This document shows positions 1-55,241 of a stretch of 55,241 bases of DNA, one piece after another (within the stretch, counting starts at the first letter, position 1; each line of letters begins with the position of its first letter). This DNA comes from Spirochaetota bacterium (GTDB lineage: Bacteria > Spirochaetota > JAAYUW01 > JAOAHJ01). The notes under the pieces are model-generated. The model saw only the letters and a list, made by a program, of their open reading frames with translations, was not told the origin of the DNA and ran no database searches. The DNA is taken from contig JAOAHJ010000006.1 of assembly GCA_026415295.1 (NCBI GenBank), positions 1 through 55,241 of the forward strand, written 5' to 3'. A program made the translations under genes and the position numbers.

Positions 1-372
1 TTTACAAATAATTTTTTTGAATTTAATATAGATTCTTTATATGAAATAATAAACGATGAAAAAAATATTATTAGTAAAGTTAAAAAAGATTTGAATATAT
101 TTGAAAATTTACAAATAGACAAAATATTAAAACTAAAAAAATTTAATTTTTTTGAAAAAGATGATTGTAAAAAATCTATAAGCTTTATTGTATTTAATGA
201 ATATAATTTTAACAATGAAAGTATACATTTTGAATCTAAAAATTATATAATTAGATTTATAACAGCAAATCCATATCATGAATTTGATAACTATAATAGA
301 TTTATTTTATTTCTAAAAAATAGAAATATTATACTAGAGCAAGATTGGGACAAATTATTTTTTTACATTTAA
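1..372 (+). CDS. 3' end of an unidentified protein (partial)
   Basis: The frame is open from the first base of the window to the TAA at 370-372, so the gene begins upstream and only about 123 C-terminal residues are visible. A TTG at 91 is an internal codon, not a convincing start, because the frame upstream of it is open. No signal peptide or clear catalytic motif can be seen. The stretch around YIIRFITANPYHEF followed by NRFILFLKN vaguely resembles the C-terminal edge of class V PLP aminotransferases, but this is too weak to name it. It is followed by an 80-90 base gap and the coiled-coil/ZapA pair. Confidence 0.6.
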   Translation, partial: FTNNFFEFNIDSLYEIINDEKNIISKVKKDLNIFENLQIDKILKLKKFNFFEKDDCKKSISFIVFNEYNFNNESIHFESKNYIIRFITANPYHEFDNYNRFILFLKNRNIILEQDWDKLFFYI

Positions 373-462
373 TTTGAATTTATTATTTTATATATTAAAA
401 TACTTTATATAAAAAAATATTTTTGTATTAATAAATTATTTAGATCTTTTGTGAGGGGAGTT

Positions 463-990
463 ATGAGTTCAAATATGAAGTGGAAAGATAAATTTAATAA
501 AATTGATGAGCTTATAGATATTGTTTATAAAAAATATTATAAACTTAAAGAAGAAAACAATGAATTAAAAAAAAAGCCATCAATACTTGAAGAAGAAAAT
601 TTTCACTTAAAGGATAGAATTGAACAATTAACTGAAGAAAATATTTCTTTAAGAACTCAAATTAAAATATTAGAAGAAGAAAACAAAGTTATAAAGAATG
701 ACTTTAATTTGCTTAAAGAAAAAACTTTAGAATTAATAGATAAACTTGAAAAATTTGATGAAATAGTTAAAGAAGAATCGGAATTTGAAACTTTTGAAAA
801 TGATCATCAAAAAATTCCAGAATCAGAAAATATTAATGAATATAATAATATATCTAATGATAATCAAATATCCAACTCTAAAAACGAAAAAGAACTATCC
901 AATGGAAATAATAGTATTATAAATGAAGATTTAAAAATTTCTAAAAAAGATATTAAACTAGAAATTGATATGGATGACTCAGCATTATAA
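463..990 (+). CDS. coiled-coil protein, possible ZapB-like division factor
   Basis: This is a soluble, highly charged protein of about 175 residues. Residues ~15-110 are a continuous heptad-rich coiled coil (repeats such as LKEENNELKK and ILEEENKVIK); the rest is an acidic, Asn/Ser-rich tail. There is no signal peptide or membrane segment. The frame opens at a GTG at 451, but the GAGGGGAG ribosome site lies at 452-459, so the ATG at 463 (or at 475) is a better start. It sits 23 bases upstream of a ZapA-like gene, and coiled-coil proteins paired with ZapA are often Z-ring accessory factors of the ZapB type. The function is inferred from context and architecture, not from a specific motif. Confidence 0.6.
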   Translation: MSSNMKWKDKFNKIDELIDIVYKKYYKLKEENNELKKKPSILEEENFHLKDRIEQLTEENISLRTQIKILEEENKVIKNDFNLLKEKTLELIDKLEKFDEIVKEESEFETFENDHQKIPESENINEYNNISNDNQISNSKNEKELSNGNNSIINEDLKISKKDIKLEIDMDDSAL

Positions 991-1013
991 CATAAAAAAC
1001 AGAAGGAAATAAT

Positions 1014-1310
1014 ATGGCAAAGATTAATTTTGAACTATTCAGTAGAAACTTTGAAATATCTTCTGAAATAGAAACTGAGGAATATTTAAAAAATTTAATT
1101 CAACTTTTTAAAGAAAAAATTGAAAAACTTGAAAATTTAACAAAAATGGAAGATAAAATAAAACTTTTAGTTTATTTCGCAATAAATCTTCTCGATGAGA
1201 ATATCAAAATTAAAGAACTTTCTTTAGAATATAACTTAAATCTTATCAATATAGAAAATATGATAAAAAAACTCGAAAGGATAGCAAATGATTCAACAAA
1301 TTCAGAGTAA
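1014..1310 (+). CDS. zapA: ZapA-like cell division protein
   Basis: A 98-residue protein with the ZapA layout: an N-terminal beta-rich segment (INFELFSRNFEISSE) followed by a helical region ending in a coiled coil (residues ~60-95). In known bacteria ZapA binds and bundles FtsZ filaments at mid-cell. The ATG at 1014 has an AGAAGGAA ribosome site just upstream. The gene follows the coiled-coil protein by 23 bases and overlaps the start of deoC by 23 bases, suggesting co-transcription and translational coupling. The family is small and divergent, so the call rests on size, fold pattern and the coiled-coil partner. Confidence 0.6.
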   Translation: MAKINFELFSRNFEISSEIETEEYLKNLIQLFKEKIEKLENLTKMEDKIKLLVYFAINLLDENIKIKELSLEYNLNLINIENMIKKLERIANDSTNSE

Positions 1311-2073
1311 TATAATTGAAAAAATAAATTATTGCTTTGAAATTTTAGAAAAAGATAAAATTAAAATAAATTTTGATCAAAAAGAAAAAATAAAAAAAAA
1401 TATTGAAAATTATTCTATAGATAAATATTTTGACTATATAAAAAATGGAATAAATCCAATTATTGATCACACATATTTAAAAGTAGATATAAATTATGAA
1501 TTAGTTGAGAAACTTATAAAAGAGGCAAACGAATATGGATTTGCTGCTGTTTGTATTCCTCCTTGCTTTGTACCATATGCAAGATCAATAGATAAAAATA
1601 TAAAAATTGCAACAGTTATTGGGTTTCCACTCGGATATAATTTAGATAATATAAAATTCTTTGAAACTGAAGAAGCTATTAAAAATGGGGCAGATGAAAT
1701 AGATATGGTGATTAATATTCCTTTTCTTAAAGAAAAAAGATTTTATTATACTTTTAATGAGATAAAAGAGATTAAAAAAATTTGTATAAACAAAGTTCTT
1801 AAAGTAATTATAGAAACATGCTATTTGACATTTGAAGAAAAAATAGTAGCTTCTATAATTTCTTATTTAGCTGGAGCAGAATTTATTAAAACTTCAACAG
1901 GTTTTGGAACAGCTGGTGCTACTCTTGAAGATATTGTACTAATGAAAATGATTTATGAAGATAGGGGGGTTAAAGCTTCAGGAGGTATAAAAACAAAAGA
2001 GTTTGCCTATGAACTTGCTAAACATGGAGCATCACGAATAGGAACATCTTCATCTATAAACATTATAAAATAA
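1288..2073 (+). CDS. deoC: deoxyribose-phosphate aldolase
   Basis: DeoC cleaves 2-deoxyribose-5-phosphate to glyceraldehyde-3-phosphate and acetaldehyde in deoxynucleoside catabolism. The TIM-barrel signatures are all present: IDHTYLK (~59-65), GFAAVCIPP, ATVIGFPLG, GADEIDMVIN with Asp139, IIETCYL, the Schiff-base lysine Lys201 in FIKTSTGF, and Lys229 in VKASGGIKT. At 261 residues it is longer than the usual ~220 because of a ~50-residue lysine-rich N-terminal extension. The ATG at 1288 overlaps the zapA 3' end and has a GAAAGG ribosome site. A cytidine deaminase gene lies 2.6 kb away, on the far side of lon, and fits the same salvage theme, though it is a separate transcription unit. Confidence 0.95.
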   Translation: MIQQIQSNIIEKINYCFEILEKDKIKINFDQKEKIKKNIENYSIDKYFDYIKNGINPIIDHTYLKVDINYELVEKLIKEANEYGFAAVCIPPCFVPYARSIDKNIKIATVIGFPLGYNLDNIKFFETEEAIKNGADEIDMVINIPFLKEKRFYYTFNEIKEIKKICINKVLKVIIETCYLTFEEKIVASIISYLAGAEFIKTSTGFGTAGATLEDIVLMKMIYEDRGVKASGGIKTKEFAYELAKHGASRIGTSSSINIIK

Positions 2074-2183
2074 TAAACATTATAAATTAATTACAATTTA
2101 ATATATCTTTTATTAAACCACCACTAATTCAATAAAATAATTTCAAACAATAAAAATCTTGTAAAAATTTAAACTAAATACAA

Positions 2184-4517
2184 TTAAAAAACTTTTTCAA
2201 AAACTTCTTCTACATGATCTACAAGATGAAACTTAATACCCTTTTTTAAATATTCAGGAATTTCCTCAAGATCAACATCATTACCTTTAGGTATTATTAT
2301 CTCTTTAATTTTAGCTCTTCTTGCTGCAACTATTTTTTCTTTTAATCCACCAATAGGTAAAACTTGGCCCGTTAAAGTTAATTCACCAGTCATAGCAATA
2401 TAAGGTCTAATTTTTATATTTCTCGCAAGAGATAGTAAAGAAGTCGCCATTGTAATTCCTGCTGATGGTCCATCTTTTGGTGTTGCCCCTTCTGGTACAT
2501 GAAGGTGAATTTCTGAATCATCAAAAAATTTAGGATCTATATTGTATTTTTCACATACAGATCTTACATAAGAGTATGCAATATTTGCTGATTCTTTCAT
2601 TACATCTCCAAGTTGACCAGTTAACTTAAATCCTTTCCCTCCTTTGATATTAATAGATTCTATAATTAAAGTTGCACCCCCCATTTGAGTCCAAGCAAGT
2701 CCAACTGCAACTCCTGGTTTTTTAACTTGAATTAAATCCTCTTCTCTTATTTTTGGAGGTCCCAAAAGTTCCCTGATATCTTTTGTCTTAAGATCTTTAT
2801 TATACTTTTCTTTCATTACTTTTTTTGTCGCTATCTTTCTTGCAATTTTTTCTATCTCTTTTTCAAGGTCTCTTACTCCAGCTTGTCTAGCATAATTATT
2901 AATTAAATACATAAACACAGATTTTGACAATTTAATATCATCTTCTTTTAAACCATGTTTTTTTAACTGTTTTGGAAGTAAATATTTTCTACCAATTTCA
3001 TATTTTTCTTCATCAATATAACCAGAAAGCCTTATAACTTCCATTCTATCAAGAAGTGGTCTTGGAATTGTATCTAAAGAATTTGCAGTTGTAATAAAAA
3101 ATACATGAGATAAATCAAATGGAACCTCAAGGTAATTATCCCTAAATTCATAATTTTGTTCTGGATCTAAAACTTCAAGTAAAGCAGAAGCTGGGTCTCC
3201 TTGAAAAGAAACTCCAAGTTTATCAATCTCATCAAGCATTATAACTGGATTTTTAGTTTTAGTTATTTTAAGTGCAGATATAATTCTTCCAGGCATAGCC
3301 CCAACATATGTTTTTCTATGACCTTTTATTTCAGCTTCATCTCTCATGCCACCCAGAGAAAATCTAAAAAACTTTCTATTCATAGCTTCAGCAATAGATT
3401 TTCCTAAAGAAGTTTTTCCACATCCAGGAGGTCCTACAAGGCAGAGAATAGAACCTTTTATATCTTTATTAAGTTTTCTAACTGCTAAAAATTCTAAAAT
3501 TCTCTCTTTTACATCCTTTAATCCATAATGATCTCTTTCTAAAATTTCTTTTGCTTTTTTAATATCAATTTTTTCTTCAGAAAAAGTATTCCATGGAAGA
3601 GTTAATACCAAATCAAGCCAGTTTCTTAAAACAGCATATTCAGAAGTATGAGGTTCCATAGAGCTAAATTTTTCAAGTTCTGATTCAACTTTTTCTTTTA
3701 CCTCACCTTCAAGTTTAAGTTTAGATAGTAAATCTTTATATTTTTCAACTTCGATACTTTTTTCATCTGTTTCTATACCAAGCTCTTTTTTAATCGCTTT
3801 AAGCTGCTCTCTTAAAAAGAATTCCCTCTGTTGCTTTGATATTTTTTCATTTATCTGATTATAAATTCTTTTTTGAATTTCAGCAATCTGCATTTGCTTT
3901 TGTAAATATTCAACAACCTTTCTCATTCTAAGCTTTAAATCAAATGTTTCAAGAACAACCTGTTGTTCTTCTCGAGTTAAATCAAGCAAATATGCAGTAA
4001 AATCGGTAATTTTGGAAGGAGTATCTGCATTAAAAACAGTAGCTTTTACCCTTTCCATAAAGAATCTATTCTGTTCAGCAAGTGATTTAACTTCATCAAT
4101 TATAGAAGCTTGATATGCACGAATCTCTGGGTCATCTGCATTATAGTTCTCTTCATAATACTCCACATCTGCAAAGATTATCTCTTTTTTCTTATAAAAT
4201 TTTTTAACTTTGAATCTTTTAACTGAATAAATAAGTAAAGAAATTATTTCTTCAGAAATATTTATCTTTTTAGCAACCTTAATAACTGTTCCTACCTCAT
4301 AATAATTATCAATCTGATTTAAATCTTTATTAGGATCTTTAACTAAAATTGCAGCAAGATAATTATTTGGTTCTAATTGTTTATTAAGCTCTTCAGGAAT
4401 AAGATCAATATCAAGATCGATTGGCATTACAATCCCGGGAAATATAGGTTTTGGAAGAACTGGGAATACACATAAGGATTCAGGTAAAACTTTATCAACT
4501 TCAACTAAATTAGCCAT
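2184..4517 (-). CDS. lon: ATP-dependent protease Lon
   Basis: Lon degrades misfolded and regulatory proteins in the cytoplasm as a hexameric AAA+ serine protease. The full 777-residue architecture is present. The N-terminal substrate-binding domain covers ~10-200, followed by a coiled-coil linker (~200-300). The AAA+ domain has Walker A GPPGCGKT at 362-369 and Walker B VIMLDEID at 425-432. The C-terminal protease domain has the Ser685 (KDGPSAG) and Lys728 (GGLKEK) dyad. The length matches bacterial LonA. The ATG at 4517 has an AAGGAT ribosome site. The gene is convergent with deoC and has its own promoter candidate at 4578-4606. I see no CIRCE heat-shock element upstream. Confidence 0.98.
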   Translation of the reverse strand: MANLVEVDKVLPESLCVFPVLPKPIFPGIVMPIDLDIDLIPEELNKQLEPNNYLAAILVKDPNKDLNQIDNYYEVGTVIKVAKKINISEEIISLLIYSVKRFKVKKFYKKKEIIFADVEYYEENYNADDPEIRAYQASIIDEVKSLAEQNRFFMERVKATVFNADTPSKITDFTAYLLDLTREEQQVVLETFDLKLRMRKVVEYLQKQMQIAEIQKRIYNQINEKISKQQREFFLREQLKAIKKELGIETDEKSIEVEKYKDLLSKLKLEGEVKEKVESELEKFSSMEPHTSEYAVLRNWLDLVLTLPWNTFSEEKIDIKKAKEILERDHYGLKDVKERILEFLAVRKLNKDIKGSILCLVGPPGCGKTSLGKSIAEAMNRKFFRFSLGGMRDEAEIKGHRKTYVGAMPGRIISALKITKTKNPVIMLDEIDKLGVSFQGDPASALLEVLDPEQNYEFRDNYLEVPFDLSHVFFITTANSLDTIPRPLLDRMEVIRLSGYIDEEKYEIGRKYLLPKQLKKHGLKEDDIKLSKSVFMYLINNYARQAGVRDLEKEIEKIARKIATKKVMKEKYNKDLKTKDIRELLGPPKIREEDLIQVKKPGVAVGLAWTQMGGATLIIESINIKGGKGFKLTGQLGDVMKESANIAYSYVRSVCEKYNIDPKFFDDSEIHLHVPEGATPKDGPSAGITMATSLLSLARNIKIRPYIAMTGELTLTGQVLPIGGLKEKIVAARRAKIKEIIIPKGNDVDLEEIPEYLKKGIKFHLVDHVEEVFEKVF

Positions 4518-4577
4518 ATTTTCAATCCTTCTTATTAAATAATAATAAATTATAAATAATAATTGTTTTTCATAAAA

Positions 4578-4606
4578 AATATAATATATTTAACCTAAGA
4601 AGTCAA
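4578..4606 (-). promoter_or_regulatory. candidate sigma70-type promoter of lon
   Basis: On the minus strand, TTGACT (4601-4606) and TATATT (4578-4583) are separated by 17 bases, about 60 bases upstream of the lon start. The -35 sequence TTGACT recurs upstream of trpS, iscR, ftsK and the HAMP protein gene in this window, which supports it as a real signal despite the AT-rich background. Confidence 0.55.
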
Positions 4607-4707
4607 TAAACTTGAACAAACAATTAGTTTTCTTTTATTTTAATTATCAATAAATTTATAAAATATATATATTAATATAAAATAATTGAAATAAGTCAGG
4701 ATTATTT

Positions 4708-5142
4708 ATGAATAAAGAAAATGGATTTAATGATTCCTATTTAAATAAAGATAAAATAAAAGAGATTGGAAATGAACTAAAAGAATTAGCAAAAAAAGCT
4801 TATTGTCCTTATTCAAAATTTCCAGTTTCAGCTATTCTAATTACACAAAATAATAAATATTATGGTATAAATATTGAAAATCGTTCATATGGTTTAACTA
4901 TTTGTGCAGAAAGAGTAGCTATATCAAATGCTATACTAAATGGTGATTATAATTTAAAATATTTATTTATTTATGGTGAAAATGCTGAGTATCCTTTACC
5001 TCCTTGTGGAGCTTGTAGACAAGTTATATCTGAATTTGGTAATAAAGATTTAAAAATTGTAATTTTTTCAAAAAATTTAAATTATAAAATATTAACTTTA
5101 GAAGAAATATACCCTTTTGACTCATTACATGAATTAAAATAA
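4708..5142 (+). CDS. cdd: cytidine deaminase
   Basis: Cdd hydrolyses cytidine and deoxycytidine to uridine and deoxyuridine in pyrimidine salvage. The zinc site is complete: Cys66 and the proton-shuttle Glu68 in TICAERVAI, and Cys100 and Cys103 in PPCGACRQVI. KAYCPYSKFPV near residue 35 and GINIENRSYG are the usual substrate-pocket motifs. At 144 residues it is the small homotetrameric type, with a slightly longer N-terminus. The start has a TCAGGA ribosome site. The gene stands alone between divergent lon and a convergent M23 peptidase gene. Confidence 0.95.
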   Translation: MNKENGFNDSYLNKDKIKEIGNELKELAKKAYCPYSKFPVSAILITQNNKYYGINIENRSYGLTICAERVAISNAILNGDYNLKYLFIYGENAEYPLPPCGACRQVISEFGNKDLKIVIFSKNLNYKILTLEEIYPFDSLHELK

Positions 5143-5264
5143 AGATTAAAAAATAGATTGAAATATTAAATAATTTAATATAAGAATATAAATTCTATAC
5201 TGATTTTAATTCAAATAAATTATTCAAATCAAATTAATTTATAAAAAAGAATAATTTATTTTTT

Positions 5265-6197
5265 TTATTTTTTATTCAAAATAAACATTAAAGTTAATGG
5301 ATTTAACCTTTCTCCATTATATCTAATCTCAAAATGAAGATGAGGCCCGGTTGATTTTCCTGTTGAACCAGTATATCCTATTATATCATTAAAACCTACT
5401 TTGTTTCCTGTTTTAACATTTATTTTACTAAGATGCCCATAATATGTTTCATAACCTAAATCATGCACCAAAACAACAAGTAAACCATAATCGCCTTTTT
5501 CTCCAGCAAATAAAACTTTTCCCGGATAAGCTGGATAAACTTCCTTATTCTCAGGGCAAGCTAAATCTATACCTCCATGAAAGGCAAGATGACCATGAAC
5601 TGGATCTATTCTTTTCCCAAAAAGTGATGAAATAGATCCCTCACCTCTTAATGGATCAAGAAAAATAGATCCTAAGAAAAACTGCTTTTGCAATTTTGTA
5701 AGTTTAAGTTTTGGAATAAATATTATATCTCCCTCATTTATACTATCTATTTTATTTATTTTTAATAAAATCTCTTTTTTTATTCCATATTCACTTTCTA
5801 TTCTATTAGGATCTTTAACTTGAATAAAGCCTCCATCCATATTAGGAATAATTAATTTTTTTAACCCCTCAAAAAGAAACCTTGAATATAAATTATTAAC
5901 AAAAACAATAGTATCTAAAGTTAAATTAAAATAGTAAGCAATAGAATATACATCATCATATCTTTTGTTAATATTGTAATAAGCAAGTTTTAATTCTGGA
6001 ATATTTTCTAAATCTATGAAAGTTGCTGGATCATTCATTTTCTTTATATCATTTAAAAACTCTTTATAAACAGGATCTTTTTGCAATGGTTCTGTAAAAG
6101 TATATATCTCTACTTCCTGACTATTAATATTTGAATTAAAAAAAGGTAAAAATATAAAAGCAATTGACAAAAAAATATAAAAAATCTTTTTTCTCAT
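5265..6197 (-). CDS. secreted M23 (LytM-type) peptidase with LysM-like region
   Basis: This is a predicted exported murein endopeptidase or cell-division activator. Residues 1-26 form a signal peptide. Two divergent LysM-like segments follow (~78-115 and ~128-162). The M23 domain covers ~185-308 and retains the metal ligands His207 and Asp211 (HGGID) and His288 (HLHFE), plus His255 (GHL) and His286. All catalytic residues of an active LytM enzyme are therefore visible, unlike EnvC/NlpD-type degenerate domains. A second, unlinked M23 gene lies at 37.5-38.6 kb. The gene is convergent with cdd; I see no terminator hairpin in the 122-base gap between them. Confidence 0.9.
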   Translation of the reverse strand: MRKKIFYIFLSIAFIFLPFFNSNINSQEVEIYTFTEPLQKDPVYKEFLNDIKKMNDPATFIDLENIPELKLAYYNINKRYDDVYSIAYYFNLTLDTIVFVNNLYSRFLFEGLKKLIIPNMDGGFIQVKDPNRIESEYGIKKEILLKINKIDSINEGDIIFIPKLKLTKLQKQFFLGSIFLDPLRGEGSISSLFGKRIDPVHGHLAFHGGIDLACPENKEVYPAYPGKVLFAGEKGDYGLLVVLVHDLGYETYYGHLSKINVKTGNKVGFNDIIGYTGSTGKSTGPHLHFEIRYNGERLNPLTLMFILNKK

Positions 6198-6554
6198 AAA
6201 AACTCTTATGCTTTTTAAAAATAATGAAGTAAATTAAAATATATAAATATAATTAACTTTTTTAGATAATTTTTTAAATTTCAAATCTTAAAAATTCAAT
6301 GTATTTTATTTAATTTTTTTAAACTCAATTTAATTTTTCAACTTAATATCTAATTCTTGAATTTATTTAATATTTAATCCATACTTTCTATTTTTTCACA
6401 TTTTATTTTCGGAGTCATACTAAAAAGTTGACTAAAACAAAACTTCTTATAAATTTAGATAAAAAATAGGTTAAGTTAACTCAATTTATAAAATCAAAGA
6501 ACAAATTTTTATTAATAAAATTTTTTAACTATTTCTATAAAAATTGGAGTTGAT
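6198..6554. other. 357-base intergenic region between divergent M23 and trpS genes
   Basis: There is no ORF of note. It must hold the promoters of both flanking genes. I looked for a T-box leader ahead of trpS (the AGGGTGGNACCGCG motif) and did not see one. The only signal worth recording is the promoter-like TTGACT at 6428. Confidence 0.5.
6428..6455 (+). promoter_or_regulatory. weak candidate promoter for trpS
   Basis: TTGACT (6428-6433) is followed after 16 bases by TAAATT (6450-6455, four of six matches to TATAAT), about 100 bases before the trpS start. The -35 matches other candidates in this window; the -10 is poor. Confidence 0.3.
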
Positions 6555-7559
6555 ATGAAAAGAATATTAACAGGTGACAGACCAACAGGACCACTTCACA
6601 TAGGCCATTATTTTGGATCATTAAAACAGAGAGTTGAACTTCAAGAAGAATATGATACATTTATTTTAATAGCAGATGTTCAGGCTTTAACTGATAATTT
6701 TGAGACACCAGAAAAAGTTAGAGATAATATTTTAGAAGTTACTCTTGACTATCTTGCTGCTGGTATTGACCCTCAAAAATCAAATATAGTTATTCAGTCC
6801 AAAATACCTGCAATTGCTGAATTAACTGTCTTTTTTTCAAACCTTGTAACGATCTCTAGACTTTCAAGAAATCCAACACTTAAAGAAGAGATAAAACAAA
6901 AACAAAATCTTTTTGGAAATGATAGATTAACATTTGGTTTTTTTGGCTATCCTGTATCACAAGCAGCAGATATATTATCCTTTAATGCAAATCTTGTTCC
7001 AGTCGGAGAAGATCAACTTCCAATGATAGAATTAACAAGAGAAATAGCTAGAAAATTTAATACAATTTATAAAGAAGTATTTGTTGAACCAGAACCAAAA
7101 CTTGGAACTACTGGAAGGATTAAGGGGCTTGATGGAAACTCAAAAATGAGTAAATCACTTGGTAATGCTATATATCTGAAAGATGATAAAGATGAACTAA
7201 AGAAAAAAATTTTTAATGCATATACTGATCCTCTAAAAGCAAGAAAAAATGATCCAGGGCATCCTGAAGGTTGCATGGTTTATTATTATCACAAACTTTT
7301 CACAAAAAGCTTTGAAAATATTTATAATGAGTGTATAAAAGGAGAAAGGGGTTGTGTTCAATGCAAAGGTGAACTACTTGAAAATATCAATAATTTTCTT
7401 GAACCAATAAGAGAAAAAAGAAAATATTATGAATCTAATATAAATAAGGTTAAAGAAATATTATATCAAGGAACAAATAATGCTATTAAACTTACAAATG
7501 ATATTTTGTTAAAAGCAAAAGAAGCTATGAAAATAGACTATAAAGAAATTTTTTATTAA
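6555..7559 (+). CDS. trpS: tryptophanyl-tRNA synthetase
   Basis: TrpRS charges tRNA-Trp. It is a class I synthetase with the HIGH signature as HIGH at residues 15-18 (TGPLHIGHYFGSL) and the KMSKS loop at 197-201 (NSKMSKSLGN). GEDQ at 151-154 and the ADVQALTDN segment are further family marks. The length of 334 residues is normal for bacterial TrpRS. The start ATG has a GGAG ribosome site 6 bases upstream. The gene is monocistronic, and no leader attenuator or T-box is visible. Confidence 0.97.
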   Translation: MKRILTGDRPTGPLHIGHYFGSLKQRVELQEEYDTFILIADVQALTDNFETPEKVRDNILEVTLDYLAAGIDPQKSNIVIQSKIPAIAELTVFFSNLVTISRLSRNPTLKEEIKQKQNLFGNDRLTFGFFGYPVSQAADILSFNANLVPVGEDQLPMIELTREIARKFNTIYKEVFVEPEPKLGTTGRIKGLDGNSKMSKSLGNAIYLKDDKDELKKKIFNAYTDPLKARKNDPGHPEGCMVYYYHKLFTKSFENIYNECIKGERGCVQCKGELLENINNFLEPIREKRKYYESNINKVKEILYQGTNNAIKLTNDILLKAKEAMKIDYKEIFY

Positions 7560-7772
7560 TTTTATTTCTTAATAAATAATAGTAAATCTATCAAAATTAA
7601 ATTAAATTAAATTGAATTAGAATCAAAAAAATAAAATAGAAATATACTTTGGTTTTTTTAAATACAATAATTATATTTTCTTGATAATACTAATTATCAA
7701 TTTAATATTTTATATTTAATTTTATACCAAATTTTATATTAATTTTTTAGACTTAATAAATTTCAAATTAGT

Positions 7773-8873
7773 CTACTTTTTTCCTGTTAATAAGATTTTT
7801 AAAAAAGTTATATCTGAAAATTTTGATCTATATTTGCCTTCAAGTGATTCTTTTATCTTTGATGCTTGTCTTACAATCACAATATTTAAAGAAGGAATTA
7901 TATAGAGTCTTTGTTTTCCAGCTCCTGCTACCATGATAAGGTCTTTAGGTATTTCTTTAATATTGTAAAAATATTCAAGACCATTTTCATTTTTTTTAAG
8001 GATATCAAAATTTTCTGATGTTAATTCTCCATTTAACCAAAAAGTAATACCATAGAGTGGATTCACTTTTGTTCCTTTAAAACATTTTTCAAGAATTTCT
8101 CTTTTAATTATAACTTCACCATTAATATTTTCATTCCCTTTCAAAATATCGATTATAAACTTCCCAAATTTTGCCCAATTTCTTGCTGTTAAATAAGCTC
8201 CAGAAGGTAATTGAGGATTTCCATCTTTATCATATCTCCAGAAACTATATTTTAAATTTATCTTATCAAATAATTTTTCCTTAAGATAGATCAATGGATC
8301 TTTACCTTTTAATTTCCTTTTTACAAATTCCCCAAAAACTTGAAAAGGAACTGGTCCATATAGAAAATCTTCACCTTTTTCTTTTATTATTGGATAATTA
8401 ATAGCTTCAAGATATGTAGGAACATTTCCTTTTTCACCCGGATCAATTCCTGATGTAAGTGTAAGCAGCTCATATACTGAAATATTTTTTTTTCTAGTAT
8501 CATTTTCCCATTCATTAATTGTATCTGATATTTTTTCATCAAAAGAAGCCATTAAGCCATCCATAATTAATAAACATGCAAGAATACCAGAAAAACTTTT
8601 TGTACCTGAAGCAAGCTCATTTGGAGTTTCTGGTCCCCTTCCTGATAAATATTCCTCATATAAAATAGAATTATTATAGAAAACTAAAAAAGAGACTCCA
8701 TCGTTTTCAAGACTATATTTAGAAGCTAACTTACAATTTTCTATACTGATATTTATGCTATCCCCAAATAAATAAAAATTATTTATAATAGTTTGGAAAT
8801 AAAAACAAAAAAATTGAAAAATTAAAAAAAATAAAAAAAATATAAATTTAAAAACTAATAATTTTCTTTTCAT
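7773..8873 (-). CDS. membrane-anchored or secreted serine beta-lactamase-fold hydrolase
   Basis: This 366-residue protein belongs to the class C beta-lactamase / penicillin-binding-like (PF00144-type) family. A hydrophobic N-terminus (~5-28) directs export or anchoring. The nucleophile motif SxxK is present as Ser89-x-x-Lys92 (ELASGTKSF), followed by the LLTLTSGID block that corresponds to LLTHTSGL in relatives. The third motif is only GAGKQ rather than KTG. Such proteins are usually esterases or peptidases acting on periplasmic or exported substrates; resistance to beta-lactams should not be assumed. It ends in TAG, showing that TAG is a normal stop here. It lies downstream of thiDN but about 200 bases away, so it is probably a separate unit. 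Confidence 0.85.
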   Translation of the reverse strand: MKRKLLVFKFIFFLFFLIFQFFCFYFQTIINNFYLFGDSINISIENCKLASKYSLENDGVSFLVFYNNSILYEEYLSGRGPETPNELASGTKSFSGILACLLIMDGLMASFDEKISDTINEWENDTRKKNISVYELLTLTSGIDPGEKGNVPTYLEAINYPIIKEKGEDFLYGPVPFQVFGEFVKRKLKGKDPLIYLKEKLFDKINLKYSFWRYDKDGNPQLPSGAYLTARNWAKFGKFIIDILKGNENINGEVIIKREILEKCFKGTKVNPLYGITFWLNGELTSENFDILKKNENGLEYFYNIKEIPKDLIMVAGAGKQRLYIIPSLNIVIVRQASKIKESLEGKYRSKFSDITFLKILLTGKK

Positions 8874-9070
8874 AATTTTACTTTAATTATAAATAAAAAA
8901 AATAAGTAAAAAATTGAAATAAAATTATGCTAAAATGAACAAATAAAAAATAAATAATATAAGTAAATAAAACAATTAAATTAAAAATTAACTATAAATA
9001 AATATATATTAAAAAAGTTAAATAATTAAATTAAAATTTTAAATTTTGTTAATTTATATTTTTCTAATTC

Positions 9071-10324
9071 TTAATTAAATTTTATTATTCTTCTTTCTTT
9101 ATTTATAACTTCTTCAAGGTTTTTGCCAAAAATCCTTATCATCGGTTCTTTACCAATACAACCATTATCATAAATAATATCGGGGGCTTCTTTTAATTCT
9201 TTGCAAACTAAATCTATAATCCACTTCAAAGACATTCCTTCCTGTTCTCTAATTTCCTCTGGTTCTTTTTCTCTGTCAACAAAATAAACTTTTAATCCAG
9301 AATTAATAGCATTTTCTATATATTTTTTATCATATTTAGTATTAGTACAACAATTAATGCTTGGAAAATACCTCTTTATTTCTAAAATCATCCTTCCTGT
9401 ATGTGAAGTTCCATAAAATGATGGTTCCTCATATATTTTTACTTTATCATTTACAAGTCTTATTCTTCCAGGAAATTTACAGATATCATTTTCATTTGAA
9501 GCAAATGGTAATGAATATGAATAATTTTTACCAACCTCTGGAATTGTGTAAATACCACTATCAATTATATAATTTTGTATTTCTTTCATTTCTTCTATAA
9601 TAGAGTATCTATACCAATCTTTTAATAAATTTACAGGAGATGTTATAAAAACATTGCTATGCTTTAGAATTTTATTCATCAATGAAACTGCTGTATCAAT
9701 AGCATCATATATATTATATTTCATAGATAAAAAAATTAGAACAAGCATTGAAAAAGAGCAACCAGTTCCCCTAAAATCATCTACCTTACTTTTTATATAA
9801 ACTTTCTCTTTTACTAATTTATAATCTTTATATATAACTTCAACTTTTTCATCAGATGATGTAATAACTATTTTATCTTTAAAATCAAAATTAATAAAAG
9901 AATGATTTTGATCAATTAATTTACATAATTTGGCTTCTTCCCTATTTAATATTACAAGATCACAAAAATTAATATTTTTTTTTATTTCCTTTTCATCTAA
10001 AAACTTTAACCCAGTAGATGAATAGATTACTGGATTCCATAAAATAAAAGCTTCTTTAAAAATATCTCTTATATATTTTAACAAATCTGGCTCACATAAT
10101 CCTATTTTGATAAATTTTATATTGTCTTTAAATTTAATTATTTCATCAATAATATCTTCTTTTCTTCTAAACTTAAATCCAAAAGCTTTATCAAATGTTT
10201 GAATTGTAAAAGTAGAAATTGTTGATAAAGGTGTTATGCCCATCAAACTACAAATTTGAATATCTTTTATAAAACCAGCACAACCAGATGGATCAAGTCC
10301 TGATATTACTAAAATATTACACAT
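9071..10324 (-). CDS. thiDN: bifunctional HMP(-P) kinase / thiamin-phosphate synthase (ThiDN)
   Basis: Residues ~1-230 form a ThiD-type ribokinase-fold domain, opening with VISGLDPSGCAG and closing with the anion-hole-like segment DFRGTGCSFS. Residues ~240-417 form a ThiN domain: IPEVGKNYSYSLP, FPGRIRLV, GTSHTGRMILEI, YDNGCIGKEPMIRIFGK. ThiD phosphorylates HMP and HMP-P. ThiN joins HMP-PP to the thiazole phosphate, replacing ThiE; it is best known from archaea and some bacteria. The glycine-rich motif has Cys where Gly is common (SGCAG for SGGAG). This is the last gene of the riboswitch-controlled thi4-thiC-thiDN operon, 220 bases after thiC. The ATG at 10324 has only a weak ribosome site. 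Confidence 0.9.
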   Translation of the reverse strand: MCNILVISGLDPSGCAGFIKDIQICSLMGITPLSTISTFTIQTFDKAFGFKFRRKEDIIDEIIKFKDNIKFIKIGLCEPDLLKYIRDIFKEAFILWNPVIYSSTGLKFLDEKEIKKNINFCDLVILNREEAKLCKLIDQNHSFINFDFKDKIVITSSDEKVEVIYKDYKLVKEKVYIKSKVDDFRGTGCSFSMLVLIFLSMKYNIYDAIDTAVSLMNKILKHSNVFITSPVNLLKDWYRYSIIEEMKEIQNYIIDSGIYTIPEVGKNYSYSLPFASNENDICKFPGRIRLVNDKVKIYEEPSFYGTSHTGRMILEIKRYFPSINCCTNTKYDKKYIENAINSGLKVYFVDREKEPEEIREQEGMSLKWIIDLVCKELKEAPDIIYDNGCIGKEPMIRIFGKNLEEVINKERRIIKFN

Positions 10325-10544
10325 AAATAATCACTCTAAAAAATTTTTTATATTTTAAAATCATTAATTAAATTTTAATTTTTAATTAATATCATTGATT
10401 ATCTTTATTACTTAATATTTAATATTTATAATTTATTTTATTATCTATTATTTATTATTTATTATTTTTTATTTTTTTTAATTTTAATAATTTCATTTAA
10501 TTCATTTTTTTAATTTACACTTTATTTTTTAACATTTTTTATAT

Positions 10545-11849
10545 TTATTTATATTTTTCATTTTCACTATTTTTATTTTCCAAAAATCTTTGAAAAATTT
10601 TAATAGCACAAAATGGTCCACACATAGAACAACCTTCATCTTTTTCTATTTTGGATCTTTTAACATAACTTTCAAATTTATCTTTATCAATAACATAATT
10701 TTTCATAGATTCAAAATCCATATTTAATCTTAAATCATTAAATATTTTATTTTTTTCCTTATATTTACCTTTCATTATATCTACAGAAATAGCAGCAATT
10801 TTAGCTGCCAAAACTCCCATTTTAACATCATCTTCATCTGGAATTGAAACATGCTCAGATGGAGTTACATAACATATAAAATCTGCCCCATAATATCCTG
10901 CAAATGCTGCTCCAATTGAAGATAAAATATGATCATATGGAACTCCAAAATCAAATGGTAAAGGACCTAATAGGTAAATAGGTGAATTTTTTCCATACTT
11001 TTTCATAAGCTTAACTGTTGTTTCAATTTGGTCCAAAGGTACATGTCCTGGACCTTCCAAAATTACCTGTACATTTTTCCTTCTTGCTTTTTCAACTAAT
11101 TCTTCAAATATAAACCATTCTTCAAGTTGTAGACTATCAAGAGAATCATAAATATTACCAGGTCTTAAAGAATCTCCAAGACTCAAAGTTACATCATATT
11201 CATTTGCTATATCTAGTATTTCATCAAAATATTTATAAAAAGGATTTTCTTTTTTATTTTTTATAATCCATCCACCTATAATTGAGCCACCTCTTGATAC
11301 TATTTTCATCAATCTTTGACTTTTTTTTAACTTTTCAACCATATCTTTAGTAATGGAAACATGTAATGTCATAAAATCAACACCTTCTTTTGCATGTTCA
11401 AGGAATAGTTCTATAAATTCTTCTTCTTTAAAATCTACAACATTATTTTTTTCTAAATATGCTTTATGAGCTAAATCATAAATCGGAACAGTACCAAATG
11501 GAATTTCAAAATTATTAATAAAATACTCTCTCTGCTTTTTTAAATCACCCCAAGTTGATAAAAGCATTATGGTATCAGCTCCATTCTCGACAGCTTTAAT
11601 AAATTTTCTTTTTTCAAATTCAAAATCATTCAAATTTTTAGAAGTCCCAATATTTGCATTTATCTTTATATGGGTACCTTCACCAATTGCTTTTGGAATC
11701 TTTATATTATGATTTTTATTTTTTGGTATAACAATTTTTCCCTCTTTTATTTTATCAATTAAAACATTGAGTTCTAAATTTTCATAGAATGCAATATCTT
11801 TAAAATACTCTGGCACTCTATTATTTTTTAATTCCTCTATTATTGTCAT
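10545..11849 (-). CDS. thiC: phosphomethylpyrimidine synthase ThiC
   Basis: ThiC is a radical SAM enzyme that rearranges aminoimidazole ribotide (AIR) into HMP phosphate, the pyrimidine half of thiamin. Motifs include GADTIMLLSTWGDL, SRGGSIIGGW, EGPGHVPLDQIE and YYGADFICYVTPSEH. The C-terminal [4Fe-4S] cysteines are Cys407, Cys410 and Cys414 (CSMCGPFC). This is C-X2-C-X3-C, one residue shorter than the E. coli C-X2-C-X4-C. At 434 residues it is the short form, without the long N-terminal domain of E. coli or plant ThiC. The start has an AAGGAAT ribosome site. It lies 146 bases downstream of thi4 in the same transcript. Confidence 0.97.
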   Translation of the reverse strand: MTIIEELKNNRVPEYFKDIAFYENLELNVLIDKIKEGKIVIPKNKNHNIKIPKAIGEGTHIKINANIGTSKNLNDFEFEKRKFIKAVENGADTIMLLSTWGDLKKQREYFINNFEIPFGTVPIYDLAHKAYLEKNNVVDFKEEEFIELFLEHAKEGVDFMTLHVSITKDMVEKLKKSQRLMKIVSRGGSIIGGWIIKNKKENPFYKYFDEILDIANEYDVTLSLGDSLRPGNIYDSLDSLQLEEWFIFEELVEKARRKNVQVILEGPGHVPLDQIETTVKLMKKYGKNSPIYLLGPLPFDFGVPYDHILSSIGAAFAGYYGADFICYVTPSEHVSIPDEDDVKMGVLAAKIAAISVDIMKGKYKEKNKIFNDLRLNMDFESMKNYVIDKDKFESYVKRSKIEKDEGCSMCGPFCAIKIFQRFLENKNSENEKYK

Positions 11850-11995
11850 AATTATTCCTTAAAAATTTTTATTTAACTTTAATTTTTATTATCATAATGA
11901 TAAATTTTTTACCCTTAATATAAAACCTATGTTTCTTATTATTTTTTTTAGTTAATTAGTTCTATTAGTTTAATATTATTATCAGTTTTTTATTA

Positions 11996-12757
11996 TTATT
12001 TTTTTAATCTCATTAATATCTCATTTGCTGTTTTAATTCCTGATTTTATCATTCCTCCAAAAATTGGACCCATCCTAAATGAATTACTTGATGATGTAGC
12101 GGCCATACCCATTACAAATAAACCAGGGTAAATTTCTTTTGAATTTTCTACTACCATTTTTTCTCCATTTTCAGCATTCATTGGATACTCCTTTATTTTT
12201 AAATCTATCATGCCTCTATCTACAAGATAGTTTACAATATGAGCAGGATGACCTGTAGCATCTATACAATAATTTGCTTTAATTGAGATGGGATCAATAT
12301 GTAACTTTAATTTACTAACAGAATTAAAATTAATAACAAATCCACACACTTTTCTTTCTACATTATCAAATAGTATATCTTCAACATTTATATTATTAAA
12401 TATTTTAGCTCCTGCTTTTGTAGAATTATAGATTAAAGCCCCAGCAAAATGAACTGCATCAATAATTAGAAATTCACCATTTTCAGTATAGTTTATTCTA
12501 TTTTCTTCAAGAAAATTTTTAATATCATTCTCAACAATAATCTCATTAAAAAACATACCCCCACCCCATATACCACCACCAGGCTCATTTTTAGCTTCGA
12601 ATATACCAACATTAATTCCATTTTTAGCAAGAATGTAAGAACATGCTAATGCACTTGGTCCACAACCTGCTATTGCCACATCAAGCTCTATTGCTGAGCT
12701 AAACTTTTTAAAAAAAGAATCAACAATAAACCTTGTTATTTGTATATCTTTATTCAT
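11996..12757 (-). CDS. thi4: sulfide-dependent thiazole synthase Thi4
   Basis: This is a Thi4-family FAD/NAD-binding protein that makes the thiazole half of thiamin from NAD and glycine. It has the dinucleotide motif AGCGPSALACSYILAKNG (29-46), EPGGGIWGGGMFF (~59-70) and the C-terminal GMAATSSSNSFRMGPIFGGM block. In plants and yeast a cysteine in a CMDP motif donates the sulfur once and is destroyed; here the position is His153 (KLHIDP). This matches the archaeal, catalytic Thi4 class that uses free sulfide. Its length of 253 residues also fits the prokaryotic type. It is the first gene of the operon, has an AAGGAG ribosome site, and lies about 135 bases after the riboswitch terminator. Confidence 0.92.
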   Translation of the reverse strand: MNKDIQITRFIVDSFFKKFSSAIELDVAIAGCGPSALACSYILAKNGINVGIFEAKNEPGGGIWGGGMFFNEIIVENDIKNFLEENRINYTENGEFLIIDAVHFAGALIYNSTKAGAKIFNNINVEDILFDNVERKVCGFVINFNSVSKLKLHIDPISIKANYCIDATGHPAHIVNYLVDRGMIDLKIKEYPMNAENGEKMVVENSKEIYPGLFVMGMAATSSSNSFRMGPIFGGMIKSGIKTANEILMRLKK

Positions 12758-12892
12758 ACAAAACTCCTTATTTTTTATCTATTTTTAATTTTTTATTTAT
12801 TAAAAAATTTTTAATTTTAATTCTTTTTAATTAAATAAATTTATTTAATTAAAATTATTTAATAAACTTATTAAAAAATTTTAAAAATAAAA

Positions 12893-12916
12893 AATCCCTC
12901 TTAAAGCAGAGGGATT
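12893..12916 (-). terminator. riboswitch expression-platform terminator
   Basis: A perfect 9-bp stem, AATCCCTCT (12908-12916 on the transcript side) with AGAGGGATT, closes a 6-base loop. On the minus strand it is followed by a run of U residues. The 5' arm (AUCCCUCU) can pair instead with GGAGGGAU at the 3' end of the TPP aptamer: 8 pairs, one of them G-U. This gives an antiterminator that TPP binding would remove. Confidence 0.85.
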
Positions 12917-12945
12917 AAATTAAAATAAATTATTATTTTATATAT

Positions 12946-13036
12946 GATCCCTCCGCTGGTATTAACCAGATCAGGTTCAAAGGGTCGAAAGCTTCCACTT
13001 TCCTCTCAGCCCCGGAACTCAGGAGCTCCCCCAAAT
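12946..13036 (-). promoter_or_regulatory. TPP riboswitch (THI element)
   Basis: The minus-strand transcript contains the conserved THI-box blocks in order: a G-rich start (GGGGGAGCUCC), GGCUGAGAGG, ACCCUUUGAACCUGAUCUGG, UUAAUACCAGCGGAGGGA. It lies directly upstream of thi4-thiC-thiDN, separated by an intrinsic terminator at 12893-12916. High TPP should therefore stop transcription before thi4. The outer P1 helix is weak by eye, so the exact ends are approximate. Confidence 0.95.
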
Positions 13037-13224
13037 TTAATTACATATAATCATATAAATAAATAATTTCAACTATTTTAGATAATAAAATTACTTTTCG
13101 ACTTGTTGAAATTTTAATAAAATGAATTAATTATAATAATAGAATTAAATTGTTCTCCTAAATATTTTTTATTTTTTATTATAGTATCTATTTTTTTTAT
13201 TAAAAAATTAAGGAGGAGGAATTT

Positions 13225-13677
13225 ATGAAAAAAAAGATTTTTTTAATTTTTGTTTTAATTTCTTTTCTTTTTATTTCTACTTCATGTGGTTTATTTAATA
13301 AACTATTTTATCCTTATCTTGGAGAATGGGAAAACAGTGGTACAGGAAGCGATGGAAAACTTTACCTAATAAAATTAATAACATCTAATGACTTTTTCGA
13401 ATATTATACATACAAAGACGGGCTACTCATCCATGCTATAAAAGCAAGAGTTAAATTTACAGCATCTGGAAAGGACACATGGTTATTTAATGGAAATGAA
13501 GAACAAAAATATGAAAATGGCAGTTGGCAAGCCTCTTCCAATTCATTTATCGGGAAACTTTACTTTACTGGAGAAGATAAAAATAAAATTTATATTGAAG
13601 TTATTATAAATGCTGCTTATCAAAATGTAGTATCTAATGGTTCTATGAATGCTTTTAACTATTTAAAAAGAAAATAA
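13225..13677 (+). CDS. small lipoprotein of unknown function
   Basis: A 150-residue lipoprotein. Residues 1-20 are a Lys-rich then hydrophobic signal ending in the lipobox STSC, so Cys21 would be lipidated. The mature part is short and beta-rich, with the pattern YLGEWENSGTGSDGKLYLIK and a repeated WLFNGNEE / GSWQASSN style. This resembles lipocalin-like domains that describe how a compound changes an output, but nothing is diagnostic. It has one of the strongest ribosome sites in the window (AGGAGGAGG, 13211-13219), suggesting high expression. It is followed by a strong hairpin terminator. The name stays generic. Confidence 0.85.
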   Translation: MKKKIFLIFVLISFLFISTSCGLFNKLFYPYLGEWENSGTGSDGKLYLIKLITSNDFFEYYTYKDGLLIHAIKARVKFTASGKDTWLFNGNEEQKYENGSWQASSNSFIGKLYFTGEDKNKIYIEVIINAAYQNVVSNGSMNAFNYLKRK

Positions 13678-13731
13678 ACAAATTGTAAAATTCATAATTA
13701 CTATATTGTTTTTAGTTATCATTATTTCAGC

Positions 13732-13776
13732 AAAAGAGGCTATCTTGAATTTAATTATATGATAGCCTCTTTTTGT
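13732..13776. terminator. bidirectional intrinsic terminator
   Basis: The arms AAAGAGGCTATC and GATAGCCTCTTT form a 12-bp stem around a 16-base loop, with T runs on the right and A residues on the left. It separates the plus-strand lipoprotein gene from the convergent minus-strand atl gene and could serve both. Confidence 0.85.
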
Positions 13777-13845
13777 TTTTTGAACCTGTTGTTCATTTTT
13801 ATATAAAATTATTTTATTTAATCATTAAAATGAATAATTAAGTTA

Positions 13846-14154
13846 CTATTTATTTATTAAACCATATTTTTTTAAATCAATTTTTCCATCTTGATCTATT
13901 TCTATCCCCTCCTGTTGTAAAAGAATTTTTTGAAGAGCATTTCCATAAGGATTTTTAATAACTATAAAACCATCTTTACTAATTACTCTATGCCAAGGAA
14001 GATTTAGCTTTTCTGAGTATATATGAAGTATTCTTACAACCTGCCTTGCTCCATTTTTTAATCCAGCTAATTCAGCAACTTGTCCATAACTTATGACTTT
14101 TCCATATGGTACAGATTTTAAAATATCAATAATTCTCTGAGTAATTTTTTGCAT
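13846..14154 (-). CDS. alkyltransferase-like DNA-binding protein (ATL)
   Basis: This 102-residue protein is homologous to the DNA-binding domain of O6-alkylguanine-DNA alkyltransferase: VPYGKVISYGQVAELAG, ARQVVRIL with the arginine finger region, then the active-site block. The alkyl-accepting cysteine of PCHRV is replaced by tryptophan: PWHRV, Trp54. It is therefore an ATL protein, which binds O6-alkylguanine without repairing it and channels the lesion to nucleotide excision repair in studied organisms. It follows nifS by 39 bases, so it is probably the last gene of the iscR-nifU-nifS unit, with no obvious functional link. It ends in tandem TAG-TAA stops. Confidence 0.92.
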   Translation of the reverse strand: MQKITQRIIDILKSVPYGKVISYGQVAELAGLKNGARQVVRILHIYSEKLNLPWHRVISKDGFIVIKNPYGNALQKILLQQEGIEIDQDGKIDLKKYGLINK

Positions 14155-14193
14155 AAATTTTTACTTAAGCTTTTGAAAATAATTAAAAATTTT

Positions 14194-15366
14194 TTAACTT
14201 TTTAGGGGACTTATTTTTCTTAATTCTGACACTATATTCTTTAATTTATCAATAGTATAATAAACATCATCCTCTACATTTTCTCTTCCAAAGGAAAACC
14301 TAATAGTTCCATGTGCCATTTCAGGGTTTTTGTGCATTGCAAGTAAAACATGAGAAGGCTCAAGACTACCACTTGAACATGCACTTCCTGTAGAAACAGA
14401 TATTCCTTCCATATCAAGTCTCAAAAGTATTGCTTCCCCTTCTATAAATTTAAAATTAATATTTGAAGTCCCTGGTAACCTTAAAACATTTTTTGAATTT
14501 ATATATATATCAGAGATCTCTTTTACAACTAACTCCTCAAATAAATCCCTTAAATTTTTAACTTTAATTATTTCTTCATCTATTTCTTTTTTCATAACTT
14601 CGCAAGCTTTTCCAAAAGCAATAATTCCTATAGTATTTTCTGTAGAAGCACGAAGCCCTTTTTCTTGATGTCCCCCATGGATTAAAGGAAATATTTTAAA
14701 TTTTTTCTTATTAACGAAAGGATCTTTTAAATATATTATCCCTATACCTTTTGGTGCATATATTTTATGTGCTGAAAATGAAGCAGCATCTAATTTTATA
14801 TCATTTAGTTTAAATTTTATTTTACCAGCAGCTTGAACCATATCAGAATGAAAAAATATTCCTCTTTCATTGCAAATTTTAGCTATTTCTTCAATAGGTT
14901 CAATAACTCCTACTTCATTATTTGCAAACATTATAGAAACAAGTTTTGTCTCCTCTCTTATTAAAGATTTAAATTCATCAACAGAAATTAAACCATTTTC
15001 ATCAACAGATAAAAAAGAAACATCTACGCCATGATTTGATAAAAATTTTGCAGTATTTAAGACAGAAGGATGTTCTATTGAAGTTGTTATAAAATGAGGT
15101 TTAAATTTATAATCTTGAAAAAGAATCGATTTTAAAATAAGATTATTCGATTCTGAACCACCAGATGTAAAAAAAATATTATCAGTTTCAACTTCTAAAA
15201 AATCTGCTATTTTTTTTCTGGACTCCTCAACAAGTTCTCTTACAATTCTACCATCATAATGAACTGAACTTGGATTACCGTAATATTCTATAAAATTTAA
15301 TATCTCCTGTTTTACTTCTGGATGAAGTGGAGTCGTAGCATTATTATCAAGATAAACTCTTCTCAC
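14194..15366 (-). CDS. nifS: cysteine desulfurase
   Basis: A PLP enzyme that takes sulfur from cysteine and passes it as persulfide for Fe-S cluster assembly. N-terminal YLDNNATTPLHPEV and SGGSESNN are family marks. The PLP lysine is Lys201 (SFSAHKIYAPKG) and the persulfide cysteine is Cys330 in SACSSG, giving a group I (NifS/IscS) enzyme. Its length of 390 residues is typical. It starts with GTG at 15366, supported by an AAGGAT ribosome site. It lies between the NifU-like scaffold and atl. With no isc chaperones or ferredoxin nearby, this is the minimal iscR-nifU-nifS type seen in many anaerobes. Confidence 0.96.
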   Translation of the reverse strand: MRRVYLDNNATTPLHPEVKQEILNFIEYYGNPSSVHYDGRIVRELVEESRKKIADFLEVETDNIFFTSGGSESNNLILKSILFQDYKFKPHFITTSIEHPSVLNTAKFLSNHGVDVSFLSVDENGLISVDEFKSLIREETKLVSIMFANNEVGVIEPIEEIAKICNERGIFFHSDMVQAAGKIKFKLNDIKLDAASFSAHKIYAPKGIGIIYLKDPFVNKKKFKIFPLIHGGHQEKGLRASTENTIGIIAFGKACEVMKKEIDEEIIKVKNLRDLFEELVVKEISDIYINSKNVLRLPGTSNINFKFIEGEAILLRLDMEGISVSTGSACSSGSLEPSHVLLAMHKNPEMAHGTIRFSFGRENVEDDVYYTIDKLKNIVSELRKISPLKS

Positions 15367-15482
15367 TTTTTTATCCTTAATTTATAAATATTTTTTACTT
15401 TTATCTCTTTTTTTAATTTTATTATTTTATTTATATATTTAAGTTTAATTTTTTTTATAAACATAATAATAAAAAAACAATA

Positions 15483-16109
15483 CTACTCCGGTTTATATAT
15501 TTCTTCATTATAATATTTTTTAACATAAAAAGAAACTCTCTCTTTTGCTTTAGCTACACACTTGCCACAATTAGTTCCAATTTTTGTTCTTTCTTGCAAT
15601 ATCTCAAAAGTTTTTGCACCTTCCAAAACTTCCATTCTTATATCTTCATCAGTTATATTAAAACATTCACATACAACTTCAGATTTATTCTCAATAAAAG
15701 GATTTTCAAGACCATTTTTCTTGTAGTAATCATTAATAGCCGCTTTTAAAGCTTTGTCTCCTAAAACAGAGCAATGTATTTTATGAGAAGGTAGACCACC
15801 AAGATATTTTATGATATCTTCAGGGGTTATTTTATAAGCATCTTCAAGTCTCATACCTCCATTTTGAGTAACCATAATAGATAAAGCAGATGTTGAAGCT
15901 ATAGCAGATGCACAACCAAAAGTTTTCCATTTAAAATCTATAATTTTGTCATCCTTTACTTTTATATAAACAGCCATCATATCTCCACATGCTGGAGACC
16001 CTACAATGCCAACCCCATCTGCTTTATACTCATCTTCCGGAATCTCTAAAATATTTTTTGGATTTGTAAAATGTTCTTTTACTTTTTCACTATATATCCA
16101 TCTATCCAA
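15483..16109 (-). CDS. nifU: NifU-like Fe-S scaffold (IscU + BFD-like domain)
   Basis: Residues 1-130 form an IscU domain with the cluster ligands Cys41 (with Asp43, PACGDMM), Cys66 (TFGCASA) and Cys113 (IHCSVLG). Residues ~145-195 form a BFD-like [2Fe-2S] domain with Cys147, Cys149, Cys181 and Cys184 (CECF and NCGKC). The C-terminal Nfu domain of classical NifU is absent, so the protein stops at 208 residues. It assembles Fe-S clusters with sulfur from the adjacent desulfurase. The start is TTG at 16109, chosen because AAGGAG lies 8 bases upstream. The gene follows iscR by 32 bases and ends in TAG. Confidence 0.95.
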   Translation of the reverse strand: MDRWIYSEKVKEHFTNPKNILEIPEDEYKADGVGIVGSPACGDMMAVYIKVKDDKIIDFKWKTFGCASAIASTSALSIMVTQNGGMRLEDAYKITPEDIIKYLGGLPSHKIHCSVLGDKALKAAINDYYKKNGLENPFIENKSEVVCECFNITDEDIRMEVLEGAKTFEILQERTKIGTNCGKCVAKAKERVSFYVKKYYNEEIYKPE

Positions 16110-16141
16110 AAGTTTCTCCTTTAAATTATTATTAAATATAA

Positions 16142-16546
16142 TTAAATTTTATTTTTAATAAGATCATCAAAAGTCATATTTTTTAAAAATTCATTTATAT
16201 GTTTATCAAGAGCTATCCATAGCTTCCTTGCTTTACAAAAATTAACTTTTTCACACTTTTTTCTATCTAATATACAATCAACAATAGATTTATTTTCAGC
16301 TAAAATAACATATAGATCATAAATGTTAATATCTTTAGGATCTTTAGCTAGAAAAAAACCTCCTTTTTTGCCTTTTTTACTTTTAATTATACCTTCTTTT
16401 GAAAGTTTATAAAATATATTTTCAAGATATCTTGCAGAAAGTTTTTCATTTTTTGAAATTTCTGAAATGGTTGCCATTTTATCTTCTTTTTCAAACAAAT
16501 AAATTAAAGCTCTTAGTGCATACCTTAATTTAGTATTTATATTCAT
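16142..16546 (-). CDS. iscR: Rrf2-family Fe-S regulator, IscR-like
   Basis: A 134-residue winged-helix regulator of the Rrf2 family: LRYALRALIYLFE at the N-terminus, the recognition helix region LSARYLENIFYKL and the wing KKGKKGGFFLA. Cys91, Cys98 and Cys104 occupy the spacing of the [2Fe-2S] ligands of E. coli IscR (92, 98, 104), so cluster sensing is likely. As the first gene of iscR-nifU-nifS it probably represses its own operon when cluster supply is adequate. The start ATG has an AAGGTGA ribosome site. Confidence 0.93.
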   Translation of the reverse strand: MNINTKLRYALRALIYLFEKEDKMATISEISKNEKLSARYLENIFYKLSKEGIIKSKKGKKGGFFLAKDPKDINIYDLYVILAENKSIVDCILDRKKCEKVNFCKARKLWIALDKHINEFLKNMTFDDLIKNKI

Positions 16547-16564
16547 TATATCACCTTTTTAATA

Positions 16565-16593
16565 ATATTAAGAATTTTATTTAAAAAAGTCAA
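16565..16593 (-). promoter_or_regulatory. candidate promoter of the iscR-nifU-nifS operon
   Basis: On the minus strand, TTGACT (16588-16593) and TAATAT (16565-16570, four of six matches) are separated by 17 bases, about 20 bases upstream of iscR. I cannot identify an IscR operator with confidence. Confidence 0.4.
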
Positions 16594-16653
16594 TCAAATA
16601 TTTTAACTTTTATTTAAATTTAAACTTATGGTAATAATAAATTATCAATAAAT

Positions 16654-18339
16654 TTATTTTTTAATAATTATTTTAATTTCATCAATTAAAATCTCATCTT
16701 TAATATCTCCAAATTCGGCAATAAAAGCCAAATACTCTATTTTACTAAAATCAAATTTACCATTTTGTGGTTCTATCCATATTCCTTTATTATTAATCCA
16801 TGCCCCAGTTTCAAACATTTTATTTATTGGTATTAATACTTCTTCCCATTTCCCTATATTTTTATAATCATAATAATAGGATATCCTCCATGGAATAGAA
16901 TCTTCACTTTCTTTATTAATGAATCTAACATCTATGCTAAATTTCTTTTTTGAAAATATAAAAAATTTCAAATAACAATTTTGTGGATTTTCTATAATTA
17001 AACTTTTCAAAAATTTAATAAATAGTCCTGAATACCGATTTATATTGTTTATTTTAATTGAAAAATTACCTTTATATTTTTCCTTATCATAATAAAGATT
17101 TAAATTATTTTTTTCTAACCAACTTTCATTTGCCAAATTATTACCAAAATAATCAGAATATATACTAAATTCTTCATTATTTAAACCTATAGAAAATTTA
17201 TTTTTAATATCAACTTCATTACTATAATTAAGTCCAAGTGCTTTTATCAAATCTTTATCTAAGTTATTATTAAAATCAACGAATTGATAAGAATCATTAG
17301 GATTATTAAATATTCCCATTCCTCCTATATATTCCCACAAAATCCATGATATACTATATTTATCAAATAGTCCTCTAATATATTTATGCCAAAAAATTCT
17401 ATCGCTTTTCAAACAATTATTCATATAGACACCAAACTCACCACAAAATATTTTTAATCCTCTTCTTTTTGATACCTCTTTAATATTTTTTATTTTTTCT
17501 TCAAGAAGGAACAAATCGGAATCTCTTTTATAATTCGAAAAAAGATCTTCAACCCAAGAACCTATTAAATTCTTTGGTACTTCTGGCATATTTATTTCAT
17601 TATATGGGAAAGGTATCTTTCTAATTTCTTCCATTGATGGTTTTACCCAATCAGCCCCTTGATGTGTAAACAGAAAAGGTTCATAAAAATGAAAATCATA
17701 TATGACATTTTTACCATAATTAGTTATATCTGATAATTCTTCAAAACCATTATAATTAGCAGGACTTGCAATTATGACTCTATCTGAATCTATTTTCTTT
17801 ATCTCTTCAATAACTTCTTTTTGAATTTTTTCCCAAGTTTTTGAATTAATATTAAATGGTTCATTTAATATCTCAAAAAATAGCATATTTTCATACTTAT
17901 TTTTGTAGTAAAAACTTATTTCTCTCCACCACTTTATAAGTTTATTTCTTATCCCTGGATCAGTTTTATTTTCATGATAAAAATGGTTATCTAGTATTAT
18001 TTTAAGATCAAGATCAAAACACCATTTCAAAATAATATCAAAAAAGTAAAAAAATCTTTTATCTAAATTAAAATCATCTTTCCCATAATATAAAGTTATA
18101 TTTTCAAAATCAACAGGAAACCTTATTAAGTTGAAACCTATTTTTTTTAAATTATAAAAATCTTCATAGGAAATTGAATTAAATGAAAAAGTATTTAAAT
18201 TAAAAAACTGAAAATATCCAGCAATATTTATTCCCCTACAATTATCAAGGTTGATATCTTGTAAATTACTAGAAGAAATTAAAAAAATATTTACTAAAAC
18301 TAATAATAAAAATATTAATAATTTGTTTTTATTTTTCAT
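16654..18339 (-). CDS. secreted glycoside hydrolase family 5 enzyme
   Basis: This is an exported endoglycanase-like protein of 561 residues with a signal peptide at 1-24. The GH5 TIM barrel spans ~30-350 and opens with CRGINIAGYF and LIRFPVDFENI. The acid/base Glu160 is in FEILNEP, the nucleophile Glu301 is in FCGEFGV, and WILWEYIGG closes the barrel. Residues ~375-561 form a beta-rich C-terminal domain, probably carbohydrate-binding. GH5 enzymes cut beta-1,4-linked glycans such as cellulose, mannan or xyloglucan; the substrate cannot be read from the sequence. It follows the Fe-alcohol dehydrogenase gene by 32 bases and is likely co-transcribed. Confidence 0.92.
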   Translation of the reverse strand: MKNKNKLLIFLLLVLVNIFLISSSNLQDINLDNCRGINIAGYFQFFNLNTFSFNSISYEDFYNLKKIGFNLIRFPVDFENITLYYGKDDFNLDKRFFYFFDIILKWCFDLDLKIILDNHFYHENKTDPGIRNKLIKWWREISFYYKNKYENMLFFEILNEPFNINSKTWEKIQKEVIEEIKKIDSDRVIIASPANYNGFEELSDITNYGKNVIYDFHFYEPFLFTHQGADWVKPSMEEIRKIPFPYNEINMPEVPKNLIGSWVEDLFSNYKRDSDLFLLEEKIKNIKEVSKRRGLKIFCGEFGVYMNNCLKSDRIFWHKYIRGLFDKYSISWILWEYIGGMGIFNNPNDSYQFVDFNNNLDKDLIKALGLNYSNEVDIKNKFSIGLNNEEFSIYSDYFGNNLANESWLEKNNLNLYYDKEKYKGNFSIKINNINRYSGLFIKFLKSLIIENPQNCYLKFFIFSKKKFSIDVRFINKESEDSIPWRISYYYDYKNIGKWEEVLIPINKMFETGAWINNKGIWIEPQNGKFDFSKIEYLAFIAEFGDIKDEILIDEIKIIIKK

Positions 18340-18371
18340 AAAATATTATTTATAAAATAATAAAAAAAATA

Positions 18372-19559
18372 TTAATAAGAATTTTTATAAATATTTTTTA
18401 TATCATTTTCAAAAAGAACCTTATAATTTCCAATAGATTTTCTTCTTGTAACTAAATTTTTTGTCCATATATCTATAAAATTTTCTGGAATATTTAAATC
18501 TCTTATTTTAGAAGGAAGTCCAATATTTTTAAAAAACTCAGATGTCTTTTCTATAGCTAAATTTGCTTTTTTAACATCATCTCCCTCTTTAATATTCCAA
18601 ACATTTTCTGCATAATCTACAAATCTCCAAATTGTTTCTTCATTAAGAACATATTTCATCCATGAAGGGAATAAAATAGCAAGTCCCGCACCATGTGTAA
18701 CATCATGAGTTGCAGAAATTTCATGTTCCATAGCATGGCATGCCCAATCAGTAACCCTCCCAGAAGATAACAAACCATTTAAAGCTAAAGTAGAACTATA
18801 TAGAATTTGAGCCCTTGCTTCATAATTTTCAGGGTCTTTTAGAACTACCTCTGTGTACTTTATAACTGTTCTTAATATTCCTTCAGCAATTCTATCAATC
18901 AAATAAGTATCTTTAGTTGGAGAAAAATATTGTTCAAAAACATGTGCCATTATATCTGCAGAACCAGCAGCAGTATGGTACTTATTTACTGTAAAAGTAT
19001 ATTGAGGGTCAAGTATTGCAAATTTAGGTCTTATACAATCATTATGAATTGCAAGTTTTTGTTTTGTTTCTCTATTTGATATAACGGAATTTCCATTTGT
19101 TTCAGAACCAGTTGCAGCAAGTGTAAGTATTGCACCAATAGGCAAAGCTTTTTTAACTTTTTTTTCATCTAGAAAAAGATCCCATGGATCAACTTCTTTA
19201 CCCTCTTTTTCATTTTCTGTTACATAATAATAAGAAGTTGCTATAGCTTTTGAAGCATCAATAACACTTCCTCCTCCAAATCCAATAATTAAATCTATTT
19301 TATTTTTCTTACAAATATTAACTCCTTCCCTAACTTTTTCTATGTCTGGATTTGGTTGAACTCCTTGCAATTCATAAATACTCACATTGCAATTTTTTAT
19401 TTCATCAAATACCTTATAATAAAGGCCAGATTTGATCAAACTTCCTCCTCCAGATACTAAAAGAATTTTATTATAATTTGATAATTCTTTTCCTATCTTT
19501 TTTATAGCATCTTTACCAAAATAAATTTTAGTAGGCATTGTAAGTTGAAAATTTATCAT
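18372..19559 (-). CDS. iron-containing alcohol dehydrogenase (YqhD/butanol dehydrogenase type)
   Basis: A group III metal-dependent alcohol dehydrogenase that probably reduces aldehydes to alcohols with NADPH or NADH in fermentation. The nucleotide loop is IGFGGGSVIDASKA (~92-105), and TLAATGSETN is another family mark. The metal ligands are Asp202, His206, His275 and His289 (SADIMAHVFE, ACHAMEHE, DVTHGAG), at the same spacing as in YqhD. Its length of 395 residues is standard. It starts at an ATG after a very G-rich ribosome site (GGGGGGATT). It is the first gene of a two-gene unit with the GH5 hydrolase. Confidence 0.95.
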   Translation of the reverse strand: MINFQLTMPTKIYFGKDAIKKIGKELSNYNKILLVSGGGSLIKSGLYYKVFDEIKNCNVSIYELQGVQPNPDIEKVREGVNICKKNKIDLIIGFGGGSVIDASKAIATSYYYVTENEKEGKEVDPWDLFLDEKKVKKALPIGAILTLAATGSETNGNSVISNRETKQKLAIHNDCIRPKFAILDPQYTFTVNKYHTAAGSADIMAHVFEQYFSPTKDTYLIDRIAEGILRTVIKYTEVVLKDPENYEARAQILYSSTLALNGLLSSGRVTDWACHAMEHEISATHDVTHGAGLAILFPSWMKYVLNEETIWRFVDYAENVWNIKEGDDVKKANLAIEKTSEFFKNIGLPSKIRDLNIPENFIDIWTKNLVTRRKSIGNYKVLFENDIKNIYKNSY

Positions 19560-19811
19560 AATAATCCCCCCACAAAAAATTTTTTATTTTAATATTAATA
19601 TCCTTAACTTTAATAAAATATAAAACTATAATTTTTTTATTTATTTTTTATAATTTTAATATTTTAATATTCAATATATTTTATTTTTTGATTTTCCTAA
19701 TTTAATAATTTTAATTATATTAATTTTTTAAATTATTACTTTTTATTTTTTCAAAATTATTAAAATTTAACTATACAGAAATTTCTCTTAAATATTAAAT
19801 CAATTTTACTT

Positions 19812-20804
19812 TCATAATTTTTTTGTTCCAAAAACTACTCTTTTAACTCCGGAATAATCTTCTTTATAAAAAGAATTATAATTATATTTTCTAAATATAT
19901 TTTCAACCCTCTCAGCCTGTTTATCATCTCCTACCTCAAAAAAAATATATCCATCATTTTTAAGTATTAGTTTCTTTTCAATATTATATATATAATTCTC
20001 ATAATAGAAATCACCATCAACTTTTCCATAAAGTGCATTTTTTGGTTCAAAACATTTTATTTTTTTATCAAGATTATTATAATCTAATTTAGAAATATAT
20101 GGAGGGTTAGCAAAAATAATATCAAAATTATTAATATTAATTTTATTAAATTCAAATTTCAATTTTAAAAAGTCTATTTTTTTTATTTGAAATTTAAATT
20201 TAATTAAAAAAATTTTATCAATATTTTCTTCATAATTTTTATTATTACTATTAATTTTATAAACTTCTATTAAATAACTTAATTTATCCTCTTTTTTTAA
20301 AGAAAGTATTATTCCTTTATTCCTAAATTCATTTTTATATTTTTCAAAAATATTTAAAAAATTTATATTAGTTATTTTAATTGGTTTTTCATATTTATCT
20401 ATGCCAATAAAAGAAAAGATTAAATTTTTTAGAAATAAAAAGTTCAAATTTTTAGAAAAATAAATACTTTCAACACAGAAATTTAATATATCAAAAATCA
20501 ATGAAATAATTAATGCCCCCGAACCAACCCCTACTTCTAAAATTTTATATTCTTCAATATCCAACTTATTATGACTTTTATCTGAATTTATAATTCTTTC
20601 ATTAAAATTATTCATTTTACTATCATAATTAATTCCTATTTTATCTTTTAAACAATCACTTACTGAACTAACCAAAATTTCACTTTCATGTCTTGGAATC
20701 AATACTCCTTTTTCAATATAAAATGAATCTTTGTAAAATTCTCTACTTTTGATAATATAAGAGATAGGTTCTGAAAGATAAAGCCTAATGAAATAGAATA
20801 TCAA
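19812..20804 (-). CDS. prmC: release factor glutamine methyltransferase PrmC (5' end uncertain)
   Basis: PrmC methylates the GGQ glutamine of peptide release factors. Visible motifs are EPISYII and FYIEKGVLIPRHESE before the fold, the SAM loop ILEVGVGSGALI (~89-100) and the catalytic FANPPYIS (~233-240). The span between the SAM loop and NPPY is about 140 residues, roughly twice the usual ~65, because of a lysine/isoleucine-rich insertion. The TTG at 20804 is only the first usable in-frame start codon. The frame stays open for 58 more codons upstream and encodes what looks like the helical N-terminal domain, so this start truncates the protein; see the adjoining feature. Confidence 0.88.
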   Translation of the reverse strand: MIFYFIRLYLSEPISYIIKSREFYKDSFYIEKGVLIPRHESEILVSSVSDCLKDKIGINYDSKMNNFNERIINSDKSHNKLDIEEYKILEVGVGSGALIISLIFDILNFCVESIYFSKNLNFLFLKNLIFSFIGIDKYEKPIKITNINFLNIFEKYKNEFRNKGIILSLKKEDKLSYLIEVYKINSNNKNYEENIDKIFLIKFKFQIKKIDFLKLKFEFNKININNFDIIFANPPYISKLDYNNLDKKIKCFEPKNALYGKVDGDFYYENYIYNIEKKLILKNDGYIFFEVGDDKQAERVENIFRKYNYNSFYKEDYSGVKRVVFGTKKL

Positions 20805-21016
20805 TCTTAAAAATTTTAATAAGCCTAATTCAAAAATATAATTATATAATATAATTTTTTCTTTTGAATAACCAGTTAAGTATGAAAAAATTAAAATAAG
20901 ATTAGAAAAATTTTCTCTTTGATCTTTAAATTTTTTATCTAATTTATTTAATAAATAAAAAAAAAATCTTTTTTTAGTTTAATTAATATTTTATTTCTAA
21001 AAATTATTTGAATCAT
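20805..21016 (-). other. probable N-terminal coding part of prmC, displaced by a T10 run
   Basis: Upstream of the TTG at 20804 the prmC frame is open to a TAA at 20979-20981. It reads as the family's helical N-terminal domain (NLILIFSYLTGYSKEKIIL, then ELGLLKFLRL). It has no ATG, GTG or TTG. An ATG at 21016 (MIQIIFRNKILIKLKKDFFF) lies 15 bases after the preceding gene but in another frame. One extra T in the run of ten (20957-20966) would fuse the two. This could be a sequencing error, a true frameshift or slippage. Confidence 0.6.
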
Positions 21017-21030
21017 ACATACAGAAATTT

Positions 21031-22056
21031 TTAATATTTATCTCTTGTAAATTCTTGCAAATAAGAAATACCTAAGCCTTTTAATGTGCCAGTTTTATCA
21101 AGAATAAAAACAAGAGACTCAAACCAATCTGATAGAAACCCTTCATTTATATTATTTTCAATAAAAGGGGATATTATAAATGGAATATTGTCAATATTGA
21201 AATCCCAATTGATCCCATATTTTCTATTTTTATTAGTTAAAACTTTCTCATAACTATAACTTATATTTATTTTTTCAATTTTGTCTGATATTTTATAGCT
21301 TTTCAGATATGGTTTTTTAGGTATATTTATCACATAGTAAAAGTGATTATCTATTTTAAAAAAGAAAAATTCAAATTTATCCATAAAAGTAAAATAAAAA
21401 TTTCTATATAAAACAGAATAACCTTTAACCTCATATTTTTCTTTTACTTTCTTTTTATTTACTAATTTTGAAATTTCAATTTGACCTTCTGTTTCTAAAT
21501 TTTTTGAAAAAAAAGATTTATTTTTAATATTTTCAGCATTTTCCTCTGTAAAGAAGTTATTTTCTGCTAAAAGTTTGAATTTTAACTTAAATAAAATATC
21601 ATTTTTATTATAATTTATTTCTATAAATTTTGTGCTTTGATTCCATAAAATATAATTTTTCCCTAAAGAAATCTTATCCTTTTCAATAGAAAAAACATAA
21701 AACGGATGTATGGAACTATCCTCAAAAAAATAATTTTTTTTATTTTCATAATCATATAAACAAAAATCTAGAATATAAAAAATTTGTTTCTCAATTACAA
21801 TTTTATTTAACTTAAAAGAATAACTAAAGATTCTATTTTTTTTATCAAAAACAAAACCTGTAAATAACCAGAATTCATAATCTTCATTAACATGAGGATA
21901 GAAATTTGAAAAAAATTCATTATCAGTCTTCTCTTTTATATCTAGAATATTATAATTATAGGTAGATTGACATGAAAGTAAAGCAAAAAAAATAAAACTT
22001 ATTAATATTAGTGTTTTTATTTTAAGAAATATCAAAAATTTATTAATTTTAATCAT
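21031..22056 (-). CDS. lipoprotein with AttH/CrtC-like lipocalin-type fold
   Basis: A 341-residue exported lipoprotein: a long hydrophobic signal ends in the lipobox LLSC (Cys ~29). The mature part opens with FYPHVNEDYEFWLFTGFV, which matches the QEWWYFTGHL entry of the AttH/CrtC family (carotenoid 1,2-hydratase and relatives). It has a central YGINWDF segment and ends with GLGISYLQEF, like the G-GY-E ending of that family. Most members are of unknown function and the first tryptophan is replaced by phenylalanine here, so no activity is assigned. It is the gene immediately upstream of prmC on the minus strand. Confidence 0.6.
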   Translation of the reverse strand: MIKINKFLIFLKIKTLILISFIFFALLSCQSTYNYNILDIKEKTDNEFFSNFYPHVNEDYEFWLFTGFVFDKKNRIFSYSFKLNKIVIEKQIFYILDFCLYDYENKKNYFFEDSSIHPFYVFSIEKDKISLGKNYILWNQSTKFIEINYNKNDILFKLKFKLLAENNFFTEENAENIKNKSFFSKNLETEGQIEISKLVNKKKVKEKYEVKGYSVLYRNFYFTFMDKFEFFFFKIDNHFYYVINIPKKPYLKSYKISDKIEKINISYSYEKVLTNKNRKYGINWDFNIDNIPFIISPFIENNINEGFLSDWFESLVFILDKTGTLKGLGISYLQEFTRDKY

Positions 22057-22158
22057 AATACAACCTCAAGTAAATTTTAATCAAAATATACTTTTTTTAA
22101 ACTAAATTTTGAAATTAATTATAACAAAAACAAACTAAAAGCTTGAGGATAAAATATC

Positions 22159-22186
22159 TTGACTAATAAAAATATTTATTTACAAT
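22159..22186 (+). promoter_or_regulatory. promoter of ftsK, probably giving a leaderless mRNA
   Basis: TTGACT (22159-22164), a 16-base spacer and TACAAT (22181-22186) form a good sigma70-type promoter. The GTG start of ftsK is at 22193, seven bases after the -10, where transcription itself should begin. No Shine-Dalgarno sequence exists between them. Confidence 0.65.
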
Positions 22187-22192
22187 AATTTT

Positions 22193-24430
22193 GTGAAATT
22201 ATATTTAAAAGAAATATTTTTAACTATATTAGTTGTATTTTGTTCTTATATCATATACCTTCTATTTTTTACAGAATATTTAAATTTTTTAGTTTATATT
22301 TTTGGTATATCTTTTAAACTTCTCCCATTCTTTTTAATAATAAATTCAATAATAAATCTATTATATATCAAAAAAAAATATAAGCAATTTTTAAATATAA
22401 TATTTTTTTCTCTTTTATTATTGCCTATTTTTATTAAATCAAATATTAAATACAATTTTTCAAATTATTCATTATTTGAAAACTTTCTTAAAAATAACTC
22501 AGTAGCTTTAATATTTTTCAATATATCATTCATTTTTAATTTTATTTATATGTCCATAATCTTAATAGATTTAATAGATTATATTAATGCATCAATATTA
22601 GAAAAAAAACTATTTCAAGAAAAAGATATAAAAAATGAAAAAGATTCAATTAACACAGAAAATAAAAATTATAATAAAGAGATACATAAATCTGAAATTA
22701 TAAAAAATGAAATAAAAGAGGTAATATCTGATAATGAATCTTTAATAGATGAAGAATATAATGAAAATAATTTTAAGGAAGAGAAAATTAAAGATGAAAA
22801 TTTATCAAAATTTCTAAAAAAAGAATCAATAGAAAATAATAAAGAAAATTTTAAAAATTACAGTAATAATATGGTAGATAAAGAAGAAATTTTTATTACA
22901 GAAAATGATATAGAAAAAGATCATTATTTTGAAAATGTTGTAGAAGAAAGGCTTAAAGAAAAAGAAAATGAATTAAATGAAAATATTGTAGAATTAAGTT
23001 TAGATAGTTTTGAAACAAATTTAGAAAAAGAAAATAAAAAGAATAGTATTATTGAACTATTAGAACAAAATAAAAATTTTGTTACTAAAATAAATGAAAA
23101 TAAAGGTTCACTCAATAAAACAGGAGAAATTATAGTAAAAACTTTATCAGATTTTAACATAGAAGCAAAAATAATAAATTATATAAAAGGGCCTACTGTA
23201 ACAAGGTTTGAACTTGAAATTAATGAGAAGGTAAATCTTGTAAAAGTTGAAAAATTAAAAAAAAATATAGCTTACAATTTATCAGCTAGCAAAATTAGAA
23301 TTCTAGCTCCAATACCTGGGAAAAAGGCTGTTGGAATAGAAGTACCTAATGAGGAAAAAGAAACAGTTTATTTTGACGATATATTTCTAAGAAATTATGA
23401 TAGACTTTTAAAAGAATACGAACTTCCTATTATTTTAGGAAAAGATATAGATGGAAAAGATTGGATAATAGATTTAACTGAAACTCCTCATTTATTAATT
23501 GCAGGAAGAACAGGTTCTGGAAAATCAGTCTGTATTAATTCTATAATTTGTTCTTTAATTGGACTAAAAACACCTTATGAATTAAATTTAATATTAATTG
23601 ACCCAAAAAGAGTTGAATTATCTTTATATGAAAATCTACCACATAATTTATGTGAAGTTATTATAAATCCAGACTTAGCTTCAAAAGCATTAAAATGGCT
23701 TATAATTGAAATGGAAAAAAGATATGAACTATTAAAAAATAATAAATGCAGAGACATTAAATCATACAATAAAATAGCGGAAAATAAAATTCCTTATCTT
23801 GTTTTAATTATAGATGAGTTTTATTCTCTTATGCAAGTAGCACAAAAAAATATTGAAGAATCAATCATAAGATTATCATCTATGTCTAGAGCCGTAGGAA
23901 TACATCTTATATTTGCAACTCAAAGACCCTCAACAGATGTTGTTACAGGAATTATTAAATCCAATCTGCCATCAAGAATTGCTTTTCAAACAACTTCAAA
24001 AATTGATTCTAGAATAATTCTTGATGAAAATGGAGCTGAAGAACTTCTAGGAAATGGAGATATGCTTTTTTCATTTACAGGTTATCCTCCTATTAGAATT
24101 CAAGGAGCTTTAATAAAAACTGAAGAAGTTAAAAATATAGTCGAAAAAGTTGCTAACGATTATATAAATTATAAAAATAAAAATATTATTGATGAGATAA
24201 ATTCTATTGAGAAAAAATTTGATGAGGAGGATTATGATATTAATACAAGTGATCCTTTATTTGATGAAGCACTTGAAATAATTAAAAATGAAAAAAAAGT
24301 ATCAGCCTCATATTTGCAAAGAAGATTAAAAATTGGTTTTAATAGAGCTGCTAGGCTTATTGAATTAATGGAAGAAAAAGGTTATATAAGCAAATTAAAA
24401 GGAGATAAAACCAGAGATATATATATTTGA
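22193..24430 (+). CDS. ftsK: DNA translocase FtsK/SpoIIIE
   Basis: FtsK pumps chromosomal DNA across the closing septum and helps resolve dimers. The N-terminal ~130 residues hold about four hydrophobic membrane segments. Residues ~140-290 are an acidic, Lys/Asn-rich linker. The motor has Walker A GRTGSGKS at 438-445, Walker B LVLIIDEF near 541 and the ATQRPSTDV segment. The C-terminal winged-helix gamma domain (VSASYLQRRLKIGFNRAARL, ~700 to the end), which reads KOPS sites in relatives, is intact. The GTG start has no ribosome site and lies 7 bases after a promoter -10. It opens a gene order (ftsK, lolA, rodZ, rimO, pgsA) resembling the spoIIIE-ymfM-pgsA region of other bacteria. Confidence 0.97.
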   Translation: MKLYLKEIFLTILVVFCSYIIYLLFFTEYLNFLVYIFGISFKLLPFFLIINSIINLLYIKKKYKQFLNIIFFSLLLLPIFIKSNIKYNFSNYSLFENFLKNNSVALIFFNISFIFNFIYMSIILIDLIDYINASILEKKLFQEKDIKNEKDSINTENKNYNKEIHKSEIIKNEIKEVISDNESLIDEEYNENNFKEEKIKDENLSKFLKKESIENNKENFKNYSNNMVDKEEIFITENDIEKDHYFENVVEERLKEKENELNENIVELSLDSFETNLEKENKKNSIIELLEQNKNFVTKINENKGSLNKTGEIIVKTLSDFNIEAKIINYIKGPTVTRFELEINEKVNLVKVEKLKKNIAYNLSASKIRILAPIPGKKAVGIEVPNEEKETVYFDDIFLRNYDRLLKEYELPIILGKDIDGKDWIIDLTETPHLLIAGRTGSGKSVCINSIICSLIGLKTPYELNLILIDPKRVELSLYENLPHNLCEVIINPDLASKALKWLIIEMEKRYELLKNNKCRDIKSYNKIAENKIPYLVLIIDEFYSLMQVAQKNIEESIIRLSSMSRAVGIHLIFATQRPSTDVVTGIIKSNLPSRIAFQTTSKIDSRIILDENGAEELLGNGDMLFSFTGYPPIRIQGALIKTEEVKNIVEKVANDYINYKNKNIIDEINSIEKKFDEEDYDINTSDPLFDEALEIIKNEKKVSASYLQRRLKIGFNRAARLIELMEEKGYISKLKGDKTRDIYI

Positions 24431-24566
24431 TAAAAATATAATAACTATTTTTATGTTCTTAAACATATTTTGTAATTCTTATATTTTTCAAATTAAAATT
24501 ATATTTTTTTATTGATTTTTATTCGAGATTTTATATTTTAAAAAAAAGAAAATTAAAAGGTAAAAA

Positions 24567-25274
24567 ATGAATAAAAATTTTAAAAATAGATTTAATATAT
24601 TAATTTTAGTTATATTTATTATTTTTTTATTTGAACAAAACTTTTATATTCTGAATGCTACCCAAGTTTTTAATATTAATGAACTTATTGAAATAATGAA
24701 ACAAAAATATTCATCTATTGAAGACTATGAAGGAACAATTGTTTATTTTTCTAAAACAAAATCAGATTCTATAGCTAATGAGAATGAAGGTAAAATATAC
24801 TATAAATTTCCAAATAAATTAAGGGTATCTTTTGAGAAACCTTATCAATGGGAAATAGTTACAAATGGTAAATTTCTTTGGGTTTACATTTCATCAATTT
24901 TTGCTGTTATAAAACAGGATTTATCAAAAATTGGAACTCTTGATTTTGAAAACTCAAAAAAATCATTATCTTACTTACTTAATAATTATTCTTTTAAATT
25001 CTTGACTGATGGAAATTTATCTCAATTCAATCAATTTAAAGTATATAAAATTATTGGATATCCTATATCACCAAATGCTGGTTTTGCTAAACTTGAACTT
25101 TATGTAAGAGATGATGGATTTATTGTCTATCAAGCAGGGACAACTAAAAGTGGAAAAGTTGTAGTTTATTATTTTAAAAATGTATCTTTTAATGTTTCTC
25201 TTGCAGATAATTTTTTTGAATATGAAAATTTTATCCCTTCTAATGTTCAGATAATTGATGAATCAATGAATTAA
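24567..25274 (+). CDS. lolA: outer-membrane lipoprotein carrier protein, LolA-like
   Basis: LolA ferries lipoproteins through the periplasm to the outer membrane. The 235-residue protein has a signal peptide (~8-32). The family pattern follows: NELIEIMKQKYSSIEDYEGT, GKIYYKFPNKLRVSFEKPY, then IVTNGKFLWVYISS and LSYLLNN, with the concave beta-sheet ending near VVVYYFKNVSFN. Its presence is evidence for an outer membrane, consistent with waaA in this window. The start has an AAAGG ribosome site. It follows ftsK by about 135 bases and precedes rodZ. Confidence 0.88.
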   Translation: MNKNFKNRFNILILVIFIIFLFEQNFYILNATQVFNINELIEIMKQKYSSIEDYEGTIVYFSKTKSDSIANENEGKIYYKFPNKLRVSFEKPYQWEIVTNGKFLWVYISSIFAVIKQDLSKIGTLDFENSKKSLSYLLNNYSFKFLTDGNLSQFNQFKVYKIIGYPISPNAGFAKLELYVRDDGFIVYQAGTTKSGKVVVYYFKNVSFNVSLADNFFEYENFIPSNVQIIDESMN

Positions 25275-25366
25275 AAAACATTTTATTTAATATTTAAATA
25301 ATAAATTTAATAAATATTAAATTAATTATAGAAAAATACTTTGATTCTAAATTTAAAGGATTAAAA

Positions 25367-26515
25367 ATGAATTCTGTTGGAAAAATACTCAAAAATAAAA
25401 GAGAGGAACTTCAAAAAACTTTAACCGAACTTGCTAATGAAACAAAAATTTCAAAAAGGTATCTTGAAGCTATTGAAAATGATAATTATGAAGAATTTCC
25501 AGGTGAAGCTTACTATCTTGGATTTTTAAAAACTTATTCTAAATCATTAGGTTTAAATCCTGATGAATTGATAGAGCTTTACAAAAGGCTTAAGCTTATT
25601 GAAGAGCCAATTCCAATGGAAGAACTCACAAAACCTCTAACAAACAATAAATTGCTAAACATAAAATATATTTCAATAATTGCTGGTATTCTAATAGTAA
25701 TATTATTTTTTTCTCTTTTTATTTTTATTAACAATAAAACAAAAAAAATTGCATCAAATACAAACGAAGAAAAGATTTCAAAAACAGTCTCAAAAAAACC
25801 AACAAATCAAGAAGATGAGAAATTTAAAAACTTTTTTAAGTTTTCAGACAAAAAGATAATAAAAGAATTACTGCCACAAGAAGGAATAAGCATAATATAT
25901 CCAAACCTTGTAAGTTTACATTTTTTATACAAAGATATTAATATAAATGAAAGAAAAATAACATTATATTTTTATGAAACAAATACAGAATACATAATTA
26001 GTGAAGGAGAAGAAATATATTTTAGTTTTTCAAACAATAATGATTCTAATGATCTTCTTATAAAACTTGAATCATTTTCAAGAAATAATCCACAAATTAT
26101 TTATTTAACTATAGAAAAAATATCTGATAATTTACCAGATTTAAACAATATAGTAGCAAATCAAGTAACCTCTTCAAAAAACGAACAAAATTCATCAGAA
26201 CAAAATCAATCTATCTTACCAAAATCTTCAGATACTAATATTAATGTTGAAATCAAATCAAGAAAATCTTGCTACATAAAATATATAGTTGATAATAATG
26301 AAACTAAGGAACAAATATTAACTCCAAATAATCCTTTAAGAATTTTTGGTAAAAATATAATTGAAATACATATAACACATCTTCCTTTTGTTTCTATAAT
26401 TATTAATTCAAAAGAAATTCAATTACCTAAATCATTTAATGGGTTTTTAATTATTAAATATATCTATGATGAAACAAGCAAAGAGTACAAAATAACATAT
26501 GAATTCAAAGAATAA
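25367..26515 (+). CDS. rodZ: RodZ-like cell-shape protein
   Basis: RodZ links the MreB cytoskeleton to the membrane. Residues 4-75 form the HTH_25 helix-turn-helix (GKILKNKREELQKTLTELAN, YLEAIENDNYEEFP, YLGFLKTYSKSLGLNPDEL). Residues ~101-121 are a single membrane span. The long extracytoplasmic part (~125-382) ends in a beta-rich DUF4115-like domain (~275-380). The start has an AAAGGA ribosome site. Its 3' end overlaps rimO by 17 bases, which implies translational coupling. Confidence 0.92.
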   Translation: MNSVGKILKNKREELQKTLTELANETKISKRYLEAIENDNYEEFPGEAYYLGFLKTYSKSLGLNPDELIELYKRLKLIEEPIPMEELTKPLTNNKLLNIKYISIIAGILIVILFFSLFIFINNKTKKIASNTNEEKISKTVSKKPTNQEDEKFKNFFKFSDKKIIKELLPQEGISIIYPNLVSLHFLYKDININERKITLYFYETNTEYIISEGEEIYFSFSNNNDSNDLLIKLESFSRNNPQIIYLTIEKISDNLPDLNNIVANQVTSSKNEQNSSEQNQSILPKSSDTNINVEIKSRKSCYIKYIVDNNETKEQILTPNNPLRIFGKNIIEIHITHLPFVSIIINSKEIQLPKSFNGFLIIKYIYDETSKEYKITYEFKE

Positions 26516-27785
26516 AATTTTTCTCATATCTCTTGGTTGTCCCAAAAATGAAATAATTTCTGAAAAAATAGCTTATATAGCAACTAAAAATAATTTTGAT
26601 CTAACAGAAAATATTTATGAAGCTAATTTTATATTAATAAATAGTTGCGGTTTTATAGAGGATGCTTTAAAAGAATCTATAAATGAAACTTTAAAAATTA
26701 AAAAATTTATTTTAGAAAATAATCTTGAATCAAAAATTATTTTAACAGGTTGCGCTACTATCCCTTTTGGAAAAGACTTAAAGGAATCACTTTATGAAGC
26801 AGATTTTATATTAAATTATGATGAATTACTTAATTTTTTTAACTCAAAAAACAATCTTTTATTTTCACCTAGATTTGATATTTCTAAAAATAGACACTAT
26901 AATTATCTTGCCATATCAGAAGGTTGCTCAAAGAAATGTACCTATTGCATTATTCCAACTATTAAAGGTGAATTTATAAAATATCCAGAAGAAATAATTT
27001 TAGAAGAAGCAAAAAGATTAAAATATAGGAATACTAAAGAACTAATCATTGTTTCACAGGATACTCTATCCTATGGAAAAGAACTAATTAGTTTAATGTA
27101 TAAATTATCAAATATGAATTTTCCATGGATAAGGATTATGTACTTAAACCCTGATTCATGGGATGATGATTTTTTACAAATATATAAAATAGAAAACATT
27201 CTAAAATATTTTGAAATTCCAGTACAACATTTATCTAATAATATACTAAAAAAAATGGGAAGAAAAAAAAGTTATGAAGAAATAGAAAAAATAATTTTCT
27301 CAATTAAAGAGAGATTTCCCGAAGCTTCTATAAGAACTACAATAATTGTTGGCTTTCCAGGTGAAACTAAAAATGATTTTGAATTTCTCTTAGATAAAAT
27401 AGAAAAATTCCCTTTTGATATAGTAGGAACTTTTATTTACTCAGATATGTCAAATGCACCATCATATAAATTCAAAGACAAGATTCCTCTAAAAGAAAAG
27501 ATTAGAAGATTGAATATATTAAATGAAAAGCTAAAAGATATGCATTCAAAAAATACTAAAAAATATATAAATAATGCTTATGATATGATAATTGATAATA
27601 TATTGAACAATAACAATAAATTTATTATAAATGGAAGAATCTATTCTCAAGCACCGGAAATTGATGGAATTACTATATTAGAAAATCCTAAAAATGATAT
27701 ATTAAAATACAGAAAAGGAAACTTTCTAAAAATTTATATCAATGATTCAATTTTACAAGATTTAATTGCAACAGAAATTAATTAA
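26499..27785 (+). CDS. rimO: ribosomal protein S12 methylthiotransferase RimO
   Basis: A radical SAM methylthiotransferase that modifies the conserved aspartate of ribosomal protein S12. The N-terminal UPF0004 domain carries the cluster ligands Cys14 (SLGCPKN), Cys50 (NSCGF) and Cys85 (TGC). The radical SAM CxxxCxxC is Cys143, Cys147 and Cys150 (EGCSKKCTYC), and a TRAM domain occupies the last ~65 residues. SLGCPKN and the absence of MiaB-type motifs favour RimO over MiaB. Its length of 428 residues is normal. The ATG lies inside the rodZ 3' end and has only a weak ribosome site, so it is likely coupled. Confidence 0.95.
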   Translation: MNSKNKIFLISLGCPKNEIISEKIAYIATKNNFDLTENIYEANFILINSCGFIEDALKESINETLKIKKFILENNLESKIILTGCATIPFGKDLKESLYEADFILNYDELLNFFNSKNNLLFSPRFDISKNRHYNYLAISEGCSKKCTYCIIPTIKGEFIKYPEEIILEEAKRLKYRNTKELIIVSQDTLSYGKELISLMYKLSNMNFPWIRIMYLNPDSWDDDFLQIYKIENILKYFEIPVQHLSNNILKKMGRKKSYEEIEKIIFSIKERFPEASIRTTIIVGFPGETKNDFEFLLDKIEKFPFDIVGTFIYSDMSNAPSYKFKDKIPLKEKIRRLNILNEKLKDMHSKNTKKYINNAYDMIIDNILNNNNKFIINGRIYSQAPEIDGITILENPKNDILKYRKGNFLKIYINDSILQDLIATEIN

Positions 27786-27845
27786 AAAAGTTAATATTTT
27801 GAATAAATTTACTATAAAAAAATATTTATATTATAAGAAATTATT

Positions 27846-29117
27846 ATGAAAAAAATAAAAAAATATATTAATATTCCGAATATTTTAACAATTTTAAGAT
27901 TTATATTAATAATACCTTTCATAATCTTTTTTAGCAAAAAAGACTTAATTTCTACTATATTAAGTTTTCTTATTTTTATAATTGCTTCAATAACAGATTA
28001 TATTGATGGAAAAATTGCAAGAAAGTATAATCTTATAACTAAAATCGGGGTTTTTTTAGATCCACTTGCTGATAAATTTCTGGTATTAACTGGTTTCTTT
28101 CTATTTTCTTTATATAAAATTATTTTTATTAATATAATTCTTATAATAATGCTTTTAATAAGAGAATTATTTATTACTTTTTTAAGAATAGAAACTGATT
28201 TTATTAATCTTAATAAAAATGAAAATAAGGAAGTAAAATTTAATGCTACTTTAAATCTTTTAAATAAAGAAAATGTTAAATTAAAAACTTCTTTTATAGC
28301 AAAAATCAAAACAACAATACAAATGTTTGCACTTTCGTATTATTTCATAATTTATATTTTAAATTTCAAATACAATCTGCCAAAGTTCTTATTTAAGGAA
28401 TTTTCTTTGGTGTTATTTTTAATAATAATCTATTTTGCATATTCCTCAGCATACGATTATATAATAAAAAATAAAAGAGAATCAATTAATACATTATTTA
28501 GAATGTTAACATCCTTTTTTTATACTGGATATTTTCCATATTTTCCTGGAACATTTTCATCATTTTTATTTTATTTAATTTCATATTTTATTATTACTTT
28601 ACCAAATAAATCTTTTGTAAAATTTTTAAGATTTATAAATTTTGATAAAAGTAATAATGTTATATCATATAATTCTTATTTTAATTTATTTTATTTAGGA
28701 ATTATTTTTTTATCAAGCTTTTTAATAACTTTATTTGTTGGAAATAAAGCAAATGACTTATATAAAGAAAATGATCCTAAGAATTTTACACTTGATGAAA
28801 TAGCTGGGGCCTCATTAAATCTTTTTTTAACCCAATTATTATTTTTAATTTTTTACAGAAAATCAACCTTTATTTCAGAAAAAATTAATATTTTGGTTAC
28901 TTTTCTATCCACAAATATAAAACAAATTTTATTAATAATATATATAATAAACTTTCTCTTTTTTAGATTATTTGATATATTTAAACCATTAGGGATTAAA
29001 AGAATACAGAAACTAAAAGGTGGTTTAGGAATATTAATAGATGATTTAATTGCTGGATTTTATTCTTTTATTTGTTTTATAATTTTAGTTTTTATTATCT
29101 TTCTATTTTTCTTTTGA
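27846..29117 (+). CDS. pgsA: PgsA-PgpA fusion: PGP synthase plus PGP phosphatase
   Basis: Residues 1-205 form a CDP-alcohol phosphatidyltransferase with the complete motif D51-x2-D54-G55-x2-A58-R59-x8-G68-x3-D72-x3-D76. A ~30-residue polar insertion (~118-148) precedes KIKTTIQ. Residues ~215-423 form a PgpA domain: GYFPYFPGT (228-236), LDEIAG (~316-321), FRLFDIFKP (373-381) and LKGGLGILIDDLIAG (390-404). The first half would make phosphatidylglycerophosphate and the second would dephosphorylate it to phosphatidylglycerol, so one membrane protein covers both last steps. The frame is continuous with no internal start bearing a ribosome site. pgsA after rodZ is a common gene order; the fused phosphatase is the unusual part. 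Confidence 0.9.
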   Translation: MKKIKKYINIPNILTILRFILIIPFIIFFSKKDLISTILSFLIFIIASITDYIDGKIARKYNLITKIGVFLDPLADKFLVLTGFFLFSLYKIIFINIILIIMLLIRELFITFLRIETDFINLNKNENKEVKFNATLNLLNKENVKLKTSFIAKIKTTIQMFALSYYFIIYILNFKYNLPKFLFKEFSLVLFLIIIYFAYSSAYDYIIKNKRESINTLFRMLTSFFYTGYFPYFPGTFSSFLFYLISYFIITLPNKSFVKFLRFINFDKSNNVISYNSYFNLFYLGIIFLSSFLITLFVGNKANDLYKENDPKNFTLDEIAGASLNLFLTQLLFLIFYRKSTFISEKINILVTFLSTNIKQILLIIYIINFLFFRLFDIFKPLGIKRIQKLKGGLGILIDDLIAGFYSFICFIILVFIIFLFFF

Positions 29118-29191
29118 TTTTATCTATATTTATAAAAATAAAATTCCGATTAATATTTAGGTTATAATACTTTTAAAAATAAAAAATTAAC

Positions 29192-29851
29192 ATGATGATA
29201 AAAAATTTTGATTTAATTAATTATATAAAACTGGCAAAAGATGGAAATAATGAAGCAAAAAATGCGCTTTATAGTAAATATTACTTCTTTATAGTAAAAA
29301 TTGTTTCCAAATTTTACAATTTTATTAATGATTCAAATAACAACTTCAAAGATCTTCTCCAGGAAGCTTCATATGCTTTCTTTTTATCTATTCAAAATTT
29401 TAACACAACCTCTCAAACCAATTTTAATTCATATACATACAAAATTATTAAGAATTATTTAATCAATTATTTAAAGAAAAATGAAAAAATTAATCAATAT
29501 CTAAAGTCAAATTTTAATTTTTTGGAAATAGAAAAAATTATTTCTGAAGAAATCAAAGAAGAAGATATAATATTTTCCGAAGAACTTTACAATAAAATAG
29601 AAAATATTTTTTCATTTGACTTCACAAATTTAGAAAGAAAAGTTTTTTTACACTATCTTAACTTTCAATCATATAATGAGATATCAAAGCTAATTAATGA
29701 AGAAAAGAAAACTATAGATAATGCTTTATATAGAGCAAAAAATAAACTAATTTCAAAATTATCTGAAACTGAAAAATCATTTTTATTAAATCAAAGAGGA
29801 TTAATAGTTGCATTAAAAAATATTCTTGAAAAAATCGAACAAAAAAAGTAA
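29192..29851 (+). CDS. sigma-70 family RNA polymerase sigma factor
   Basis: A 219-residue sigma factor of small (SigH/ECF-like) size. Region 2 spans ~10-95, with LLQEASYAFFLSIQNFN and FNSYTYKIIKNYLINYL recalling the core-binding and -10 recognition helices. Region 4 spans ~140-200: LERKVFLHYLNFQSYNEISK, then TIDNALYRAKNKL as the recognition helix. Region 3 appears absent. It starts at one of two adjacent ATG codons and ends 12 bases before the UvrD helicase gene, so they are likely co-transcribed. Which promoters it serves cannot be told, but the short tail after region 4 and lack of a nearby anti-sigma gene argue against a classical ECF pair. Confidence 0.8.
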   Translation: MMIKNFDLINYIKLAKDGNNEAKNALYSKYYFFIVKIVSKFYNFINDSNNNFKDLLQEASYAFFLSIQNFNTTSQTNFNSYTYKIIKNYLINYLKKNEKINQYLKSNFNFLEIEKIISEEIKEEDIIFSEELYNKIENIFSFDFTNLERKVFLHYLNFQSYNEISKLINEEKKTIDNALYRAKNKLISKLSETEKSFLLNQRGLIVALKNILEKIEQKK

Positions 29852-29863
29852 ATTTATCTCATA

Positions 29864-32083
29864 ATGGAACAACTACTTACTAAAATTCAAGATTACGCAG
29901 TAAAACTAATTGGTAAACCAATACTTGTAATTGCCTCAGCTGGATCAGGTAAGACAAGAATTATAGTAGAAAAAATAAAATATTTATTAGATAATGGTTA
30001 CAATAAAAACAAACTAGTAGCATTAACTTTTACTAACAAAGCTGCTGATGAGATTATTAAAAGGATAACAAAAGAAGAAAATCAAATCTTTCCATATTTC
30101 TCAACATTTCACTCATTTTGTTTAAAAATTATGAAAGAACATCCTGAATTATTTAATATTAACCCTGATTTTACAGTAATTGATGATGATGATCAAGAAG
30201 AAATTATAAAAGATTTAACTTCAAAAATTAAAATCAACAATAAAAACAATTACTTAAACGATGAAATTTATTCTATTAACTATTTAATTGACAAAATAAA
30301 TTTTATTAAACTTGATAAAATTGATTTTAACAAAGAAAAAATTGTTTATAAAAAATTAAAATTTGAAAAAGATAATTATGTTAAAACTATTTTTTATGAA
30401 TACGAAAATTTTTTAAGAAAAAACAATCTATTTGATTTTCAAGATCTATTAATATTTTCTTTAAAAGGACTTATAAATAATAATACTAGTAATTTTTTTA
30501 AACTTAAATTTGAATATATTTTGGTAGATGAATATCAGGATACTAATTGGATTCAAAAAGAAATATTAAAAAATATTTATAATGGTAATAACTTGCTTGC
30601 AGTTGGAGATGAAGATCAAGCTATCTATTCATTTAGAGGAGGTGATGTTAATAATATATTGAATTTTGAAGTTGATTTCCCCAATTCAGAAATTATATTT
30701 ATGACTGAAAATTTTAGATCTGGGAAAAATATTATAAATTTTGCTAATTTCATAATCTCTCAAAACAAAAATAGAAGAAAAAAGGAACTTAAAAATGCTT
30801 TAAATAAAGAAGGAGAGGTAAATTTAGTTAATACAAATACAAATTATGATGATTCTTATGCTATAGTTTTTATAATAAAAAACTTAATTAATCAAAATTA
30901 TAAACTTTCTGATATAGCAATTTTATACAGAGCAAATTTTCAATCTGGTTTAATCGAAAAAGCTCTATTAGAAGAAAATATTAGTTATATAATTTATGGA
31001 GCAATATCTTTTTTTAAAAGAAAAGAAGTTAAAATTGCTTTTGATTTCATTGCATTTATTCTAAATCAATCATCAATTTACCTCTTTTCAAAACTTATTA
31101 ACATTAATAGAATAGGTATAGGGCCTAAGAAAATTGAAGATTTTATTCATTTTGCAAAAAAAGAAGGTTTTGTTCAAGATAACTCAATAGTAAACTATCT
31201 TATAAAATACAAAAAAAATAGTGAATTTGTAAACTTTGGAGAAAAAATAATTGATCTTATACAATATTATAACTCACCTGTAGAATTTTTAATAAAATTA
31301 AAAGATATTTTTAAATTAGATGAATATTTTATTAAAATATCAAAAGATGAAAAAGAAATAGAAGAAAGAAAAGAAAATTACGAAACTTTAATAAAAATAG
31401 CACTTGAATTCAAAAACAAATTAAAATCTTCAACCATTAAAGATTTTTATGAAAAATTTGTTTTATATAGTAGAGAAAAGAATTCTAATGATTTTAATGG
31501 CGTTAAATTAATGACTATACATTTGGCTAAAGGCCTTGAATTTCCTATAGTAATTATTTCTGGGGCTACTAATGGTTTACTCCCATTAATAAGATTAAAA
31601 GATATTGAAAATGCAGATATAGAAGAAGAAAGAAGGTTATTTTATGTAGCTTCTACAAGGGCAAAAGATATTCTTTATATTACCAGTTACTCTTTAACTA
31701 ATTATTCATATGAATATATAATAAATAAAATACAGAATACAAAAAAAGAAAACTTAAAAATATTTTTGCAAAATTTTGGAAAACCTTCCTTATTTTTAAA
31801 AGGTATAGAAAATTTAAATTTTGTTAATTTTTATTTCTACAATTCAAAATTAAACCAACTAATAAAAATTAATAATCAATTAAATCTTAATAAAAATAAT
31901 AAAATCGAAAATAATCTAAGCACAAAAGAAATATTAGATATAAACATTAATGAAGATTTAATTATTAACCATAAAAATTATGGCAAACTAAAAATTATCA
32001 ATATTATAGAAATATCAAAAAATATAAAAATTTATGAATGTATCAATAATAAAGGTGAAAAAATAAAAATATTGATAAATTAA
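29864..32083 (+). CDS. UvrD/PcrA-family DNA helicase
   Basis: A superfamily 1 3'-5' helicase of 739 residues for repair and replication. Motifs in order: Walker A ASAGSGKT (24-31), motif Ia VALTFTNKAADEI, motif II VDEYQDT (~222-228), motif III GDEDQAIYSFRGG, motif IV LYRANFQ, motif V LMTIHLAKGLEFP and motif VI EEERRLFYVASTRAKD. Together these match UvrD/PcrA/Rep. The C-terminal ~130 residues are Asn/Lys-rich and divergent from PcrA. The start ATG has no good ribosome site and follows the sigma factor stop closely. Whether it functions in excision repair or replication restart cannot be decided here. Confidence 0.95.
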   Translation: MEQLLTKIQDYAVKLIGKPILVIASAGSGKTRIIVEKIKYLLDNGYNKNKLVALTFTNKAADEIIKRITKEENQIFPYFSTFHSFCLKIMKEHPELFNINPDFTVIDDDDQEEIIKDLTSKIKINNKNNYLNDEIYSINYLIDKINFIKLDKIDFNKEKIVYKKLKFEKDNYVKTIFYEYENFLRKNNLFDFQDLLIFSLKGLINNNTSNFFKLKFEYILVDEYQDTNWIQKEILKNIYNGNNLLAVGDEDQAIYSFRGGDVNNILNFEVDFPNSEIIFMTENFRSGKNIINFANFIISQNKNRRKKELKNALNKEGEVNLVNTNTNYDDSYAIVFIIKNLINQNYKLSDIAILYRANFQSGLIEKALLEENISYIIYGAISFFKRKEVKIAFDFIAFILNQSSIYLFSKLININRIGIGPKKIEDFIHFAKKEGFVQDNSIVNYLIKYKKNSEFVNFGEKIIDLIQYYNSPVEFLIKLKDIFKLDEYFIKISKDEKEIEERKENYETLIKIALEFKNKLKSSTIKDFYEKFVLYSREKNSNDFNGVKLMTIHLAKGLEFPIVIISGATNGLLPLIRLKDIENADIEEERRLFYVASTRAKDILYITSYSLTNYSYEYIINKIQNTKKENLKIFLQNFGKPSLFLKGIENLNFVNFYFYNSKLNQLIKINNQLNLNKNNKIENNLSTKEILDININEDLIINHKNYGKLKIINIIEISKNIKIYECINNKGEKIKILIN

Positions 32084-32141
32084 TTTAATTTATTATAGTT
32101 TCTATGTAGAATTTTTTAATAAAGAAATTCTGGAGGTTTTA

Positions 32142-32435
32142 ATGATAAAAAAAGATAGTTGGGTTAAAATAGAATGTATTATATTAAAACCTGAAGAAAG
32201 AACAGCAAATATCCCTGATGATACAAAAAAAGTTCCTTATATATTTCATGCTATAGGTTATCTTAAAAAAGATGCAAATATTGGAGATATTGTTGAGATA
32301 AAAACTAGAATTGGAAGAACACTTACAGGAAGACTTATTGAAGAAAATCCTACTTTTAGGCATAATTTCGGAAATCTTGTTAAAGAGCTTGTAGATATAA
32401 ATAATGAATTAAAACAAGAATTAAAAAATTTATAA
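32142..32435 (+). CDS. ortA: 2-amino-4-ketopentanoate thiolase, alpha subunit
   Basis: The small subunit (97 residues) of the thiolase that splits 2-amino-4-ketopentanoate with CoA into alanine and acetyl-CoA in ornithine fermentation. Recognised by SWVKIECIILKPEERTANIP, IGDIVEIKTRIGRTLTGRL and ENPTFRHNFGNLVKEL. It has a strong TGGAGG ribosome site. It sits directly ahead of ortB, oraS and oraE, the arrangement known from clostridial ornithine clusters. No other family fits this sequence. Confidence 0.93.
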   Translation: MIKKDSWVKIECIILKPEERTANIPDDTKKVPYIFHAIGYLKKDANIGDIVEIKTRIGRTLTGRLIEENPTFRHNFGNLVKELVDINNELKQELKNL

Positions 32436-32529
32436 TAAAAAATTAATATTAAAAAAATAATTAATTATTTTAATCATTAAATAAATAATTAAGAAAAATA
32501 CTTATAAATTAAATTTATAGGGTAAAATT

Positions 32530-33999
32530 ATGAATGAAAATATTAAATTGAATGATAAAAGTTATGAAGCAGTAATGAAAAGAAAAAATGAAATAATGAA
32601 AAAGTCTCTTGGAATAGATTACTCAAAGTATTATATTTCCAATATCGCTTTTGATTATGAAAAAATGATGGAAGATGTTGGTTATTCAGTCCCTGAAATA
32701 TTAAAAATTCAAAATAGATTTAAGGTTGGAAATACTCCTTTATTTTACCTTGAAAACATTACAAAACTTGTAAGAAAATATGCAAAAAAAGGAAAAGGTG
32801 CTAAAATCTATATAAAGGATGAAGCAGCAAATGCTTCTGGATCATTTAAAGCAAGAAGAGCTGCTTTATCTGTATATTTAGCAAAAAAACTTGGATATAA
32901 AGGAGTTGTTGCTGCAACTTCTGGAAATTATGGTGCTGCTGTTGCTTCCCAATCTGCTATGCAAGGTTTAAATTGTATAATAATTCAGGAAGTTTTTGAT
33001 TCAAGATTCGTTGGTCAACCAGAAATTGTTGAAAAATCAAGGCATTGCGATGCATATGGTGCTGAAGTTATTATGTCTTCTGTTGGTCCTGAATTATTTT
33101 ATTCTCTTTTATTAACACTAGAAGAAACAGGTTACTTCAATGCTTCTTTATATACCCCATTTGCTATAGCAGGTGTAGAAACTTTAGGATGGGAATTGAT
33201 TCATCAAATGAGAGAAATTGAAGGAAGAGATCCAGATGCAGTTATCATTACACATGCAGGTGGTGGAAATTTAACTGGTACAGCAAGAGGAATATTAAAA
33301 GCTAAAATAGAGCTTAAAGAAACTAATTATACTGAAATAATAGGGTGTTCAGTTGATTTAAGTGGTTTGCATATGGCATCAGATAATGATTTTAACAAAA
33401 AATCTTTTACAACAGGACATACAGGATTTGGAGTTCCTTTTGCTACTTGGCCAGATAGAGCAGATACACCAAAGAATGCTGCAAGACCATTAAGATATAT
33501 GGATAGATACATTACTGTTACACAAGGTGAAGTTTTTTATGCAACTGAGATGCTTTCAGCTTTAGAAGGCCTTGAAAGAGGCCCAGCTGGAAATACTTCC
33601 CTTGCAGGTGCTATTAATCTTGCTATGGAAATGGATTCTAATCAAATAATTGTTGTTCAGGAAACTGAATATACGGGGGCAGGAAAACATCCTCAAGCTC
33701 AACTTTCCTTTGCTAAAGAAAATGGTATCGAAATAAAAAGAGGAGATCCAAGAGATTCTATTAATGGTAAAAATATTATTTTACCAAGAAATATTTCTGA
33801 TTTTTATCTTAATGAACTTGATCTTAAAAATTTGAAAAAATCATATCTTAGAAATATAATTAAAAATTTCTATAATGAAATAATTACAGATGTTGATTTA
33901 GAATTTTTATCCTTTGATATTAATGAAAAAATTAGTTGGATTAAAGAAACAATTTTTGAATTATTAAATGAAATAAAAAAAGAAAAAAATAAAAATTAA
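32530..33999 (+). CDS. ortB: 2-amino-4-ketopentanoate thiolase, PLP-dependent beta subunit
   Basis: The catalytic subunit of the OrtAB thiolase, a fold-type II PLP enzyme related to threonine synthase. The PLP lysine is Lys107 in NASGSFKARRA. VVAATSGNYGAAVASQ is the phosphate/substrate loop and ITHAGGGNLTGTARG binds the cofactor phosphate. The length of 489 residues agrees with known OrtB. It converts the keto product of ornithine to alanine and acetyl-CoA. It lies between ortA and oraS, with only a 14-base gap to oraS. Confidence 0.94.
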   Translation: MNENIKLNDKSYEAVMKRKNEIMKKSLGIDYSKYYISNIAFDYEKMMEDVGYSVPEILKIQNRFKVGNTPLFYLENITKLVRKYAKKGKGAKIYIKDEAANASGSFKARRAALSVYLAKKLGYKGVVAATSGNYGAAVASQSAMQGLNCIIIQEVFDSRFVGQPEIVEKSRHCDAYGAEVIMSSVGPELFYSLLLTLEETGYFNASLYTPFAIAGVETLGWELIHQMREIEGRDPDAVIITHAGGGNLTGTARGILKAKIELKETNYTEIIGCSVDLSGLHMASDNDFNKKSFTTGHTGFGVPFATWPDRADTPKNAARPLRYMDRYITVTQGEVFYATEMLSALEGLERGPAGNTSLAGAINLAMEMDSNQIIVVQETEYTGAGKHPQAQLSFAKENGIEIKRGDPRDSINGKNIILPRNISDFYLNELDLKNLKKSYLRNIIKNFYNEIITDVDLEFLSFDINEKISWIKETIFELLNEIKKEKNKN

Positions 34000-34013
34000 A
34001 AAAGGAGTCAAAT

Positions 34014-34370
34014 ATGAAATCAGGACTTGAAAGAAAAGATGATTTTGAAAAAAGAAGAGAACATTTAAAAAATTTATCAGATGAAGAATTAAAGAAAAGA
34101 TTTTGGGAATTAACAGAAAAAATAGTAGATCCCTTAGTTAAATTAGCTAAAACACATACATCTCCATCAATTGAAAGATCAGTACTATTAAGAATGGGAT
34201 TCAATTCTATTCAATCTAAAGCTATTGTAGAAGAAATTATAAAAAAAGATCTTTTAGGACATGGAGCAGGAAATATTGTCCTTAAATTAGCAGAAAAAGA
34301 GAGGATAGATTATCTTAAAGCAGGACAAAAAATTATCGAAGGGTACCCAATAGAAAATTTATTCCAATAA
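34014..34370 (+). CDS. oraS: D-ornithine 4,5-aminomutase, S subunit
   Basis: The small subunit (118 residues) of the adenosylcobalamin- and PLP-dependent enzyme that converts D-ornithine to 2,4-diaminopentanoate. Family features include KRREHLKNLSDEELKKRFWE, THTSPSIERSVLLRMGF, AGNIVLKLAE and KAGQKIIEGYPIE. A GGAG ribosome site precedes the ATG. It follows ortB by 14 bases and precedes oraE by 116 bases. Confidence 0.94.
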   Translation: MKSGLERKDDFEKRREHLKNLSDEELKKRFWELTEKIVDPLVKLAKTHTSPSIERSVLLRMGFNSIQSKAIVEEIIKKDLLGHGAGNIVLKLAEKERIDYLKAGQKIIEGYPIENLFQ

Positions 34371-34486
34371 AATTAGGATTTATATTAAATAGATTTTTTA
34401 TTATAATTTTTGGATAAATTTATGATAAAAATAAATTTATATGAAATAATTTTTATGAAATTTTAGTATAAATTAAGGAGTATTAT

Positions 34487-36679
34487 ATGAAATTAGATCC
34501 AAAAAAGAAATTAGATTTTAAATATATACTTTCAGATTTAAAAAATTTTAGAGCAAAAAAAAGAGGTTGGGTGTGGAGAGAAAAACCAGAATCTATAAAG
34601 TATGGTGAACACACATATTATGATCACTCCACACCTTTAAAAAAATCCATACCTCTCCCTGCAGCTAAATATTTCGGGAATATTGATCCACAACCAAAAC
34701 CAATAATAACTACAGAAATAGCTTCTGGAAGATTTGAAGATGACATAAGAAGAATGAGAATGGCAGCATGGCATGGGGCTGATCATATTATGGTTATCAG
34801 AACAACAGGACAATCACACATTGATGGATTAATTGAAGGAACACCTGAAGGTATTGGAGGTGTTCCAATTACAAGAAAACAAGTAAGAGCTACTAAAAAA
34901 GCTTTAGAATTAATTGAAGAAGAAGTTGGTAGACCCATAAATTTCCACTCTTATGTTTCAGGTGTTGCAGGACCAGAAATTGCAGTTATGTATGCTGAAG
35001 AAGGTATTGCAGGTGCTCACCAAGACCCACAATACAATGTTTTATATAGAAATATAAACATGTTTAGATCTTTTGTAGATGCTGCAGAAGCTAAAAAAAT
35101 TATGGCAGATGCACATATTTTTCAAATTGATGGAGCACATAATGCAAATGCTACAGCAAAAAAAGCTTGGAATGTTAGACCTGAACTTATGGTTCAACAT
35201 GCAATAAATTCTCTTTATTCTGTAAAGGTAGGGATGAATCCTTCAAACATTGGTCTATCAACTGTGCCACCAACAGCTGCACCAGCTCCAAAAATTTGGT
35301 ACGATTTACCTTATGCTGTAGCTCTGAGAGATTTGTTTTCTGATTTTAAATTCAGAGCTCAACAAAATACAAGATATGTTGAATCTGATACTGATGAAGC
35401 TACTATTACACATGTTATTGATACTTTAATATCAGCTTTAACATCAGCAGATATTCAGTCTACTATTACTCCTGATGAAGGAAGAAATGTTCCATGGCAT
35501 ATTAATAATATAAGAGCTGTAGATGGAACAAAACAGGTTTTTAACTCTCTTGATGGTATAAAAAAATTAGTAAAACTCGATATGGATGGCCCTCTTGGGA
35601 AAATGGTTAGAGAACTAAAAGAAAGAGCTGTTTTATTTTTAGAAGAAATAATTGAGGTTGGTGGATATTTTGAAGCAGTATCAAAAGGATATTTTGTCGA
35701 TTCTGGGTATTATCCAGAAAGGAATGGTGATGGAATTGTAAGAGAAAAAGATGGAGGTGTGGCTGCAAATTCTATAGTTGAAAGAAAACCTGATTATTTT
35801 GCTCCTGTATGTTCTCATTTTGGAAATAATAATATTCCCTCAAAATACAAAAAAGCTTGCGATGCTATAGATGGATGTACATTATGTAAACCCGAAAAAA
35901 TTCAATTCATAGATGAATTGGATCCTGAAGATAATGTTGAAAAAAGAATTAAAAAATATTTAGAAGATGAAGAAAAAGGTATCATTAAGCCTGAAGCTGA
36001 ATGGCATGGGGATGGTATAGTTACAGTAGAAATGGTTATTCCAACCTTTTATGAAGCAGCAGAGGTTGCTGCACTTGAGTTTGCAAAGAAAATGAATCTT
36101 GAAGATCCTCAAATAATTCACAAAAGAGTTCTTCATCCAGCTGAAGCTTCTGCTTTCTTAGTAAAAGGAAAACTTAATGCTTCAATTAATTTATCTGATA
36201 TTAAGATTCCAGAAAAAGAAGAATATTTAAGCGATAGTGAAATAGAGGAATTTGTTAAAAAACATGATTTAAAAGTTGTTGGTGCAACTGTTGGGGAAGA
36301 TGAGCATTCTGTAGGAATGCAAGAAATTTTAGACATTAAACATGGAGGAATTGAAAAGTGGGGATTTAAATGCTATTATCTTGGCACCTCTGTACCAGTT
36401 GAGAAACTCGTAGATGCAGCGATAGAGGTTGGTGCTTGTGCAATACTTGCTTCTACCATAATTACTCATGGTGATGTTCATAGAATAAATATGAAAAAGC
36501 TTGATTCAATTTGTAGAGAAAAAGGAATTAGAAATAAGATATTATTAATAGGAGGAGGAACTCAAGTTACAGATGAAATAGCAAAAGAGTGTGGATTGGA
36601 TGCAGGATTTGGAAGAGGAACTCATGGAATAGATGTTGCTAATTTTATAGTTAAAAAACTTAAAGGAATAAAAAAATAA
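34487..36679 (+). CDS. oraE: D-ornithine 4,5-aminomutase, E subunit
   Basis: The large subunit (730 residues) with a TIM-barrel catalytic domain (~100-440) and a C-terminal Rossmann-type cobalamin domain (~590-725). The B12 motif DxHxxG is present as DEHSVG with His607 as the cobalt ligand. Lys618 lies 11 residues on, matching the PLP lysine (His618/Lys629) of the C. sticklandii enzyme. QIDGAHNANATAKKAW is another hallmark. It needs both B12 and PLP. Its GGAG ribosome site is good. The racemase (orr) and 2,4-diaminopentanoate dehydrogenase (ord) that complete the pathway are not in this window. Confidence 0.97.
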   Translation: MKLDPKKKLDFKYILSDLKNFRAKKRGWVWREKPESIKYGEHTYYDHSTPLKKSIPLPAAKYFGNIDPQPKPIITTEIASGRFEDDIRRMRMAAWHGADHIMVIRTTGQSHIDGLIEGTPEGIGGVPITRKQVRATKKALELIEEEVGRPINFHSYVSGVAGPEIAVMYAEEGIAGAHQDPQYNVLYRNINMFRSFVDAAEAKKIMADAHIFQIDGAHNANATAKKAWNVRPELMVQHAINSLYSVKVGMNPSNIGLSTVPPTAAPAPKIWYDLPYAVALRDLFSDFKFRAQQNTRYVESDTDEATITHVIDTLISALTSADIQSTITPDEGRNVPWHINNIRAVDGTKQVFNSLDGIKKLVKLDMDGPLGKMVRELKERAVLFLEEIIEVGGYFEAVSKGYFVDSGYYPERNGDGIVREKDGGVAANSIVERKPDYFAPVCSHFGNNNIPSKYKKACDAIDGCTLCKPEKIQFIDELDPEDNVEKRIKKYLEDEEKGIIKPEAEWHGDGIVTVEMVIPTFYEAAEVAALEFAKKMNLEDPQIIHKRVLHPAEASAFLVKGKLNASINLSDIKIPEKEEYLSDSEIEEFVKKHDLKVVGATVGEDEHSVGMQEILDIKHGGIEKWGFKCYYLGTSVPVEKLVDAAIEVGACAILASTIITHGDVHRINMKKLDSICREKGIRNKILLIGGGTQVTDEIAKECGLDAGFGRGTHGIDVANFIVKKLKGIKK

Positions 36680-36775
36680 TAATCATATATCTTTATTAAT
36701 ATTAATATTTTACCTACATTAATATTTAATTTTATATAAAACATTAATTTTAAAATTAAAAATAAGGATATAAAA

Positions 36776-37369
36776 ATGGCAGAACTTAGTAGTAAAGATT
36801 TTTATTTTGTTCAAAAAATAAAATTAAACAAACTATTATTAATTTCTACAATTATTTTACTTACTGTTCTTTCCTACTTAATAACATCATTATTTCATCT
36901 TTTAAACTTACCTGTTTTTGCTATACTTCCTCTTCATTGGCTTATTTACTTTTTTACATTAATATTTGGGTGGGAAATTACTTTACCTGTTGCAATTTTT
37001 GCACCTCTATTCTCATTTTTTATTTCAGGTAGACCTATTTTCCCAATTTTAATTTTTATCTCTTTAGAACTTGCTACTTACTCTTTAATAGCTGATCTTC
37101 TTTTTAAAAAATATTTTTATAATTCAAAATTAAAAAATAAATTTTTATTTTCATTCATTTTTATTTTTATTTCTTCAATAGCTGGGAAAATTATTTATAT
37201 AATTTCAAATTTTATTTTTTCAATAATTTATAACATTATTAGAAATTCATCAAATCAGTTTAATTTAATCCAAATTTTAAAATCTTTTTTAATAGGCTTA
37301 TTTTCATCATCTATATTAATAATATTTTTTTCTATTTTGTTCTATTATAGATATAAATCTAAAAATTAA
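36776..37369 (+). CDS. ECF transporter S component, substrate unknown
   Basis: A 197-residue membrane protein with five to six hydrophobic segments and almost no soluble part. The core, PLHWLIYFFTLIFGWEIT then LPVAIFAPLFSFFISG and ISLELATYSLIADLLFKK, matches the substrate-binding S subunits of energy-coupling-factor vitamin transporters (PLH... G ... P ... SG.P... ELA.YG). These share an ECF module encoded elsewhere. It follows oraE by 96 bases with its own AAGGAT ribosome site and ends at a strong terminator. Because OraSE requires cobalamin and PLP, a vitamin B12 or B6 precursor is a plausible cargo, but this is inference from position only. Confidence 0.7.
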   Translation: MAELSSKDFYFVQKIKLNKLLLISTIILLTVLSYLITSLFHLLNLPVFAILPLHWLIYFFTLIFGWEITLPVAIFAPLFSFFISGRPIFPILIFISLELATYSLIADLLFKKYFYNSKLKNKFLFSFIFIFISSIAGKIIYIISNFIFSIIYNIIRNSSNQFNLIQILKSFLIGLFSSSILIIFFSILFYYRYKSKN

Positions 37370-37378
37370 ATAAAAAAT

Positions 37379-37414
37379 AGGAGTAAAGGAAAACCTTTAC
37401 TCCTGGAATTTTTT
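37379..37414 (+). terminator. intrinsic terminator of the ornithine operon
   Basis: AGGAGTAAAGG (37379-37389) and CCTTTACTCCT (37394-37404) form an 11-bp stem with a 4-base AAAA loop, followed by GGAA and a run of six T. It closes the plus-strand unit that ends with the ECF S component. Confidence 0.88.
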
Positions 37415-37527
37415 ATAGAACTAAATTTTTACTTTTTTTTATATAATTGTTAAATTTACTAAAATCTACTTTTTATCTATTCGAAGTTAAAATATCTTGT
37501 TAAATTAGATATTTTAAAAATAATTTA

Positions 37528-38586
37528 TTAATTATCATTGTTTTCTTCATTAATAATTTCTTCTTCTAAAATATTTTCTACCTCAGTATAACTTTTTAAA
37601 TTCAATATCATTTTCTCTGTATCAAAATTTTTAATTATTTTAAGTATTTGATTATAAATTTTTATTATTTCTACTCCATCAACAAGAACATTGTTAATTC
37701 TTAGTTCGTAATGTAGATGAGGCCCAGTGGCAGAACCTGTAGCTCCAACTTCCCCAATATATGTGCCTTTTTTTACAAAACTTCCATCATTTACAACAAT
37801 TTTACTTAAATGAAAATAGGTTGAATATATTCCATATCCATGATCTATTACTATACAGTTTCCCCTTATATCTTTAAAACCAGCAAATCTTATATAACCA
37901 TTATTCGTAGCATATACTTTATCTCCTTCTTTACCTTTAAAATCTACTCCATAATGATAAGAAATTTTATAAATATTGCCATTTGAATCTTTATAAGCTC
38001 TTGCTAACCCAAATGGAGACGTAATAATGTTTTTTTCAAGAGGATAACTAAATGGTAAAATAAAATATTTCTCTTCTATAACTTTAGTATAAATTTTTTG
38101 AAAAAATTCTCTTTCTAGAATAGAAATATCTTTTTGTTGAGATAGATTTACCATATTTTGAGTAGCCTTTATTGTAGTGCTATATTTCTTTTCATCCTTT
38201 TTTTCTTTTTCAGGCAAAATATAGATATATTTAAATAAGATCTTTTTCGAACTCTTCTCTATAATTTTTAATTCTAAATTTAAATTTTTATAGGGGACAT
38301 TTATAGAATAAAAACATAAATACCAGTTATTGTTTTCAAATAATTTCATAAAATAAAACTTTGCATAATCAACAATTATATTATTTAAAAATTCTTTATC
38401 TTTTGAATAAACAAGAAAAAAATGTGGTTTACCAGGTTGAAAATCTTTTGAAAAAAAATAAACAGTATTATTGCTTTTATCTTTATAGTTTAAAAGATCA
38501 ATTGAATCAGAATAGGTAATATTAAAATTTAATATAATAATAATAACAAATATTAATAGTAATAAAACAGTTTTTATTTTATTCAT
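37528..38586 (-). CDS. secreted M23 (LytM-type) peptidase
   Basis: A second exported murein peptidase, 352 residues. It has a signal peptide (~1-26), a beta-rich N-terminal region (~28-125), a short helical linker and an M23 domain at ~180-315. The catalytic set is intact: His211 and Asp215 (HYGVD), His259 (YFHLSK), His290 and His292 (GPHLHYE). A charged Glu/Asn-rich tail follows. No LysM-like repeat is seen, which distinguishes it from the M23 protein at 5.3-6.2 kb. It likely cleaves peptidoglycan cross-links during growth or division. It lies alone, convergent with the ornithine operon and divergent from rtcB. Confidence 0.9.
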   Translation of the reverse strand: MNKIKTVLLLLIFVIIIILNFNITYSDSIDLLNYKDKSNNTVYFFSKDFQPGKPHFFLVYSKDKEFLNNIIVDYAKFYFMKLFENNNWYLCFYSINVPYKNLNLELKIIEKSSKKILFKYIYILPEKEKKDEKKYSTTIKATQNMVNLSQQKDISILEREFFQKIYTKVIEEKYFILPFSYPLEKNIITSPFGLARAYKDSNGNIYKISYHYGVDFKGKEGDKVYATNNGYIRFAGFKDIRGNCIVIDHGYGIYSTYFHLSKIVVNDGSFVKKGTYIGEVGATGSATGPHLHYELRINNVLVDGVEIIKIYNQILKIIKNFDTEKMILNLKSYTEVENILEEEIINEENNDN

Positions 38587-38804
38587 AGCTATTTTTTTGA
38601 TTTTTTAAAATAATATATTTTATATTTATCAAAAATTTTATTTTTTACATTTACTGTTTAATTCTACATCAATTATATAAAATTTATATAAATATATTAT
38701 ATCTTTTTTATATATTTTTCAATAAATATCGATAAATTTTGTTTTTATATTTAAAAATTAAAACTAATTTGTCCCAAATTAATTTCAATTTTTAAAATTT
38801 TAAT

Positions 38805-38833
38805 TTGAATATTTTAATATGTTTAATTATAAT
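38805..38833 (+). promoter_or_regulatory. candidate promoter of rtcB
   Basis: TTGAAT (38805-38810) and a perfect TATAAT (38828-38833) are 17 bases apart, about 50 bases before the rtcB ATG. The rest of the ~300-base gap 38587-38885 shows nothing recognisable. Confidence 0.5.
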
Positions 38834-38885
38834 TTATATAGAGTTATAAAATAAATTAGCAGAATAAATCCAAAATATTAAAACT

Positions 38886-40094
38886 ATGAGTACAAACTAC
38901 CTAAAAATAGAAGGTAAATATAATATTGCTATTGTTTATACTAAAAATATTGATAATTCAGCTATTGATCAAATTAAAGCTCTTGTCAACTTAGAGTTTT
39001 TTAAAGATTGCAAAATTGCTATAATGCCTGATGTTCATGCTGGTGCTGGATGTGTTATAGGACTTACTATGACACTAAATAAATATGTAATTCCTAATTT
39101 AGTTGGAGTTGATATTGGTTGTGGCATGTTAACATTAAATATAGGTAATAAAATAAATCTTGATTTTGAAAAGCTTGATAATTTTATAAAAAAAAATATT
39201 CCACATGGATTTGATAAAAATAAAACAATTGATACAAGAATTAAAAATGAAGATCCATATATTGAAAAAATATTAACCAATTCTTTTGAGAATACAAACA
39301 TAAAAATTAACAAATTAGATGATTTTGTTAATCAGATAGAAAACATTTCAATTAAAATCGGAATTTCTCCTGAAGAACAACTAAGATCACTAGGTTCTTT
39401 AGGTGGTGGAAATCATTTTATAGAAGTTGATAAGGATGATAAAGAAAACTATTTTTTAGTAATTCACACAGGTTCAAGACATTTTGGATGGCAAATTGCA
39501 AATTATCATCAAGATATTGCAAAAAAATATTGTCAAAAAAAAGGCTATAAAGTTAGCAGTTCTCTTTCATTCCTAGAAGATGAAAAAAAAGAAAATTATC
39601 TATTTGATATGAAAATTGCTCAAGTTTTTGCTAAAGTAAATAGATTTATAATTGCTTCGAGAATATTAGAATTTTTAGATGTAGAATTTAAAAAGATTGA
39701 CCATTTTGAAACAATTCACAATTACATTAATTTCAAAGATAATATTATTAGAAAAGGGGCTGTATCAGCATACAAAGGAGAAAAAATATTAATTCCAATA
39801 AATATGAGAGATGGGAGTTTAATATCAATAGGTAAAGGTAATTCTGATTGGAATTTTTCAGCTCCTCATGGTGCAGGTAGAATAATGTCCAGAAATGAAG
39901 CAAAGAAAAAGCTTTCTTTAGAAGAATTCAAAGAAACTATGAAAGGAATATATTCAACTACAATCAATAGAGATACTCTCGATGAAGCCCCTTTTGCTTA
40001 TAAAGGAATAGACGAAATAATAAAAAATATTACTGAAACAGTAGAAATTGAAAAAATAATAAAACCAATCTATAATTTTAAAGCTCCAGAATAA
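38886..40094 (+). CDS. rtcB: RNA ligase RtcB
   Basis: RtcB joins RNA ends bearing 2',3'-cyclic phosphate or 3'-phosphate to 5'-OH ends using GTP and Mn2+. Signatures include MPDVHAGAGCVIG, VGVDIGCG with the metal ligands Asp76 and Cys79, GGGNHFIE with His177, VIHTGSRHFG with His194, and SAPHGAGR with the guanylated His328. It has 402 residues, the shorter bacterial form. No rtcA or rtcR lies nearby. It may repair stress-damaged tRNA or rRNA. The ATG has no ribosome site. Confidence 0.96.
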   Translation: MSTNYLKIEGKYNIAIVYTKNIDNSAIDQIKALVNLEFFKDCKIAIMPDVHAGAGCVIGLTMTLNKYVIPNLVGVDIGCGMLTLNIGNKINLDFEKLDNFIKKNIPHGFDKNKTIDTRIKNEDPYIEKILTNSFENTNIKINKLDDFVNQIENISIKIGISPEEQLRSLGSLGGGNHFIEVDKDDKENYFLVIHTGSRHFGWQIANYHQDIAKKYCQKKGYKVSSSLSFLEDEKKENYLFDMKIAQVFAKVNRFIIASRILEFLDVEFKKIDHFETIHNYINFKDNIIRKGAVSAYKGEKILIPINMRDGSLISIGKGNSDWNFSAPHGAGRIMSRNEAKKKLSLEEFKETMKGIYSTTINRDTLDEAPFAYKGIDEIIKNITETVEIEKIIKPIYNFKAPE

Positions 40095-40102
40095 TAATAA
40101 AT

Positions 40103-40174
40103 CAGCCTATAGGGGATTTGAACCCCTGTCTTAGCCGTGAGAGGGCTATGTCCTAACCCCTAGACGAATAGGCC
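40103..40174 (-). tRNA. tRNA-Glu (anticodon CTC)
   Basis: The minus-strand sequence folds as a cloverleaf: acceptor GGCCTAT/ATAGGCT with a G-U pair at position 1-72, anticodon stem TAGCC/GGCTA with loop CTCTCAC (anticodon CTC), and T arm AGGGG-TTCAAAT-CCCCT. The discriminator is G and CCA is not encoded. The gene is tail-to-tail with rtcB. Confidence 0.95.
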
Positions 40175-40388
40175 TCAATATATATTATAATTTCTATACT
40201 TTTTTATCATTTTTTAAAAATAATTCAACTTTTAAAATAAGATTTTTTAAATATTCAATTTTTAATATTAAAATATTTTTAAACTATATAATATTCCTCT
40301 ATATAACTTATTTTCATTTAATTTTTTTTAGATAAAAATTTGATTATATTTTATTTATATTCTATAATTAAATTAAAGGATTAAGTTT

Positions 40389-41765
40389 ATGAAATTTAAA
40401 ATAAATTTTTTTAAAATATTTAGATTAAGTTATTATAAAAAATATTTTATTTATATCTTACTTTTATTTTATCTTTTTTCTATTTTATCATGTCATCAAC
40501 CATTACAAAATAGTTTTTCTATTGTAAATCCAAAAACTATTCTGGTAGGTAATTCTGCAAATTCTACAATTGCAAATAAATGCATCATTGATAAAAACAA
40601 TGATATAATAGTTGTTGGAACTTCAGATGGTGTTTTATATGGTTATGGATTAATTGGAACTAAAGATGTTTTTGTATTAAAATATGACTCAAATTTAAAT
40701 GAACCTCCTTTAGTAGTTAAACGATTCAATTGTGAATCTTCAAATATAAGTGTTTCATCAATTATTGCAGATAGTAAAGGTAACTACTTTATTTGCGGAA
40801 TAACCCAAGGTAACTTTAATTTTCAAAATAAAATTGGATTTCAAGATATATTTATTCTAAAACTTGATGAATCTTTAAATCCAATATTTACTAAGATTAT
40901 TGGTTCTCCAAATGGTTTTTTGCATGCTTCTGATATTAAAATAGAATCATATGACAATATTTATATTACAGGCTATACTTACAATTCTTTTAATGGCCAA
41001 ATAATTAATGGTATTCAAGATGGTTTTCTAATAAAGTTAGATAATAATGGAAATCTTTTATGGACTAGAATTTTTGGAGTTAAAAATAGTGAAACTTATG
41101 GAAATGAAATGACAATTGATAATAATAATTATATTTATATTACTGGATCAACTAAAGGAAATTTAAATGATAAGATAAAAAATGGATATGAAGATTTATT
41201 CCTTATTAAATATGATCAAAACGGAAATCAAATTTTTACTATTTTAAATGGTGCACCAAATTCAAATACTTGGGGAATAAATATATTATCTGATAATAAA
41301 GGAAATATTTATGTTTTTGGAGGAACAACTGGAAATTTAAATGGAATTTCTAAAAAAGGACTTATTGACACTGTAATATTAAAATATACAGATAGTGGCA
41401 CAAGAATATTTACTATATCATTGGGGGGAAATTCTTCTATACTTTTACCAAAAACAATTAGTAAATCAAAACTAGGGTTTTTGTTTTTAGGAGGAACATT
41501 TGAAGGAAATATTATTGAAACTCAGTTTGGAACTATTACATTAAAAGGCAATAGAGATCTTTTTATAATAATTTTTTCAAGTGAAGGTAATTTTAAAGAT
41601 ATTAAAGTTTTAGAACAACCAAATGCTATATTAGAATTAAATACTCTTCTTTTTGATAGATTCGATAATTTATTAATCCTGGGAAATTCAAACAATGGTT
41701 ATCGTAATTTCCCAAAAATTGGAAATATTGACTTTTTTTTAACAAATGAAATAAATTTAAAATAA
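40389..41765 (+). CDS. lipoprotein with SBBP-type beta-propeller repeats
   Basis: A 458-residue exported lipoprotein with lipobox ILSC (Cys ~35). The mature protein is built of about seven repeats of ~50 residues with the pattern 'D..GNIYI.G.T.GNLN...NG..D.FLIKYD.NGN..FT'. Good examples are VFVLKYDSN, IFILKLDES, GFLIKLDNNGN, LFLIKYDQNGN and TVILKYTDSGT. Such SBBP repeats form a beta-propeller found in surface proteins of spirochaetes, Bacteroidota and others, whose roles are poorly known. An AAAGGA ribosome site precedes the ATG. It is tail-to-tail with tRNA-Gln. Confidence 0.85.
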   Translation: MKFKINFFKIFRLSYYKKYFIYILLLFYLFSILSCHQPLQNSFSIVNPKTILVGNSANSTIANKCIIDKNNDIIVVGTSDGVLYGYGLIGTKDVFVLKYDSNLNEPPLVVKRFNCESSNISVSSIIADSKGNYFICGITQGNFNFQNKIGFQDIFILKLDESLNPIFTKIIGSPNGFLHASDIKIESYDNIYITGYTYNSFNGQIINGIQDGFLIKLDNNGNLLWTRIFGVKNSETYGNEMTIDNNNYIYITGSTKGNLNDKIKNGYEDLFLIKYDQNGNQIFTILNGAPNSNTWGINILSDNKGNIYVFGGTTGNLNGISKKGLIDTVILKYTDSGTRIFTISLGGNSSILLPKTISKSKLGFLFLGGTFEGNIIETQFGTITLKGNRDLFIIIFSSEGNFKDIKVLEQPNAILELNTLLFDRFDNLLILGNSNNGYRNFPKIGNIDFFLTNEINLK

Positions 41766-41769
41766 AAAA

Positions 41770-41840
41770 CTGCGGGTGAAGGATTCGAACCCTCACAAAC
41801 AGATCCAGAGTCTGTCGTGCTGCCATTACACTAACCCGCA
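41770..41840 (-). tRNA. tRNA-Gln (anticodon CTG)
   Basis: The minus strand folds as a cloverleaf with the T1-A72 acceptor typical of tRNA-Gln (TGCGGGT/ACCCGCA). The anticodon stem is ACAGA/TCTGT with loop CTCTGGA (anticodon CTG), and the T arm is GAGGG-TTCGAAT-CCTTC. The discriminator is G and CCA is not encoded. Confidence 0.93.
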
Positions 41841-41996
41841 ATATATAATTTAATTACTAATTTATTATAAAATCTATTGTAGACTATTTTTTATATATCA
41901 TTATAACTTTATTTATAAATTTAATTTTTATTGAGTATTTAATTCTAATAACCATTAGAAATTAACAAACCTTTTAAAATTGTCAAGATTCTTATT

Positions 41997-42173
41997 TTAT
42001 GCTTCCTCTTTTATTGAATTTTTTAATCCAATGTTATTTTTTATAATTTTTATTTTAGGAAAAAATAAACCTGTTTCATTTTTATATTCTAAATATTCTC
42101 TTCCTAGATACTCACACAATATTTTTTCCTCTTTTGGTCTTCTATATATCAACAGTATAGTTAGACCAAATAA
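41997..42173 (-). other. 3' continuation of the methyltransferase gene beyond an in-frame TAG
   Basis: Directly after the TAG at 42174-42176 the same frame runs on for 58 codons to a TAA at 41997-41999. It contains YRRPKEEKILCEYLGREYLEY, the conserved C-terminal EE...GxEYxxY motif of the isoprenylcysteine/phospholipid methyltransferase family. This is coding sequence in the correct frame cut off by one stop codon. The plus-strand ORF opposite (41980-42186) is its shadow. Confidence 0.75.
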
Positions 42174-42644
42174 CTATACAAAATAAACAATATAATTTGA
42201 AAGAATTATTGAGATTCCAAAATGAAAAAATATAAAACCAATATAAATGGGATGTCTAATATTGTAAGGACCTTTTTTTACTACTCTATGTTCTTTCTTT
42301 ACTTCTATAACCGATGAATACTCTCCATTAAGTATAACACTTGAAATACAAATTAAAAACAAACCAAAAAGAGATAGTAAAACACCAATAATTCTAAATA
42401 TAATAAAGGTAAAAAAATTAAAATAAATAATAAATTTAATTTTTAATAGAAGCAAAAATAGAATTATAATTTCTAAAACTGTCAAAACTTTTAAGATTAT
42501 TTTATCTAATCTTACTACTTCCCCAAACCTTATTAAATAATCATCTAAAACTTTCTTCTTTTTACTTAATTGTTCAACCTTTATTCTTATTATTGCATAA
42601 ATGATATAAAGGAAACAAACTAATATTATAAAATATCTTTCCAA
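42174..42644 (-). CDS. isoprenylcysteine/phospholipid methyltransferase-like membrane protein, interrupted by TAG
   Basis: The first 156 residues of a PEMT/ICMT-type integral membrane methyltransferase: hydrophobic segments at ~4-20, 53-72, 80-105 and ~135-155, and the SAM-binding signature KKGPYNIRHPIYIGF. The reading frame stops at TAG (42174-42176). The missing family C-terminus follows in the same frame; read through, the protein would have about 215 residues, the normal size. The TTG start at 42644 is supported by AGAGAAG upstream. It may be a recent pseudogene, a base-call error or a read-through gene. TAG is a genuine terminator elsewhere here (genes ending at 7773, 13846 and 15483). 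The substrate is unknown. Confidence 0.75.
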   Translation of the reverse strand: MERYFIILVCFLYIIYAIIRIKVEQLSKKKKVLDDYLIRFGEVVRLDKIILKVLTVLEIIILFLLLLKIKFIIYFNFFTFIIFRIIGVLLSLFGLFLICISSVILNGEYSSVIEVKKEHRVVKKGPYNIRHPIYIGFIFFHFGISIILSNYIVYFV

Positions 42645-42811
42645 AATAATCTTCTCTTTAATTTTAATAAAATTATAATAATAAATTATATAATAGACAA
42701 CTTTATTAAAATATAAACAAATTTAAACTATTTTCAAAATAATTCAAAAAGTTATTTATTTAAAAAATTGATAAAATTATTTTTTTTGATAAAATAAATT
42801 AGGGAAAATGT

Positions 42812-43102
42812 ATGGCTAAAATAAGTTATAAAAGTTGTTGTTTGAATAAACTTCATAAATTTATATATCAACAAAACACTAATAGTTATAATTTTGTTGA
42901 ATGCTGCAATTTAACTTATTATGTATTGCCTTATAAAAACGAGAATTTGTCTATAGTTTTTATTAGAGAAAACTCAGAACAAGATTATTACTTTCTCTCA
43001 AAAGATTCTAAATTATATAAAGTTTTTAATATCATAGATAAAAAAGAGGAAAGAGAAATAAAAATAAAAGAGTTTTTGGAAAAAAACAAAAATATTTTTT
43101 AA
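42812..43102 (+). CDS. small cysteine-containing protein of unknown function
   Basis: A 96-residue protein that I do not recognise. It has two Cys-Cys pairs (SCCLNK near residue 9 and VECCNL near 31), which could bind a metal or cluster or form disulfides. A beta-rich middle (YYVLPYKNENLSIVFIREN) and a charged helical tail follow. There is no signal peptide or membrane segment. The ATG at 42812 is preceded by TTAGGGAA. It lies 18-24 bases ahead of the NeuB-like gene, so the two are probably co-transcribed. Confidence 0.65.
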   Translation: MAKISYKSCCLNKLHKFIYQQNTNSYNFVECCNLTYYVLPYKNENLSIVFIRENSEQDYYFLSKDSKLYKVFNIIDKKEEREIKIKEFLEKNKNIF

Positions 43103-43126
43103 TTAAATCTTAATAGGATATTGATA

Positions 43127-44170
43127 ATGATATCTACTAAACTAATAGCTGAAATTGGACTTAACCACTGTGGAGATATAAATAGAGCAATTAATTTAAT
43201 AAACAAAGCTATAAATTCAGGGGCTGATTACATTAAATTTCAATATTTTAAAAGCGAAAACCTCTTCAATTTTAATGAATATAAAAAATTATTAAATTTG
43301 AATGATATTTTTAATAATAAAATAGATAAATTGCTCTTAAATGATCAAGACTTTATTAAAACAATCAATTATTGTATCACAAACAATATAAGATTTGGAA
43401 TCTCATTTTTTTCAAAAATTGATATCATTAATATTTCAAATCTTTATTATAAAATATTTGAGAAAAACCTTTTCTCACATATATCATTTCTTAAAATTGC
43501 ATCAGGAGAAGTCAATGATGTTCCTTTATTGGAAGAATATTTAAAAATATCATTAAAATTCAATATACCAATTCTTATCTCTGTTGGGGCTACTTCAGAT
43601 AGTGAAATAAGTTTTTTATTAAAATTTTTTAAGAAAATAAAAAATAATATAGTACTCCTTCATTGCAGAATTAAATATCCTGCTGACTTTGACAACTTTA
43701 ATCTTTGTAGGATAGAATATTTAAGAAAAAAATTTAAAGTTAAAACTGGTCTCTCAGACCACTCAATTGGAATTGAAATACCTCTTTTATCACTTAAATA
43801 CAAACCAGAGTTTATTGAAAAACATTTTACAGATTCAAGAGAAATTAAACAAGCTGATAACCCAATATCATCAAATGAAGATGAATTTAGAATTATTAAA
43901 AATTTTATTTTAAAATATGATTCTATAAATGGAGATGGAAAATTCAATTTATTAGAAAATGAAAAAAATGAATTAAAATATGCAAGGAAAGGAATCTATT
44001 TAAATAAAAATAAACAATTAAATGAGAAAATAGATGATAATGATATTATAACTTTAAGACCTAATCTTTTTTTTAATGATGCTTTTAATTATAAAAGAGC
44101 AATAAATAAAAAATTAAAAAATAACAAAGATATATTATCTCCTTTAGATATAAAGAATGATATAAAATAA
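43127..44170 (+). CDS. NeuB-family sialic acid / nonulosonate synthase-like protein
   Basis: NeuB-type enzymes condense phosphoenolpyruvate with an amino sugar to make nine-carbon sialic or pseudaminic-type acids. The N-terminal barrel shows IAEIGLNHCGDINRA, SGADYIKFQYFKSE, FLKIASGEVND, TGLSDHSIGIEIP and FIEKHFTDSREIKQADNP. The C-terminal ~60 residues (ARKGIYLNKN..., ITLRPN) resemble the SAF antifreeze-like domain. The ATG at 43127 is preferred over the TTG at 43121 because of the AGGA spacing. No CMP-transferase (neuA) or epimerase is adjacent, so the product sugar and its use in surface glycans are inferred from the family. Confidence 0.85.
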   Translation: MISTKLIAEIGLNHCGDINRAINLINKAINSGADYIKFQYFKSENLFNFNEYKKLLNLNDIFNNKIDKLLLNDQDFIKTINYCITNNIRFGISFFSKIDIINISNLYYKIFEKNLFSHISFLKIASGEVNDVPLLEEYLKISLKFNIPILISVGATSDSEISFLLKFFKKIKNNIVLLHCRIKYPADFDNFNLCRIEYLRKKFKVKTGLSDHSIGIEIPLLSLKYKPEFIEKHFTDSREIKQADNPISSNEDEFRIIKNFILKYDSINGDGKFNLLENEKNELKYARKGIYLNKNKQLNEKIDDNDIITLRPNLFFNDAFNYKRAINKKLKNNKDILSPLDIKNDIK

Positions 44171-44212
44171 TTTTTTTAAAATTTATTTAATATTTTATAA
44201 AAAAAAATTTTG

Positions 44213-44240
44213 TTGACTAACTAATTTATATTAATAAAAT
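44213..44240 (+). promoter_or_regulatory. candidate promoter of the HAMP protein gene
   Basis: TTGACT (44213-44218), a 16-base spacer and TAAAAT (44235-44240) lie about 75 bases upstream of the start. An AAGGAG with no start codon after it occurs in the leader at 44246-44251. Confidence 0.55.
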
Positions 44241-44315
44241 AATATAAGGAGAAAAAAAATAATTAGTCTTTATTTAACAATTTAAATAATAATAAATATA
44301 AATTAAGGATTTACT

Positions 44316-44798
44316 ATGGAAAAAAAACCTAATAGAAGAAAAAAATTTTATATAGATAAAAAATTTCAAAATAGGTTTATTCTATCTTATTTTGAAATTA
44401 TATCTTTTTCAGTATTATTAAGTATTACAATAACTATTTTATATACTTTTTTCACTACAGAATTTGGTGAAAACAAATATTCGGTTTTATTTCAAAAAAT
44501 AGTTAAAGGTAAAGCTGAACTTATTTCACCTATTTCTTTAGTTTTACCTATTGTATTAATTTCATCAATAATAACCTTAGCTATCAGTTTTGTAAATGCT
44601 TTATTCTACTCTCACAAAATGGCAGGACCAATTTACAGATTAAAAAAGAGTTGCCAGGAATTACTTGAAGGGAAGAAAAATGTTTCTTTTAAGGTAAGAA
44701 AAGATGATGAATTTCAAGAATTATCAGAACTTCTTCAAAAAGTTTCAGAAAAATATTATCAATTAGAAGAAGAATTAGAAAAATATAGAAAAAAATAA
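44316..44798 (+). CDS. small membrane protein with HAMP-like domain
   Basis: A 160-residue protein with two membrane segments (~24-48 and ~69-95) bracketing a ~20-residue extracytoplasmic loop. A HAMP-like helix pair follows: SHKMAGPIYRLKKSCQELLEG, then VSFKVRKDDEFQELSELLQK. A coiled tail ends the protein; there is no methyl-accepting or kinase domain. Such stand-alone HAMP proteins resemble the membrane half of a chemoreceptor or histidine kinase and may act as scaffolds or partners of a separate output protein. The ribosome site AAGGAT is good. The function is unknown. Confidence 0.8.
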   Translation: MEKKPNRRKKFYIDKKFQNRFILSYFEIISFSVLLSITITILYTFFTTEFGENKYSVLFQKIVKGKAELISPISLVLPIVLISSIITLAISFVNALFYSHKMAGPIYRLKKSCQELLEGKKNVSFKVRKDDEFQELSELLQKVSEKYYQLEEELEKYRKK

Positions 44799-44819
44799 AA
44801 CTGTTAATCACAAATAAAA

Positions 44820-44851
44820 AAGCTATCATAAGAATTAACCTATGATAGCTT
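44820..44851 (-). terminator. intrinsic terminator after the HEAT-repeat gene
   Basis: An 11-bp perfect stem, AAGCTATCATA/TATGATAGCTT, closes a 10-base loop. On the minus strand it is followed by TTTTTTATTTG. It lies in the convergent gap between the HAMP gene and the HEAT-repeat gene and best serves the minus-strand unit. Confidence 0.8.
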
Positions 44852-44933
44852 AATTAATTCAATTATCACTAAAAAATATATAAATAATATTTTAAATAAT
44901 TATTTATTATTATTTAATTTTATTAATTATCTA

Positions 44934-45650
44934 TTAACTTTTACCACCTGTTTGAATCTTTTTTATAGATTGAATTGCTATTTGTCTTATATACATAGGG
45001 AAATTCCCCTGTGAAACTTCAAGCAAAACACCATAGGCTTGAGGATCTCCTAAATCTCCTAAAGCTACTATTATTCCATATATTAAAGGCGCATTTGATG
45101 ATTTATATTCATTTTTATAAATCTGCAATAAATTAATTAATACAGGGACAACAGTTTTATCTCCTATCTTACCTAAAGCCATAGCGATATAAGCTTTTAC
45201 AATAGGATCATTGTCCTTTTGCAAAATTTCAATAAGTTTGGGCACAGCATCTTTCGCTTTTAACTCACCAAGAACATATGCAGCTTCTACTCTTACATCC
45301 CAAAAGTTATTTACAATAACACCATTTTCAACTTTTACATTATTTACCCCAATATCAAGTATTTTTATTAATAGATCAATAGCTTCTTTTGATTTATTTG
45401 CCGCTAACATTTGAACAACAATAAGCAGTAGATCATGATCATCACCTGCTTGAACAATAGGAACTAAAGAATCAAGAGGAACATTTTTTAAACCCAAAAA
45501 TAATTCTTCCAACGTTAAATCTTCAGGTGCTACAGTAGAATATTTATCATTATTACTTCCGCTTTGTTGCTGTTGTTGGGCAAAAACTATATAGTTTAAT
45601 GAAGAAATAATTAAAAAAATAATTATTATAAATTGAAAGCTTTTTTTCAT
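44934..45650 (-). CDS. exported HEAT-repeat protein
   Basis: About 238 residues, with a signal peptide (~1-24) followed by a Gln-rich spacer. Residues ~45-235 consist of HEAT / PBS-lyase-like helical repeats, for example DVRVEAAYVLGELKAKDAVP then KLIEILQKDNDPIVKAYIAMALGKIGDKTV and YGIIVALGDLGDPQAY. Such periplasmic helical solenoids are protein-binding scaffolds. The frame opens at a TTG (45662), but GGAGG lies between it and the ATG at 45650, so the ATG is the real start. It follows the lipoprotein gene by 27 bases and is the last gene before a terminator. Confidence 0.88.
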   Translation of the reverse strand: MKKSFQFIIIIFLIISSLNYIVFAQQQQQSGSNNDKYSTVAPEDLTLEELFLGLKNVPLDSLVPIVQAGDDHDLLLIVVQMLAANKSKEAIDLLIKILDIGVNNVKVENGVIVNNFWDVRVEAAYVLGELKAKDAVPKLIEILQKDNDPIVKAYIAMALGKIGDKTVVPVLINLLQIYKNEYKSSNAPLIYGIIVALGDLGDPQAYGVLLEVSQGNFPMYIRQIAIQSIKKIQTGGKS

Positions 45651-45677
45651 TTTATCCTCCAACTGTTGTTAAATTTA

Positions 45678-46268
45678 TTACTCTTCGTACTCTTCTTTCA
45701 ACCCTATTTTCCATTTACCTTCTATTTTTATAAAGTAATAAGTTAATATTTTATCTTCATATCGGACAAATATCTTTGCTTTATTAATATTTTGTGGATG
45801 GAAAATTACTTTAAATATTCTTAATGGTTGACCATTATTTAGTTTAATTCTTGATTGGTAAACAACATTATAAAAATAAGACTTTATATCTGTAATACCA
45901 TAAATTGTAAGTCCTTTCTCTTTATAAAAATTTGGATTGTTATAGGTTTCATAATATTTTGGAGATAAAACTTTAATCCATGAATCAAAATCTTTTGATA
46001 AAACAATTAATTCATAGTTTATAAAAAAATCTTCAATTTCTTGTTTTATTTTATTAACATCAATATTTGATGGAACATTTTCAAATGAAACATCACCAAC
46101 TTCTACATTTGAAATTGAAACTTTTTCTTCTTTTTTCTCTTCTTTTTTTTCCTCTTTAACTACCTCTTTTTTCTGTGAGCAACTAAGAAAGTTAATAAAA
46201 ATACTAAAAGTTAAAATAATAAAAATTAATATTATTAAATTCTTTTTTGTATAATTAATTACTTTCAT
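45678..46268 (-). CDS. lipoprotein of unknown function
   Basis: A 196-residue lipoprotein: signal segment then lipobox FLSC (Cys ~30), followed by a lysine/glutamate tract (KEEKKEEKKEEK). The folded part (~65-190), with EIEDFFINYELIVLSKDFDSW, LSPKYYETYNNPNF and a C-terminal beta region ending KIEGKWKIGLKEE, resembles NTF2/SnoaL-like domains. That resemblance is only general. It is probably co-transcribed with the HEAT-repeat protein 27 bases downstream. Confidence 0.75.
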   Translation of the reverse strand: MKVINYTKKNLIILIFIILTFSIFINFLSCSQKKEVVKEEKKEEKKEEKVSISNVEVGDVSFENVPSNIDVNKIKQEIEDFFINYELIVLSKDFDSWIKVLSPKYYETYNNPNFYKEKGLTIYGITDIKSYFYNVVYQSRIKLNNGQPLRIFKVIFHPQNINKAKIFVRYEDKILTYYFIKIEGKWKIGLKEEYEE

Positions 46269-46426
46269 AGATTTTTCTAATTTTTTTATTTATAAAAATA
46301 ATAAAATATAAATTTTTTTTTTCAAATATTTTTATTAAATTTTTATCCACCTATTTTAAATATTAGATTTTATTATAAAATAATTATTTTTAAAAAATAT
46401 ATTTTATAAAATAAAAATTATCTGAA

Positions 46427-47317
46427 TTATTGATAATAAGTAGCAAGAACAATAGAATATAGTTTAGATAAAGCACTATCAGACCTTGATGTAACAACAA
46501 CTGGAATTTTCGCTCCACATATAATACCAGCTGTCTCTGCCTTTGCAAAATAAATAATAGATTTATAAAGGACATTTCCAGCATCTATATCTGGAACCAC
46601 TAGAATATCTGCATCTCCATTTATAGGAGAACTAACCTTTTTAATCTTTAATGCTTCTAAAGAAATAGCTATATCTAATGCAAGTGGTCCGTCAATAATA
46701 CAATTCTTTATTTCCCCTCTTTCCGCCATCTTAGTTATTATTGCAGCATCAGTTGTTGCTTTCATTTTTAATGATACTTTTTCATTTGCTCCTATTAAAG
46801 CTACTTTGGGATTCTCAATTCCTATAGAATTTGCAACTTTTACAGCATTTTTAACAATGTCAATTTTTTGTTCAAGTGTGGGATCAATATTTAATGCAGC
46901 ATCAGTTATAAAGTATAATTTTTCAAAACCAGGAATTTCCATTATAGCAACATGACTTAAAGTATTACCTATATTTAATCCATATTGTTTATCTAAAACA
47001 TATTTCAATATTATACCAGTATTAATTAAACCTTTAACAAGAATTGATTTTCCCTCCGCACAAACTTTTTTTATAGCTAACTCAGCAATCTTGTTTTCTT
47101 CACTTTCATCAATTAATTCATAACTTGAGATATCAAAATCAATCTGTTTTGCAATACTTATTGTCTCTTCTTTATTTCCAATAAAAACAGGAACAATATA
47201 GTTTTTTAATGTTGCTTGTTTTATAGCATCTAAAACATGCTCATCATTGGAACCAGCTATAACTGCTTTAACTTTTTTCTCTTGAGTTTTTTCTAATAAA
47301 TCAGCTAACCTTTTCAT
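46427..47317 (-). CDS. ptb: phosphate butyryl/acetyltransferase
   Basis: A Ptb/Pta-family enzyme (296 residues) that swaps CoA for phosphate on a short acyl group, giving acyl phosphate for ATP formation by a kinase. Motifs include VKAVIAGSNDEHVLDAI, the ILVKGLINTGIIL block, ITDAALNIDP, NPKVALIGANEKVSLKM and AGAKIPVVVTSRSDS-type C-terminal residues. Length and FITDAALNI favour Ptb over long Pta proteins, but acetyl versus butyryl preference cannot be read. A strong GGAGG ribosome site precedes the ATG. No butyrate kinase gene lies in the window. It fits with acetyl-CoA produced by OrtAB. Confidence 0.92.
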   Translation of the reverse strand: MKRLADLLEKTQEKKVKAVIAGSNDEHVLDAIKQATLKNYIVPVFIGNKEETISIAKQIDFDISSYELIDESEENKIAELAIKKVCAEGKSILVKGLINTGIILKYVLDKQYGLNIGNTLSHVAIMEIPGFEKLYFITDAALNIDPTLEQKIDIVKNAVKVANSIGIENPKVALIGANEKVSLKMKATTDAAIITKMAERGEIKNCIIDGPLALDIAISLEALKIKKVSSPINGDADILVVPDIDAGNVLYKSIIYFAKAETAGIICGAKIPVVVTSRSDSALSKLYSIVLATYYQ

Positions 47318-47361
47318 CCTTAACCTCCATACTTTAATATAAAACCAATTAACTTAAAAAA

Positions 47362-48351
47362 CTAAATATCTACTTCAAACTTAAACTTGCTTTTTTTAGA
47401 AGCTTTTTTTATTACAGAAAGTGTTAACATTAAGGTATTTAAATCATTTTCAATAGGAAACAATGGTTTTTCTTTACCTTCAACACAATTTATAAAATGA
47501 ATAATTTCATCTTTCAACGCATTTTCTACATGTACAGATATTTTTTCTATAAAAGCTCCTCTATGATAAAGTATCTCTTTTTGATCTACTTCAAAGATAG
47601 TATTACTTTTTCTATATATTTCAATTTCTTGAGTATCATAGTTTAAAAAAATATAATTTGACTTTTGAGCAATATCAAGTGTTCTCTTCTTTATATAACT
47701 TGCCCTTGATGCAATTACAGAAGCAATACAATTATTTTTAAAATAGAAAATTGCATTTGCTATATCTTCAAATTCTGTATAAACACTTGTTGCAAAAGCA
47801 TCAAAATCAACAATTTCTGAATTTGCAATATTTAATATTATATCAATATCATGAATCATTAGATCTAATATAACTCCAGTATCCTTTTTTTTCTCTGTAA
47901 AAAGGCCATATCTTCTAGCTTCAATTAAAATTGGTTCTTTTACATACTTTTTTCTTAATTCAACAATAGCTCCATTAAATCTCTCAACATGTCCAATTTG
48001 TATAATTAAATTCTTCTTTTTTGCTAAATTTGCTAATTCATAAGCTAAATTATAAAGGTGAGAAAATGGTTTTTCTATTAAAATGTTAACATCAAATTCT
48101 AATGCCTTTTTTGCAACTTTATAATGTTCAGTGCTCCAAACTGCACATATAATCGCATCTACCTCTTTATAAAGTTCTTCATCTGAATTAAAATATTTCA
48201 CATTATATTTATTGCTTATCTCTTTCATTCTTTTTTTATTAATATCAAATATTCCTACAAACTTTATATCCCCAATTTTATCAAGATATTTTAATATATT
48301 AGTATGATATTCTCCCATATGGCCAACACCAATAACTCCAATCTTTACCAT
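47362..48351 (-). CDS. Gfo/Idh/MocA-family NAD(P)-dependent oxidoreductase
   Basis: A 329-residue dehydrogenase of sugar or polyol substrates. The N-terminal Rossmann domain starts with IGVIGVGHMGEYH, and the EKP motif (93-95, ILIEKPFSH) supplies the conserved lysine. The substrate domain shows DLMIHDIDIIL with the catalytic His region. The family covers many substrates, such as inositol and UDP-sugars. The start ATG shares one base with the stop of the upstream solute-binding-like gene (TAATG), and a GGGGAT ribosome site lies inside that gene, so translation is coupled. It precedes ptb by 44 bases. Confidence 0.9.
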   Translation of the reverse strand: MVKIGVIGVGHMGEYHTNILKYLDKIGDIKFVGIFDINKKRMKEISNKYNVKYFNSDEELYKEVDAIICAVWSTEHYKVAKKALEFDVNILIEKPFSHLYNLAYELANLAKKKNLIIQIGHVERFNGAIVELRKKYVKEPILIEARRYGLFTEKKKDTGVILDLMIHDIDIILNIANSEIVDFDAFATSVYTEFEDIANAIFYFKNNCIASVIASRASYIKKRTLDIAQKSNYIFLNYDTQEIEIYRKSNTIFEVDQKEILYHRGAFIEKISVHVENALKDEIIHFINCVEGKEKPLFPIENDLNTLMLTLSVIKKASKKSKFKFEVDI

Positions 48352-49160
48352 TAATAATCCCCTATAAAATTTTTTAGTTTTTCTTCTATAAAATTTTTAT
48401 TCTTTAGGTACTTGTTATTAAAATAAATGACATAATTTTCTTGATAAATTATATCTAATATTTCAATATTTCTAAATTTATTTAAATCATAGTATCTTAA
48501 ATCATATGAATCAACTACTGCATATTCTATCTTTTGATTATTCAAATTATTTAATAAATCTTCATAAAAAGAAAATTTCTTTATATTAATAATTTCTTCA
48601 AAAAAATAAAATGTCATTGAATAAAGCTTAACACCAAATTCTATTTTATTTTGAAGTATTTTATTAAATTTTAAATTCTTAGAATTCTTATTTTTAAGAA
48701 GTAATATTTTTTCAGAATAATAAGTTAAAGGAAAAAAATTTGTTGAAAAATAATCTTCAGATATCTTTGATTTAATAATCCCACCACAAATTAAATCATA
48801 GTTTTTTATATCTTCATCCTCTTTAATAAATTTTATTATTACTATTTTATTAGGAAATAAATTTTGAAGAATTTCTTTTTCTTTACCTAAAAAATCATCA
48901 ATTAAATACTCTAAACTATTTTTATTTTCATTGCTAATACTTTTTAATTTATCAAGCTTTAAATAAATAAAAGGATACTTTTCAAAAACTAATCCTACTA
49001 ATATTCTATTTTTTTTAAAAATATCATCACTTTCAATATTTCCGAACAAAAATTGTTTATCTTTAACCCTAAAATAAAAATAGCTAATAATAACAATTAA
49101 AAAAATAAAAATTAATATAAAAATTTTAATTTTTATAAAAATGAATTTTTTTTTTATCAC
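48351..49160 (-). CDS. membrane-anchored family 3 solute-binding-like protein
   Basis: A 269-residue protein with one N-terminal membrane segment (~8-30) and a periplasmic-binding-protein-like domain: RILVGLVFEKYPFIY, DLICGGIIKSKISEDYFSTN, FPLTYYSEKILLLK and IEYAVVDSYDLRYYDLN. These correspond to the family 3 (amino-acid/glutamine) binding fold. No lipobox or permease gene is nearby, so it may be a sensor or periplasmic accessory rather than a transporter. It starts with GTG at 49160. Its stop overlaps the oxidoreductase start by one base. Confidence 0.65.
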   Translation of the reverse strand: MIKKKFIFIKIKIFILIFIFLIVIISYFYFRVKDKQFLFGNIESDDIFKKNRILVGLVFEKYPFIYLKLDKLKSISNENKNSLEYLIDDFLGKEKEILQNLFPNKIVIIKFIKEDEDIKNYDLICGGIIKSKISEDYFSTNFFPLTYYSEKILLLKNKNSKNLKFNKILQNKIEFGVKLYSMTFYFFEEIINIKKFSFYEDLLNNLNNQKIEYAVVDSYDLRYYDLNKFRNIEILDIIYQENYVIYFNNKYLKNKNFIEEKLKNFIGDY

Positions 49161-49265
49161 AATTCTTAATCTATTTAATTAAATTATTTACAAATTAATT
49201 AGCACAATTAAATTTTTTTTAAATTTTTTTTTTTAATTTTACTTTTTTAAATTAATATAAATTGA

Positions 49266-49293
49266 TTGACAAAAATAAATAATATAATATAAT
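49266..49293 (+). promoter_or_regulatory. consensus sigma70 promoter
   Basis: A perfect TTGACA (49266-49271) and TATAAT (49288-49293) are separated by 16 bases. Transcription should start near 49300, leaving a leader of about 37 bases to the GGGAGG ribosome site and ATG of the next gene. Confidence 0.75.
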
Positions 49294-49336
49294 TATTTTA
49301 GAAAGTGGGGAATTTATAAAACAGGGAGGTAGATTT

Positions 49337-49861
49337 ATGAAAATTAATAATAATATTTCATCAATTAATTCTAATTCAACAATTCAAAAATTAGACAATA
49401 TAGACAAAAAGACTCCTATATTTGAACAATCTAGCCTAAATCAATTAAACAATTTTGAAGATCTAACTAATAATGTTATGAACAATGTTAATTCAATCAA
49501 AGGTTCTTTTCAATTGCAGGAAAATTATTCTATTATTCAACAAAAACAAAATTTATTAAATGAATTTCAAAATTCTAACTTATCATTAAATGATTTACAA
49601 AATGCTACATTCAACTCAAAGCCTTTATTTAACTTAGATGAATTATCCAGGATAAAGACAGATTTGAATTCTTTATTAAATGAATACGAAACTCAATCTC
49701 AACAAATAAGGAATAATTTGAATTCTTATATGGTGGCAAATGAAAATAGCAACGCTCTAAATGTTGAAAAGGATATAGAAAGAATTACACAATATATTCA
49801 AAATTCAACATCATATAATTTAAATTATAATGCTGCTAATGTAATTGATCTATTAAAATAG
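49337..49861 (+). CDS. Asn/Gln-rich protein of unknown function
   Basis: A 174-residue protein that I do not recognise. It has no signal peptide and no membrane span, and is unusually rich in Asn, Ser and Gln. Its opening, MKINNNISSINSNSTIQKLD, is disordered-looking, and two predicted helical stretches follow (~60-85 and ~105-150, SRIKTDLNSLLNEYETQSQQ). The style recalls small secreted or flagellar/export-apparatus proteins, but no family is claimed. It combines the best promoter in the window with a strong GGGAGG ribosome site, implying abundant expression. It stands alone between divergent and convergent neighbours. Confidence 0.75.
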   Translation: MKINNNISSINSNSTIQKLDNIDKKTPIFEQSSLNQLNNFEDLTNNVMNNVNSIKGSFQLQENYSIIQQKQNLLNEFQNSNLSLNDLQNATFNSKPLFNLDELSRIKTDLNSLLNEYETQSQQIRNNLNSYMVANENSNALNVEKDIERITQYIQNSTSYNLNYNAANVIDLLK

Positions 49862-49978
49862 CACTTTTCTTAAATTTAAATTTTTTCAGCTTTGATTTAT
49901 ACTATATTAATAATTAATTTTAATTACTAATTAATTTTTAAATTAATTAACATTTATTTTAATAATATATTATTCTTT

Positions 49979-50458
49979 TTAAACTATATCTTTCCAGTTT
50001 AAAAAATCAAGATCTACTCTTCTAACATCGATATTTACTAGTAAAAAATCCCCGGAGCAAAAAGCTCCTGGGTTAATAAATCTAATTCCATCTTCAAAAT
50101 AGTCACCTTTAATATGTGTATGTCCAAAAAATATAATATCTGGCTTTTCATCAAACGAAGCTAAAATTCTTCTTCTTATTCCAAAAGGAGACCCCCAACC
50201 ATGAGTTAACCCTATTTTATAACCCATCAATCTTAATATTTTGCTTGTGGGAAATCTATTTCTTATATCATCTAAATCCATGTTTCCTGCAACAACATGT
50301 AAATTTGGGCAGGCAAGTGAAATTAAATCCAATACTCCAACATCAACTATATCACCAAGACAAAAAACCATATCAATTTTTTTTAATAAAACACTAAAAT
50401 CAGGGAGCTCTTTCAATCTTGTTGGATAATGAATATCTGATAAAACTATGATTTTCAT
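49979..50458 (-). CDS. YfcE/MJ0936-type metallophosphoesterase
   Basis: A small (159-residue) calcineurin-like phosphodiesterase. The dimetal site is fully present: Asp8 and His10 (LSDIH), Asp36 (LGDIVD), Asn59 (AGNMD), His86 (LTHGWG), and His113 and His115 (FGHTHI). This size class includes E. coli YfcE, a phosphodiesterase of unknown natural substrate. The gene lies about 60 bases downstream of the SPOR protein gene and may share its transcript. Confidence 0.95.
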   Translation of the reverse strand: MKIIVLSDIHYPTRLKELPDFSVLLKKIDMVFCLGDIVDVGVLDLISLACPNLHVVAGNMDLDDIRNRFPTSKILRLMGYKIGLTHGWGSPFGIRRRILASFDEKPDIIFFGHTHIKGDYFEDGIRFINPGAFCSGDFLLVNIDVRRVDLDFLNWKDIV

Positions 50459-50517
50459 AATTAGATATAAAAAATAAATATACCATATTAAAAAAAAATC
50501 AATATCCCTTAATTTAT

Positions 50518-51279
50518 TTAAAAGTTTTTTACAATAAATGCATCTTTAAAACCCATATTTTGAAGAATCTTTAATATCTCTTTTGCTTTATCATAATCAT
50601 AGGGTCCAACTGCTACTTTAAAAACTTTTTTATTATTAATTATAGATTCCCTAACATGAACATTAAATCCATAAGATTCAAGATTTTTTTTAACATTTTT
50701 ATAATTTTCCTCAACATAAAAAACTCCAACTTGAATAAAATATATTTTTTCTTTTTGTTCTACATTATTTTGATTTAAATTTTTGGATGTTTCATTTATA
50801 TTTGAAGTAGTCGAATTTTTTGTTTCTTCAGCAATTGAAGGTTTTTTAATAAGATTTTCTATTTCATTTTTTGAAATTTTTTTTATTAAAGAAACTTTTA
50901 CTGGAATTAAACTACCACTAATTTCACCCAATTCCACAAAAGCTCTTTTAGAAAGATATAATAAGATATCCTTTTCATTTGATAAGGGTAAATTATTATC
51001 TATAACTATTACAATTGTTTTTTTCCCATTATTAATATTTTCTACTGTAAGTAATGAGTATAAATCATAATATTTTGATGAAGCAACAAGTTCTTCAGGA
51101 TTATAAAGATATCCTGAAGAGAATTTTTTACCTATATAACTAGAATCGTATAATTTGGATAAGCCATTTACTTCATTCGTTTGTGAAAATAATATATGTA
51201 GTAAAATAAATAATAATAAAAATAATAAAACACAATATTTAGCAAATTGATTATTAATTAAAATTTTGTTTTTTCTCAT
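50518..51279 (-). CDS. RlpA-like (DPBB) protein with SPOR domain
   Basis: A 253-residue envelope protein with an N-terminal membrane/signal segment (~14-33). Residues ~47-133 follow the double-psi beta-barrel of RlpA (SSYIGKKFSSG, LTVENINNGKKTIVIVID, LSKRAFVELGEI). A Ser/Asn linker leads to a SPOR domain at ~178-253 (FIQVGVFYVEENYKNVKKNL, VFKVAVGPYDYDKAKEIL), which binds denuded septal glycan. RlpA is a lytic transglycosylase in Pseudomonas. Here Asp94 is kept, but the family His and Glu positions read Ser and Tyr (SGYLYN, VASSKY). A structural or binding role at the septum is therefore more likely. Confidence 0.8.
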   Translation of the reverse strand: MRKNKILINNQFAKYCVLLFLLLFILLHILFSQTNEVNGLSKLYDSSYIGKKFSSGYLYNPEELVASSKYYDLYSLLTVENINNGKKTIVIVIDNNLPLSNEKDILLYLSKRAFVELGEISGSLIPVKVSLIKKISKNEIENLIKKPSIAEETKNSTTSNINETSKNLNQNNVEQKEKIYFIQVGVFYVEENYKNVKKNLESYGFNVHVRESIINNKKVFKVAVGPYDYDKAKEILKILQNMGFKDAFIVKNF

Positions 51280-51716
51280 CTTTTTTATTTTTTATTTTTT
51301 TATTCTAAAAAATAAGAAATTTAATTAATATTTAATCTTTAATTTTTTATCGAACTTTTTATAAGAAGCTAAATATATAAATCTATTTTAATTTTTAAAT
51401 CAAACCATATTTATAATTTTGCTAACATTTTTAAATTTCAAAAAAATTTATTTTATTTTAAAAATAAAAAAACATAAAAATAAAATAACTAATTAAAAAT
51501 GAAATATAAAATTATTTCAAAAATTTAAATTTATATATAAATTTTTTATTAACAATTTATTCACAACAATTTTATAATAAATTTTTACATAAATTTTATA
51601 GTAATTTTTATTATAAAACAGTGTGAAACTATTGAATTCTAAGGTTATTTGGACACTTAAGATTATTTGAACATTGAAATTTAGAAAATATAGAATGAAT
51701 ATAATTTGTTCACAAA
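51280..51716. other. 437-base intergenic region with DnaA-box-like sites and an 18-base tandem repeat
   Basis: The region is non-coding. It contains TTATTCACA at 51557-51565, TTGTTCACA at 51706-51714 and a further TTATTCACA at 51717-51725 overlapping the waaA stop. Two adjacent imperfect copies of an 18-mer lie at 51641-51658 and 51659-51676. The remainder is A/T tracts. Upstream signals for the SPOR gene must also lie here. Confidence 0.45.
51641..51676. repeat. imperfect 18-base tandem repeat
   Basis: Two abutting copies, AAGGTTATTTGGACACTT and AAGATTATTTGAACATTG, agree at 14 of 18 positions. They sit between DnaA-box-like sites and could be iterons or a regulator's binding sites, or chance in AT-rich DNA. 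Confidence 0.4.
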
Positions 51717-53009
51717 TTATTCACAAATAATTTTTTTCAAATTTTTAAATCTTTCACTATAGTTTAATATTAAATTTTGTGATTCTATTAATTTTGTACT
51801 TATTTCATTTAAATTTAAATTCCTTAATTCATAAATAAAATTTATCAACTCCTTTTCATTCTCAACTTTGATTAATGTTTTATCTTTAAATATCTCAAAA
51901 ACAGATTCAAAATTATAATATGAAGGGCCTATAATGCAATAATTAAAATAAGCAATAGGTTCAATAAAATTTTGTCCCCCTTTATTATTAAAACTACCTC
52001 CAATTATAGCTAAATAAGTAAATTTGTAAAACTCTCTTAAATATCCAATTTTATCAATAATAAGAATATTATTGTTCTCTAAATTTCTCAAAATGTGAAT
52101 TAATTCATTTTCATTAATATTATTACATTTATTAAAAGTGTAACTTGATAAATAAATTAAATTTTTTTCTTCAAATAAAATATTTAATTTTCCAAGTTCA
52201 TTAAAAAATCTAGGTGCTATTATAAATAAAAAATCACTTTTATATAAATTATATATATCCTTTATAATATTAAACTCATCATTATGAAAAGAGCTAAAAA
52301 TAATTATAGGTTTCATAAATTTTGAAATTTTTTCTTTTTTTTCATCTAAACTAAATTTTAAATTATTAAAAAATAATTTTAAATTTCCTGTAATTTCTAA
52401 TTTTTCTTTTTTAGTTCCAAGATTTAAAAACCTTTCAAAATCTTTTTCAGACTGTACAAATATTTTATCAGAAATATTAAAAAGTAATGAATACAAAAAT
52501 TTAATTAATCTTTGTTGTTTATAACTTCTATTATATATAATACCATTAAAAATATATACTTTAATTTTTAATAAGTATGCGGAAATTAGTAGAGTAGGCC
52601 ACACCTCTTGCTCAATTAAAACCAACTTTTTTATTTTTAATTTTTTTAAAAAAACTAATATAAATATAAAAAAATCAAAAGGCAATGGATATACAATACA
52701 TTTTTTATTTTTTAAATAATCATAGCCTGCTTTATTAAAAACTGAATAAATAAAACCTTCTCCAAAAAATGAAAAACCTAAATTTGCTTCACCAGCAGAT
52801 GAACAATGAATCAATATATTATTTAAATGTTTTTCACTTTTTTTTCTTTTAGAATTTTTTTCCTTTATTAAATTTAGAAAACCAAATCTTTGGAATATAT
52901 TAAATCTTAAATTATTATTAAATAAATAAATCATTAAAATAAAAGGAAATAGTATTAAATAAATTAAGTTATAAATGGTATAAATAATAATATTAAAAAC
53001 TAAGTTCAT
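51717..53009 (-). CDS. waaA: 3-deoxy-D-manno-octulosonic acid (Kdo) transferase
   Basis: WaaA transfers Kdo to lipid A precursors at the inner membrane in LPS synthesis. The N-terminal ~30 residues are a membrane anchor. IHCSSAGEANL (67-77) is the ASxGE-type block with the proposed catalytic Glu74. IEQEVWPTLL, SEKDFERFLNLG and IGGSFNNKGGQNFIEP are the further GT-B fold family motifs. Its length of 430 residues is normal. It overlaps priA by four bases (ATGA), so the two are translationally coupled. This gene is the strongest evidence that the organism has a Kdo-containing outer membrane. Confidence 0.94.
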   Translation of the reverse strand: MNLVFNIIIYTIYNLIYLILFPFILMIYLFNNNLRFNIFQRFGFLNLIKEKNSKRKKSEKHLNNILIHCSSAGEANLGFSFFGEGFIYSVFNKAGYDYLKNKKCIVYPLPFDFFIFILVFLKKLKIKKLVLIEQEVWPTLLISAYLLKIKVYIFNGIIYNRSYKQQRLIKFLYSLLFNISDKIFVQSEKDFERFLNLGTKKEKLEITGNLKLFFNNLKFSLDEKKEKISKFMKPIIIFSSFHNDEFNIIKDIYNLYKSDFLFIIAPRFFNELGKLNILFEEKNLIYLSSYTFNKCNNINENELIHILRNLENNNILIIDKIGYLREFYKFTYLAIIGGSFNNKGGQNFIEPIAYFNYCIIGPSYYNFESVFEIFKDKTLIKVENEKELINFIYELRNLNLNEISTKLIESQNLILNYSERFKNLKKIICE

Positions 53010-55093
53010 AGCATACTTATCGGATCCATATCAAGTTCAATAAAAACATCATCTTGATTTTTAAACATTTCATTTATTAAATTTCCAAAATTTTTTAAAA
53101 TATCAACATTATTAGATTTAATAAATAAATGATATCTAAAATTTCTTTCGATCTTTTCAATAGGTGCTGGAGCTGGGCCAATTATATCTATGTAACTATT
53201 AATTTTAACTTTTTCTAATGAAAAATTATTTTTATTTAGAACATATTTATTATTTTCTTTAATTTGTAAGATAAATAGAGCAATTTTATCTATAAATTTC
53301 TTAGCTTTTTCTTTTATTGGAGAGCGAACTATTATTCTAAGAATTCTAGAAAAAGGAGGATATCTTAATGAATATCTTATTTTTATTTCTTGACAAAAAA
53401 ATTCAAAAAAATTATGTTTTTTTACAAAATATATTGCATAATGCTCTGGTCTTAATGTTTGTATTATTACTTTACCAACTTTCGCCCCTCTTCCAGCTCT
53501 TCCTGAAACTTGAATTAATAATTGAAAAGTTTTCTCATTAGCCCTAAAATCAGGAAAATTCAAAAAAACATCTGCATTAATTATTCCAACTAATCCAACA
53601 TTTGGAAAATGATGACCTTTAGAAATCATTTGAGTACCAATTAATATATCAATTTCTTTATTAGAAAACTTTTCTATTATTTTCTTAAAAGTTGTTCTAC
53701 CTTTTATTGAATCTCTGTCAAATCTTTCTATCCTATAATTTGAAAATATATTTCTAATTATTTCTTCAACTTTTTCAGTTCCTATTCCTGAATAAGAAAT
53801 ATTTGGAGATTGACAATAGGGACAGTTTGTCACATTTTGCTTTTCAAAATTACAATAATGGCATAGCAATTTATTTTTATTTTTATGATATTTTAATGGA
53901 ATTGAACAATTATCACACATTAACGTTTTACCACATTCTTTGCAAAAAATAATTGATGAAAAACCCCTTCTATTAATAAAAAGGATAATTTGCTCATTAT
54001 TTTCAAGAGTATTTTTTATATTTTTAATAAGCTTTTCAGTTAAATAAAAATCTCCTATCTTATTTTCCTTTTTTAAATCTATAATTTCTACTTCAGGAAG
54101 AGGGGTATTATTATATCTTTTTTTAAGAGTTAAAAGTTTTAAATTATTTTTTTTTGCCTCATAATATGCTTCAAGAGAAGGAGTAGCTGAACCAAATATT
54201 AAAACACAATTATATTTTTTACTTATAAAATAGGCTAAATTTTTTGCATTATATCTAGGTTTTGAATTAGATTTATAAGAATCATCATGTTCCTCATCAA
54301 TTATGATAGCCTTTAATTTAGAAAAAGGGGAAAATAAAACTGATCTTGGACCAATAATGACTTTAGCTTCATTATTTTTTATTTTTTCATAAAAGTAAAG
54401 TTTTTCACCAGGTTTCAATTTTGAATGAATTACTGCAACTATATTCCCAAGTCTTTTATAAAAAAAACTAATCATTTGGGGAGTAAGAGAAATTTCAGGG
54501 ATTAATAAAACAGTTTGAAAATCTTTTTTTGCAAGATAATCTATTAGCTTAAAATAAACTTCCGTTTTTCCACTTCCTGTTACTCCATGAAGTAAATAAA
54601 AATCAAATTTATTTTTTTCAAAAGATTTTATTATTTCTCTATAAACATCCTCTTGTTCATCAGTTAATTTTATTTTTAATTGTTCAAATTCATTAATCTC
54701 ATTTTTTTTATTACTAAAATTCTCTAAAATTAATGAATCTAGATTCACATTAATTTTTTTAATTGCTTTTGGAATAAATAAAAATAGTGCTTCTTCAATA
54801 CTACAAAAATAACTCTCTTTAATCCATTTCGCAATTTCTAATTGATTATAACTTATTATACTATCCTTATCTAATATTTTTTTAATTTTTTTAATTTTAG
54901 TTAATATTTTTTCTTCAGGTATAATATTTTCTTCTACAATAATTCCTAAAGTTTTCTTATTATTAAAATCAACTATAACTCTCTTAAACAAAAGAGAAGA
55001 GTTATCACTCGACAAAGATTTTTCTACTAAATAGCATAATTTTTTATCAATAGGATAATTTACATAAACATTTACATATATAGGAATATCCAT
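53006..55093 (-). CDS. priA: primosomal protein N' (PriA helicase)
   Basis: PriA reloads the replication machinery at stalled forks. It has 695 residues: an N-terminal DNA-binding region (~1-130), Walker A GVTGSGKT at 170-177, Walker B IIIDEEHDDSYKS, SATPSLEAY, and a zinc-binding insertion with eight cysteines in CxxC pairs (CKECGKTLMCDNC..., CHYC...NCPYC). Helicase motifs QMISKGHHFPNVGLV and QVSGRAGR follow. All are as expected for an active PriA. The ATG at 55093 is followed upstream by a 148-base AT-rich, low-complexity stretch to the window end. It is coupled to waaA. Confidence 0.97.
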   Translation of the reverse strand: MDIPIYVNVYVNYPIDKKLCYLVEKSLSSDNSSLLFKRVIVDFNNKKTLGIIVEENIIPEEKILTKIKKIKKILDKDSIISYNQLEIAKWIKESYFCSIEEALFLFIPKAIKKINVNLDSLILENFSNKKNEINEFEQLKIKLTDEQEDVYREIIKSFEKNKFDFYLLHGVTGSGKTEVYFKLIDYLAKKDFQTVLLIPEISLTPQMISFFYKRLGNIVAVIHSKLKPGEKLYFYEKIKNNEAKVIIGPRSVLFSPFSKLKAIIIDEEHDDSYKSNSKPRYNAKNLAYFISKKYNCVLIFGSATPSLEAYYEAKKNNLKLLTLKKRYNNTPLPEVEIIDLKKENKIGDFYLTEKLIKNIKNTLENNEQIILFINRRGFSSIIFCKECGKTLMCDNCSIPLKYHKNKNKLLCHYCNFEKQNVTNCPYCQSPNISYSGIGTEKVEEIIRNIFSNYRIERFDRDSIKGRTTFKKIIEKFSNKEIDILIGTQMISKGHHFPNVGLVGIINADVFLNFPDFRANEKTFQLLIQVSGRAGRGAKVGKVIIQTLRPEHYAIYFVKKHNFFEFFCQEIKIRYSLRYPPFSRILRIIVRSPIKEKAKKFIDKIALFILQIKENNKYVLNKNNFSLEKVKINSYIDIIGPAPAPIEKIERNFRYHLFIKSNNVDILKNFGNLINEMFKNQDDVFIELDMDPISML

Positions 55094-55241
55094 CTTATTA
55101 AATTTATTATTTATTTTATTTATTACTTATTATTTATTATTTATTTTTTATTTTCCATATAATTAATTAATTTTGTTTATTTAAAATATTTTTTCTTTAA
55201 TTTTATTTTATAATTTTTAATTTTTTTTAAATATAAAATTT

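Follow-up and report, generated by a model that had tools for sequence, protein, structure and literature searches.

The locus and its reading frame

The window, i.e. the whole stretch of 55,241 nucleotides that was analysed, carries on its plus strand a reading frame of 423 codons with an ATG start (27846-29117), in which two enzyme domains follow each other in one polypeptide. Residues 9-169 (27870-28352, +) matched the CDP-alcohol phosphatidyltransferase family of PgsA (Pfam PF01066, CDP-OH_P_transf, 97.1 bits against a cut-off of 22, E 1.7e-27), and residues 221-414 (28506-29087, +) the PgpA phosphatase family (Pfam PF04608, 89.5 bits against a cut-off of 28, E 2.5e-25). These were the only PF01066 and PF04608 matches in the source genome (2.1 Mb, 39 contigs, 96% complete). 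The transferase motif DxxDGxxAR x8 GxxxDxxxD was intact as D51-x2-D54-G55-x2-A58-R59-x8-G68-x3-D72-x3-D76 (27996-28073, +) and was invariant in all seven fusions detected in the phylum. The PgpA half likewise retained its conserved blocks: GY 228-229 and GT 235-236, both within GYFPYFPGT at residues 228-236 (28527-28553, +), the acidic pair D317-E318 (28794-28799, +), and FRxFD 373-377, KP 380-381, GGxG 392-395 and DD 399-400, all located in the block FFRLFDIFKP...GGLGILIDDLIAG at residues about 370-404 (28953-29057, +). In the alignment of the seven fusions nearly all of these blocks were invariant, among them the GT pair, the acidic residues, FRxFD, KP and DD without exception. The first-pass annotation had described a single frame with a complete transferase motif from D51 to D76 and a complete set of PgpA motifs, and all three points were borne out.

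The gene is embedded in a run of the order ftsK-lolA-rodZ-rimO-pgsA/pgpA-sigma-uvrD (22193-32083). It is preceded by genes for a LolA-like protein (24567-25274, +) and a RodZ-like protein (25367-26515, +) and by rimO (26499-27785, +), which neighbours pgsA in many Spirochaetota genomes. A sigma-70 family factor (29192-29851, +), the downstream neighbour throughout the order, and a UvrD/PcrA-type helicase (29864-32083, +), a downstream neighbour in family f5 too, follow. Three other genomes of the order (G001-G003) keep this run from lolA on, with the LolA-like and RodZ-like proteins in the same places. Further along the window, at 32530-36679, a gene for a PLP-dependent enzyme is followed by those for the small and large subunits of D-ornithine 4,5-aminomutase (domains OAM_alpha, Lys-AminoMut_A, OAM_dimer and B12-binding), a content which suggests an ornithine fermentation cluster. 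An RtcB-type RNA ligase gene was found at 38886-40094. The source genome had three matches to FlaA (PF04620), the family of the spirochaete flagellar sheath, which was absent from 14 control genomes; on this basis we take the phylum to be Spirochaetota.

Assignment of the two halves

The protein is very probably a bifunctional membrane enzyme that converts CDP-diacylglycerol and glycerol-3-phosphate to phosphatidylglycerol and that stems from an adjacent pgsA-pgpA pair. The N-terminal PgsA domain would form phosphatidylglycerophosphate (PGP) and CMP from the two substrates, and the C-terminal PgpA domain, expected to require Mg2+, would then remove the terminal phosphate from PGP. We infer both activities from family membership.

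The domain border (residues about 209-220, 28470-28505, +) contains an in-frame ATG at codon 220 (28503-28505), eight residues ahead of the conserved GY, so that the earlier statement that there is no plausible internal start can be kept only in part: a candidate codon exists, but no ribosome site is evident ahead of it and related fusions do not conserve it. No Shine-Dalgarno-like sequence precedes it (upstream letters CAATTAATACATTATTTAGA), and a start-like codon is absent from the corresponding place in the order's three other fusions. The halves might nevertheless act separately, either after cleavage of the chain or through a second product from codon 220, and the fusion would then be a neutral accident of the operon. 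The position of the ATG exactly at the PgpA border would fit such a scenario, as would the overlapping or abutting genes of unfused relatives. So would the family f5 fusion of G067 (locus L066), where an internal GTG at codon 221, 15 residues before the PgpA GY, has AGGA upstream and makes a second, separate PgpA product conceivable in that protein. Given the missing ribosome site in the window, the lack of a start codon in the order's other fusions and a frame that is still open in relatives diverged to about 40% identity, we regard separate action of the halves as unlikely.

PgsA works on the cytoplasmic side of the membrane. The PgpA of E. coli spans the membrane several times and dephosphorylates PGP in a Mg2+-dependent manner; its active site is predicted to be cytoplasmic (PMC11629553). 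Both active sites of the fusion should therefore face the same side. A sequence search for solved structures returned none of PgpA. The PgpA half evolves fast in the source genome (branch 1.62 in the tree), and the genome also encodes PAP2-family proteins, which could stand in as PGP phosphatases; PgpA therefore need not be the sole enzyme for this step. Both observations would be in line with a PgpA half that is no longer catalytic and has an anchoring role in the membrane or a regulatory one, phosphatidylglycerol being made by the PAP2 phosphatases. The invariance of the putative catalytic residues of this half in seven of seven fusions argues against such a loss, which we consider very unlikely.

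For the N half, NCBIfam ranked pgsA first in every one of the seven fusions. The window's own N domain is long-branched and very AT-rich (18% GC). The window protein scored 90.9 bits (E 1.3e-25) with the pgsA equivalog model TIGR00560, below the cut-off of 109.1 that was passed by four of the seven (G002 with 110.2, the f5 fusions with 127-135), and its N half is therefore PgsA-like by best match and fold and not a formal member of the equivalog family. The AlphaFold2 model of the fusion (pLDDT 85.8, pTM 0.81) matched the PGP synthase of Staphylococcus aureus (7drj/7drk) with E values of 5e-6 to 6e-5, as compared to 0.27 for PIP synthase.

A different substrate has to be considered since Bacteroides thetaiotaomicron makes phosphatidylinositol with such a pairing (BT_1523/BT_1525), i.e. 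a CDP-alcohol transferase together with a phosphatase of the PgpA family, BT_1525, that acts on PIP (PMC9246714). PgpA-family proteins can thus act on other lipid phosphates, which counts against a PGP-specific reading of the C half, and the catalytic motif of the N half is common to both kinds of transferase. The window protein could then be a phosphatidylinositol-phosphate synthase fused to its own phosphatase, with phosphatidylinositol as product. Against this stand the score of 22.7 bits with the PIP synthase model NF045883, far under its equivalog cut-off of 170 and to be compared with the 90.9 bits for pgsA, and a fold closest to 7drj with PIP synthases far behind. Furthermore, the fusion is the sole PF01066 protein found in the genome, so that an inositol-phosphate substrate would leave no phosphatidylglycerol synthase. 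We give this alternative hardly any credence. The claim of the first-pass annotation that a PGP synthase and a PGP phosphatase, both with intact catalytic centres, are fused here was supported, the families matching PGP rather than the inositol-phosphate pair.

Distribution and origin of the fusion

A profile survey of 393 Spirochaetota genomes returned PgpA above cut-off in 90 genomes, seven of which had it fused to PgsA. Besides the source genome, G001-G003, which belong to another family of the same order, encode uninterrupted frames with both domains (379, 399 and 387 aa) that are about 40-41% identical to the window protein. The first-pass annotation had named an assembly artefact among the findings that would overturn the fusion, and an error of assembly or sequencing is imaginable with 39 contigs. 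It is ruled out for practical purposes because these three other assemblies encode the same fusion in the matching gene order lolA-rodZ-rimO-fusion-sigma-uvrD.

The remaining fusions were found in G018, G053 and G067, all of family f5, in which two further members (G006 and G039) still have pgsA and pgpA as two genes. In trees of the N half, of the C half and of both joined, the f5 fusions grouped with their unfused kin, away from the fusions of the window's order. Forcing all fusions together was rejected by the AU test (p = 0.024 for the N half, 0.029 for the C half and 0.0015 for the joined alignment), a result to be read with caution, as the window protein sits on long branches and is unusual in composition. 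The fusion thus probably arose at least twice, as far as the trees can tell. One ancient fusion with later splits is strictly speaking still conceivable and would need more changes. In the tree of the N half, the unfused PgsA placed closest to the order of the window was that of L007 (1492-2136) in G012, a genome without a PgpA match.

The fusion would derive from an adjacent pgsA-pgpA pair. Among the 44 unfused genomes examined by locus, a hand count gave 37 in which pgsA directly precedes pgpA in the same orientation; in the other seven, pgsA was not found within the stretch retrieved around pgpA. Outside family f5, most of the loci inspected have rimO ahead of pgsA. Only the stop codon of pgsA keeps the two genes apart in G026, G032, G153, G188 and G194: beyond it the pgpA frame begins at once and in phase, so that changing this one codon would be enough to give a fusion in these five genomes.

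Several candidates were discarded. The apparent fusions in G019, G026 and G032 have a stop codon between both genes. Six genomes (G013, G081, G126, G169, G200 and G218) have long PgpA frames which are incidental, as pgsA lies in another frame there. In the 392 genomes surveyed from the phylum of a Bacilli MAG, PgpA frames did not exceed 251 aa, and hence no fusion was seen there. A scan of genome contigs returned only two distant transferases, and a scan of plasmids no match.

Lipid context and comparison with known systems

Each of the order's four genomes yielded a single PF01066 protein, namely the fusion. CdsA, the supplier of CDP-diacylglycerol, is present in the source genome, and phosphatidylserine decarboxylase was not found in the four genomes of the order (89-96% complete). 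With the fusion as sole PF01066 protein and no phosphatidylserine decarboxylase found, phosphatidylglycerol may be the main phospholipid derived from CDP-diacylglycerol in this order, within the limits set by incomplete genomes and possibly unrecognised enzymes. A protein of 396 aa with two PLD-like domains (L089, 1315-2505; G000:C5) is weakly similar to DISARM DrmC and to the nuclease NucT. It was rejected as a cardiolipin or phosphatidylserine synthase, since it has a signal-peptide-like start and no such model matched. The second PLD match of the source genome lies in a frame of 1067 aa.

Direct channelling of PGP between the PgsA and PgpA sites is a plausible hypothesis. The full picture, in which a natural single-chain phosphatidylglycerol synthase channels PGP from one site to the other, is the organism's only enzyme for a phospholipid derived from CDP-diacylglycerol, and evolved twice within Spirochaetota as coupling was favoured, seems doubtful to us when all its parts are taken together. 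With the fusion, nature provides a test of whether PGP levels change when the last two steps of phosphatidylglycerol synthesis are joined, by which channelling becomes testable, and the second fusion extends this to the advantage of the arrangement, by comparison of fused with unfused relatives. In a phylum with a patchy distribution of PgpA, the fusion also establishes a firm link between this family and PgsA, and it may serve as a single-gene tool for phosphatidylglycerol production, e.g. in synthetic membranes.

The open-access papers searched describe no characterised protein that unites PgsA with PgpA, whether as a fusion or as a bifunctional enzyme, and the present one is likely uncharacterised. 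Fusions between adjacent enzymes of one pathway are a common kind of event, and the merger of PgsA with PgpA is unusual, yet biochemically unsurprising.

Residues 1-210 share motif, fold and best family match with PgsA (TIGR00560; S. aureus 7drj/7drk), from which the window protein differs by the second enzyme at its C-terminus and a longer loop at about 118-148. The C half has every conserved family block and the expected pathway step in common with PgpA (PF04608; E. coli PgpA); it differs in being fused to the preceding enzyme and in inserts at about 250-275 and 335-360. The adjacent pgsA-pgpA genes of other Spirochaetota show the same domain order, often with rimO upstream as in the window, but encode two polypeptides whose frames overlap or abut, down to the one stop in the five genomes described above. 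The Bacteroides pair BT_1523/BT_1525 likewise couples a CDP-alcohol transferase with a PgpA-family phosphatase, but through separate genes and with an inositol-phosphate substrate, whereas the N half of the window protein is closest to PgsA. In IPCT-DIPPS (4mnd), too, a CDP-alcohol transferase is fused to another enzyme of its own pathway; there, a cytidylyltransferase takes the step ahead of the transferase, whereas in the window a phosphatase takes the step after it.

Follow-up and report, generated by a model that had tools for sequence, protein, structure and literature searches.

The window, by which we mean the whole 55,241-nucleotide stretch that was analysed, corresponds to contig C6 in the 39-contig draft assembly (2.10 Mb) of a Spirochaetota bacterium and has a G+C content of 22.7%. 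On its minus strand lies one frame of 156 residues, a TAG, 58 further residues and a TAA (Table 1), and profile matches of the read-through protein assign this gene to the isoprenylcysteine-carboxyl-methyltransferase (ICMT) family. The next gene downstream is an ordinary tRNA-Gln, within about 1 kb; in the closest named relative a tRNA-Gln (CTG) also lies within that distance of the methyltransferase gene, on its upstream side (3091-3161 there). Elsewhere the window holds a thiamine gene cluster (9071-13042), the ornithine fermentation genes OrtA, OrtB and OraE (32142-36679), each above its cut-off, and an SBBP beta-propeller protein (40389-41765) resembling the Leptospira lipoprotein LipL53 (204 bits against a cut-off of 400).

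Table 1. Features of the interrupted methyltransferase gene and of the window around it.
Feature	Position	Strand	Remarks
Interrupted ICMT-like membrane methyltransferase gene	41997..42644	-	TTG start 42644, TAA end 41997
Signature GPYNIRHPIY	42243..42272	-	Y-to-R spacing one residue shorter than in 94/94 homologues
In-frame TAG, residue 157	42174..42176	-	Inside last long predicted helix (152-180)
In-frame continuation, 58 codons + TAA	41997..42173	-	Conserved family C-terminus E-E ... Y-x-x-Y
Perfect 9-bp inverted repeat, 7-nt loop	42155..42179	-	Arms 42171-42179 and 42155-42163; TAG in first arm
Possible internal TTG restart ORF, 51 aa	41997..42152	-	Mechanical; no sign of use
tRNA-Gln, anticodon CTG	41769..41841	-	Next gene downstream; ordinary
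TPP riboswitch	12931-13042	-	Ahead of sulfide-dependent thiazole synthase, ThiC and an HMP-kinase-like gene (below cut-off)

The read-through protein scored above the cut-offs of both PF04140 (ICMT; 35.5 bits, cut-off 24), in a match over residues 91-177 that spans the stop, and PF04191 (PEMT; 30.3 bits, cut-off 25); PF01208 as the kind of methyltransferase was a guess that proved irrelevant. Against the equivalog model NF040696 (cut-off 160) it scored 89.6, and two intact relatives likewise fell below that cut-off (110.9 and 112.2), so that this model assigns no exact substrate to the enzyme. A profile that combined the window protein with its two nearest relatives matched 4a2n at 7.9e-29. 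The read-through sequence was also modelled with AlphaFold, a Q standing in for the stop and 19 homologues, all from the genome-contig scan, forming the input alignment; this model reached a pLDDT of 86.1 and a pTM of 0.81, and Foldseek placed it on Ma-ICMT (4a2n) with TM scores of 0.76/0.85 over 201 columns. It predicts helices at 132-147 and 152-180, the TAG coming after the first five residues of the second one. As in Ma-ICMT (PDB 4A2N; PF04140; NF040696), the RHP and E-E motifs are present in the window DNA; unlike the ICMT family, the window gene has an in-frame TAG at residue 157 and one residue fewer before RHP. The C-terminal E-E and Y-x-x-Y are encoded, but 3' of the TAG and hence outside the translated product. 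A product ending at the TAG would be missing the greater part of the predicted helix 152-180 as well as the conserved E-E and Y residues, and it would probably have lost its activity.

The stretch beyond the TAG, which contains in frame RRPKEEKILCEYLGREYLEY, the sequence quoted in the earlier note, looks like genuine coding sequence. The alternative frames contain 8 and 6 stops, the codon score of the extension is coding-like (15.3 bits), and its identity to the two nearest relatives (23/44 and 20/44) matches that of the part before the stop (71/156 and 69/154); the open continuation is therefore more than chance. It aligns without gaps with the two closest relatives to about residue 198, E172 is invariant in 20 of 20 sequences and E173 is conserved in at least 90%, and no frameshift or second stop was found in the window gene. 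The TAG column is a sense codon in all 43 aligned homologues (F in 19), none of which shares the stop; the two closest relatives have F and W there, and for distant members the alignment is loose at this position. These 43 came from a pool of 54 loci (27 of the 62 from the contig scan and 27 from the genome search), in which 2 loci were swapped for the same genes as P0002/P0003 and from which 11 ORFs outside 150-300 aa were dropped. The claims of an in-frame TAG inside a conserved methyltransferase gene, followed in the same frame by the family's C-terminus and a TAA, are thus confirmed by the ICMT match across the stop, the conservation of E172/E173 and the codon comparison with relatives that the earlier note had proposed; to these we add the strand, minus, which that note did not give.

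A 51-codon ORF begins 21 bases past the TAG, and the two halves could in principle be made separately, by restart at TTG 42152, and act as a split enzyme. We consider this extremely unlikely: no purine-rich ribosome site was seen by eye before TTG 42152, the protein would be split in the middle of a predicted helix, and the 43 aligned homologues run across this place as one ORF.

TAG looks like a working stop in this genome, and within our sample the methyltransferase case is isolated. The release factors RF1 (521.4 bits, cut-off 423.25) and RF2 are both complete and above their curated cut-offs; the decoding genes identified are normal. None of the 36 tRNA genes found, every anticodon of which was read, has a CTA anticodon, in a tRNA set that is incomplete (no Ala or Ile (GAT) tRNA was found, and 150 of the 161 first-look candidates were scored). 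No PylS above the cut-off was found in the genome, the best PylS_Cterm match being 35.9 bits against 178.15; among control genomes, 13 of 14 had PylS_Cterm matches, one of them over the cut-off. Within the window, TAG ends 5 other ORFs among the 50 counted (55 listed, less 5 overlapping ones). For a wider sample we took the window and 20 further stretches (455,241 bases, ~22% of the genome), which contain 360 mechanical ORFs of at least 100 aa, ending in TAA (282), TGA (42) and TAG (36, this gene included). In thirteen of these ORFs the frame stays open for at least 25 codons beyond the stop, in a stretch mostly free of other ORFs. The two highest-scoring extensions follow a TAA and, on inspection of the encoded sequences by eye, seem to be genes in their own right, for a response regulator and an acylphosphatase; the third is the methyltransferase gene, and the remaining ten score below 10. 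Among the 36 TAG-ending ORFs two have such a free extension, this gene (15.3) and one other (39 codons, 2.2). In the 455 kb, by a test that is blind to frameshifts, no other TAG, TGA or TAA was found ahead of a free and clearly coding-like extension that was not a separate gene, and none of the 51 ABC_tran matches in the genome contains an in-frame stop (0/51).

These results uphold the earlier note on two points: three or more further genes end normally at a TAG (5 others in the window, 35 others in the 455 kb), and wholesale reassignment is unsupported; and the suggested search for pylT/pylS-type or suppressor tRNA genes came back empty among the 36 tRNAs, with PylS below its cut-off. Genome-wide reassignment of TAG was rejected on the intact RF1, the lack of a CTA tRNA among the 36 and the 35 other ORFs that end in TAG, and pyrrolysine on the lack of a PylS over the cut-off. 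The idea that this particular TAG is recoded, by pyrrolysine or a suppressor tRNA, draws on the incompleteness of the tRNA set (no Ala, no Ile (GAT); 150/161 candidates scored), in which an unseen tRNA is possible; with the same RF1, tRNA, PylS and ORF counts against it, we give it next to no credence. Even taken jointly, a split gene and recoding have a very small chance of being right.

The gene has a second lesion, which the earlier note overlooked. In all 94 homologues compared, three residues separate an aromatic position (Y in 86, F in 7, L in 1) from R[HN]P; in the window gene there are two (GPYNIRHP). The 94 comprise all 62 contig-scan loci, 27 genome-search loci and 5 phylum-search loci, matches without a locus being left out; many are near-identical Bradyrhizobium copies, and the roughly 30 from Spirochaetota are diverse. 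Sixty-two of them were found by the pattern pieces HPIY.GFI and an N-terminal stretch, neither of which fixes the spacing of the motif. The missing codon is separate from the TAG, from which it lies roughly 85 bases away, and falls in the gene's most conserved motif, the RHP signature, which belongs to the cofactor site. The codon missing before RHP makes preserved function less likely; the short signature may, on the other hand, predate the stop and be tolerated.

The two closest homologues of the window gene, in a Spirochaetales bacterium and a Spirochaetota bacterium, are both from metagenome-assembled genomes, and the contig scan gave the same two genes as nearest relatives; with the Leptospira-like lipoprotein gene they point to kinship with Spirochaetota. 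At E ≤ 1e-12 a homologue was found in 10 of 391 other genomes sampled across the phylum. Of the three genomes from the same order, one has such a homologue and another only a weak ICMT-family match; the enzyme type is thus patchy and can be done without. The wider ICMT family is common, with a match at E ≤ 0.001 in 36 of 60 genomes, its own included. No second ICMT copy in its own genome reached E ≤ 0.001, and this single copy speaks somewhat against dispensability. The genomes searched yielded no near relative from the same family by which the stop might be dated or dN/dS estimated.

In the gene tree the sister of the window gene is a homologue from another order (genome G012; support 0.96), and not that of the same-order genome G003; an old duplication or transfer is possible behind this pairing. 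Two "TGA" triplets considered as internal stops in the G012 homologue were rejected, as one coincides with the end of its ORF and the other lies beyond it. In-frame TGA codons do occur inside ICMT matches in a Methanomethylicota archaeon (L077 4001-4240) and in genome G009 (L020 1501-1821), so that this gene seems not to be the only interrupted member of the family.

The branch of the window gene is 0.57 long, against 0.66 for its G012 sister, and at positions where the other three of four genes agree it departs at 17 of 64, compared with 16/63, 14/61 and 3/50 for the relatives, which does not set it apart from two of them. By branch lengths and departure counts in these four genes there is no sign of faster evolution along its branch. 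Together with the lack of a frameshift or a second stop, this counts against a decaying gene. Since the parts on either side of the stop are equally conserved and change has not become faster, the loss must be recent, or else the stop must be an error or leaky. An error would mean that the TAG is a wrong base or a minority allele in the draft consensus and that the living gene is intact except for its short signature; the draft state of the genome (39 contigs), the preserved rest of the frame and the unaccelerated evolution fit this. We nevertheless hold it unlikely, given that the 51 ABC_tran matches are free of in-frame stops, that no other such ORF turned up in the 455 kb (by the frameshift-blind test), and that the gene has another peculiarity besides the stop, the missing codon: with some 85 bases between them, the two are hard to explain by one error, which makes a single base error less likely.

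The TAG itself lies in one arm of a perfect short inverted repeat. The window has 1435 TAG/CTA triplets, and arms of such repeats contain 10 of them, or about 0.7%, for a feature that was noticed after the fact. When the 30 nt around the TAG are cut out alone, they form a hairpin of -7.9 kcal/mol, a stability reached by 1 of 500 mononucleotide shuffles; in 63-nt and 156-nt pieces an overlapping 8-bp stem replaces this hairpin in the minimum-energy fold, and at 156 nt the predicted stability does not exceed that of shuffled sequences (z -0.22). A conserved recoding hairpin was rejected on the behaviour of the 156-nt stretch, the local 9-bp repeat alone standing out. According to Klaric et al. 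2020 (PMC7202029), template switching in imperfect repeats, a known cause of mutation in E. coli, makes the repeats more perfect, and a TAG in the arm of a perfect short inverted repeat is like the typical product of the quasipalindrome mutations they describe; unlike those cases, the window gene has no near relative that displays the state before the change. The repeat may hint at a templated mutation, chance is also a possible origin, and we place little weight on it.

A real TAG might also be passed at a low rate by ordinary tRNAs, giving a little full-length enzyme, with the stop perhaps serving as a temporary brake on expression. Belinky et al. 2021 (PMC7918605) propose such a brake for many bacterial cases and describe in-frame stops as widespread, with dN/dS below 1. 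That precedent, the intact frame and conservation downstream and the isolated 30-nt hairpin of -7.9 kcal/mol speak for read-through. As in those reported cases, the window gene has a single TAG with conserved flanks; unlike them, its stop is unshared by the aligned homologues and accompanied by a second lesion. With the stop in 0 of 43 homologues, the hairpin displaced by the overlapping stem in the 63-nt and 156-nt pieces (z -0.22 at 156 nt) and a short signature that lowers the chance of a working full-length protein, we regard read-through as quite improbable. A combined scenario, in which a template switch from one repeat arm to the other created the amber codon and this codon is now leaky, yielding a low, hairpin-dependent dose of a methyltransferase with a short RHP signature, seems to us very improbable.

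Based on these comparisons, we consider the gene to be a pseudogene of recent origin, derived from an enzyme of a known kind, with a probability of roughly 0.7. Its ancestor would have been an ordinary ICMT-like integral-membrane methyltransferase, which would have acquired a nonsense change at codon 157 and lost one codon just before the RHP signature; RF1 would terminate translation at the TAG, leaving a membrane fragment of 156 residues that lacks the C-terminal part of the catalytic domain and is very probably inactive. Two candidate disabling lesions of the kind looked for in a pseudogene were found, the TAG and the missing codon, both directly observed and both absent from the relatives, and each would presumably impair the product. 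We infer that these lesions are real and recent. Of the three options that the earlier note had left open (a nonsense mutation, a base error, or read-through or recoding), it is the nonsense mutation, in a decaying gene, that is best supported because of the second lesion in the same gene, and recoding loses ground for want of a suitable tRNA among the 36 found, a PylS above the cut-off or an aligned relative with the same stop.

The state of the gene suggests the ongoing loss of a membrane methyltransferase from this lineage, and the analysis supports the standard meaning of TAG in a low-GC spirochaete lineage, with little import beyond annotation. It also illustrates cleanly how another in-frame lesion, here in a signature motif, can help to distinguish a gene in decay from one that is recoded.
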